A DNA stretch of 37,925 nt from a virus. The notes beneath the pieces are model-generated. The model made no database searches and had not been told where the DNA came from. It saw only the letters and a program-made list of their open reading frames with translations. The position numbers and the translations under genes are program-made. Every line of letters begins with the position of its first letter. Position 1 is the stretch's first letter. The DNA is taken from positions 1 to 37,925 of the IMG/VR virus record IMGVR_UViG_3300047157_000036; one strand, written 5' to 3'. Shown here one piece after another: positions 1-37,925 of the stretch.

Positions 1-2398
1 TAACTACTGTGCCTGTGCTAGAACCATTTCCGCTGTAACTTCCGATGGAACTATATCCAGTTACACTATGGAAACAGTAGGCTACATAATCTTCTCCATT
101 TCTATTGACTGTATCCCAACCACCAACAGTAAATACACTAGATGTAGGTTCTGTTCCACCCCATAAAATAGCACTTGCTGTAGCTGTTGCACCAGTACTT
201 TGCAGTTGTAGGTGTTTATGGTTTGCAAAAGCGTTAGTACCTAAATCTTTATGTCCTACATACCAAGCACCAGAACCAGTTCTTTGCTTGACAATTATCA
301 TTTCTGGTTTAGAACTTAAACCGTGTCCAATCTGCCAATAATTTCCACTATTATTATCAGAATCACTTGTGGCATTTGAAGCACCAGAGTAAGAAACTAT
401 ACTCTGTCCATAAGTAGGATTTGCTTTAACCCTTGAGTCTATTGAGCCAGTTGTATTGTAGTCTGAGATACTATCCATACCACCAACAAATGCCATATAG
501 ATGTATGTATTGCCTGAAGAATTAACCGAAGAATCAGTACCTAAAACAGTAAAGCCATTTGCATCAAATTGTATATGTCTATTATTACCGCCTGACATAT
601 CTTCTTCAGCATTAGTAGCATCTGCATAAAGTCCTAATTTAACTGGATTTAATGGGTTTCTGGTACTATCAAATATATACCAACTTTCTGATGAAGTTGT
701 ACATTTTATCATTACCCACGAAGGTCTAAATCCTGTAGTTATTGCGTTAGAAGAACCTGAACCTGAGTAACTTGAAATCTTGCTGTAGCCTGATACACTA
801 TCAAAACAGTAGGCTACATAACTTCCACTACTGTTGTTAACATCACTATCATTTGATATTTCTAAAGTAGATGCTTGACCTGTTATTGGGTTATAACCAT
901 TTAGTTGTGCTGAATTAGTGTTTAAATATAAATGATTTGCCCAACCAATAGCATCTGCACCAACATTCCAATTAGCAGTAGCATCAGTTCTCTTAATTAT
1001 TACTAATTCTGGAGCAGAAGATAGTCCGTGACCAACTGTAGCATTATTTGTACCGTTACCATCATAAGTTACTATTGATTGCCCATATGTAGGATTGGCT
1101 CTGACTTGTGAACTAATGCTACCACTTGTATTGGCAGCAGTAGTGTTGCCCATATCCCAACCCCAAGCTACAAATTTCTTAGTGTCTTGATTTGCTCCAG
1201 TACCAGTAGCACCAACAGTAAAACCATCTGGATTAAACTTAGTTAGTACATCAGTTGTTCCTGTATACTCTGCTTCTGAAGAGGCTGCAAATAATGTTTT
1301 CTTAGCACCTCTTACTGTGTCAGATAATTGATGGTCGTGAACAGCATCTCTACATTTTAACCAAACTAAATCTGGGCTAAAACTCATACCCGAAATATCA
1401 TTAGTAGCACCAGTTCCTGTATATGTAACACAACCAAAACCAGTAGGTGTATCAGCACCCATATCCCAGTTCCAGTCTACATAGGTTGTACCGTTTTCAT
1501 TACAATCGTTTGATGAGCCTCTAGTAAAACCATCTGGTTTAAAAGCTAGTACACCGTCATTTGTTCCTTCTGCGTTACTTGAGTTTGAACGGAGTTCATT
1601 ACCTGCTCCTCTAATTCTGTCATATAAGAAATGATTTTGATTAGCACTTCTAGTCTTGTTCCATACTAGGCTCGGTTTAAAGCCAGTTCCACCTACATAT
1701 TTATTAGTAGCATTACCTGTAGATAAAACCGTACTAAAACCTTCTACTGTATAGTCTTGTTTAAACGGTAGGTAGAATCCATTAGTACCATAAGTGCCTG
1801 AATACTCTATAGGCTTCCATTCACCGTAGTCACCTGTTTCTCCGAAGTCTGCTGGGGTTAATGCTTGTCCGTCTATAACATTAACTTCAGCTATATATCC
1901 ATCAAAAGTTTTGTAACCACCATTATTCCAACCACCAATAATGTGTTCTTGCGTAGTTAAAAAATTTGTTGTGCCACCGTAAGTGCTTCGTTGGTCAGTT
2001 GTATAATTTGTAACTTCTGAACCATTAACATATAAAGTAAGGTATGGAGAAGATGTTGTTCTTTTTAAAACAATGTGATACCAAGCAGAAGTATCTCTAA
2101 AGACTTGTGAAGTGTAAACTTGTGCGTTACCCCCGTTATCCCAAATTCTTAAAACATCATCAGAATGAAAAAATATAGAAAACTCACTATTTTTAGCAGA
2201 TATAAAAGTGCCTCCAGTATCACTTCCTGTACTAAGCCTCGACCTTTTTACCCACATACTAATTGTCCAAGTAGCACTACCCGAACTTTCTGGAGTCCAG
2301 CTCAGATAAGCAGTACGACCATCTTCAAACTTTAGACCCTGCTCTAACTCGTAAGCCTCTCCAGAAGCATACATCCATTGTGGTGAACCTATTGCCAT
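1..2398 (-). CDS. Giant tail adhesin, N-terminal part (runs off left edge)
   Basis: Open from an ATG at 2398 to base 1 with no stop, about 799 codons. The first ~200 residues read as a LamG/concanavalin-like domain (WTISMWVKRS, WYHIVLKRTT, LTLYVNGSEV, then IGGWNNGGYKTFDGYIAEV). After that come about five copies of a repeat with the pattern IVxYxGN, then VGHGL or TGF, then PxxVxIKRTD and W, resembling the module I remember as DUF7483 in marine phage tail proteins. The last residues read GSYSGNGSSTGTVV, a repeat start, and the rest of that repeat appears at the right edge of the window (35907..37925). The likely role is virion-surface carbohydrate or receptor binding. The start follows the stop of the upstream fibre gene by one base. 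The repeat family is seen directly; receptor binding is inferred. Confidence 0.85.
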   Translation of the reverse strand, partial: MAIGSPQWMYASGEAYELEQGLKFEDGRTAYLSWTPESSGSATWTISMWVKRSRLSTGSDTGGTFISAKNSEFSIFFHSDDVLRIWDNGGNAQVYTSQVFRDTSAWYHIVLKRTTSSPYLTLYVNGSEVTNYTTDQRSTYGGTTNFLTTQEHIIGGWNNGGYKTFDGYIAEVNVIDGQALTPADFGETGDYGEWKPIEYSGTYGTNGFYLPFKQDYTVEGFSTVLSTGNATNKYVGGTGFKPSLVWNKTRSANQNHFLYDRIRGAGNELRSNSSNAEGTNDGVLAFKPDGFTRGSSNDCNENGTTYVDWNWDMGADTPTGFGCVTYTGTGATNDISGMSFSPDLVWLKCRDAVHDHQLSDTVRGAKKTLFAASSEAEYTGTTDVLTKFNPDGFTVGATGTGANQDTKKFVAWGWDMGNTTAANTSGSISSQVRANPTYGQSIVTYDGNGTNNATVGHGLSSAPELVIIKRTDATANWNVGADAIGWANHLYLNTNSAQLNGYNPITGQASTLEISNDSDVNNSSGSYVAYCFDSVSGYSKISSYSGSGSSNAITTGFRPSWVMIKCTTSSESWYIFDSTRNPLNPVKLGLYADATNAEEDMSGGNNRHIQFDANGFTVLGTDSSVNSSGNTYIYMAFVGGMDSISDYNTTGSIDSRVKANPTYGQSIVSYSGASNATSDSDNNSGNYWQIGHGLSSKPEMIIVKQRTGSGAWYVGHKDLGTNAFANHKHLQLQSTGATATASAILWGGTEPTSSVFTVGGWDTVNRNGEDYVAYCFHSVTGYSSIGSYSGNGSSTGTVV

Positions 2399-2399
2399 A

Positions 2400-3555
2400 T
2401 TATGCGAAAGCCAATTGTGGAGTTCCTAGTAAAATTCTTCCTGAAGCAACTACAACATAAGGAACAATGTCGGTTGCTGAAGCTGTAGAGGTTAGTGTCA
2501 GTCCAGCACCACCTGCTGTTTCGTAATCTGTGCCTAGAGATACTGTACGAGAGCCTGTGCCATCTTGTATAAATGTAATAAAGCCAGACTGTCCAACTGT
2601 TTCCGTAGTAGGATTAGCTAGAGTTACATTACCTGTAAGTGTTAATACAAAGTTTTGATTAGCAGCAAAGTCTAGTGTGACTGAACCTGTATTAGATGTG
2701 TCTGTGTCTGTTGTAGATGTAACACTAGCACCAAAAGTAGCACCAGAATTAAACGCTGCTTTACCTGCTTCAGACATATCAAGTGTTAAAGCATTTATTT
2801 GCGCACCATTATCACTACCCCGCAATATTAAATCTCCATCAGAAACTTGTGCTTTAATTGCTGAGTTGTTGCCATCTTTAGTAAATTTAATAAAATCTGT
2901 AGTATCGTCTAACATTCTTATGTCGCCACCATCAGCATCTAAAAGCAAATCTCCAGCAACATCAATAGTAAAATCACTTGCGTGAGAAATATTACCAGTC
3001 ATAGTGCCACCAGCTTTTGGCAGAGCAGCGTTAGCAGTTGTATTAGCTGTTACACCTGTAGCTATATCGGTGTTAATTGAGTTGGCTAGTTTGTCTGCTG
3101 TGACATTGTCATCTAAAATCTTTGCTGTAGTTACTGCATCAGCAGCAATAGTTAATGCTGTAGCACCTGTTACATCACCTGTGTGAGTAGCGTTAGTTAC
3201 TTTAGCTGTATTGGCTGAAACAACTGCTTCTAAATTACCTATGTTTGGAATTGCAACTGTGCCTGTAAATGTAGGACTGGCTATTGGTGCCTTTGTTGCA
3301 ATAGCAGATGTGTTAGTATCTAACTGTGTACCATCTGCTGATACATCTCTACCATCTACAGTCTGACTTCCTGACATAGTAATATTACCTGTCATCTGTC
3401 CACCTGCTAGTGGTAGTTTAGTAGCGTCTGTTACACCTGTTCTTACTTTGTGATCTAGTAGCTTTTTTAGAAGTACCACCATCATTAATTAATATTTCTT
3501 CACTTCCTCCGAGGGTACCTTTAGCTGATAAGGCTGATACTTTAGTTGTTGCCAT
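2400..3555 (-). CDS. Tail fibre protein with one-base frameshift near its 5' end
   Basis: From an ATG at 3555 the frame reads MATTKVSALSAKGTLGG, then EEILINDGGTSKK, and is lost at an A6 run (T6 on the plus strand, 3463-3468). The following frame begins LLDHKVRTGVTDATKLPLAGG and runs cleanly to 2400. Removing one A joins the two smoothly, so I annotate one gene rather than a start at 3485. The body carries two copies of the fibre signature LPLAGGQMTGNI / LPKAGGTMTGNI and a beta-rich segment with DLLLDADGGDIRMLDDTTDF, typical of marine phage fibres. It sits between a small neck-region gene and the giant adhesin in the late block. The likely role is as a structural fibre or adaptor at the tail tip. 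The frameshift is probably a homopolymer error. Confidence 0.8.
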
Positions 3556-3557
3556 GT

Positions 3558-3749
3558 TTACTCCGTAATAATATAGTCAGGACTAGCATCACTAGATGAC
3601 TCAGTTATAAAATACAAGCCAGTTGATTCTGTTTCTATTTCTTGTTCAGGAGAAGCAGGAGGACCTACTGGTGTATCATCCCATCCTCTTCTTCTAAATA
3701 AATAAACAGGTACAAACTTCTTTTGTTTTCTAGTTAACTTATATGCCAT
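3558..3749 (-). CDS. Small late protein of unknown function
   Basis: 63 residues. The N-terminus is basic (MAYKLTRKQKKFVPVYLFRRRGW) and the C-terminus is acidic and serine-rich, ending in PDYIITE. It overlaps the stop of the preceding gene in a TAATG junction and is followed within a few bases by the fibre gene, so it is translated as part of the head-to-fibre late operon. I do not recognise a family. Its position suggests a minor virion or assembly protein, which is inference only. Confidence 0.7.
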   Translation of the reverse strand: MAYKLTRKQKKFVPVYLFRRRGWDDTPVGPPASPEQEIETESTGLYFITESSSDASPDYIITE

Positions 3750-4333
3750 TACTCTAACCTGTCTAAAAGTTTTTCACGTCCAATGTTTCTACGTTGTTCT
3801 ATATCTGCTAACTTATCTGTAAATTGTTCTACTAATGGAGCATAAGAAACATCTACTGGTACAACTTTCTTTCTTGTTGGAAGCTTTCCTTTATATGCTT
3901 CTGGCTCTTTAAAGCTTGTTTTAGCTTTTGTATGACTATCTTTAGGTGTAGCCATTAATCCTTTTGGCTCAGGTAAAGATGACATCTTAGGTAAATCTTT
4001 TGTTTCTTTATGTGCTTTTATTTCTGCACCTGACTCTACTGTAGGTTTAGAATAACTTCTGTCTTTTACTGAATCTAAGTTATCTTCTCCACTTAACATT
4101 TGGTCTAGTATGTCATGTATCTCACTTGTTTCTTCTTCAAAAGAACCTTGTTCGTTATTAAACTGTAGACCATTCTCTTCTAAAAAAGCAGCTAGTTCTT
4201 CAGAAGAACCTGTAGGATTTTCAACTTTAAATACTTGCTCAAGAATTTCATTATAAAGTTTTGCAATCTTTTGCTTTATCTTATCTAACTCTAAGTCTAA
4301 AGCACTATCATCAAATAAATCAGCTATGTTCAT
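3749..4333 (-). CDS. Late protein downstream of capsid, probable head/neck protein
   Basis: 194 residues with no recognised domain. The N-terminal ~100 residues are acidic and predicted helical (LDLELDKIKQKIAKLYNEIL). A charged linker rich in K, P and S follows, then a short helical C-terminus (LADIEQRRNIGREKLLDRLE). It lies just after the capsid gene and its terminator hairpin, the place where T7-like phages carry neck or head-completion genes. It is coupled to the next gene by TAATG. Function is unknown; a structural role is inferred from position. Confidence 0.7.
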   Translation of the reverse strand: MNIADLFDDSALDLELDKIKQKIAKLYNEILEQVFKVENPTGSSEELAAFLEENGLQFNNEQGSFEEETSEIHDILDQMLSGEDNLDSVKDRSYSKPTVESGAEIKAHKETKDLPKMSSLPEPKGLMATPKDSHTKAKTSFKEPEAYKGKLPTRKKVVPVDVSYAPLVEQFTDKLADIEQRRNIGREKLLDRLE

Positions 4334-4356
4334 AGTTCTCCTAATTAGCTAAATAT

Positions 4357-4379
4357 AACCCCCTCATGTAGAAGGGGTT
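4357..4379 (-). terminator. Hairpin terminator after the capsid gene
   Basis: On the minus strand AACCCCTT, loop CTACATG, AGGGGGTT forms an 8-bp stem with one G-U pair, followed by TATATTT. It lies between the capsid stop (4396) and the next gene (4333). T7 also has a terminator directly after its capsid gene; here it probably lets capsid mRNA be made in excess while part of transcription reads through. The U tract is weak, so partial termination is likely. The stem closely resembles the two early terminators at 11252 and 11554. Confidence 0.65.
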
Positions 4380-4395
4380 ACGGTTTAACTAACTA

Positions 4396-5352
4396 TTACC
4401 TGTCAGTTACAAAAGCGAAACCTGAAGCGTCACGCATCTCACCAACACCATAGATAGTGTCAGCAGTATACAAGTCACCTAGGTACTCTTGCATGTAAGA
4501 TGATTGTGAACGTACTCCTAGTTGCTCAACTAGAGCCATTGCGTCTTTATGTAGAACTAGACCAATGTCATGTACGACTGAACCAGTAGCACACTGAGTA
4601 GTACCCATAGCGTTAGTAACATATACATCAATACCGTAGATTTGTCCAACCTTACCAGTCTTGATTGCATTACCATCACCAATAAATGCTTGCTCAGTAT
4701 AACGCTGAATGCCTAACATGTCAGTGTACTGACGTGGAGTTAGAACAATTGCACGTCCATCTTGTGGTACGTCAGCTAGGTCTAGTTTTTCAACCATGCC
4801 ACGAATTGCTGCATCACCACCAGTTGCTAGTGAAATAGCATTACCAGTACCTGAACGGTCCCAGTCAGAAAGTACACCAGCATTAGTAAATACTTGTGCC
4901 TTGTTCCAGCCTGAGTTACCTGCTGTACCATTACCACCGTTAAGTGCTGCTGCTTTGTTAAACAAGTCTAGGTCGACCTGTGTACTTAGAGCATATCCAG
5001 CATCTTCTGTGTAGAATCTACGTAGAGAGCTCAATGCTTGAACCTCTGCCATATCTTCAATTAGCACTGAGTATTCATAGTGCTTGTCGATGCTTAACGC
5101 TGTGTTGCCATGAGTATCGCCTTGAATCTTAACTAGCGAGTTCTCTCCCTTTGAAGTTGCTGAACCACGTACCGGTGTTGGGATGTTGATTGTATCACCC
5201 TTCTTACCTTTGTGGTTGATGCGAGTTACCAAATTAGCTAATACTAAGTTCTTTTGATAACTGGCAATAACTTCGTCACTCCACAACTCTGGAATAAAAG
5301 TTGCAGCTGTAGTGACTGTTTGGTTATTAGTACCAATTACACCTGTTGCCAT
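4396..5352 (-). CDS. Major capsid protein
   Basis: 318 residues starting MATGVIGTNNQTVTTAATFIP. The N-terminal pattern FIPELWSDEV, then NLVLANLVTR, GDTINIPTP, then a long helical spine with IEDMAEVQALSS, then LTPRQYTDMLG and GKVGQIYGIDVYVTN, is the usual layout of HK97-fold major capsid proteins in marine podoviruses. It follows the scaffold gene and has a strong Shine-Dalgarno (AGGAGATATATAA before ATG). A terminator hairpin follows. It forms the icosahedral shell. The fold is assigned by recognition of the pattern, not by a structure search. Confidence 0.9.
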   Translation of the reverse strand: MATGVIGTNNQTVTTAATFIPELWSDEVIASYQKNLVLANLVTRINHKGKKGDTINIPTPVRGSATSKGENSLVKIQGDTHGNTALSIDKHYEYSVLIEDMAEVQALSSLRRFYTEDAGYALSTQVDLDLFNKAAALNGGNGTAGNSGWNKAQVFTNAGVLSDWDRSGTGNAISLATGGDAAIRGMVEKLDLADVPQDGRAIVLTPRQYTDMLGIQRYTEQAFIGDGNAIKTGKVGQIYGIDVYVTNAMGTTQCATGSVVHDIGLVLHKDAMALVEQLGVRSQSSYMQEYLGDLYTADTIYGVGEMRDASGFAFVTDR

Positions 5353-5375
5353 TTATATATCTCCTATATATCTTA

Positions 5376-6179
5376 TTATTTTACCCTCCCCTCTGCGTAA
5401 GCCTCGTAGATTTCATCTTCTAAACTCTGATAACGCTTTGGGTCAGTCTGTTTTAAACGTATTAAATCAGCACGCCTGTAAATCTTTTTACCAGCTGTTG
5501 ACTCACCGGAAGCTCTTGATACTCCTTCACCTGCTTTCATTGCAGTATCTCTTTTAGTCTTTTTGCTTTCATTTACTTCTTTTGTCTTAGAAATCATTTG
5601 TCTTTCTTTCCAAGTCGTAAGCAGTTCATTAGCTGCATCAAAGTCATAAGAGTCTGCTTCTTTATACAAGCGTTGTCTTACCTTGCTTCCATTTATCCAC
5701 TCCTGAAATCCTCCGTCAGTGATGACTTCTTGGAAATCTGGATGTGCCTTTTCGAGTTGTTGGGCAGTCAAAGCAGCTTGTTGCTGTTGTGTCTGTTCCG
5801 AAAACTCTCTGAACCTAGGATGATTATCTATAATTTGCCTTACTGCTTCTTCAGGATTATCATAAAAATCTGCTGGCTCACTTGTGGTAGTCTGTTGGCT
5901 TTGTGTACTTATCTGTGATTGCAAATAAGAATCAGTTAGCTTTCTAAGTTCACCAATCTCTTGCCCTTTCCTACCTAGTTCTTTCTCTAGGTTCTCATAG
6001 GCTTCAGCTATTTCTGATGAGGACTTACCTTGAAATTTCTTAGGAAGTTCAGGCTCTTCTTGCTCTTGAATTTCTTCCTGTTCTACTTCATCCTCTACAG
6101 CTAATGCTTCTAAAGATTCGTTTACTTGCTCTTCTACTGGTTCTTCATGAACCTCAGGGTCTACAATTTTACTACTCAT
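5376..6179 (-). CDS. Scaffolding protein
   Basis: 267 residues, strongly acidic in the first 60 (long E-rich stretches), then helical and glutamine-rich (QSQISTQSQQTTTSEP, FSEQTQQQQAALTAQQLEKA), ending with a basic helix region (KIYRRADLIRLKQTDPKRYQ). High charge, low complexity, helical content and the position directly before the capsid gene are what T7 gp9-type scaffolds show. A GGAGGT Shine-Dalgarno precedes the ATG at 6179. It would be a temporary core for procapsid assembly and absent from the mature virion. Assignment rests on composition and synteny. Confidence 0.8.
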   Translation of the reverse strand: MSSKIVDPEVHEEPVEEQVNESLEALAVEDEVEQEEIQEQEEPELPKKFQGKSSSEIAEAYENLEKELGRKGQEIGELRKLTDSYLQSQISTQSQQTTTSEPADFYDNPEEAVRQIIDNHPRFREFSEQTQQQQAALTAQQLEKAHPDFQEVITDGGFQEWINGSKVRQRLYKEADSYDFDAANELLTTWKERQMISKTKEVNESKKTKRDTAMKAGEGVSRASGESTAGKKIYRRADLIRLKQTDPKRYQSLEDEIYEAYAEGRVK

Positions 6180-6235
6180 GCTTCTTACCTCCGTCTTTTA
6201 AGATTATGGGGGTTATAAAAATGTTAGAGCTGGTA

Positions 6236-6457
6236 CTAATCCAGTTGTTCTAACGCTAGTTTGGTAGCTTCCTCTAAATTAATAAACATGTTTAGGAAAG
6301 ATACCTGTCCTCTACGTAAGTGTAGAGTCTTTTCATCTTCAATGTCATAGATTTTTTCAAGTGACTCTGCTAGTTTAGTGTACTCTTCTAACAATACACG
6401 CCAGCCATCATGTTGAATCATGTCTAATCGTTGTTCTAATACTTCTTTATCTGTCAT
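6236..6457 (-). CDS. Small conserved protein between portal and scaffold
   Basis: 73 residues, helical and acidic (MTDKEVLEQRLDMIQ, then LLEEYTKLAESLEKIYDIED). The start overlaps the portal stop by four bases (ATGA type), indicating translational coupling. Small proteins of this kind often sit between portal and scaffold genes in marine podoviruses. No specific function can be assigned; head assembly is the contextual guess. Confidence 0.7.
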   Translation of the reverse strand: MTDKEVLEQRLDMIQHDGWRVLLEEYTKLAESLEKIYDIEDEKTLHLRRGQVSFLNMFINLEEATKLALEQLD

Positions 6458-8361
6458 CCGTTCATTGCCTTAGACAAATTAAGTATAGTTTCTGAGTTTA
6501 GATGTTCTACTTCAGGTACATTACGTGCAGTTTCTGACTGTATACCTTTTATTCTTACCATCTTCTCAGCTAGTTCTAGTTGTTTCTTAGCTAAAGTTTC
6601 ATTAGATGCTTTATCACCTGCATCTACTTGTAGCTTCTGTGCTTCTGCATATAGCTTATTAATGTCTGCTTTGAGTTCCTCTAGCTCAAGCATAGACTTT
6701 TGCATTTCTATTTGTTTAATCTGTTGTTCTTCAGGGTTAGGTTGCATCATTTGATTGATTGCTTGTACTAACTGTGTCCTGTTAGACAGTGATGAGTTCT
6801 CAAATATACTCATTAATATAACAAAGAATGCAGGAGAGCCTTGTGGTGTCATAGATAACAACTGTACCATCTGTGTTGTTTCTAATTCCTTAGCCATAAT
6901 ACCTAGACTACTATAAGGTTTAAACTTAAAGTCTACTGCTGGATATCTTTCGTTATCAAACTGTATACGTCTGTTTAAAGTCTTATTAATCATAGGAATC
7001 AAGAATGAATCTTGGAAATTCATTAGTGTTCTCTTCTGACGTTTGATAGATGCTGCTTGGAGCATTGACATACCACTAGCAGTTCCATTCCGAGGATTGG
7101 AAAAGTTACTGTTAGCTGTGTCCATAGCACCAGTACCCATCTGAACCATGCGTTCTAGCTCTGCTGCTTCGGTAAATGTCGACTGGGATAGACTACCAAA
7201 GTTCAGTGGCATTAGAACGGATTTAGGGTCGCCATTTGTGAGGATAGTCTTACCGGGACGGACATCAAATTTTGTTCCACGTGGTAGACGAGTGGCATCT
7301 AAACCCATCATTGGGTGTGTTGTGAGTGCTAAGGCGTCAATACGAGCTCTCAGTTCAGCATCTAAAGCTTTCTGTGGATTATATCCCTTTTCAGCCACAC
7401 CCCTACCCCAGAACTTCGAGGGAACACGGTCATTTTGATAGGCAACAAACGGTCTATCATTTAACATGTATGGGTTTTCTGCTGCTCTTAGTACGCAATC
7501 GTCATTAGCAATTGTAACAACTGCTTCAACTAACTCATCATCATTGTAGTCAAACTGGTCTACGCTGCTTGAGTTACCACTAAGAAATCTTTTAGGAACT
7601 AATCCCCAATATTCTACAATCTTTACTTTGTCATCTTCATCAGAGTCACTAAACTCTTCATCAAAGCCAAAGTCTGCTTTGTCATAACTACCTAATGGCA
7701 TATCATTATATATACCATCCTTCATACCCTTAGTAATCATATATCTTGGTTTAATTACTATGTGGGCAACACCTAATGCTTCATCTATTGTTGTAGCTGT
7801 AGGGTCAATAACAAATTCTTTTGGTGATACTGATTCTAATTTAACACATGTGTATGGTATTTCCTGTGTTCTAGTAGCAGTTGTCATGGTTCCCGGTACT
7901 GGCTCTTCAATAGCCACCATTTCCATTTTATCCTGTACTAATACCTTACCAATACCTGTACCAAATATAGCACCGTTAAGTAAACACTCTGCAATAGCGT
8001 CCTTAACTCCATCTTTTGTTAAATCTTCATGGAGTAAGTTACGTATGTACTCTGCGTCTTGTTTGTTTTGGTCAAGGATGTCATCTTCTAGGTCAAACCA
8101 ACGGTTTCCTCCAAAGATTGCTTCCTCTAATTCTGCTACTGTGGCTTCAATTGCCTGTGATGTGGCTGGAGAAATTAATTTACTCTTCTCTGACTGCCTT
8201 GTTTTGTCATCTGTTGCCCAAATACCACGCCATAATCTGTAATATTCGTCCCACTTAGACATATAGTTAGTATTCCTGTGGTCCTCCCACTGGTCTACTC
8301 TGTCTAACACCCATTCTCTTAACTGACTGTGTGGACTATCTAGGTAATCTTTCTCATCCAT
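6454..8361 (-). CDS. Portal (head-tail connector) protein
   Basis: 635 residues, within the usual range for podovirus portals. The N-terminal part has LRLWRGIW-like aromatic motifs (YRLWRGIWATDD) and SKLISPATSQAIEATVAELEE. The middle holds the portal core (PRYMITKGMKDGIYND, VAYQNDRVPSKFWGRGVAEK, DAELRARIDALALTTHP). The C-terminus is a long helical, glutamine- and lysine-rich segment (MQPNPEEQQIKQIEMQKSML) that probably forms the crown or barrel inside the head. It follows terL by three bases. It forms the dodecameric vertex ring through which DNA is packaged and ejected. Confidence 0.9.
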   Translation of the reverse strand: MDEKDYLDSPHSQLREWVLDRVDQWEDHRNTNYMSKWDEYYRLWRGIWATDDKTRQSEKSKLISPATSQAIEATVAELEEAIFGGNRWFDLEDDILDQNKQDAEYIRNLLHEDLTKDGVKDAIAECLLNGAIFGTGIGKVLVQDKMEMVAIEEPVPGTMTTATRTQEIPYTCVKLESVSPKEFVIDPTATTIDEALGVAHIVIKPRYMITKGMKDGIYNDMPLGSYDKADFGFDEEFSDSDEDDKVKIVEYWGLVPKRFLSGNSSSVDQFDYNDDELVEAVVTIANDDCVLRAAENPYMLNDRPFVAYQNDRVPSKFWGRGVAEKGYNPQKALDAELRARIDALALTTHPMMGLDATRLPRGTKFDVRPGKTILTNGDPKSVLMPLNFGSLSQSTFTEAAELERMVQMGTGAMDTANSNFSNPRNGTASGMSMLQAASIKRQKRTLMNFQDSFLIPMINKTLNRRIQFDNERYPAVDFKFKPYSSLGIMAKELETTQMVQLLSMTPQGSPAFFVILMSIFENSSLSNRTQLVQAINQMMQPNPEEQQIKQIEMQKSMLELEELKADINKLYAEAQKLQVDAGDKASNETLAKKQLELAEKMVRIKGIQSETARNVPEVEHLNSETILNLSKAMNG

Positions 8362-8364
8362 AAA

Positions 8365-9630
8365 TTAATATCCTGCTATTGCGTCCATTGGTTCCCATTC
8401 GTCTAGTTCTATGCTGCCTGCGTAGTCTGCTACACTAACTTGGTCTATATATGCAAGGCTATCCAGTAAATCATCATGGCTAAGAGGGGAAGGGAAGTCC
8501 ATCATTTGGGAAATAAAGTGGTCATTCCAATCTGCCTTTCTAAATTTTATCTTACCATGCTCTAGTCGTCCTTGCAGCGACCATGTAATTCTGTCTATCT
8601 TTCTTTTACCGCCATGAGTAACATCTGTTATGTTAACCCATCTACCGTGTGTCCTCATCTCATCTTCAAGATAAGGCATGATTGCGTTCTTTAACGCTCC
8701 GGCTTCAATTCCGACAGTAGTTGCTTGACTTTCAATTGCAGCCTGTAGTATTTTAAAAGCAGTTTCTTTAATACCCCATCTACCATGATATATATCCTTT
8801 ACTAACCATTCGTCATTAACAATCTTAACTACTGATATTGCTGTTTCGTCTAACTTACTTGACTTTAAACCTCTGTCTTTACTTGTTGCTTCAAACCCTG
8901 CTGGGTCTACTGCGACTACATAATGACCTATTGTACCTTCCGCAAAGTCTGTTTCATTATCGACATACTTAATCCACTCTTCCTTAAATATTCCTCCTGT
9001 GAAGGATTCAAAGGTGGCTTCAAATTCCTGCCTGAACGCTTGAGTAGACATTGTACTCTTTGCAGCAGCGATTTCTTTGGGGTCCAGTAATGGATTATCT
9101 GTAGAATTAAATTGAAATGCTTGCCAGTCATCATCTTGTTGTGCTTCTATGTATAGTTTATAAAAATGATTCTTTCCTGCAGGGGTACCAATAAACATAG
9201 CACCACCTTTTACATCTGCAAGAGTAGGTCTTAAAATCATTTCCCACACTTCAGGCTTCATACTGGCATATTCATCAAGTACAACGTACTCCAATCCTAC
9301 ACCCCTCAAAGTATCTGGTCTATCTGAGCCTTTAAGGTATATCTTTCTGTCGTTGACTAAAGTTAACACTGCTGTGTTTTCGTGAGCAGCTTTTATAACA
9401 TCCTGCCCTAACTCCTTTAGCATACCCCACATAATATCTTTTGATTGTTGGAATGTGGGACCAACGTAAAATACGTCTTTGCTTTTGCTTTGTAGTGCTT
9501 TGATTAATAAAACCCAAGCAGCTAACCTTGACTTACCAAATCTTCTACCTGCTGCAACAACTTTAAAACGAGCAGGAGATTTAAATATCTCCATCTGAGC
9601 ATCATGGAGAGAAACTTTAATATCAGCCAT
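8365..9630 (-). CDS. terL: Terminase large subunit (packaging ATPase/nuclease)
   Basis: 421 residues. The ATPase domain shows a Walker A-like AGRRFGKS at residues 27-34 and Walker B VVLDE at 116-120, followed by the coupling region GTPAGKNHFY around 149-158. The nuclease domain has VVAVDPAG with Asp242 and a late acidic motif SHDDLLDSLAYID near residue 390-400. The start overlaps the terS stop as TAATG. It docks on the portal, drives DNA translocation and cuts the concatemer. The cutting mode (pac, cos or direct repeat) cannot be told from the protein alone. Confidence 0.93.
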   Translation of the reverse strand: MADIKVSLHDAQMEIFKSPARFKVVAAGRRFGKSRLAAWVLLIKALQSKSKDVFYVGPTFQQSKDIMWGMLKELGQDVIKAAHENTAVLTLVNDRKIYLKGSDRPDTLRGVGLEYVVLDEYASMKPEVWEMILRPTLADVKGGAMFIGTPAGKNHFYKLYIEAQQDDDWQAFQFNSTDNPLLDPKEIAAAKSTMSTQAFRQEFEATFESFTGGIFKEEWIKYVDNETDFAEGTIGHYVVAVDPAGFEATSKDRGLKSSKLDETAISVVKIVNDEWLVKDIYHGRWGIKETAFKILQAAIESQATTVGIEAGALKNAIMPYLEDEMRTHGRWVNITDVTHGGKRKIDRITWSLQGRLEHGKIKFRKADWNDHFISQMMDFPSPLSHDDLLDSLAYIDQVSVADYAGSIELDEWEPMDAIAGY

Positions 9631-9998
9631 TAATCGTCTATAGCTTCTATTACTTCACCTTCAAAGGTAGCTTGTTCCTCTGCTTCTTGCTTTTCTATAG
9701 CCTTTACGGATTCAACAATAATATTTATTCCTAAATCCTGGTGTTCATGTTTTATTTCAACAGCTTTATGTGCTGGAACAATTCTATCCATGCACATCTT
9801 TAAACAATGTCTATCACCTTTTAAGGCTAACTCAATAACCTTGTCCACAATCTCTGGACCTCTTGCTGATAATACTTCTCTGCTTAAAGCTGTATATTTG
9901 TTTACTGAACCTACGGGTCTGCCTGCTGGATTCAATGATGGCATGCCCTTGTATAAATTGGGATTACCTGCTTTTCTTTTTTTTGTTTCCTTTGGCAT
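9630..9998 (-). CDS. terS: Probable terminase small subunit
   Basis: 122 residues from the ATG at 9998, beginning MPKETKKRKAGNPN. The segment LNPAGRPVGSVNKYTALSREVL is the DNA-binding style N-terminus I associate with small terminase-like proteins. The C-terminal half is helical and acidic. A longer frame opens at 10058, but a sigma70-type promoter lies inside that extension with its predicted transcript start near 10031, so the longer start would not be transcribed from it. AGGACAAAGG precedes the ATG at 9998. It directly precedes terL. Its role would be recognising phage DNA and loading it into TerL. The family call is from sequence style and position. Confidence 0.72.
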   Translation of the reverse strand: MPKETKKRKAGNPNLYKGMPSLNPAGRPVGSVNKYTALSREVLSARGPEIVDKVIELALKGDRHCLKMCMDRIVPAHKAVEIKHEHQDLGINIIVESVKAIEKQEAEEQATFEGEVIEAIDD

Positions 9999-10037
9999 AC
10001 CTTTGTCCTGTGTTAAAAAGGGAGGTTCTATACCCCT

Positions 10038-10066
10038 ATTATACCACGCTTTGTTCATAATTGCAA
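10038..10066 (-). promoter_or_regulatory. Extended -10 sigma70-type late promoter (leftward)
   Basis: On the minus strand TTGCAA (10066-10061), a 17-base spacer and TATAAT (10043-10038), preceded by TGG so that an extended -10 (TGnTATAAT) is also present. The predicted start is near 10031, giving a leader of about 33 bases to the terS ATG at 9998. It is the only strong leftward promoter I can see near the head of the late block and probably drives terS onward. Host RNA polymerase would read it, since no phage polymerase is recognised. Confidence 0.75.
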
Positions 10067-10191
10067 CACTTTTCTCAAAAAAGCCACTAATTGTACCTTT
10101 GGGTTAGTAAATTGCTAATGTGGGGTCCAAATTCCATCTCATGTGCTATTGAGCTAAAGTTTAACTTTCGAAATTATAAAAAAGGGTCCCC

Positions 10192-10297
10192 CCGTGGCTG
10201 TGCGTGGCTCAGAATGGCAACTTCTGACCAGTCATGGCTCATCATGGCAACGGGGGATTGTGGTCCAGTGTGGCAATGTGTGGTCATGAGTGGTAAG
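10192..10297 (+). repeat. Array of ten decamer repeats, TGG every 10 bp
   Basis: TGG begins at 10195, 10205, 10215, 10235 and 10245 (TGA takes the place at 10225), then after a 16-bp step at 10261, 10271, 10281 and 10291. Most units read RTGGCW or GTGGT. All are on the plus strand, so they face the same side of the helix within each half. CCCCCGT (10189-10195) and ACGGGGG (10250-10256) form an inverted repeat around the first half. The exact 10-mer TGGCTCAGAA recurs at 10205 and 10370, and further TGGC copies lie at 10349 and 10414. The array lies between the divergent promoters beside terS. It could be an origin, an operator or a packaging site. No convincing gene is visible in 10067-10515. 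Confidence 0.75.
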
Positions 10298-10436
10298 TCT
10301 GAATAAAAGTGTCTGTGATAGTCAACGATTAGCTCTAAGCACTAGGTATGGCAGGGTAGAGAAAAATAATGGCTCAGAAACAAAAATCAATTATTATTGG
10401 GGTAGTAATACAATGGCTAGGGTTTGGGGTTTGCGT

Positions 10437-10446
10437 CCAAATTTGG
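10437..10446. repeat. Palindrome CCAAATTTGG in the divergent control region
   Basis: A perfect 10-bp palindrome lying about 70 bp upstream of the rightward early promoter. The surrounding sequence is G-rich on its left (GGGTTTGGGGTTTGCG) and AT-rich on its right. It could be an operator half-site pair for a dimeric regulator, but it occurs once and no partner copy was found. Confidence 0.35.
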
Positions 10447-10515
10447 GCATTCTCGAGCGTCTGAGAGCATATTGATAATATATGCAATTATTTAATAAAA
10501 TAATCAAAATAAAGC

Positions 10516-10543
10516 TTGACAATGAATAAATTATCATTAATAT
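10516..10543 (+). promoter_or_regulatory. Rightward early promoter P1
   Basis: A perfect -35 TTGACA (10516-10521), a 16-base spacer and TAATAT (10538-10543) as a 4/6 -10, with an AT-rich upstream stretch. The core AAGCTTGACAA, then 11 bases, then TCATTAA is repeated with the same spacing at 11795-11821 (P2), which argues that it is functional. The first early gene begins at 10575. A host sigma70 promoter is the simplest reading. Confidence 0.7.
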
Positions 10544-10574
10544 GGGTGTTTCATTAACTATATAAGGTAATAAC

Positions 10575-10733
10575 ATGGAAATTAGTAAAGAAAAAGCATT
10601 AGAAATGGCAACACAATACAAACTAGAAAGACCAAAAACATTTCATAGTATTAATTACATAGCTAAAAAGATTTACCAACATCAAACATATGAATGGTTT
10701 AAAGCAGCTACATCAAAAAAAGGAGATAAATAA
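10575..10733 (+). CDS. First early gene, 52-residue protein of unknown function
   Basis: ATG at 10575 after AAGGTAATAAC, 52 residues beginning MEISKEKALEMATQYK and ending FKAATSKKGDK, a lysine-rich helical protein. It is the first gene after promoter P1, the position of immediate-early host-takeover proteins in many phages. No family is recognised. The leader TATAAGGTAATAACATG is nearly repeated before the gene at 11317, suggesting a shared early translation signal. Confidence 0.65.
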   Translation: MEISKEKALEMATQYKLERPKTFHSINYIAKKIYQHQTYEWFKAATSKKGDK

Positions 10734-10734
10734 C

Positions 10735-10918
10735 ATGACAAACCTTAGAACTATACAGTGACAACGAACTCAGCTTGCAAGTATACAATGATGAGTATTT
10801 TTATAATGAAAGAGAAAACCAAGATTTTTTGATGGCTTTAATAGATGAGGAATTTCACTATACAGAAGCACAGAGAAAAATATTAATTGATGACTTAAAC
10901 CAACGAGGAGAAATAACA
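10735..10918 (+). pseudogene. Early gene broken by one-base shift(s), unknown function
   Basis: An ATG at 10735 follows AGGAG, but its frame stops after eight codons. The next frame carries coding-like sequence from ACC at 10742 (TLELYSDNELSLQVYNDEYF, then YNERENQDFLMALIDEEF). Adding one A to the AAA at 10740-10742 restores MTKTLELYSDNELS. At the far end the frame runs into the next gene without a stop; removing one A near 10898 would give an ending DDLTNEEK and a TAA just before the ATG at 10919, matching the EENK endings of neighbouring genes. A TTG at 10775 is the only in-frame start otherwise. Function is unknown. Probably an intact gene with homopolymer errors. Confidence 0.55.
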
Positions 10919-11230
10919 ATGGCAAAATTTCAAATGACAGACGCAAAAAGCGGGTTAAATTTAAAGAGCGGTAAAATAGACATGAGTTTGTATACGACTG
11001 TTTACAGGAACCATGACGAGGACGATATAAACGAAGTGGACTTATTATTATCTCTTTTAGGTGGTTATAATAAACACGGCAGAAAGTTTGACCTTGAGCA
11101 ATTTAAAGAGCTAGAAAAAAAGTTTAATGAAATCATTGAACAAGCGAGTTATATACTAAAGCAAGAAACCACAGAGGAAAGAGAAGTCAGAGAGTATTCC
11201 GAGGACAGCCAAAAAGGGGTCTTATTCTAG
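10919..11230 (+). CDS. Early protein of unknown function
   Basis: 103 residues from the ATG at 10919 (MAKFQMTDAKSGLNLKSGKI), preceded by GAGGAG at an 8-base spacing identical to neighbouring gene junctions. It contains RNHDEDDINEVDLLLSLLGG and a helical, acidic C-terminus ending SQKGVLF. The frame is open upstream into the preceding broken gene, so a fused 150-residue protein is the alternative. Terminator T1 follows 22 bases after the stop. No family is recognised. Confidence 0.6.
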   Translation: MAKFQMTDAKSGLNLKSGKIDMSLYTTVYRNHDEDDINEVDLLLSLLGGYNKHGRKFDLEQFKELEKKFNEIIEQASYILKQETTEEREVREYSEDSQKGVLF

Positions 11231-11251
11231 ACTTTATTTAATACCCTTAAC

Positions 11252-11274
11252 AACCCCCTTAATTGGGGGTTTTT
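11252..11274 (+). terminator. Intrinsic terminator T1
   Basis: AACCCCC, loop TTAATT, GGGGGTT and a run of five T: a 7-bp GC-rich stem with a U tract. It lies after the early gene ending at 11230 and before the gene at 11317. Nearly the same hairpin recurs at 11554-11575. Confidence 0.8.
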
Positions 11275-11316
11275 AGGTGAAAGAACTATAATTTTATAAC
11301 TATAAGAGGTAATAAC

Positions 11317-11529
11317 ATGACAAGAAAAGATTATATAAAGTTTGCTGAAACTATTAAAAATAGCATTTATCCATTAGGAGCTAAATTTGATAACAAAACA
11401 ATATTAAAAATTACAGAGGACTTAATCGAAGTATTCAGAGAGGATAACGAAAGGTTTGACTCTGAAAGATTTAGAGAAGCTTGCAATCATTATTGGGATG
11501 GTCAACAGTGGAGAATTAAAACCCCTTAA
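11317..11529 (+). CDS. Small conserved phage protein in its own terminator-bounded cassette
   Basis: 70 residues: MTRKDYIKFAETIKNSIYPL at the start, then a helical middle (ILKITEDLIEVFREDN) and RFREACNHYWDGQQWRIKTP at the end. Short proteins with this MTRKDY start and FxEAC motif are common in phage early regions; I know no function. The ATG follows AAGAGGTAATAAC. It is preceded by terminator T1 and followed by T2, so expression depends on readthrough or on a weak local promoter (TATAAT at 11287-11292, no good -35). Confidence 0.8.
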   Translation: MTRKDYIKFAETIKNSIYPLGAKFDNKTILKITEDLIEVFREDNERFDSERFREACNHYWDGQQWRIKTP

Positions 11530-11553
11530 TAATAGACACTAAAAAAAAACAAT

Positions 11554-11575
11554 AACCCCCTTAAATGGGGGTTTT
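11554..11575 (+). terminator. Intrinsic terminator T2
   Basis: AACCCCC, loop TTAAAT, GGGGGTT with a TTTT tract, 25 bases after the stop at 11529. It differs from T1 by a single loop base and the base after the U tract. The pair isolates the gene between them. Confidence 0.8.
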
Positions 11576-11585
11576 GTGGTTCTTA

Positions 11586-11714
11586 TGGTATTACTAGTAA
11601 GAATAAGAATAATTAATTATATAGACCTGTTTACAGGGGTTTTTAATGCTTAAAATCTGTAATACAAGCTCCATATTTTAGATTTAAGCGTACTTTATTG
11701 ATTGAGTAATACCA
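11586..11714 (+). other. Candidate structured non-coding RNA or palindromic element
   Basis: There is no gene from 11530 to 11926. Within this gap TGGTATTACT (11586-11595) and AGTAATACCA (11705-11714) form a perfect 10-bp inverted repeat closing a 129-base segment. Inside, GCTTAAAATCT (11648-11658) pairs with AGATTTAAGC (11680-11689) as ten pairs with one bulged A, and a short CCTG/CAGG stem followed by GGGGTTTTT sits at 11626-11645. Nested stems in AT-rich sequence can arise by chance, but the long perfect outer arms are unusual. No promoter is obvious directly upstream, so transcription would come by readthrough of T2. Confidence 0.4.
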
Positions 11715-11796
11715 AGGCAAGGGTAAAGAATAAAGATTAAAGGAATATACCTTAATGACTGCGAGAGCTAAATTGAAAATAAAGTTAATAAAAAGC

Positions 11797-11824
11797 TTGA
11801 CAAATAGAAAAAAATCATTAAACT
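11797..11824 (+). promoter_or_regulatory. Rightward early promoter P2 (repeat of P1)
   Basis: TTGACA at 11797-11802, a 16-base spacer, TAAACT at 11819-11824. It shares AAGCTTGACAA and, 12 bases after TTGACA, TCATTAA with P1, and both have AT-rich upstream DNA. It stands in front of the second early cluster (11927-13895), restarting transcription after T1 and T2. Confidence 0.65.
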
Positions 11825-11830
11825 TGTGTG

Positions 11831-11903
11831 CTGAGTATAAAGAGGGACAGACACCATTAGGGGGGACCTTCGGAAGTGACCCTTAGCTCAAGTAATTTTT
11901 TTT
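11831..11903 (+). promoter_or_regulatory. 5' leader of the P2 transcript with inverted repeat and T8 tract
   Basis: The predicted leader starts near 11831 and runs to the ATG at 11927. It holds GCTGAG (11830-11835) facing CTTAGC (11882-11887), a G6 run, a CTTCGG element and, after the repeat, eight T at 11896-11903. The order stem then U tract is that of an attenuator. The stem is short and encloses about 46 bases, so this is tentative. Confidence 0.3.
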
Positions 11904-11926
11904 ACAAAAATTTTAGGAAAATAAAT

Positions 11927-12127
11927 ATGCAAAATGAAGGACGCAACTGGACACCCATTAAAGAAGTAAACTTGATAGACTGTGCAGTGGAATATAAAAA
12001 GATGCACAATCTATACCTAGATGCTGACTTTGATGATAAAATGGATTTAGCTTTATTCTATAAAGGTAAGGCTAAATATTACAAGGACCTTGTTAACGCA
12101 GGGATTGAACACACAGTAAACTTTTAA
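11927..12127 (+). CDS. Early protein of unknown function
   Basis: 66 residues from the ATG at 11927, which follows TTTTAGGAAAATAAAT; a GTG at 11876 in the same frame lies in the structured leader and has no ribosome site. The sequence MQNEGRNWTPIKEVNLIDCA, then YLDADFDDKMDLALFYKGKA, reads as a small helical protein. It is the first gene after P2. No family is recognised. Confidence 0.7.
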   Translation: MQNEGRNWTPIKEVNLIDCAVEYKKMHNLYLDADFDDKMDLALFYKGKAKYYKDLVNAGIEHTVNF

Positions 12128-12143
12128 TAAGGAGAAACACATA

Positions 12144-12302
12144 ATGAGTAGAGTGTCAGAAGCAATAGAAAATTTAGAAGAACTAACAGATAGTGAAGTA
12201 TTGGATTTAATATACAATTGGTCAGAGGAATTAACAGAGTACGAGATAATGACTAACCCTATATTAAATGGACTTTTAAATATATTAGAGGAGAATAAAT
12301 AA
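12144..12302 (+). CDS. Early acidic micro-protein
   Basis: 52 residues, strongly acidic and helical (MSRVSEAIENLEELTDSEVL at the start, ILEENK at the end). AAGGAG precedes the ATG at a normal distance. Its TAA overlaps the next ATG (TAATG). No family is recognised; highly acidic small early proteins in phages are sometimes DNA mimics or enzyme inhibitors, which is only a possibility here. Confidence 0.65.
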   Translation: MSRVSEAIENLEELTDSEVLDLIYNWSEELTEYEIMTNPILNGLLNILEENK

Positions 12303-12577
12303 TGTATAAAGTAGTAGACCACCACACAGACCAAGGGCATAGAGTAGCTTTAATATTCAAACAGGGCAGGAAGTGGACCCACCTTGTTTATTATGACTAC
12401 CCTATCAGAGTAAGGAAGGTCCTTAATAACGAGGAAAGGTACTGGAAGCACTTAACAAAGTATGATACCTCTAAGGGCATGAAGTACGCAATTAAGAAGG
12501 TAAGAGAAATGGCAAGGGCATACTATGGCTTAGAAAGAAACATTCCCAAGTCATTAAAGAAAGTATATAAATTTTAA
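12302..12577 (+). CDS. Early basic protein of unknown function
   Basis: 91 residues, rich in K, R and aromatic residues: MYKVVDHHTDQGHRVALIFK, then KWTHLVYYDYPIRVRKV, and a basic helical end (YAIKKVREMARAYYGLERNI). The charge suggests nucleic-acid contact. It is coupled by TAATG to the acidic protein before it, so an acidic/basic pair is possible. No family is recognised. Confidence 0.7.
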   Translation: MYKVVDHHTDQGHRVALIFKQGRKWTHLVYYDYPIRVRKVLNNEERYWKHLTKYDTSKGMKYAIKKVREMARAYYGLERNIPKSLKKVYKF

Positions 12578-12593
12578 TAGAGGAGTAAACATA

Positions 12594-12764
12594 ATGGCTA
12601 ACTATAAATATGAAGTATTATTTAATGGTGATATACCAGTCAAAGTAAACAATTTAGAAGAAGCAGAAAAATTAAAAGATTCAATGGAAAAAGCAGGGTA
12701 TAATGATGTGCGTGTTAAAAGATACTGGCACATGGATGAACTTATAACAGAGGAGAATAAATAA
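12594..12764 (+). CDS. Early micro-protein of unknown function
   Basis: 56 residues: MANYKYEVLFNGDIPVKVNN, LEEAEKLKDS, then an end TEENK. The alternation of a short beta strand pair, a helix and another strand (NDVRVKRYW) suggests a compact alpha/beta fold. A GAGGAG ribosome site precedes the ATG, and the stop overlaps the next start as TAATG. Confidence 0.65.
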   Translation: MANYKYEVLFNGDIPVKVNNLEEAEKLKDSMEKAGYNDVRVKRYWHMDELITEENK

Positions 12765-12970
12765 TGATTAACAATAGCTTTAGTTTTATGAAAGAAGGTT
12801 TTGATTGGCAACAAGCACAGTCTAAAGACATGCAAGAACTAGAAGATAGACATGACTCAGATGAAGAAGAATTAAAACGTGAACAAGAGATAATGAGGAA
12901 TGATGACTTGCGTGATGAGTATAGAGAGCGAGGATTGGACCCTCGTGACTTTTATTCGGAGGTAGATTAA
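12764..12970 (+). CDS. Early charged helical protein
   Basis: 68 residues, dominated by E, D, R and K (ELEDRHDSDEEELKREQEIM), likely a single long helix or coiled coil. It overlaps both neighbours at TAATG junctions. No family is recognised. Confidence 0.65.
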   Translation: MINNSFSFMKEGFDWQQAQSKDMQELEDRHDSDEEELKREQEIMRNDDLRDEYRERGLDPRDFYSEVD

Positions 12971-13233
12971 TGGCTAACCCTAATAATAATATGAACGCTT
13001 ATAAACAAGCATTGGAAATCAATAGGAAGTTAAAGCGAGAGAATGACAGTCTTACTGACAGTAATAATAATCTTAATGAAATCGTTTCAAATTTTTTAGA
13101 TACAATGAATGAGTTAGAAGATAAGTTTGATAAAGTTAATGAAATAATAGATAATCTACGTGAATGGAAGTATAATGAAACAGATGATTATGAAGATGCT
13201 TTTAATAAAATAAAGGAGGCACTAAATGGCTGA
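12970..13233 (+). CDS. Early coiled-coil protein
   Basis: 87 residues. An asparagine-rich start (MANPNNNMNAYKQALEINRK) is followed by heptad-like helix (LTDSNNNLNEIVSNFLDTMN, ELEDKFDKVNEIIDNL) and an acidic tail. Probably a dimeric coiled coil. It overlaps the next gene by eight bases. No function can be assigned. Confidence 0.65.
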   Translation: MANPNNNMNAYKQALEINRKLKRENDSLTDSNNNLNEIVSNFLDTMNELEDKFDKVNEIIDNLREWKYNETDDYEDAFNKIKEALNG

Positions 13234-13465
13234 TATAAACGGAATAGAAAGAACTTATGCTAATAAAGATGAGTATGATTGGGAAGGTGGTGAAGTAGAT
13301 GAGCCACAGTTATACAATTATAAAGTAGATGTTAAGTGGACAGGTACCATAGCTTCATTTAACATAGTGGCTGAGAGCCAACAGGAAGCTGTTCTAGTGG
13401 CTAATAAAAAGTTAGACATGGATAGCAATGGGTTAATACATTTTGATGTGGAGAAACAGCAATGA
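13226..13465 (+). CDS. Early protein of unknown function
   Basis: 79 residues with an acidic first third (EYDWEGGEVDEPQ), then a likely beta-alpha core: YKVDVKWTGTIASFNIVAES, QQEAVLVANKKL. This resembles small phage proteins in which a strand, helix and strand follow each other, but no named family is certain. It overlaps both neighbours by a few bases, within one translationally coupled set. Confidence 0.65.
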   Translation: MADINGIERTYANKDEYDWEGGEVDEPQLYNYKVDVKWTGTIASFNIVAESQQEAVLVANKKLDMDSNGLIHFDVEKQQ

Positions 13466-13719
13466 AGGCAATGAAAACAACAGTAAAATATACAAAGAAA
13501 GATAGAGTAATTATAACTATGGACACGGAACATTATGAAAAACTATGTGATGGTTATAATAAACTTAGACGAGCTTGTAATATGATGATGGAAACAAATG
13601 ATTTATATTTAAGTGACATGAGAAACCTTGATGATTTACAACATGAGATGCAGTTCTTAGGGTTTGTAAGGGGCGACCATTATTGGAGTGATGTTACTAT
13701 TCCTACTGGAGATAAATAA
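13462..13719 (+). CDS. Early protein of unknown function
   Basis: 85 residues: a basic N-terminus (MKAMKTTVKYTKKDRVIITM), a methionine-rich helical middle (KLRRACNMMMETNDLYLSDM) and an end with FLGFVRGDHYWSDVTIP. It overlaps the next gene by one base (TAATG). No family is recognised. Confidence 0.65.
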   Translation: MKAMKTTVKYTKKDRVIITMDTEHYEKLCDGYNKLRRACNMMMETNDLYLSDMRNLDDLQHEMQFLGFVRGDHYWSDVTIPTGDK

Positions 13720-13895
13720 TGAGATGCAAAGCGTGTAACAAACAACTAAACGATAACGAGTCAGTGTATAAAGACAATGAAACAGGTGAGTATTTAGATA
13801 TGTGTAATAACTGTATTCGTAAGAGCTATGCCAGTTTTGACTTGGATAGTGATGATGATAGAAAATATCTTAATACTTTGTTTACAAATTATTAA
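13719..13895 (+). CDS. Small zinc-ribbon-like protein
   Basis: 58 residues with two cysteine pairs: CKAC at residues 3-6 and CNNC at residues 29-32, separated by a loop with strand-like sequence. That spacing suits a four-cysteine zinc ribbon, with an acidic tail after it (FDLDSDDDRKY). It is the last gene of the early cluster, and promoter P3 begins inside its final codons. Such proteins often contact RNA polymerase or nucleic acid; this is inference from the fold type. Confidence 0.7.
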   Translation: MRCKACNKQLNDNESVYKDNETGEYLDMCNNCIRKSYASFDLDSDDDRKYLNTLFTNY

Positions 13896-13909
13896 TTATG
13901 TGTTATAAT
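13881..13909 (+). promoter_or_regulatory. Extended -10 sigma70-type promoter P3 for the replication genes
   Basis: TTTACA (13881-13886), exactly 17 bases, TATAAT (13904-13909), with TGT directly before it giving TGnTATAAT. This is one of the best consensus promoters in the window. The predicted start is near 13916, leaving a leader of about 127 bases before the SSB gene at 14043. Confidence 0.78.
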
Positions 13910-13933
13910 ATTATTATAGATATATATAAAGTA

Positions 13934-13965
13934 GTAAAGGTTAATAAAGGTTAAGTAAAGGATAA
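13934..13965 (+). repeat. Three copies of TAAAGGWTAA in the SSB leader
   Basis: GTAAAGGTTAA, ATAAAGGTTAA and GTAAAGGATAA lie head to tail at 13934-13965 with a 10-11 base period, in unstructured AT-rich leader RNA. They could be binding sites for a single-strand binding protein or decoy ribosome sites, since no start codon follows them. Confidence 0.55.
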
Positions 13966-13976
13966 ATAAAATATAT

Positions 13977-14029
13977 ATATTAATAGCCATTATGGTGTCG
14001 TGGCTATTGATATTTTTAAACTGACACCA
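13977..14029 (+). promoter_or_regulatory. Hairpin with possible pseudoknot upstream of the SSB ribosome site
   Basis: AATAGCCA (13982-13989) pairs with TGGCTATT (14001-14008), extendable to about 13 pairs with flanking AT and one G-U. The 11-base loop contains TGGTGTC (13993-13999), which is complementary to GACACCA at 14023-14029, a possible H-type pseudoknot ending three bases before the GAGG ribosome site (14032-14035). The hairpin is also followed by TTTTT at 14013-14017, so an attenuator is the alternative reading. Confidence 0.5.
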
Positions 14030-14042
14030 ATGAGGATATAAT

Positions 14043-14489
14043 ATGGCAGTAGCAATCGGTGAAGCACTATACCCCGCTCTCTTTGAGCCTAAGGTAGATA
14101 AATATACACCAACTCCTGGAGTTTACTCGATAGACTTGAAGGTAACTGACGAGGAAAGGGATAGACTGATAGCATCAGGGTTAAAACCTAAACAAAAAGA
14201 TGCTAATGTGTTTGTGTTTAAGCGTAAGCCTATCACAGCTAAGGGCAACCACATGCCTGCACCTACAGTAGTAGATGAGAACAAGCATGGTTGGGATAGT
14301 GCAATTAAGATTGGCAATGGCTCACAGGTAAAGGTGGCATATGATACCTATGAGCATCAAGCAACAGATAAGTATGGTCTTGGTAAATCATTGTCAGCAG
14401 TACAGGTGTTAGAGCTAGTCGAATATTCAGGGGGTGGTAATGCTCTTGATGAGTTTGACGCTGTAACTAAAGAGGATGTTCCATTCTAA
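14043..14489 (+). CDS. Single-stranded DNA-binding protein (T7 gp2.5-like)
   Basis: 148 residues. The core has YPALFEPKVDKYTPTPG at the start, VFVFKRKP in the middle, then WDSAIKIGNGSQVKVAYDTY and GLGKSLSAVQVLELVEYSGG, as in marine T7-like gp2.5 proteins with an OB fold. The C-terminus DAVTKEDVPF is acidic and ends in Phe, the tail by which such proteins contact polymerase and helicase. It coats ssDNA at the fork and aids recombination. It is the first gene after P3, in front of the primase, with a structured leader before it and a terminator-like hairpin after it, so it may be made in excess. Confidence 0.85.
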   Translation: MAVAIGEALYPALFEPKVDKYTPTPGVYSIDLKVTDEERDRLIASGLKPKQKDANVFVFKRKPITAKGNHMPAPTVVDENKHGWDSAIKIGNGSQVKVAYDTYEHQATDKYGLGKSLSAVQVLELVEYSGGGNALDEFDAVTKEDVPF

Positions 14490-14491
14490 TA

Positions 14492-14508
14492 GACATAGTG
14501 TTTATGTC
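14492..14508 (+). other. Small hairpin after the SSB gene
   Basis: GACATA (14492-14497), loop GTGTT, TATGTC (14503-14508): six perfect pairs, directly followed by the larger terminator-like stem. It may protect the 3' end of the SSB message. Confidence 0.45.
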
Positions 14509-14509
14509 A

Positions 14510-14539
14510 TGGCTACTCTGTAATGGGGTAGCCACTTTT
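14510..14539 (+). terminator. Terminator-like hairpin after the SSB gene
   Basis: TGGCTACTCT (14510-14519) pairs with GGGGTAGCCA (14525-14534), ten pairs including two G-U, with a 5-base loop, then CTTTT. It would reduce transcription into the helicase-primase gene at 14559. The stem shares GGCTA/TAGCC with the leader hairpin at 13982-14008. Confidence 0.65.
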
Positions 14540-14558
14540 AATTTAACTGGGATGAATT

Positions 14559-16169
14559 ATGGAACAGCAACAAGGCACCTTTGTTCAACACGAACCATGT
14601 CCATCATGTGGCAGTAAAGATAACCTAGCAAGGTACTCTACTGGTCAAGGATATTGTTTTGGATGTGGACATTGGGAAGGACCTAATGGTCAGAGTAAAG
14701 CTGAACCAATTATAGAGGATAAGAGTATGCAATTATTTACAGGTAACAGTGGTGCCATTGTAGACAGAGGCATCAACGAGGATGTAGTACGAAAGTATGG
14801 TGTTACCTTACAGTATGGAGAGGATGGTTTAATCAAGAAGCATTGCTATCCTTACCATGATGCTGACAATGGTGAGCATCTAGGTAATAAGGTACGCACT
14901 GTTGAGTCTAAAGACTTTCTATATGATGGTAACAGTAAGGATGTAGGATTGTTTGGAGAGAACTTATTCAAGGGTGGTGGTAAGTACATCACAGTCTGCG
15001 AGGGCGAGCTTGATGCAATGAGTGTTCACCAAATGTTTGGTAACAAGTACGCATCAGTCAGTCTACGCACTGGCTCTAAAGGTGCGAAGAACGATATTAA
15101 GCGTAGCCTTGAGTACCTAGAGTCCTTTGACTCAGTGGTCCTGTGTTTTGACAATGACAAGGCAGGCAAGGAAGCAGTCAAAAGTGTAGTGGATTTGTTC
15201 TCACCTAATAAAGTTAAGGTGTGTAAGCTACCTCTCAAGGATGCTAATGAGATGTTATTGGCAGGTAAGATTAGTGACTTCACTAGACAGTGGTGGGATG
15301 CTAAGTCTTATAGACCTGATGGCATCATAGCAGGTGAGGACACTTGGGATATATTGACAGAGGAGATTCGTGTTGAGTCTGTTCCTTACCCTTGGCTTGG
15401 ACTTAATGACCTAACTTATGGATTTAGAACTAGCGAGTTAGTGACCATTACCAGTGGTGCAGGTATGGGTAAATCTCAGATGGTTAGAGAACTGGAACAT
15501 TACTTGCTCAATGCAACAGAAGATAACATAGGTATACTAGCACTAGAGGAAACTTCAAAAATTACTACGCTTGGAATTATGTCCGTTGAAGCTAACAAGC
15601 CACTACATCTTAACATGCAAGACATAGAAGATAGTGAACTTAAAGGTTATTGGGATAAGACACTAGGCAAGAAGCGTGTGTTTATGTATGACCACTTCGG
15701 TAGTACCAATGAGGATAACTTACTCTCCAAGGTACGCTACCTAGCCAAAGGTTTGGACTGTAAGTGGATTGTACTGGACCACCTGTCTATCGTAGTCAGT
15801 GACCAAGAGGTTATGGATGAGCGTAAAGCTATTGATAGTATCATGACTAAGCTACGACAGCTCGTACAGGAAACAGGCATAGGCTTATTCCTTGTTTCTC
15901 ATTTACGTAGACCAATGGGCAAGGGTCATGAAGAAGGTGGCAAAATAAGCCTCTCAGAGCTTCGTGGGTCAGCAAGTATTGCACAGCTCTCTGACATGGT
16001 GATTGGTTTAGAGAGAAATCAACAAGCTGATGACCCTGTTGTCCGTAACACAACTATACTTAGAGTCTTAAAGAATAGATTCAGTGGACTCACTGGTCCT
16101 GCATGTGCCTTGCATTATGATAAAGAAACTGGTAGAATGAAGGAAACAGATTCAGTGGGAGAATTTTAA
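14559..16169 (+). CDS. T7 gp4-type DNA primase-helicase
   Basis: 536 residues. A zinc-binding domain has Cys14, Cys17, Cys33 and Cys36. The TOPRIM primase core shows CEGELDA (Glu148) and FDNDKAG (Asp198, Asp200). The RecA-like helicase has Walker A GAGMGKS (300-306), the Walker B aspartate in WIVLDH (Asp407), and the switch SHLRRP near 447-452 with ELRGSASIAQ after it. It unwinds DNA ahead of the polymerase and lays primers. The length is close to T7 gp4. The stop overlaps the polymerase start as TAATG. All key motifs look intact. Confidence 0.95.
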   Translation: MEQQQGTFVQHEPCPSCGSKDNLARYSTGQGYCFGCGHWEGPNGQSKAEPIIEDKSMQLFTGNSGAIVDRGINEDVVRKYGVTLQYGEDGLIKKHCYPYHDADNGEHLGNKVRTVESKDFLYDGNSKDVGLFGENLFKGGGKYITVCEGELDAMSVHQMFGNKYASVSLRTGSKGAKNDIKRSLEYLESFDSVVLCFDNDKAGKEAVKSVVDLFSPNKVKVCKLPLKDANEMLLAGKISDFTRQWWDAKSYRPDGIIAGEDTWDILTEEIRVESVPYPWLGLNDLTYGFRTSELVTITSGAGMGKSQMVRELEHYLLNATEDNIGILALEETSKITTLGIMSVEANKPLHLNMQDIEDSELKGYWDKTLGKKRVFMYDHFGSTNEDNLLSKVRYLAKGLDCKWIVLDHLSIVVSDQEVMDERKAIDSIMTKLRQLVQETGIGLFLVSHLRRPMGKGHEEGGKISLSELRGSASIAQLSDMVIGLERNQQADDPVVRNTTILRVLKNRFSGLTGPACALHYDKETGRMKETDSVGEF

Positions 16170-17904
16170 TGAAACAAATTATACTAGACATAGAAGCTAA
16201 TGGTCTTAGACCTGACACTATATGGTGTATAGTTGCAAAGGAGGTAGAGTATGGAACTACTAACACATTTATTGGCGAAGATATTTTTAGTTTTCCTGAT
16301 TGGGTACGTCTTAATAACATTACTCACATTTGTGGGCATAATATTATTGGATATGATTTACCCGTACTTGGAAAAGACTTACGGGATTCAAATGGGAAAA
16401 AGCTATTCAAGATACGCTAGTCATGTCAAGACTTGCCAACCCTAACAGGGAAGCAGGTCATTCACTAGAGTCATGGGGTAACAGGCTTGGCTTTAGCAAA
16501 GGCGACCACTCTGAATGGGGTGAGTTCTCTTGGGATATGGTTGAGTATTGTAAGCGTGATGTTGAGTTAACTGAGAAGGTATACGAAACATTGACCAAGG
16601 AACTGTCAGGTTTCAGAGAGGAAAGCATCAAGCTTGAGCATGATGTTGCTCGTATCATTACCCAACAGATAGAGAATGGTTGGTTTATTAATGAGCGTGA
16701 AGCTAACATACTACTCGGTGAGCTGAGAGAAAAGCTACATAATGTAGAGGTTGATGTGCGTAATACATTCAAGCCACTACCTGTGTGGATAGACTTACAG
16801 CATCCCGGTGACAAGTGGTACAACAAGGATGGTAGTACGTCCAAGCGTGCACAAGCACAGCTAGATAAGGGTGCACATTACAAAGACAACAAGTGGGGTT
16901 ACTATATATACCCTGAGTTTAACCTTGGCTCTCGTCAACAGATAGCTAGGTACCTTAAACACTTTGGTTGGAAACCTGCTGAGTTTACAGAGAAAGGTAA
17001 CACGATTGTTAATGAGCGTGTACTTAATGAGGTAGACTTACCACAGGCTAAACAGATAGCTGAGTATCTTATGTTACAGAAACGTGTAGCACAGGTGCAG
17101 AGTTGGGTAGATTCAATCGAGATTGATGGTAGAGTACGTGGCTATGTCAATCCTATCGGTGCTGTGACTGGTCGCATGACACATGCTAGACCTAACTTAG
17201 CACAGGTACCTGCATCCTATTCACCTTATGGTGCTGAGTGTCGTAAGCTATGGACTGTAGAACATGGTAACTTCCTAGTAGGTATGGATGCCAGTGGTCT
17301 TGAGTTACGTATGCTCGCCCACTATATGAATGACCCTGCCTATACTCGTGAGGTATTAGATGGTGACATTCATACTGCTAACCAAAAGTCTGCCGGTCTA
17401 CCTACTCGTGACCAAGCCAAGACTTTCATCTATGCTTTCCTATATGGTGCAGGTGATGAGAAGATTGGTAGCATTGTAGGTGGTACATCTGCTGATGGTA
17501 AGCAAGTCAAAGCAAAGTTCCTTGATAACACACCTGCTCTCAAGTCTTTACGTGAGCGTGTAGCGACAGCATCTAAGCGTGGCTACCTCATAGGCTTAGA
17601 TGGTAGACGTATCATAGTAAGGTCTGAGCACTCTGCTCTTAACACTTTACTTCAAGGTGCAGGTGCTATCGTCATGAAGAAAGCTTTAGTCCTTCTTGAT
17701 AAGAACGCTAGATGGCGAGAGCTTAACTATAAGATTGTTGGTAACATACATGATGAGATACAGACAGAAGTTCTTGATATGGATTCCAAAGCTTTTGGTG
17801 AGCTCGCTGTTCTTGCAATAGAAGAAGCAGGCAAAGCCTTTAACCTTAACTGTCCACTGGATGGTGAATACAAGATAGGAGAAACGTGGAATGAAACGCA
17901 CTAA
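16169..17904 (+). CDS. Family A DNA polymerase with 3'-5' exonuclease, frame interrupted at an A5 run
   Basis: The first frame (83 codons) has Exo I LDIEANG and Exo II HNIIGYDLP, then stops at 16418-16420. The -1 frame continues AIQDTLVMSRLANPN, Exo III YCKRD, motif A MDASGLELRMLAH, motif B RDQAKTFIYAFLYGAG and motif C IHDEIQTE. The junction reads exactly like T7 polymerase (DTLVLSRL), so one protein of about 578 residues is intended. Adding one A to the A5 run (16397-16401) restores it; -1 slippage on AAAAAG is the alternative. The ATG at 16423 has no ribosome site. The codon at 17431 places Tyr at the position equivalent to E. coli Phe762. It replicates the phage genome with the SSB and helicase. 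Confidence 0.9.
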
Positions 17905-18136
17905 CTTTACATGTGACAACGTAAACCCTAGCCATTACAGGCAAGGAAACATAGAAGTAATAGACTTTATACTAGACCAAAAGATGGACTACCTAACTGC
18001 GTCAGCTATGAAGTATATCTGTAGACATAATCACAAACATGGTGAGGATGGAGATGGTCAGATAGATGACCTAAGAAAAGCAAGATGGTTCATTGAGAAA
18101 CTAATCGAGCAAAAACTGGGAGCAAAAGATGAGTAA
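17891..18136 (+). CDS. DUF3310-family protein (T7 gp1.7-like domain)
   Basis: 81 residues: DNVNPSHYRQGNIEVIDFIL, then LTASAMKYICRHNHK and IDDLRKARWFIEKLIEQK, the signature of DUF3310 proteins common in phages. T7 gp1.7, a nucleotide kinase, contains a related domain, so a role in nucleotide metabolism is plausible. It overlaps the polymerase 3' end by 14 bases and the exonuclease start by eight, inside the replication operon. Confidence 0.85.
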   Translation: MKRTNFTCDNVNPSHYRQGNIEVIDFILDQKMDYLTASAMKYICRHNHKHGEDGDGQIDDLRKARWFIEKLIEQKLGAKDE

Positions 18137-18971
18137 TATAGATGACTTAGTTCAAGATATATACGACTTAGCTGAAACAAAGAGTCACCCTGCTAGGGTA
18201 CCTGCCGAACAAATATTTAAAGACTTCGGTTCCAACATGGAATCAATCCTTAGAGATTGGCTATACCCTAAGGACTATAGCGGTGGCACATTAAGGATGT
18301 CTAACATTGGACACCCTGATAGAAAGCTGTGGTATAAACACAGGAAAAATGAGTACAGAGGTGAGAGAATGAGAGCTCACACTTTAATCAAGTTTCTTTA
18401 TGGTCACTTGATTGAAGAGATGATACTAGCTTTGGTCAAACTCTCTGGTCATGATGTAACAGATGAACAGAAGAGAGTAGAGCTTGAAGGCATTAAAGGT
18501 TCAATGGACTGTAAGATTGATGGTCTATTGTGTGATGTAAAGTCTACATCAACCTATGGCTTCAAGAAATTCAAAGAGAACAGTCTGCAACATGATGACC
18601 CCTTTGGATATATAGACCAAATCAGTGGCTATGGTCAGGCTGAGGGTGCTGATGAAGCATGCTTCCTAGCCATGGATAAGTCAAACGGACACCTAGCTGT
18701 ATCAAAGGTGGACCTGTTAGACAAAGATGTAGTAAAAAGAATCAAGCATGTCAAAGAGATGATAGAACTAGATACAATCCCTGAGCCATGTTATGACCTA
18801 GTACCTGATGGCAAGTCAGGTAATATGAAGTTACCTATAGGATGTTCCTACTGTGAGTTCAAAAAGCATTGTTACCCTAATATGCGAGTCTTTGCTTACT
18901 CAACAGGACCAAGATTTTTAGCTGTAGTTAACAAAGAACCTAATGTAATGGAGATTAGAAATTATGAGTAA
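18129..18971 (+). CDS. PD-(D/E)XK exonuclease, probable functional equivalent of T7 gp6
   Basis: 280 residues. A RecB/Cas4-like nuclease core is visible: GHLIEEMI near residues 92-99, GSMDCKIDG with Asp127 and Asp131, and the catalytic D-x-K (Asp136, Lys138). The C-terminus has a cysteine cluster (GCSYCEFKKHCYP), as in iron-sulphur or zinc-bearing members. In marine T7-like phages a protein of this kind occupies the place of the 5'-3' exonuclease that removes primers, degrades host DNA and feeds recombination. The nuclease fold is visible; the exact polarity is inferred. Confidence 0.8.
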   Translation: MSNIDDLVQDIYDLAETKSHPARVPAEQIFKDFGSNMESILRDWLYPKDYSGGTLRMSNIGHPDRKLWYKHRKNEYRGERMRAHTLIKFLYGHLIEEMILALVKLSGHDVTDEQKRVELEGIKGSMDCKIDGLLCDVKSTSTYGFKKFKENSLQHDDPFGYIDQISGYGQAEGADEACFLAMDKSNGHLAVSKVDLLDKDVVKRIKHVKEMIELDTIPEPCYDLVPDGKSGNMKLPIGCSYCEFKKHCYPNMRVFAYSTGPRFLAVVNKEPNVMEIRNYE

Positions 18972-19128
18972 AGAATATAAATTAATAGTAGCAGATGTAC
19001 GTAGCTTTGAAGCACAAGTTAACAGAGGTTTAGACACTGGATGGGAACTACAAGGCATTCCTTTTTATGATGGCTCTAGGTTTATACAAGCTATGATTAG
19101 AGAGAAGTCTAAGAAGAAGGATAAATAA
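18964..19128 (+). CDS. Small DUF1737-like protein
   Basis: 54 residues: EYKLIVADVRSFEAQVNRGL, then GWELQGIPFYDGSRFIQAMI and a lysine-rich tail. The pattern of strand, helix, then GWxLxGxPxxDGxRFxQAM matches what I know as DUF1737, found in bacteria and phages without a known biochemical role. It starts inside the end of the exonuclease and its stop overlaps the next ATG, so it is translationally coupled. Confidence 0.75.
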   Translation: MSKEYKLIVADVRSFEAQVNRGLDTGWELQGIPFYDGSRFIQAMIREKSKKKDK

Positions 19129-19397
19129 TGGAGTGGAGATACAGAGGGATGATGGACAAGGATGGTGTCTGTACTATACGAGAGGTTTTCTATGAGCCTG
19201 ATGGTACAATCAGTAGCTTTGCTGTCGACCCTGCTGTACCCACAGGCGAAACTCCTGATGAGTTAGTATCACACATGGCTCTGATGTTGGAAAGTCTACA
19301 GCAACCATTCTTACTTGAAGGAGATTTCATACCTGAGAGTGATAATGATGAACTACAATTTACTTTTATTAGAGAAGATGAAAACAAATACCATTAA
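19128..19397 (+). CDS. Conserved small protein in the replication operon
   Basis: 89 residues: MEWRYRGMMDKDGVCTIREV at the start, then YEPDGTISSFAVDPAVP and PDELVSHMALMLESLQQPFL. The look is of a small beta protein followed by a helix. The pattern WRYR, xREVFY, DG, PxGET recurs in phage genomes as an unnamed family. It overlaps the endonuclease I start by 20 bases. Function is unknown. Confidence 0.75.
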   Translation: MEWRYRGMMDKDGVCTIREVFYEPDGTISSFAVDPAVPTGETPDELVSHMALMLESLQQPFLLEGDFIPESDNDELQFTFIREDENKYH

Positions 19398-19746
19398 ATA
19401 TAGGAACAAGTTTGAAGCCGGTGTTGGTGAGAAACTAACTGGTTGGAGCTATGAGCCTTATCATATACCTTACATAACTAAGCGTAAGTATATACCTGAC
19501 TTTACTAAGGGTAACATCTTGGTTGAGTGTAAAGGATTCTTTAGAGTAGGCGACACACAAAAGTATAAAGCTATTCGAGATTCCTTACACTCACAAGAGT
19601 TAGTGTTTGTCTTAACCAATGCTAACAAGAAAGTTAGGAAGGGTTCTAAGATTACTATGGGTCAGTGGTGTGACAAGGAAGGGTTCAAGTGGTTCACAAC
19701 AGATACATTGAAGGAGTTAAAGCGTTATGGCACTACTACTAAATGA
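19378..19746 (+). CDS. T7 endonuclease I-type Holliday junction resolvase
   Basis: 122 residues from the ATG at 19378; an in-frame upstream ATG at 19315 lies inside the preceding gene and precedes the conserved domain, so I reject it. Catalytic residues match T7 gp3: Glu18, Asp41 in IPDF, Glu50 and Lys52 in VECKG. The segment YHIPYITKRKYIPDF also matches closely. It resolves branched DNA before packaging and helps degrade host DNA. It sits with the exonuclease, as in T7-like replication modules. Confidence 0.9.
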   Translation: MKTNTIKYRNKFEAGVGEKLTGWSYEPYHIPYITKRKYIPDFTKGNILVECKGFFRVGDTQKYKAIRDSLHSQELVFVLTNANKKVRKGSKITMGQWCDKEGFKWFTTDTLKELKRYGTTTK

Positions 19747-19888
19747 ACTAAAAGAAATAATAACTAAAGAGTTTGACGTCTGTCTGCTCTGTGAGTTTCT
19801 CGACATAGAACCTGAGGAACTGATAGAAAGATTTGAGGACAAGCTAATTGACAACTTACATAAATTTAAAGGACTAGAGGATGAATAA
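19727..19888 (+). CDS. Small conserved acidic protein
   Basis: 53 residues: MALLLNELKEIITKEFDVCL, then EFLDIEPEELIERFEDKL, acidic and helical. Proteins with this MALLL and LCExLxIxPEELLERFED pattern are widespread in marine T7-like phages between endonuclease I and downstream genes. It overlaps endonuclease I by 20 bases and the reductase by eight. No function is known. Confidence 0.8.
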   Translation: MALLLNELKEIITKEFDVCLLCEFLDIEPEELIERFEDKLIDNLHKFKGLEDE

Positions 19889-21845
19889 ATTACCAAGTGA
19901 TTACCAAAACTTTATTGCTCTTAGCAGGTATGCAAGATGGCTACCTGAGAAGAAACGTAGAGAAACATGGAAGGAAACAGTAGCACGCTACTTTGATTTC
20001 ATGGAGGTACACCTGAAAGAAAACACTAACCAAGAGTTAGTACCCAAGACTCGTAAGATTCTTGAAGATGCTGTGCTTAACCTAGAGGTTATGCCTAGTA
20101 TGAGAGCACTGATGACAGCAGGTCCTGCCTTAGCTAAGAATCATATTGCAGGTTATAACTGTGCTTACCTTAGTGTTGACCACCCTAAAGCATTTGATGA
20201 ATGTCTATTCATTCTTATGCATGGTACTGGTGTTGGCTTTAGTGTAGAGCGACAGCAGATAAACAAACTACCTGAGGTACCTGAGGAGTTAGTAGATGTA
20301 GAAGATGTCATCGTAGTACAGGATAGTAAGGAAGGATGGCAATCAGCTTTCCGTAAACTTATTACCTATCTCTATGATGGTGAGATGCCCAAGTGGGATT
20401 TTTCTAAGGTAAGACCTAAGGGTGCTAGACTATCTACCTTTGGTGGTAGAGCATCAGGACCTGAGCCATTACTAGACTTGTTTAACTTCTCTACCAATCT
20501 GTTTAAAGATGCAGTAGGTCGTAGGCTAACTAGCTATGAGTGCCATCGTATGATGTGCAAGATAGCAGAGGTAGTTGTAGTGGGTGGTGTTAGACGTAGT
20601 GCCCTGATTTCACTATCTAATCTAACTGATGAACGCATGCGTAATGCTAAGTCCGGTCAATGGTGGTCTGATACCCCTGAGATGGCACTAAGTAACAACA
20701 GTGTATGCTACACAGAGAAGCCTGATATGGGTATCTTCATGAAAGAATGGACGTCTTTATATGAGTCTAAGTCAGGAGAGCGTGGTATCTTTAACAGGGA
20801 AGCGGCTATCAAACAAGTAGAGTCTATAGGTAGAAGGGACACTGACCACCTGTTCGGCTGTAACCCTTGTAGTGAAATCATTCTTAGGGATGGACAGTTC
20901 TGTAACTTGACTGAGGTTGTAGTCAGAGCAGAAGATAAACAGAAAGACATCATGCGTAAGGTTAGACTAGCCAGTATACTTGGTACTTTCCAAGCTTCAC
21001 TAACTAACATCAAACGTCTGCGTCCTAAGTGGGTACACAATACAGAAGAGGAAGCATTACTAGGTGTGTCATTGACTGGCATCATGGACAATGAGTTCAT
21101 GAATGGTAACAACACAGACAGAGGACACTATGGTAAGCGTAGCCTACCTGACTTCTTATCAGACTTAAAGAAAGAAACTGTTAAGACTAACGAGCATTGG
21201 TCAGAGTTACTAGGTATTCAACAAGCTACTGCAACTACTGCTATTAAACCTAGTGGTACAGTTAGTCAGTTAGTTGATAGTGCCAGTGGTATACACACTA
21301 GACATAGTGATTACTATATCCGTAGAGTCAGAGCAGATGCTAAGGACCCAATAGCACAGCTAATGGAGGACCAAGGTATACCTGCTGAAGCTGATGTCAT
21401 GAAACCTAACAGTGTGAAAGTATTCTCCTTCCCTATGAAAGCTCCTAAGGGTGCAGTAACTAGGAACGAGAGGAACGCTATTGAACAGCTAGACTTATGG
21501 CTTATGTATCAAAGGTACTACTGTGAGCACAAGCCTAGTGTAACCATTAGTGTTAGAGAACATGAGTGGATGGAAGTAGGTGCGTGGGTATACAAACATT
21601 TTGATGAAGTATCAGGTGTTAGTTTCTTACCACACTCTGACCACTCGTATCAGCAAGCTCCGTATGAAGAATGTGATAAAAAAGCACACGATGCTTTAGC
21701 TAAGACCATGCCTAAGGAAGTTAACTGGGATTTGATTAGTGAGTATGAGCTGACTGACCAAACTGTCAGCACTAAAACCTTAGCCTGTACTGGTAGTATA
21801 TGTGAATTAGTTGATTTAGTTGAAGAAGAGAGGGATATAGAATGA
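19881..21845 (+). CDS. nrdJ: Adenosylcobalamin-dependent (class II) ribonucleotide reductase
   Basis: 654 residues, monomeric class II type. The active site is complete: Cys94 (YNCAYLS), Asn328, Cys330 and Glu332 in NPCSE, and Cys341 (FCNLTEV), with the 11-residue Cys spacing of the Lactobacillus enzyme (C408, C419). The C-terminal reducing pair is Cys636 and Cys641 (ACTGSIC). It reduces ribonucleoside triphosphates to dNTPs without oxygen but needs B12 from the host or sea water. It is the last enzyme gene of the replication operon. GAGG precedes its ATG, and the stop overlaps the next micro-protein start. Confidence 0.95.
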   Translation: MNKLPSDYQNFIALSRYARWLPEKKRRETWKETVARYFDFMEVHLKENTNQELVPKTRKILEDAVLNLEVMPSMRALMTAGPALAKNHIAGYNCAYLSVDHPKAFDECLFILMHGTGVGFSVERQQINKLPEVPEELVDVEDVIVVQDSKEGWQSAFRKLITYLYDGEMPKWDFSKVRPKGARLSTFGGRASGPEPLLDLFNFSTNLFKDAVGRRLTSYECHRMMCKIAEVVVVGGVRRSALISLSNLTDERMRNAKSGQWWSDTPEMALSNNSVCYTEKPDMGIFMKEWTSLYESKSGERGIFNREAAIKQVESIGRRDTDHLFGCNPCSEIILRDGQFCNLTEVVVRAEDKQKDIMRKVRLASILGTFQASLTNIKRLRPKWVHNTEEEALLGVSLTGIMDNEFMNGNNTDRGHYGKRSLPDFLSDLKKETVKTNEHWSELLGIQQATATTAIKPSGTVSQLVDSASGIHTRHSDYYIRRVRADAKDPIAQLMEDQGIPAEADVMKPNSVKVFSFPMKAPKGAVTRNERNAIEQLDLWLMYQRYYCEHKPSVTISVREHEWMEVGAWVYKHFDEVSGVSFLPHSDHSYQQAPYEECDKKAHDALAKTMPKEVNWDLISEYELTDQTVSTKTLACTGSICELVDLVEEERDIE

Positions 21846-21904
21846 TAGAAACAGCCTTACTTATTTTAGCTTTACAAATTTTAATAATTAAATTGGGAGA
21901 ATAA
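21842..21904 (+). CDS. Twenty-residue hydrophobic peptide
   Basis: Starts ATGA over the reductase stop and encodes MIETALLILALQILIIKLGE, almost entirely one membrane segment. The coupling to nrdJ and the next genes suggests it is translated. It is too short for family assignment; it may be a membrane micro-protein or only a spacer. Confidence 0.4.
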   Translation: MIETALLILALQILIIKLGE

Positions 21905-21905
21905 T

Positions 21906-22052
21906 ATGTGGTATAATAGAGGAGTGACACTAATGTTAATATTATTATTGTCAGCGTGTAGTGCTTTTGAAGAAAAGATACATCAAGAAAAGGAAGAACA
22001 ATTAAAGTGTTCTCCTGCGAACAGTATAAATTGTACAGGGTTTGAAGTATGA
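21906..22052 (+). CDS. Small lipoprotein
   Basis: 48 residues, or 39 if it starts at the ATG at 21933 after GGAG. A hydrophobic stretch LMLILLLSACSA ends in a lipobox LSAC with Cys at 18, so the mature product would be a lipid-anchored peptide of about 31 residues with two more cysteines. Small phage lipoproteins include outer spanins (Rz1-like) and exclusion proteins. It overlaps the next start by four bases. The lipobox is seen; the role is a guess. Confidence 0.6.
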   Translation: MWYNRGVTLMLILLLSACSAFEEKIHQEKEEQLKCSPANSINCTGFEV

Positions 22053-22168
22053 AAATACTAGAATCAATTATGTACACGGTTTATTTTTTAGCCGGAATAA
22101 TTTCTACAGGATGTCTAGTCTACATAGTTATATGGTTAGATGCTCTTAGAAAGGGGTGGCTTGTATAG
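22049..22168 (+). CDS. Thirty-nine-residue membrane protein
   Basis: One transmembrane segment (YFLAGIISTGCLVYIVIW) with short charged ends (MKILESIMY and LDALRKGWLV). It is coupled to the lipoprotein by ATGA. The pairing of a tiny membrane protein with a lipoprotein recalls spanin pairs, but there is no periplasmic coiled coil, so this is not a standard inner spanin. Confidence 0.5.
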   Translation: MKILESIMYTVYFLAGIISTGCLVYIVIWLDALRKGWLV

Positions 22169-22202
22169 CCTATTGTTTTACAAATAAAGACAGGAGTAAA
22201 AT

Positions 22203-22442
22203 ATGTTAGAGAAACTTAAAAATGGTGCTGATGGTGCTATAGATGTAGGTATCAAACTTATTAGTTTATCAATTGTGTTACAGATTATCTTTGGACAAAA
22301 GGTAGCCTTCCTTACAGGAAATGTAATTGGTTCTATACTTGATATTGTTTGGACACTTGGTAATGCAGGATTGGCAGGAATAATCGCAGCCGGCATTATT
22401 TGGAAACTACTCGACAAAGATATAACGAGTGGAGGCAAGTAA
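22203..22442 (+). CDS. Small membrane protein, candidate holin
   Basis: 79 residues with two likely membrane segments (KLISLSIVLQIIFG and a longer glycine-rich one ending LAGIIAAGIIWKLL), a charged N-terminus and a short charged C-terminus (DKDITSGGK). Size and topology suit a class II holin. A CAGGAG ribosome site precedes the ATG. No endolysin is recognisable beside it, so the lysis role rests on topology only. Confidence 0.6.
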   Translation: MLEKLKNGADGAIDVGIKLISLSIVLQIIFGQKVAFLTGNVIGSILDIVWTLGNAGLAGIIAAGIIWKLLDKDITSGGK

Positions 22443-22923
22443 GCCTACTAAAAATCCTAGTGGTCTTGTTCAAATGGACAGGACTGCTAGATTCTACTTA
22501 AACTTAAAAGGAAAGAATATGCCTTTAAATAAAAGCACAGACATAAAAGAATTAAAGAAGTTCGACATTGACTTGTCCTTTGGACAGCAATGGGAGAAAT
22601 ATATAGATGAAATGTTCTCCGGTGCTAAGACTTGTGAAGTAAAGACAGAGCGTGACAGATGGGCACAAACTGGTAACATCTGCATAGAGAGCCAAAGCTA
22701 TGGCAAACCAAGCGGAATAGAATCAACTGAGGCTGACCTATGGGTACATAACTTAACTCTTGATAATGAGCTAATTTGTAGCCTTGTGTTCCCTGTTGAT
22801 AAGCTAAAAGAAATTCTTCCTCAGCTTCCTAAGAAAAGTGTAATGGGTGGGGATAATAATGCGAGTAAGTTACAGCTAGTTAGTTTAGTAAAACTTATGA
22901 CCCTACTTACTAAATCTACTTAA
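22429..22923 (+). CDS. Phage PD-(D/E)XK-like nuclease-type protein
   Basis: 164 residues from a GTG at 22429, or 134 from an ATG at 22519 that has AAGGA at good spacing; the start is uncertain. The core CEVKTERDRWAQTGNICIES, then GKPSGIESTEADLWVHNL, has the E-x-K and downstream acidic residues of a restriction-endonuclease fold, a family often seen unnamed in marine phages. It may process branched or damaged DNA. It is the last plus-strand gene and its stop overlaps the converging late gene by eight bases. Confidence 0.65.
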   Translation: MEASKPTKNPSGLVQMDRTARFYLNLKGKNMPLNKSTDIKELKKFDIDLSFGQQWEKYIDEMFSGAKTCEVKTERDRWAQTGNICIESQSYGKPSGIESTEADLWVHNLTLDNELICSLVFPVDKLKEILPQLPKKSVMGGDNNASKLQLVSLVKLMTLLTKST

Positions 22924-23329
22924 TTATTTTTTTAAAGACTTCTACAGGCTTACCTTGCCCTAAGCCTGTGATGTTCTTTGCTGACTCAGTATGATTAAAC
23001 AATCCTTTTCTGTATGCTTCATCAGGTGACATAGATATTGCACCTGCCCAATCAGCTCCTAAATCATCAACAGAAAAACCTGCCTTCCTTCCTTTAGTTG
23101 GTCCTGTACCTATCAAGGCTCCTACACCATCTAACACCTCTTTAAACAAACCAACACGTAAACTATTGACTGGACCTACAGTGTCAGTTAATACTTTTGA
23201 CGCCATAAAATGCCTTACTAAATCCGGTTTAGCATCAGGATATTTAGTTAAAACAGCACGAACACTTTGACCTATTAGTTTCTCTTGTAGAGTGTCCTTT
23301 GCCTGAGAAAACAGTCCTTTTAAATCCAT
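22916..23329 (-). CDS. Late protein of unknown function, last gene of the late block
   Basis: 137 residues: MDLKGLFSQAKDTLQEKLIG at the start, VSLRVGLFKEVLDG-like helices (NSLRVGLFKEVLDGVGALIG), then DLGADWAGAISMSPDEAYRK and a basic tail. No signal peptide or catalytic motif of a lysozyme, amidase or peptidase is visible. It follows the internal virion genes and converges on the plus-strand operon. It may be a minor ejected virion protein; the function is unknown. Confidence 0.7.
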   Translation of the reverse strand: MDLKGLFSQAKDTLQEKLIGQSVRAVLTKYPDAKPDLVRHFMASKVLTDTVGPVNSLRVGLFKEVLDGVGALIGTGPTKGRKAGFSVDDLGADWAGAISMSPDEAYRKGLFNHTESAKNITGLGQGKPVEVFKKIIK

Positions 23330-23331
23330 AG

Positions 23332-23703
23332 TTAAAAGTTAACTGAAGCGTTAAGTTCTAACGGAGGAAGCATGCCTGACTGTTGAGTAGGAGCAGTTTC
23401 AGGACCAGTAATTGTCATTTCAGGTGAAGCAGACATGTTTTCTGGATTGATTTTAGGTATACCATAATAGTCGTTTATAAACTCTTCTCTTGTTTCAGGA
23501 GGCAAGTCATAAAGAACAGCCTTCATTTCTTGCTTAGTTAAAGAACGAAGTTGCTCTATCATCTCTCTTTCATTGTTTCCTGTTCCACTAAGTTCGCTTA
23601 AATACTCCTCTCTCTTTTCTGGATTACCTATCTTATCAAAGATAGTATCAGAATTCCAAGAGAAATCATTACCGCCACTCATCATTCCTACCATTTCAGC
23701 CAT
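23332..23703 (-). CDS. Late protein of unknown function
   Basis: 123 residues: a methionine- and glycine-rich start (MAEMVGMMSGGNDFSWNSD), an acidic helical centre (REMIEQLRSLTKQEMKAVLY) and a proline/threonine-rich end. No family is recognised. It lies two bases from the next late gene and 14 after the giant internal virion gene, so it is probably part of the same virion-protein set. Confidence 0.7.
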   Translation of the reverse strand: MAEMVGMMSGGNDFSWNSDTIFDKIGNPEKREEYLSELSGTGNNEREMIEQLRSLTKQEMKAVLYDLPPETREEFINDYYGIPKINPENMSASPEMTITGPETAPTQQSGMLPPLELNASVNF

Positions 23704-23717
23704 TTTTAATTCCTTTG

Positions 23718-26510
23718 TTAAATTCCACTTTGATATCTTATTTGTTGTTCTTCTAAATCTTGTTGAATTGCATCTCTCTTAACATCTCCTTCAACCGCCA
23801 TAAAGTATCTAGGGGCAATGTTTACCAGTATGTCTGTGTACTTACTAAGCAACACTTCATCAGACATGTTTGTTTTCTTAGCTAGTTTTTCTAGTTTATA
23901 AAACTCTTCAATTCCTTTTAAATCAGAGAACAATATATCTTGCATTTGTTTATCAGCTCTGCTCATTCTGCCACCAGTCCATATCCTAGAAGCTAATATA
24001 ACAGCTTTCTGTTGAGGACTAATAATTGGTCGTCTTATTAAAGAAACAATAGAAGGCAGGTCTACCCCTGTCTTAGCCTGAACAACGTCATAAAGAGGGT
24101 TAGTAGGCATATTAGCCACTTTTTCAGGACTAAGCTTATTAATCTTATCACTTAACCTAGCAAATGCTCTCATATCATTCTGAAAACCTTTACCCATAAT
24201 TTTCTGTATAGTGTAAGCATTCTCAGGGTCAATAAGCCAATCAAAAGAAGATTTACCTTGCTTGGCTCCTATGGCTTGTAGTTGCTCTACAAACTCTCTC
24301 CTAATAGTATTTCTTATAGGACCTTGAACATTCTTAGGAAGTCTGTCAACATCAGCAATAATCTTAGACATATATTCTCTGTTGTTGACCATTCTGTTTA
24401 CAACTTCAGATGGCTGATAGCCTTCTACACCACCTGCTTTTAGTAAGAAATGGTCGCCTATTTTCTTTTCTTGTGACTTCCATACTTCATTAAGAGTGTT
24501 TATTCTGTCAGATAAATAACCCTGTGTATTTACAGATTGATTTAATTCATCTCTTAAACCCGGAATTAAGTCTATAACCTCTGACTTTTTCTTTATAAGG
24601 CTTTGAAGTAGTTTAGGCTGTAGCTGTCCATTAATAACTGACTTTTCATATACTTCAGCTAAGAAAGCATTCTTAGCAATGTCTACACCTTTCTCTCTAC
24701 CTACAACATTATAAAACTGATTTAAAGACTCTGCGTTCTGAACGACAACTGGAGCAATTTGTTGAGCATACTTAGCACTTGATATTTCTTTTATGCCTTG
24801 CTCTCCAAAAGGTAGTCCAATATGCGTATAATAGTTTTCGTCTGCTAGTTTTAAAGCTGAACTATAAGTTCCCGGTATTGTAGTTCTTGCATCATCTAAT
24901 ACAGCTTTTAAATCTTCTAACATATTTACAGTGTCAGCAGAAGGGTTTCTTCTAAGCTGTTTATTAATTTCTTTTTTAAGAGAGTTTACATCATCAAAAG
25001 TCATTTGTTTAAATGTTTCTGTTCTTGTTGTAACAATCTTACCTGCAGCATTTTTAGTTTTTGTAGTTTTTACTGTTGGTCTTAATAATGTTCTAATCTT
25101 AGACTCTAATACAGTTCCTGCACCAAACTTGTTTTGTAGTTGTAAAGAATCAACAAATCTCCAAATTTGCTCTACACCTTGTGCTGGCATTTTTATGTTA
25201 TTTTTCCTAGCAGATTTTAGTATAGCTGAATACTCAAGCTCTCTTATTTTTCTAGCTTGTTCCTTTTTCAATTTAACTAAAGCTTCAATTTCTTTTCCTC
25301 TCTGTGCCATTGTGCTTGCAGGAAGATAGTTAGCTCCTAACTCATCAATCTTATCTTGAGTTTTAGCCATGTTAGTTTTTAAATTATCTAGTCTATACCA
25401 TAGTTCAGTTCTTACTACGGAAGTAGGAATTGCTTCCTCTAAAGACTTACCTACTATTGGAACACCAAACATTCTATTTGCTTTTCCTTCAATAGCATTA
25501 ACAATCTTTGTTATCTCATCTTCTACCTGAGCTCTTACTGAAGGATTTTTTCTAATTAGTTTATTAAGCTCACCTGCAATTACAGGGTTGTCGGACATAG
25601 CTAAAAAGAAAGGTATATCAACATCATCAAAATAATGAGAAATCTTAGCAAAGTCTTGCATTATTATTTCTACATCTTTACTTCCTGCTTTTGATGCTTC
25701 CTTTAATATGTTTTTAATGTTAGCATGAGCAAACTTTTGTGATTGGGTTTCAATTGTAGACTTTATAAGACTGGCTTCATTTTTAAAACCTTTTCCTGAT
25801 AACAAATCTTTTGTCTTTGAAGCCAGTGTATTAACAACTGGCTGAGTATATTTACCAGTAAGAATTGCTGAAGATACTCCTGCTATTGTGCTTAATACTC
25901 CTGAATCTTCTCCAGTAGCCATTTCTTCAAGGTTTCCTGCTTGAGTAGCAGCAACTGAAGAAGTGGCTCCAATACCTGCCCACTGTGCCATAGAATAAGG
26001 AATTTTTAAAACAAACTCACCTACACTTTTAGCCTTACTAGCTAAAACTAAAGGGTCTGTCATCATGTAAGCACCAGTAGCTAAAGTTGCTTCTATTTGG
26101 TCTTTAGGAAGCAAATTTATGTCGTATTGGTCCCAACCAAAGAAATCAGCAGTCCTCTCTGCCCATTTCATTTCATTCTCTTCAAAGTCCTGTGTAAACT
26201 GAGTTCCCATTGCCTTAACACTTCCCGGAGCATCTAACTCACCAGTACCACCAACTGTGGTCATGTCCTTATATATTTTAGACCATATTGGATTTTCAGC
26301 AACAGCTTCAAAAAAAGAAAGACTAGCTGTTACACCTGCTTTCATTTTTCCTGTGTATAGACCTTCTTCATACTCTATAGCATCATCTGCTAATTGAGCT
26401 TGTATACTAGCATCTCCTTGAATTACTTTTGCAATTTCTTCCTCAGACATCTCTGCAGGAAACCTTAATATTTCATTGCCAACTCTAATTTCTTGGTATT
26501 CTTCAGCCAT
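23718..26510 (-). CDS. Large internal virion protein (T7 gp16-like position)
   Basis: 930 residues, the longest gene complete within the window. The N-terminus has a short MAEEYQEIRVGNEILRFPAE segment of the kind found at the start of some phage internal proteins (xxxRFPAxMSEEEI). A central region has hydrophobic segments (GATSSVAATQAG, VLSTIAGVSSAIL) and long helical repeats rich in K, E and Q follow. No lytic transglycosylase motif is evident. Size, helix content and place after the gp14/gp15-type genes suggest the large ejection protein that enters the host envelope with the DNA. The assignment is by size and order, not by homology. Confidence 0.7.
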   Translation of the reverse strand: MAEEYQEIRVGNEILRFPAEMSEEEIAKVIQGDASIQAQLADDAIEYEEGLYTGKMKAGVTASLSFFEAVAENPIWSKIYKDMTTVGGTGELDAPGSVKAMGTQFTQDFEENEMKWAERTADFFGWDQYDINLLPKDQIEATLATGAYMMTDPLVLASKAKSVGEFVLKIPYSMAQWAGIGATSSVAATQAGNLEEMATGEDSGVLSTIAGVSSAILTGKYTQPVVNTLASKTKDLLSGKGFKNEASLIKSTIETQSQKFAHANIKNILKEASKAGSKDVEIIMQDFAKISHYFDDVDIPFFLAMSDNPVIAGELNKLIRKNPSVRAQVEDEITKIVNAIEGKANRMFGVPIVGKSLEEAIPTSVVRTELWYRLDNLKTNMAKTQDKIDELGANYLPASTMAQRGKEIEALVKLKKEQARKIRELEYSAILKSARKNNIKMPAQGVEQIWRFVDSLQLQNKFGAGTVLESKIRTLLRPTVKTTKTKNAAGKIVTTRTETFKQMTFDDVNSLKKEINKQLRRNPSADTVNMLEDLKAVLDDARTTIPGTYSSALKLADENYYTHIGLPFGEQGIKEISSAKYAQQIAPVVVQNAESLNQFYNVVGREKGVDIAKNAFLAEVYEKSVINGQLQPKLLQSLIKKKSEVIDLIPGLRDELNQSVNTQGYLSDRINTLNEVWKSQEKKIGDHFLLKAGGVEGYQPSEVVNRMVNNREYMSKIIADVDRLPKNVQGPIRNTIRREFVEQLQAIGAKQGKSSFDWLIDPENAYTIQKIMGKGFQNDMRAFARLSDKINKLSPEKVANMPTNPLYDVVQAKTGVDLPSIVSLIRRPIISPQQKAVILASRIWTGGRMSRADKQMQDILFSDLKGIEEFYKLEKLAKKTNMSDEVLLSKYTDILVNIAPRYFMAVEGDVKRDAIQQDLEEQQIRYQSGI

Positions 26511-26518
26511 TTTATTCC

Positions 26519-27658
26519 TTATCTATCTACTAAGTCAAATGTTTGTGTTTCAGGATTCCATTGTTTTATTTTTTGTTTTGTGCTTCCATCTCTTGGAGTA
26601 TAAACTTCAAAAACTGACTCAGGAACCTCAAACTTATAATCAATTCCTATCTGTTTTAAAGACTCATTACTTGAATTGTATTGTTTCATTTGCTCTTGTT
26701 CGTATATTTCTAAAGTCTTTATAAATGCTTCATAATGCTCTGCTGTCTTAACACCGGTGAAAACAGTATTTGCAAAGTCAGTTACATTCTCTACTAAATT
26801 ACCAGCACTAGCTATTCTTCTAATTTCAGAAGTAGCTTGTCGCTTGTCCTCAAAAATTTGTGTAATTAGTGTTTCAGCAATTGTAGCTGCTGCTGCATTA
26901 TTTCCCTGAGCTTGTCTAAACTCAGAAATACCTGTGCTTATTTTTCTTAGCTTATCTGCAATAGCATCTCTGGTTTTCATAGTAGTTTCAAAGATTGTAG
27001 TTCCTATTGCATTTTTAGTTCCTGCACCTGCTGTTTCTACATCTAAGCCTTGTAAGTATTTTAAGAACTCCTCATTTCCTTGAGTTTCACCTAATGTTGC
27101 AATAAACTCATCTCTTTTTTGATTTAAAGCTTGAAACTCAGCTCCTTTTTGTTCTGTTTTTTTAACTATGCCAGAAGCAACTCTTTGTGGACCTTCTGCA
27201 CTGCTTAAAGTATCTGTCCAATAAAAATATCCATCTCCTAACTGAGTCATTTTTCTGTCAGGGTTTTGTAAATTCTTTAATTTTATTTCTGCAATATCTA
27301 CTTGAAGGTTAGCAGCTTTCATGTCTTGACTTCTATCATAAAACTGCATTGCCATATCATACTCACCACCAGTCCACATTGCTGAAGCCATTTGTGAAAC
27401 ACTATCAGAATTTGTAGGGTCAAAGTCAGGAACACTATTTATGATTGATTGATAATTAGCTTGTTGTGCTTGAGCAGGCGTTTGACCACCTAGGCTCTGT
27501 CCTGCTGTAAAACCTAGTTCACTACCTATACCAGACATGGCATTAGTAATTGCTGCCCAACCAGTAAGTCCACCAGTCTGAGCTTGTTGCCTTCTTAGGT
27601 TTTGTTCATCAATAATTGCTTGTTGGTATTGACTTCCAAACATTCCTTGTGTTGCCAT
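26519..27658 (-). CDS. Internal virion protein (T7 gp15-like position)
   Basis: 379 residues, rich in Q, A and helical (MFGSQYQQAIIDEQNLRRQQ near the start, then AITNAMSGIGSELGFTAGQS, and a long helical C-terminal half). A conserved-looking middle holds QMASAMWTGGEYDMAMQFYD. It lies between a smaller glutamine-rich internal protein and the 930-residue protein, the T7 order gp14-gp15-gp16. The probable role is in the ejection channel. The family call is from context. Confidence 0.7.
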   Translation of the reverse strand: MATQGMFGSQYQQAIIDEQNLRRQQAQTGGLTGWAAITNAMSGIGSELGFTAGQSLGGQTPAQAQQANYQSIINSVPDFDPTNSDSVSQMASAMWTGGEYDMAMQFYDRSQDMKAANLQVDIAEIKLKNLQNPDRKMTQLGDGYFYWTDTLSSAEGPQRVASGIVKKTEQKGAEFQALNQKRDEFIATLGETQGNEEFLKYLQGLDVETAGAGTKNAIGTTIFETTMKTRDAIADKLRKISTGISEFRQAQGNNAAAATIAETLITQIFEDKRQATSEIRRIASAGNLVENVTDFANTVFTGVKTAEHYEAFIKTLEIYEQEQMKQYNSSNESLKQIGIDYKFEVPESVFEVYTPRDGSTKQKIKQWNPETQTFDLVDR

Positions 27659-27670
27659 AATTATTCCTTT

Positions 27671-27825
27671 TTAATAATTGGGTGAATACATTAAACCACT
27701 TGCATTTAAGCGTCTTGAAAAAGGTGAGCCAATGTCACTCATAGTATAATCTAAATTACTGTCATCTATTGTAAATTCCTCGTAACCTGCTCCCCCGTAC
27801 GGTGTTATTTTACCTATAGGGGATT
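27671..27825 (-). other. Probable lost C-terminus of the internal virion gene (shifted frame)
   Basis: After the TAG at 27826 the -1 frame is open to a TAA at 27671-27673 and reads KVESPIGKITPYGGAGYEEF, then TIDDSNLDYTMSDIGSPFSR, ending MYSPNY. It has no start codon until a late ATG 23 codons before the stop, and the coding-like frame extends upstream of the TAG. Adding one A to AAA at about 27829-27831 would join PTYPK to VESPIGK. The best reading is a broken extension of the upstream gene. Confidence 0.55.
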
Positions 27826-28608
27826 CTACTTTGGGTACGTTGGTCGCCTTGCATTGTCTTGAGCACTGCTAAATCCTGTCATCATACCACCTCTAGCAAA
27901 TGGATTAGTAAACTTCATACCTTCCTGACTATTAAACCCTTGTAAAGCACTACCAATCATACCAGCAGTGGCTCCTGCTCTTCCTAATGCTGCACCTGAC
28001 CTCATTTGAGCTGCATTAAAAGCAGCACCTGCTCTTTGATTAGCAAAGTTTAATGACTGACCGGCATATTGTCCCGGTATACTACCTAATTGCATAATAG
28101 CAGCAAGGTCTTGCATTTCTCTCTGCCTCATAGCATCTTGTGTTTGTTGAGCTTGTTGATAAGAGTTAGATAACAGTCCAAGTCTTTGCTGTCCTTGTGC
28201 TTCCTGTAGTGCCTGCATCTGACCTGCACCACCTGTACTACCTAATCTACCTTGTTGTAACAACCTAGACTCTTGAGCCAGTGCTTGCCTTTCTTGCTCA
28301 GGTTGTAGTAAGCCTAGCTGTTGATTGTACAACGATTGCTGTAATTCAAGAGGATTTAAGTCTTGTATCTGTGCAGCAGTTTGACCACGCCTGTCCATGA
28401 ATTGTTGCATCATAGCTTGCATATCTTCATTAAGATATTCGCCTGTACCTGTGTCATAACCACCAAACATACCTTGGTAGTTTTGTGGTCTACTTTGTTC
28501 ATAAGCAAACTGAGCTGCTTCATTAGCTGCACTCTGTGCTTTCTTTGCTTGCTTATTAGCGAATATTCCTCCTAATACGCTTGCTCCTAATTGCATCCAT
28601 GCTGACAT
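27826..28608 (-). CDS. Internal virion protein (T7 gp14-like position)
   Basis: 260 residues. The N-terminus has a glycine-zipper helix (MQLGASVLGGIFANKQAKKA) that may enter membranes, then a long glutamine/alanine-rich helical body (QQLGLLQPEQERQALAQESR) and glycine-rich C-terminus (FARGGMMTGFSSAQDN). Such proteins are the small ejected core protein in T7-like virions. The frame stops at 27826, but a coding-like -1 frame continues to 27671, so the true product may be about 51 residues longer. Confidence 0.7.
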   Translation of the reverse strand: MSAWMQLGASVLGGIFANKQAKKAQSAANEAAQFAYEQSRPQNYQGMFGGYDTGTGEYLNEDMQAMMQQFMDRRGQTAAQIQDLNPLELQQSLYNQQLGLLQPEQERQALAQESRLLQQGRLGSTGGAGQMQALQEAQGQQRLGLLSNSYQQAQQTQDAMRQREMQDLAAIMQLGSIPGQYAGQSLNFANQRAGAAFNAAQMRSGAALGRAGATAGMIGSALQGFNSQEGMKFTNPFARGGMMTGFSSAQDNARRPTYPK

Positions 28609-28619
28609 GTCTTATTCTC

Positions 28620-29249
28620 CTATGCTGTGCGTTTCCACATATACACTACTATATATGGTTGTAAGTTATTGTGTGCGTTTCCACCACCAGTGTTGCTTAT
28701 ACTAAAACTGCCTTGGTTTCCACCACCTGAAGCTTTATCAGGGTCGCCATCTGTACCACTACCTCTTGTAAGAGTAGGACTTATATTGTGATTGTGTTCT
28801 GGCATTTCTGCTATTGTTAATGTGTGTGTTTCAGCACCACCAGTTGCATTAAGTGTATCAAATGTACCACTAGATGCTTTACCTACTGGAACTCTACCTT
28901 CTCCATATGCTACCCAAGTACCTACACCAAGAAGTGTTGCTGGATTAGTTGCTACAGTAGCATTAATATATATTGAACCGACTGGATAAACTAAAGCATT
29001 AATTGCTGCTGCTGAATTTGCAGCGGTAACAAATGCTGTTGTTGCTACTTGATTAGTATTGGTTCCTGAACTTGCTGTTGCAGCAGTAATTACTTGACTT
29101 GTATTTGCTAAGTCTGCTTTAGAGTTAACAGCAGTCTTAACTGCAAGAAACTCTGTGTTAAAGTCACCACCACTGACTACTTTGTCAGGGTCTGAATCGC
29201 TTAAAGCATCCTTACCTGACCAAGCTATTTGTAAATTATAATCACTCAT
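28620..29249 (-). CDS. Tail collar-domain protein
   Basis: 209 residues from the ATG at 29249, which overlaps the preceding stop as ATGA; an ATG eight codons upstream lies inside the preceding gene. The C-terminal part is a clear phage tail collar domain: YPVGSIYINATVATNPATLL, GTWVAYGEGRVPVG, then ETHTLTIAEMPEHNHN and NLQPYIVVYMWKRTA. The N-terminus (NLQIAWSGKDALSDSDPDKV) probably anchors it. Collar domains trimerise and occur in short tail fibres and tail-tip proteins. It lies after the tail tube genes. Confidence 0.85.
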   Translation of the reverse strand: MSDYNLQIAWSGKDALSDSDPDKVVSGGDFNTEFLAVKTAVNSKADLANTSQVITAATASSGTNTNQVATTAFVTAANSAAAINALVYPVGSIYINATVATNPATLLGVGTWVAYGEGRVPVGKASSGTFDTLNATGGAETHTLTIAEMPEHNHNISPTLTRGSGTDGDPDKASGGGNQGSFSISNTGGGNAHNNLQPYIVVYMWKRTA

Positions 29250-30934
29250 CTTATTTTCCCTTGTTTTGCCCAAATAGAAATGTTTTGTAAAGAAGCTTTA
29301 AACCCCGATACCGTTTGTATTATCTGTAGTCTAACAACCTTAGCTGCTTTTGACATAGATACTTTGTACTCTGTAGGTTGGAAAGCAGGAGCATACTTGG
29401 CATTGCCATACTTAGCCTGTCCCCACAAACCATTGACTCCACCAGAAGTAGGGTCTAATGTAAAGTTAGCTGATGTAGGAGTAACACTGTAATCTCTAAA
29501 CCAGTTAAGTGTTACGTTCATGTTCTTACCACCTGACCATATTGCTAAAAATCTTTTTAAGAATTTAGATATACCCGGCTGTTCAAAATCTAACCATGTA
29601 GTTTTAAAATCTGCTTGATATGTATTGTCTATATCTTTATAACATTTACTTGTATTAGATTCCCATGTATATCCAGCAGTAGTACACGCACCTGATGTAC
29701 CATAACTAGCAGTAACATCTTCTTTTTCTACATCATAGAATCCTGAGTATGTTGCTACTCTTCCAAAATAAGTTGCAGCTCCTAGTCCTATATACAAAGA
29801 ATCGTCAGTAGATAACAAAGCTCCAGGATTTTTCTTAGAATCAAAGTTCCAAGTTGTTATACGTGGAGCACCTTCAGGTGTTGTAGCTTTAAAATCAAAC
29901 ACATAAACAATATTTTTACCACCAAAGCTTAATAAATAAGAACCAGTAGATAAATCATACTGAGCTTTTACTTGGTCCATGTCAGCAGTTAATATGTTTG
30001 TTCTTATTTCATCTTTAATAGCTAGGCTTAAATCTGTCAATGGCATCTTGTCTTGTACCATTGTACGAGCTAGTGAACGTACACCTGATGAACTTAGGAA
30101 TACAATGTCATCACCAATGACTTGTACTGAATCCCTAGCTACACATCCTACACCTTCAATAACTTCATCTAATTGAAATGAAGCTGCAGCTGGGTCCCAA
30201 GGGTCATTATAAATAACAATGTTACTCTTACCAAAGATAACTAGCTTACCCATAAAAGAAGCTAGTGCTGTTATCTCATCACCTGACCATACAGTTTTTA
30301 AATCTACTGAGCCTGATGCACCACCATTAAATTTATGACCAAGCAATGTATCAGAGTAATAAACTACATCTTTGTTCTCACCTATGTTTCCTACCCATAC
30401 TCTACCGTAGTCACCTAAAACACAAGAAGGTGTAAAAGTTGTAACTCCAGAAGGAGCAGCATAACTTCCTACATCCTCTAAATCTTTCCATGTAGTACCG
30501 TCATAATTAATAGGTTTATTACCTGCTTGTACAGCATAGAACTGATTATTAAAGTTTGTAAACTGCCAGTTGCCATTAGTTTTAGTAGTAGCTGAACCAC
30601 CAAAAGATTGTACATCTAAAGTGTATGGAGTGTTAGCTGTGTTAATTTTATATACATTAGCACCAGCTCCAACAAATAAAGTCTTGGCTCCTGTTGCACT
30701 AATATACTCACCTAATGATTTAACTATTAATGTATTAGCTGTATTACTATTAGATATATTATCTGTTACTTGTTTAATTCCTTCTCTAGTAGTAACACGT
30801 CCCTTCTCATCTAACATAATATTGTTAGCTGTTGTTAAGAACTGTGGTGGTAAACTGGAAGCCGATGACTGCCTGTTTAATCCATAGATACCTATAGAGT
30901 CTAATACAAGGGGTTGTATTGGTTTAGACGCCAT
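29246..30934 (-). CDS. Tail tubular protein B-like (tail nozzle) protein
   Basis: 562 residues of mostly beta sequence. The N-terminus has PPQFLTTANNIMLDEKGRVT, TREGIK, as in podovirus tail nozzle proteins that list a mapped tail surface. Further parts: NFNNQFYAVQAGNKPINYDG, GRVWVGNIG, and VIGDDIVFLSSSGVRSLART, a propeller-like series. The start overlaps the tubular A gene by 11 bases. It would form the lower tail tube below the gp11-type adaptor. Assignment by pattern and adjacency to tubular A. Confidence 0.8.
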   Translation of the reverse strand: MASKPIQPLVLDSIGIYGLNRQSSASSLPPQFLTTANNIMLDEKGRVTTREGIKQVTDNISNSNTANTLIVKSLGEYISATGAKTLFVGAGANVYKINTANTPYTLDVQSFGGSATTKTNGNWQFTNFNNQFYAVQAGNKPINYDGTTWKDLEDVGSYAAPSGVTTFTPSCVLGDYGRVWVGNIGENKDVVYYSDTLLGHKFNGGASGSVDLKTVWSGDEITALASFMGKLVIFGKSNIVIYNDPWDPAAASFQLDEVIEGVGCVARDSVQVIGDDIVFLSSSGVRSLARTMVQDKMPLTDLSLAIKDEIRTNILTADMDQVKAQYDLSTGSYLLSFGGKNIVYVFDFKATTPEGAPRITTWNFDSKKNPGALLSTDDSLYIGLGAATYFGRVATYSGFYDVEKEDVTASYGTSGACTTAGYTWESNTSKCYKDIDNTYQADFKTTWLDFEQPGISKFLKRFLAIWSGGKNMNVTLNWFRDYSVTPTSANFTLDPTSGGVNGLWGQAKYGNAKYAPAFQPTEYKVSMSKAAKVVRLQIIQTVSGFKASLQNISIWAKQGKIR

Positions 30935-31610
30935 TCCAAATTACCTCATCTGAGTGTCTGCCTACATCTTGTTGTATTGCATCTGATAATGCTTGTTGAT
31001 ATTGCATCTGTGCCATGTCTGATAGTGTTCCACCATCTTCGCCACGTTCAGCTATAGCTCGTGCCCATACCCCCATTATAACAGGAAACTCTGGACATGT
31101 CAAGACATCTGTTGCATTTGTTAAATCATCTTGTGGGTCAACTACATAATAATTAACATTATAAACTTGGTCAGGTTTAGGATATAATTGTGCTATTAAA
31201 GCACCTACTTCTCCTAATCCACTAACAGTTGAATTAATAGAAAAGTAAGAAGGAACACCTGAGCTGTCAGGACTAGGGTATTGTGTAGACCTAATCCATG
31301 AATCAGGCACACCTTGTAACATTTGTCCTTGTTCTTGTTCTTGTACTGATAATAATCTAGTTCTTTGTGAAGTACCCGGTATAGTATAAGTTCGTGAATC
31401 AGCTACAGTAGCTACTGTTTCTATACGTCTTAGTGATGTCCAATCCCAAGCATCTTCTACTTCTCTTTTAACTTCATTAACAAAGTCACCTATTAATACT
31501 TGGTAGTCTGATGGACCAGCAGCATCTATCAATGCACCTGACCAGTCACTACCTATGCTATCTTCTCTTAACCTACGTAATACTGAGTTAATAATTTGTC
31601 TGTATGTCAT
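30924..31610 (-). CDS. Tail tubular protein A-like (adaptor) protein
   Basis: 228 residues: MTYRQIINSVLRRLREDSIG, then FVNEVKREVEDAWDWTSLRR, a helical start followed by beta segments (TYTIPGTSQRTRLLSV) and LTCPEFPVIMGVWARAIAER. This is the standard look of podovirus gp11-type adaptor proteins, which ring the portal and connect to the nozzle. The gene is one base after the membrane protein upstream and overlaps tubular B. Confidence 0.85.
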   Translation of the reverse strand: MTYRQIINSVLRRLREDSIGSDWSGALIDAAGPSDYQVLIGDFVNEVKREVEDAWDWTSLRRIETVATVADSRTYTIPGTSQRTRLLSVQEQEQGQMLQGVPDSWIRSTQYPSPDSSGVPSYFSINSTVSGLGEVGALIAQLYPKPDQVYNVNYYVVDPQDDLTNATDVLTCPEFPVIMGVWARAIAERGEDGGTLSDMAQMQYQQALSDAIQQDVGRHSDEVIWNGV

Positions 31611-32048
31611 CTACTTCCCCTTGGCTAATTGAGCACCAAAATAAAATTCTATAATCATTGTTGCCCACCCAAATATTTCATCCATCTTGAGTACAGCACC
31701 TGCTTCTACTTTTACATATTCAATAACATCAGGTGTTAATTGAAAACCCAGTATACTAGCTCCTTCTATAACTGTTGGTATTACTGTAGGTACATCAAAG
31801 AACACAGGAGCTATTTGTGTAAATATAATTAATGCTAGTATAACTAATATAATAATCCTTCTGTTCATAGCAGCCATAGGTGACTCTTTGTCAGCTCTAT
31901 CTCTAGCCATGTTAATAGAATCATTACGTACTTGCAATGATTGTATCATTAGCTTTTGTTGTTCTGCTGCTGCTTGACTTTTTAATGCAAACAACTTACC
32001 AACAAAGCCTAACATAATTGGTGCTACATTAGTTATAAACGCTATCAT
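31611..32048 (-). CDS. Late membrane protein of unknown function
   Basis: 145 residues from the ATG at 32048, which overlaps the previous stop (ATGA); a longer frame from 32123 would lie inside the preceding gene. Membrane segments are near residues 4-22 (FITNVAPIMLGFVGKLF) and 64-84 (RIIILVILALIIFTQIAPVF), with a charged helical loop between. It may be a holin or virion-associated membrane protein. No named family is certain. Confidence 0.7.
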   Translation of the reverse strand: MIAFITNVAPIMLGFVGKLFALKSQAAAEQQKLMIQSLQVRNDSINMARDRADKESPMAAMNRRIIILVILALIIFTQIAPVFFDVPTVIPTVIEGASILGFQLTPDVIEYVKVEAGAVLKMDEIFGWATMIIEFYFGAQLAKGK

Positions 32049-32254
32049 ATTGCTAACCTCATTGCCTCTATAATTCCTACTTGTCCTATAATGTACCAAG
32101 CAAATGCACCAAAGACACCCCATTTAATTTGAAGCAGTGAAGTGTTAATCTTTTGTATACATAAATTAGTGTCATCAATCTTGCTAAACAGCTTTGCTAT
32201 TTGTCCAGAATGTTTGTCTAATTGTAATTGCATTCTACTAAGTTCATCATTCAT
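32045..32254 (-). CDS. Small late membrane protein
   Basis: 69 residues: a helical, polar N-terminus (MNDELSRMQLQLDKHSGQIA) that may form a coiled coil, then one membrane segment (WGVFGAFAWYIIGQVGII). It is linked to both neighbours by ATGA-type overlaps. This N-out coiled coil with C-terminal anchor is common in small phage late genes near holins. Function unknown. Confidence 0.7.
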   Translation of the reverse strand: MNDELSRMQLQLDKHSGQIAKLFSKIDDTNLCIQKINTSLLQIKWGVFGAFAWYIIGQVGIIEAMRLAI

Positions 32255-32379
32255 TTCTTTTTAAATCCTTTCTTCATATTAGCATAGGCTTTCTTGCTGA
32301 TAGTAGATTTCTTTTTGCTTCTACTAATACCTTTCTTCTTTCTAGCATTAATGTTTGCGTATAGTCCTCGTTTAGCCAT
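32251..32379 (-). CDS. Small basic conserved phage protein (MAKRGLYANI type)
   Basis: 42 residues, very rich in K and R: MAKRGLYANINARKKKGISR, then SKKKSTISKKAYANMKKGFK. Proteins starting M-A-K/R-R-G-L-Y-A-N-I are frequent in marine phage structural regions (I recall the name DUF6321 for relatives, uncertain). A basic peptide made late could bind packaged DNA or be a minor virion part. It is coupled by TAATG to the gene before and ATGA to the next. Confidence 0.75.
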   Translation of the reverse strand: MAKRGLYANINARKKKGISRSKKKSTISKKAYANMKKGFKKK

Positions 32380-32654
32380 TACCATTTCACCTTGTTTGCC
32401 CAGTACGCTGCACTGGTTGGACCTTTAGCTATGTTCTTAGCGTGTCTAGCCTTAAATGATTTACGTTTAGCTTTCATTGCAGCAGACTCACCAGCTTTAG
32501 GTTTACCTGCAGTAGAAGCTCCTTTCTCACCAAACCTAATCATGCGGTCCTTACCACCATCTTTGATAAGAACTACATGAGATTTCTTACCTTTAGATGA
32601 ACGCTTAGGTTTGTTATATCCTGAGAATGTTTCACCTCTGTAAGTTACTGCCAT
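32379..32654 (-). CDS. Basic conserved phage protein (DUF5872-like)
   Basis: 91 residues, basic: FSGYNKPKRSSKGKKSHVVL, then RMIRFGEKGASTAGKPK, and KRKSFKARHAKNIAKGPTSA, ending AYWANKVKW. The ending SFKARHAKNIAKGxxSAAYWA is a strong signature found in many marine phage genomes, which I remember as DUF5872. No function is established; association with DNA or virion is inferred from charge and position. Confidence 0.8.
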   Translation of the reverse strand: MAVTYRGETFSGYNKPKRSSKGKKSHVVLIKDGGKDRMIRFGEKGASTAGKPKAGESAAMKAKRKSFKARHAKNIAKGPTSAAYWANKVKW

Positions 32655-32728
32655 TACTTTTTCTTTCCTTTTTTCTTCATTGGTGGACGACCTCTTTTCT
32701 TACCGTATGTACCTTTTCCTGCTGGCAT
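32654..32728 (-). CDS. Twenty-four-residue basic peptide
   Basis: MPAGKGTYGKKRGRPPMKKK is followed by GKKK and a stop. It has a good ribosome site (AGGAGAAT) and shares TAATG with the next gene. Lysine/proline peptides of this type (MPxGKGTYGxKxGRPPKK) recur beside DUF5872-like genes in marine phages, which supports it as a real gene. A DNA-binding role is plausible but unproven. Confidence 0.7.
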   Translation of the reverse strand: MPAGKGTYGKKRGRPPMKKKGKKK

Positions 32729-32737
32729 ATTATTCTC

Positions 32738-33289
32738 CTAGTTTGCTAGTGGGTTATCTAAAGCTCTTTGTATTTTACTACCGAGCCTTTCTTCTAACTC
32801 TTTAATCTTTCTATCTGTATCAGAATAAAGAGAATCTCTTCTGTCATCAAATCTTTTCTCAGCATTATCAATCATATCTTTAATATCTTTTTGCTGTTCC
32901 TGTAAATCTGATTCAACATCATTAACAATACTTTCAAGGTGTCGCATATCTTCTCTAACTTCTACCTTGACTTCCTTTACATACTTAATTTGTTCATCAA
33001 CATTATCTTTAATTAAAGTAACTTCTTCCTTAAACAAATCAATTTCTTTACTAACAAACTCCATGTGTGTATTTACTGTAGACATGTGTTCATTTATAAC
33101 TGCTAAATCTTTTTCTATAGTAGATAAATCAGGTGACTCAAACGCAGCAATCTTAGCTTCCATATCTAAGTATCTCTGATATACTTCAAAACCACCCCAC
33201 AGAGCTCCAAGAATTGTCCCTAAGAGGGGTATTATTAGTAGAGCCTTACTACCCCCTACCTTGACTCCCGCGTACTCTATTTCTGCCAT
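32738..33289 (-). CDS. Membrane-anchored coiled-coil protein
   Basis: 183 residues. A membrane segment at about residues 14-32 (ALLIIPLLGTILGALWGGF) is followed by a long charged helix (MEAKIAAFESPDLSTIEKDL onward, to SDTDRKIKELEERLGSKIQR) with heptad-like spacing. The topology, one N-terminal anchor and a long coiled coil, resembles inner-membrane spanins or tape-like late proteins. It overlaps the preceding gene by 13 bases. Function unknown; a lysis or envelope role is a reasonable hypothesis. Confidence 0.7.
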   Translation of the reverse strand: MAEIEYAGVKVGGSKALLIIPLLGTILGALWGGFEVYQRYLDMEAKIAAFESPDLSTIEKDLAVINEHMSTVNTHMEFVSKEIDLFKEEVTLIKDNVDEQIKYVKEVKVEVREDMRHLESIVNDVESDLQEQQKDIKDMIDNAEKRFDDRRDSLYSDTDRKIKELEERLGSKIQRALDNPLAN

Positions 33290-34752
33290 TGTAGGTCCAT
33301 CAATTTATTGTGTAGTATTTCGTTAGCCAAACCGTTTCTTAATCCTCTTTGATTATCTGGTATATCCTTGTCTAAATATATACCTTTATCTTTATAAAAC
33401 ACACCATCAATAAGCAGTTGTGTATTGTAAGTATTAAAGCCAGCATTAAAGTTTAACAGTGCAAGTATAAGACTTTGTAGTTTCTGCTGCTCTTCTAATG
33501 ATGCAGCTTCTCCCATTTCTGTTGCAAGATTCTGTAACTTGTTACTAATAATCTCTCGCATCTTATCTTTCTTACTTGCTTTCTTTTTAGTTTCTACTAG
33601 CTTAGGTTCTTCTACTTTAGCCTCTACTATCTCTTCTTGTTCAGGCTCCTCTTCTCTTTGTTCTTCTTGTACGGTTTCTTCTTCTGGCTCTGACTCATCA
33701 AGCTCCTCCTCTATTGGTTCCTCTAAAGGTTCTTCTTCTATTTCAGGCTCTAAAAATTCTTCTAACTCTGCTTCTATTTCCTCTATTAATTCTTCTTGAG
33801 ATATATCTTCAAATAAATCTTCCATCTCTGGTATTGCTTCTTCTAATGTAGTAGCAATTAAAGTATAATCATCCAACGGTTCTATTTCTATTACTTGAAA
33901 AACCTCTGGCTCTTCCAAGACGAATACTGATTCAATAGTTTCCTCATCAGTTTCCCAAACTTCTTGTACATCTTCCTCAACATATTCATCTATGTAAGCA
34001 TCACTCCATCCATCACAACCGTAATCGTACAAAGGGTCCAATGCACATTGTTGATTATACACATTATCAGCATAGACTTGTGGGTAGTATAAACAACTGA
34101 TATGACTGTCTGGTATTACACTGCATATACTCTCTCCATTTGCTATCTCTACTGGGTCATCTTCTTGACTGTTCCAAAAGATTGCTCCGTTAGTAGGATG
34201 ATTATAGAACCATTGTTCGTACTCACCTACACTTAAATCTCCTACCACTCCTATTGTTACTGCGTGGTTATTTATTTGTACCTGCTCATAGTTTACATCT
34301 ATGTTACCCATTGGGTATATTGTCAGGTCAAATGTGTTACTTGTGTTTCTATCGTAATACTCTGATAAGTTTTCCCACATATACTTCTGGAATGTAGAAT
34401 CACCTTGTGTATAAAACTTACCAATACCTGTGTCTATTAAATCTGTATGCCAAGGCATTATGGTGTAATGAAATCTTACTCCTGTTGCACCACTTGCAAA
34501 ATCCTGTCCTGAACAACACAACCCATCGTGTATATAGCCAGTACCGGGTACATCAAGAGGGTCAAGAAACCCCACAACACCGTTACTAAACATAAAGCTA
34601 GTGACATAACTATTTCCATAAAAAGGAAAAATAAAGTCAAGAGGTACCTCAATCCAGCCATCATCTCCAATCTGATGCTCAACTATCTCAGGGTCAGACC
34701 ACGAGAATAGCGAGAAGGATAACGCCAAGAATGCCACTAACCAATTTCTCAA
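33277..34752 (-). CDS. Secreted NIDO-like protein with long glutamate-rich segment
   Basis: 491 residues from a TTG at 34752 that has GAGGAG eight bases upstream. A signal peptide (LVAFLALSFSLFSWSD) opens the protein. Residues ~35-200 resemble a nidogen-like (NIDO) fold: FMFSNGVVGFLDPLD, GVRFHYTIMPWHTDLIDT, FDLTIYPMGNIDVNYEQVQI. A very acidic E-rich region (about 240-395) follows, then a conserved-looking helical C-terminus (KDKMREIISNKLQNLATEMG, NQRGLRNGLANEIL). It overlaps the upstream gene by 59 bases. A secreted or envelope-directed late protein, or a virion protein, is possible; the role is unknown. Confidence 0.7.
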   Translation of the reverse strand: MRNWLVAFLALSFSLFSWSDPEIVEHQIGDDGWIEVPLDFIFPFYGNSYVTSFMFSNGVVGFLDPLDVPGTGYIHDGLCCSGQDFASGATGVRFHYTIMPWHTDLIDTGIGKFYTQGDSTFQKYMWENLSEYYDRNTSNTFDLTIYPMGNIDVNYEQVQINNHAVTIGVVGDLSVGEYEQWFYNHPTNGAIFWNSQEDDPVEIANGESICSVIPDSHISCLYYPQVYADNVYNQQCALDPLYDYGCDGWSDAYIDEYVEEDVQEVWETDEETIESVFVLEEPEVFQVIEIEPLDDYTLIATTLEEAIPEMEDLFEDISQEELIEEIEAELEEFLEPEIEEEPLEEPIEEELDESEPEEETVQEEQREEEPEQEEIVEAKVEEPKLVETKKKASKKDKMREIISNKLQNLATEMGEAASLEEQQKLQSLILALLNFNAGFNTYNTQLLIDGVFYKDKGIYLDKDIPDNQRGLRNGLANEILHNKLMDLQWQK

Positions 34753-35287
34753 GGAATACTCCTCTGTTCATAGAAGTAGCCGGTTCTTTCTTTGGTACCT
34801 TCTTTGGGTTTAATCTCCATTCTGCTGTAGCTTCTTTACCAATTAACCCCTCACCAGTAGTAGGGGAATTGATAGGGCAGGGGGTCCCGGCAAATTTCAT
34901 TGCGTCAAACACCGACCTCGTTTGGCACATTAAAGCAACTGCTGCTACCTTCATACCCATATCATATAATACTTTAGCATTCTTTAATCTCATACAGTTC
35001 TCATCTGAGTAAGCCTGTCCTGTGCTGATACCTAGTATCTGTGTCTGTACTGCTCCACTAACTCCTACCATACATAAATCACTATTACTTGCGTTAATGC
35101 TCGGACTAATTGCACTAGGTGGGTTTGTCCTTATTGTACTCTTAGTATCTGTACTTGTTGTTACTGTACTATTGCTTGTGCTGTTTGTAACGATAGGGTC
35201 AGCAGCCATTACTGGCAATACAAACACTATCCAAAAAGCTACAACTATAAAACCTGCAACTATATTGTTGCGTAATCTATCAGACAT
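34694..35287 (-). CDS. Late signal-peptide protein with C-terminal membrane anchor
   Basis: 197 residues. An N-terminal signal (AGFIVVAFWIVFVLPVMA, then ADP) is followed by a Ser/Thr/Asn-rich linker and a domain with paired cysteines (LCMVGVSGAVQTQILG, ENCMRLKNAKVLYDMGM, LMCQTRSVFDAMKFAGTPC). It ends in a membrane segment (LVSGILGVILLAILVV). Unnamed relatives with this cysteine domain occur in marine phages. It would sit in the host inner membrane facing the periplasm. The function is unknown. Confidence 0.7.
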   Translation of the reverse strand: MSDRLRNNIVAGFIVVAFWIVFVLPVMAADPIVTNSTSNSTVTTSTDTKSTIRTNPPSAISPSINASNSDLCMVGVSGAVQTQILGISTGQAYSDENCMRLKNAKVLYDMGMKVAAVALMCQTRSVFDAMKFAGTPCPINSPTTGEGLIGKEATAEWRLNPKKVPKKEPATSMNRGVFLEKLVSGILGVILLAILVV

Positions 35288-35898
35288 TAGTCAGCTACTA
35301 AACTCACAAATGCTGGGTCTACTTCATCTGTAGGGTTAGCAGTAAAGTGTGTACACATATCTATGTTTCTAGTGTGTGTAGTTGTAGCTGGTCCATAAGT
35401 AACATCACCATTTTCTGCTGTGTTCTTAACCTTTCTAGTTTCAGTATGAGGTTTATTCTCGTAAGCAATAACACCAGCCAAATCTGATAGTGCATTGATG
35501 GCTGTCTTGATTGTTTCGTGTTCGCTATACAAAGTAGTAGCGTATGTAGAAATGTTGCTTGGCACAGCAGTACCACCTTTGGCTGCTCTTGACCAGTACC
35601 AGTCTATGTCTGCTAACTTATTGGCTACTGTGCTTCTAGCTTTCTCTAGCATAGTGGCTTTAAGCGTAGCCACATCTTTAGCTGTACCAGCATAAGTGCC
35701 TACAACCTCAGAACCACTTGTGTCTACAGAATAAGCACCAGTATGGTAGTACCTACTATCAGGTGTGACTTCTCTGTAAGATTTAATGCTAAGTGAGGTT
35801 AATGTAGCACTATCTCTAAAGATACCTTTAGGATGTGTTACATCACTAATCACCATAGCTTTAGGTGTTTTAATTATTTGTCCGTTAAAGTACCACAT
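35287..35898 (-). CDS. Tail-fibre-associated protein of unknown function
   Basis: 203 residues: MWYFNGQIIKTPKAMVISDV, then FRDSATLTSLSIKSYREVTP, and a helical region with KARSTVANKLADIDWYWSRA, which resembles the DUF4376-like domain of phage tail proteins (IDWYxxRA). It follows the giant adhesin by eight bases and is one base from the next gene. The likely role is a fibre partner or assembly factor. Family assignment is tentative. Confidence 0.6.
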   Translation of the reverse strand: MWYFNGQIIKTPKAMVISDVTHPKGIFRDSATLTSLSIKSYREVTPDSRYYHTGAYSVDTSGSEVVGTYAGTAKDVATLKATMLEKARSTVANKLADIDWYWSRAAKGGTAVPSNISTYATTLYSEHETIKTAINALSDLAGVIAYENKPHTETRKVKNTAENGDVTYGPATTTHTRNIDMCTHFTANPTDEVDPAFVSLVAD

Positions 35899-35906
35899 AT
35901 TCTCTC

Positions 35907-37925
35907 CTATCGAGCGTTACTATTTTTAAAAGGGTTTTCTGCAAAACTAATGAAAATGTAATTTCCACTAGATGCATTTATTTTTGACCAAGAGTTTCTT
36001 AACTTAAAACCATTAGATAAAATGTCTACTCTGTCAGCAACGCTACTATCTTCTGCGGCACTATCATTTGCTTCAAGAACATTATTACCACCGTTATATC
36101 CAACTCTTTCATTATCTAGCATTACCCAACTATCAGCACTATCAGTTCTTTTAACCATTACAAAAGCTGGTCTAAACCCTGTGTACACAAATGTACCATC
36201 AGCATTACCATTACCAGTATATGAACCGACCTTAGAGTAGCCATCTACAGAGTGAAAACAGTAGGCTATAAAAGTTTCTGAATTAGCATTAACAACTGCG
36301 TTTTCACCTACAGTAAATACTGAACTTGTTGGTGCTGTGTTATTCCAAACATTAGAATTTGTATAAGCAACTTCTGTAGTATTCAAAGTATATGTTTTTG
36401 TTGCACCATTAGTTTTGTCATACACCATCCAACTACCAGAATTGCTTCGTTTTTTAACTAACACAAACTCTGGTGTTTTAGATAATCCGTGACCTACTGT
36501 AGAATTTGATGAATTACCTGTATAGCTAACAATACTAAACCCAGCATCCGTATTAGCACTAACTGTAGAGTTTATAGAGCCAGTAGTATTAGCTGAGCCA
36601 CTACCGTTTGCTTTCCAGTTCCAAGCTACATATATATGGTCATCATAATTAGGAACATTTGTTGAAGAAGTTGCTCCTAAAGTAAAACCATTTGTATCAA
36701 AAGAAACTAAATTATTATGTGCAGAATGTGTTCCTTCAGCAGCAGCATCATTTGAATGTATAGCTTTTGTATTACCAGTTCCTCTTACAGCATCATACAA
36801 AGTATGGAAATAAGTATCTTCTCTATTTTTTGTCCAAACAAGGCTTGGCTCAAAACCTACTGTGATTGCATTTGTAGAAGCGTTACCAGTATAAAGCACA
36901 GTATTAAAATGCTCACTAGGAGTAACAGCTACATCTGGCAAGTTCTTTGTGCATAAAGCTAAGAAGCCTGTAGGTGGTGTGTAGTAGAAGTCACCTATAT
37001 CATTACCATCTTGATTGCCTTGTGCTGTCTTGTTACCAGCGAATGAGGAGTCTTGACCGAAGTTGGCAATAACAGAAGAATTATCACGAACTGTAAGTCC
37101 AGCTAACCAAGTGCCTGTAAGACCAGTAACAAAACTATTACCTGTTGTACCAGCCTGTATTTCACTTGCAGTAGCAGAATTAAGCCAAGTATTATTTTTG
37201 CCTATCCATAATGTACCAGTATCGGCATTATAAGCAAACTGCATAATATCACCGTTGGTATATGTACCATAACTTCCAGAAGAACTGCTAGTTCCAGAAA
37301 ACCATTGACCGTTTAAATTATATAAACTATATGAACCTGATGTATTACCAATATGAGATGAGCCAAATGAATTGTGTTCGGTGTTGGCAATTCCTAACAT
37401 TACTCGCTCAGAGGAAGAAGGATTACCAATTAAAATATTTACTTCCCAATACCATTTTCCTGAAGTCATACCTAATGAAGATTCAAGTGTTCCAAGCCAC
37501 CCAGCACCACCGTAAGCAATTCCAAGATTACCTTCTGTTTTTACATAACTGCTATTTCCACTTACAGGATTAAAGGTAGCAAAGTTATTCGTAGGACTAT
37601 CAACAGATATATCTGACTCTGTTAGGTTATTACTTGTCCAGTCATTATTGTTACCACTTTGGTCTAGCCAGTATGCGTACTCTCGTTTGTCAGCGAAAGC
37701 CATATAGATGTAAGTACCACCTGAACCATTTAAGTCTGTGTCTGTATGTGTTAATTGAAATCCTGTAGAAGTAAATTTAAGTCTTTCGTAATCACCACTT
37801 TCTGCATTAGACAAATTAGGATAGAGTGCCTTACCTTTTTCTGCTTCAGGTTCTCTAGTATTGTCATACATATACCAGTTAGCAGAAGCATCAGTTCTTT
37901 TAATCATTACGAATGCTGGGGCAAA
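35907..37925 (-). CDS. Giant tail adhesin, C-terminal part (runs off right edge)
   Basis: Open from the right edge to a stop at 35907. The edge reads FAPAFVMIKRTDASANW, the middle of the repeat whose start is at the left edge of the window. A SPRY-like domain follows (SGKWYWEVNILIGNPSSSER, YNADTGTLWIGKNNTWLNSA), then three more repeats: FEPSLVWTKNREDTYFHTLY, VGHGLSKTPEFVLVKKRSNS, TGFRPAFVMVKRTDSADSW, ending YIFISFAENPF. With the left-edge part the protein would be about 1,470 residues. An internal ATG at 37907 is not a real start. Probable host-recognition adhesin on the tail. Confidence 0.88.
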   Translation of the reverse strand, partial: FAPAFVMIKRTDASANWYMYDNTREPEAEKGKALYPNLSNAESGDYERLKFTSTGFQLTHTDTDLNGSGGTYIYMAFADKREYAYWLDQSGNNNDWTSNNLTESDISVDSPTNNFATFNPVSGNSSYVKTEGNLGIAYGGAGWLGTLESSLGMTSGKWYWEVNILIGNPSSSERVMLGIANTEHNSFGSSHIGNTSGSYSLYNLNGQWFSGTSSSSGSYGTYTNGDIMQFAYNADTGTLWIGKNNTWLNSATASEIQAGTTGNSFVTGLTGTWLAGLTVRDNSSVIANFGQDSSFAGNKTAQGNQDGNDIGDFYYTPPTGFLALCTKNLPDVAVTPSEHFNTVLYTGNASTNAITVGFEPSLVWTKNREDTYFHTLYDAVRGTGNTKAIHSNDAAAEGTHSAHNNLVSFDTNGFTLGATSSTNVPNYDDHIYVAWNWKANGSGSANTTGSINSTVSANTDAGFSIVSYTGNSSNSTVGHGLSKTPEFVLVKKRSNSGSWMVYDKTNGATKTYTLNTTEVAYTNSNVWNNTAPTSSVFTVGENAVVNANSETFIAYCFHSVDGYSKVGSYTGNGNADGTFVYTGFRPAFVMVKRTDSADSWVMLDNERVGYNGGNNVLEANDSAAEDSSVADRVDILSNGFKLRNSWSKINASSGNYIFISFAENPFKNSNAR

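Follow-up and report, generated by a model that had tools for sequence, protein, structure and literature searches.

How the terminase small subunit (TerS) recognizes a phage genome is debated, both as to wrapping or threading of the DNA and as to reading of sequence or shape, and few DNA-bound structures are available. SPP1 is a headful phage with permuted ends. Its TerS was proposed to wrap bent pacL DNA in a nucleosome-like manner, and for SPP1/SF6 TerS local structure seems to matter more than sequence (PMC4856287, PMC4737164); HK97 TerS threads DNA through its channel (PMC11331095). Short direct terminal repeats of 159–173 bp, with a conserved G+C-rich region at their 5′ end, were found by PacBio reads in Cobavirus ICBM1 (PMC6775973). 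Phased repeats at phage termini are an already known kind of element. The record of HTVC019P (NC_020483) has an exact 162-bp terminal repeat at positions 1–162 that starts just after ATGAGGGGGTA, and a strong 13-bp repeat was measured at positions 161–400 of T7, which we take to be the SRL short-repeat array.

The DNA analyzed here (the window) is a virus record 37,925 bases long, whose genes form two arms that part at about 10.1–10.6 kb, the leftward arm carrying terL, the portal and the major head protein and the rightward arm an SSB-like protein, a primase-helicase, a family A polymerase, a Cas4-like exonuclease and a ribonucleotide reductase. The family A DNA polymerase (16169–17904) is in two frames, 16169–16420 and 16423–17904, the polymerase profile matching the first just before the part matched by the second. 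Two large tail-fibre-type frames on the − strand, at 1–2398 and 35907–37907, look like the two halves of a single gene interrupted by the ends of the record and one base out of frame with each other, so that the record is probably nearly complete, not closed. Between the two arms, the sequence-only reading had described TGG motifs at exact 10-bp steps in two runs, and all nine were found in place, at 10195, 10205, 10215, 10235, 10245, 10261, 10271, 10281 and 10291. The vacant tenth site of the array, 10225, has TGA, and the step between the runs is 16 bp. We consider it probable that this array forms the core of a packaging and maturation site, lying inside a direct terminal repeat, in an uncultured marine podovirus-like family. 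The array and the neighboring terminase genes are as follows:

10195–10293, + strand: helically phased array of TGG steps with TGA at 10225; exact positions, and 10-bp phasing conserved in relatives.
9630–10058, − strand: putative terminase small subunit, 142 aa, DUF5681-like; adjoins terL; Pfam DUF5681 E = 1.8e-5.
8365–9630, − strand: terminase large subunit (motor and nuclease), predicted to cut at both boundaries described below; phrog_2 E = 3.9e-42.

The earlier placement of terS next to the array is borne out insofar as gene 9630–10058 stands directly before a clear terL; the name itself is given by position, since the DUF5681 match of its product is weak and below the curated cut-off. 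Over the whole 37,925 bases, the top 4-mer match count at 10, 20 and 30 bp fell near 10186–10196, as did the top 3-mer count at 10 bp, making the array the most strongly 10-bp-periodic stretch of the window. Its decamers have only TGG in common, unlike a fresh duplication. A coding origin of the spacing was ruled out, 10 not being a multiple of 3, and so was an RNA element, as neither strand of the segment folded better than shuffled sequence (z = −0.04 and −0.91) and Rfam gave no match. The inverted repeat that had been said to bracket the first run is present (CCCCCGT at 10189–10195 and ACGGGGG at 10250–10256) but not conserved; it is probably incidental, because L100, a close relative, carries a mutated right arm, ACGGGTG.

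The search of IMG/VR with TerL and TerS gave 146 loci. Upstream of terS, close relatives carry TGG and/or CCA at 10–11-bp steps with many changes between them, and this phasing was found in nearly every close relative whose terS-upstream region could be read. The phased TGG predicted for relatives was thus found, although TGG itself is not essential, as in distant relatives other words are phased at 10 bp. Array words vary by lineage (TGGCAA, TGGCCA, CTCAAG, CATAGG, GTGGTCCGTA and others), and those of distant relatives at the same pitch include:

L028, CTCAAG; L072, GGGACTAAGC; L032, CATAGG; L030, TGGTC.
L125, CATGGGA; L282, CCGAAGAAT.

In 37 non-redundant arrays (the window and 36 relatives filtered for low k-mer overlap), the summed 4-mer self-match against dinucleotide shuffles gave z = 57, 12, 37 and 19 at 10, 11, 20 and 30 bp, respectively, values that overstate independence because related sequences are counted separately; the stronger argument lies in the word changing from lineage to lineage. 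Individually, 31 of the 37 arrays were at the resolution limit of mononucleotide shuffles (p ≤ 0.0033), and those of L066, L288 and L293 showed no significant phasing in the shuffle test. The early-side control was flat, with no phasing in the same shuffle test, and the terS-side control deviated slightly from flat at 10 bp, since phased repeats occur there too in some lineages. Specifically, in a subset of 24 sites the match at d = 10 was seen in the array of all 24, in 19 of 24 for the 100 bp before the left of two conserved boxes that frame the array (see below) and in 14 of 24 for the 90 bp past the right cut; in this subset phasing was absent from the spacer between left box and GGG and further into the early region. 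On the late side of the left box, L031/L032 carry a second phased repeat, gacctaagta, in several copies outside the left boundary, so that some lineages flank both cuts with arrays. The phase of AA/TT relative to the cut gave a Rayleigh R of 0.56 across lineages (p = 1.7e-4, period 10.5), which, with 26 tests and related sequences, is only a hint and was not retained as evidence of bending. Stronger purifying selection on the phased TGG/CCA was likewise not retained, the substitution ratio relative to other array positions being 0.75, a weak figure from overlapping pairs.

Part of this pattern could come from neutral tandem-repeat slippage in an unconstrained intergenic stretch, and the near-identical tandem decamers of L030 and L282 indicate that duplication does feed arrays. 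As a full account, slippage has next to no probability in our estimate: it does not fit the decamers of the window, which share TGG alone, a 10-bp pitch held across unrelated words, the confinement of arrays to one frame, or the phase-lock of TGG to the cut box. Repeat units in the present sample measure 10–11 bp only. An operator array at which a phage or host regulator controls divergent promoters would suit an intergenic position that has divergent genes and promoter-like sites to either side, and both divergent promoters and such an operator had been put forward from the sequence. Promoter-like matches do occur at 10066–10038 on the − strand and at 10472–10501 and 10516–10543 on the + strand, making promoters on both sides plausible but weak, as the scan yielded 6 sites where 3.3 ± 1.5 were expected. 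On either side the best such match is >100 bp from the array, and no promoter-like site overlaps it; moreover, the word turns over while pitch and place relative to the boxes stay, and an operator predicts neither a terminal repeat nor shared contig ends. The operator proposal thus found no support, and we regard it as highly unlikely.

In contrast to the word, the surroundings of the array are fixed. The family-wide order is left box, 55–60 bp, GGGKCCCC, array and right box TGANNN^, and the array varies between 97 and 287 bp in length while the distance from left box to GGGKCCCC stays at 55–60 bp. In the window this frame reads as follows:

10124–10156, + strand: left box GGTCCAAATTCCATCTCATGTGCTATTGAGCTA, conserved family-wide, with the predicted cut just after it; contig boundaries of G001, L217 and L061.
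10184–10193: GGGKCCCC element, here GGGTCCCCCC, conserved, ~26 bp inside the left boundary.
10301–10321, + strand: right box GAATAAAAGTGTCTGTGATAG, with the predicted cut after 10321 (TGATAG^TC); relatives' contig ends and conserved box.
10157–10321: putative direct terminal repeat containing the array; homology to the 128-bp repeat of G001 and relatives' contig ends.

The start of the putative repeat may lie anywhere in 10157–10160, giving a length of about 162–165 bp. The left box of distant members is GGTCCAAATTGCTTCYCATGTGGTCCTGAGTGTA, and the right box ends in TGANNN family-wide, mostly followed by TRG. In most TGG-type lineages, the window included, the last TGGs stand 31–33 or 23 bp before the end of the right box; array and box therefore share a helical register. 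The window lacks ~100 bp or more that is present in L082/L100, the loss beginning within one base of the predicted right cut (10321/10322). The close relatives L003, L084, L088 and L096 have a perfect palindrome, GCATAACATGTTATGC, or a variant, GCATAACAGTGTTATGC, ~10–40 bp past the right cut, and L105 has the palindrome twice, 867 bp apart; it stands before the first early gene, as an operator might, and none was seen at the matching place in the window.

The boundaries of metagenome contigs fall on this frame. Five late-side contigs from five datasets (G001/L089, L098, L113, L011/L091 and L134) end exactly after TGANNN, and L041, L125 and L032 end 7–14 bp beyond the right box. Five coincident ends among ~22 contig ends in 600 bp occurred in 0 of 200,000 simulations. 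On the left, the early-side contigs G001 and L217 begin 26 and 25 bp before GGGKCCCC, respectively, and the late-side contig L061 ends at the left boundary, at ATGAGGGTA, the left box of distant relatives. The left boundary is marked by these two early-side contigs only, its position differs by up to 3 bp between alignments, and a wider search for early-side contigs gave no new starts there. Contig boundaries (five at the right, two early-side at the left) thus point to fixed left and right cut positions that would be common to the relatives. In G001 (38,197 bp), the first and last 128 bases are identical and correspond exactly to the segment between the two boundaries, the contig opening with CGGAGTGCG and closing with GCGAGTGATTG, as would be expected of a direct terminal repeat. 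The window's own record ends in the tail-fibre gene, with no terminal repeat visible.

The 128-bp repeat of G001 is no proof by itself, because circular contigs come out of assembly with exact overlaps of comparable length at their ends, and such overlaps, of 94 and 123 bp, were seen at unrelated places in two other relatives. In a marine phage, a 125-bp overlap at the ends of circular contigs was interpreted as a terminal repeat (PMC10504331); end overlap alone is weak evidence. Ends of metagenome contigs can also come from assembly branching, a real alternative for single contigs because strains often differ 1–2 bases after the right cut, in many cases at the second base. Branching there would, however, mostly place the break one base beyond the position seen. 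A further point against the terminal-repeat reading is that some of the exact late-side ends are in lineages whose putative repeats are longer than the common assembler k, where a break is less expected.

The same ends bear on the type of cutting. A cos- or pac-type site with one cut at the right box, in which the array is a cosB/pacL-like TerS site to the left of the cut and nothing is duplicated in the virion, would account for the five exact contig ends at that box; the G001 overlap could then be assembly closure, as the 94- and 123-bp overlaps illustrate, and SPP1 offers known TerS sites flanking one cut (PMC4856287). With a single cut shared by early and late ends, as in cos phages of the lambda/HK97 type, early-side contigs would begin at the right cut, yet G001 and L217 start 128 and ~220 bp before it, at the left boundary, where the late-side L061 also ends, and G001 starts and ends on two different boundaries. 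We therefore rate a single-cut site as rather unlikely. The single fixed late end in several contigs speaks against headful packaging from a pac site (SPP1/P22 type).

An iteron-like replication origin at the point where the arms diverge, which would not exclude packaging at the same place, had also been suggested. In its favor, the cumulative GC skew is lowest at about 10 kb, the two divergent arms flank the site, and phased repeats resemble iterons. The skew, however, follows the coding strand, which switches there; no initiator was recognized among the early-arm proteins scanned, a set that took in part of the small ORFs; iterons share one word, whereas the array word differs between relatives; and an origin leaves the contig ends at both boundaries and the terminal repeat unexplained. 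With neither an initiator gene recognized nor a shared-word repeat, the origin reading gained no support and is in our judgment very unlikely.

Packaging is therefore the reading that we retain. The earlier suggestion, a TerS ring on a site of the pac type, draws support from the conserved position, from the phase-lock to the box in TGG-type lineages and from the contig ends bounding the array. Judged from sequence comparison, the packaging-site reading is well supported, with TerS as the candidate binder and the two boundaries as putative virion ends. We infer that the contig ends are physical termini, that the phage of the window has them, and that binding by TerS, wrapping and the order of cuts are as follows. 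The phased array would mark concatemeric DNA and be engaged by an oligomer of the DUF5681-like TerS (gene 9630–10058), with all repeats on one helix face because they are 10 bp apart. The DNA would probably be wrapped or curved around the TerS ring, and TerS would position TerL, which may then cleave after 10321 in the right box (TGATAG^) and near 10157 at the left box, yielding a linear genome with a direct repeat of about 162–165 bp at each end. Motifs placed every 10 bp on the same face suit a ring of identical subunits with DNA curved along it; the repeat number varies between lineages and matches no single ring size.

The TerS core is nearly invariant among 28 sequences while the array word changes, so that base-specific reading by TerS is not obvious from these comparisons; the combination fits a reading of pitch or shape. 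A change of a few residues could alter TerS specificity, or the array could be read by another protein. Covariation between TerS and the word was not retained, as overall TerS identity to the window does not follow the word (67% for L032 with CATAGG, 64% for L030 with GTGGTC). The AlphaFold model of TerS is poor (pLDDT 60, pTM 0.32), its best-predicted part being three short helices at 54–96, a PDB search gave no meaningful fold match, and no solved relative of TerS was found; for these reasons no helix-turn-helix is claimed. Tentatively, and with less than even confidence, we propose that a conserved TerS ring reads the 10-bp periodicity, as DNA curvature, with any word, so that pitch and cut phase would be under selection and the word would either drift or serve as a lineage barcode; such a barcode, if true, would separate a phage's own DNA from that of co-infecting relatives.

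As the family keeps its ten-base spacing while the word changes by lineage, the comparison suggests that the packing machine may read the pitch of the helix as much as the letters. Dozens of natural sites with a fixed 10-bp pitch and a varying word offer a test set for TerS recognition, in which pitch, word and ring size could be varied independently in vitro, and the frame provides a sequence signature for locating the genome ends of uncultured marine phages from assemblies alone. The family is, on present comparisons, known only from metagenomes, because a clear TerS of its kind is missing from all isolates of the phage collection. At the sensitivity used, none of the isolates there had detectably related DNA or TerS, with the exception of one partial 34% TerS match, and the TerL search found isolates only below 60% identity. 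Contigs of cellular genomes gave two distant TerS relatives only, both in MAGs.

Compared with the known systems, the locus combines shared and distinct traits. In the pac region of SPP1/SF6 (pacL–pacC–pacR), repeats and TerS contacts lie on either side of the cut, a layout to which the present one may be likened, but the SPP1 box repeats are few and form no array of decamers, and little preference for them was seen with SF6 TerS. The G+C-rich 5′ part of the ICBM1 repeat can be likened to GGGKCCCC of the window family; the ICBM1 repeat has no comparable 10-bp array, with 4, 2 and 3 matches at 10, 20 and 30 bp (p ~0.01). HTVC019P, also a marine podovirus, has a C-run ~25 bp inside its left boundary and a phased CCA array nearby, and its ATGAGGGGGTA resembles the left box of distant relatives (ATGAGGGTA). 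That CCA array, at 222–305 with 12- and 10-bp steps, lies ~60 bp past the repeat, unlike the in-repeat array of the window family; it is common to HTVC022P, HTVC105P, HTVC021P and Jormungand. An array that fills the terminal repeat at one helical turn, with the word changing and the pitch fixed, was not found in the open-access literature or the records compared. T7, like the window family, has short phased repeats beside a direct terminal repeat of about 160 bp, and T7 and the window phage both carry a T7-type primase-helicase and a family A polymerase. The window array is nevertheless not of the SRL type, in which repeats with a ~13-bp pitch lie outside the terminal repeat: the T7 terminal repeat itself has no comparable 10-bp array and the T7 repeats lie just outside it at a 13-bp pitch that is not one helical turn, whereas in the window family the array has a 10-bp pitch and a word that differs from one relative to another, and it fills the putative repeat.
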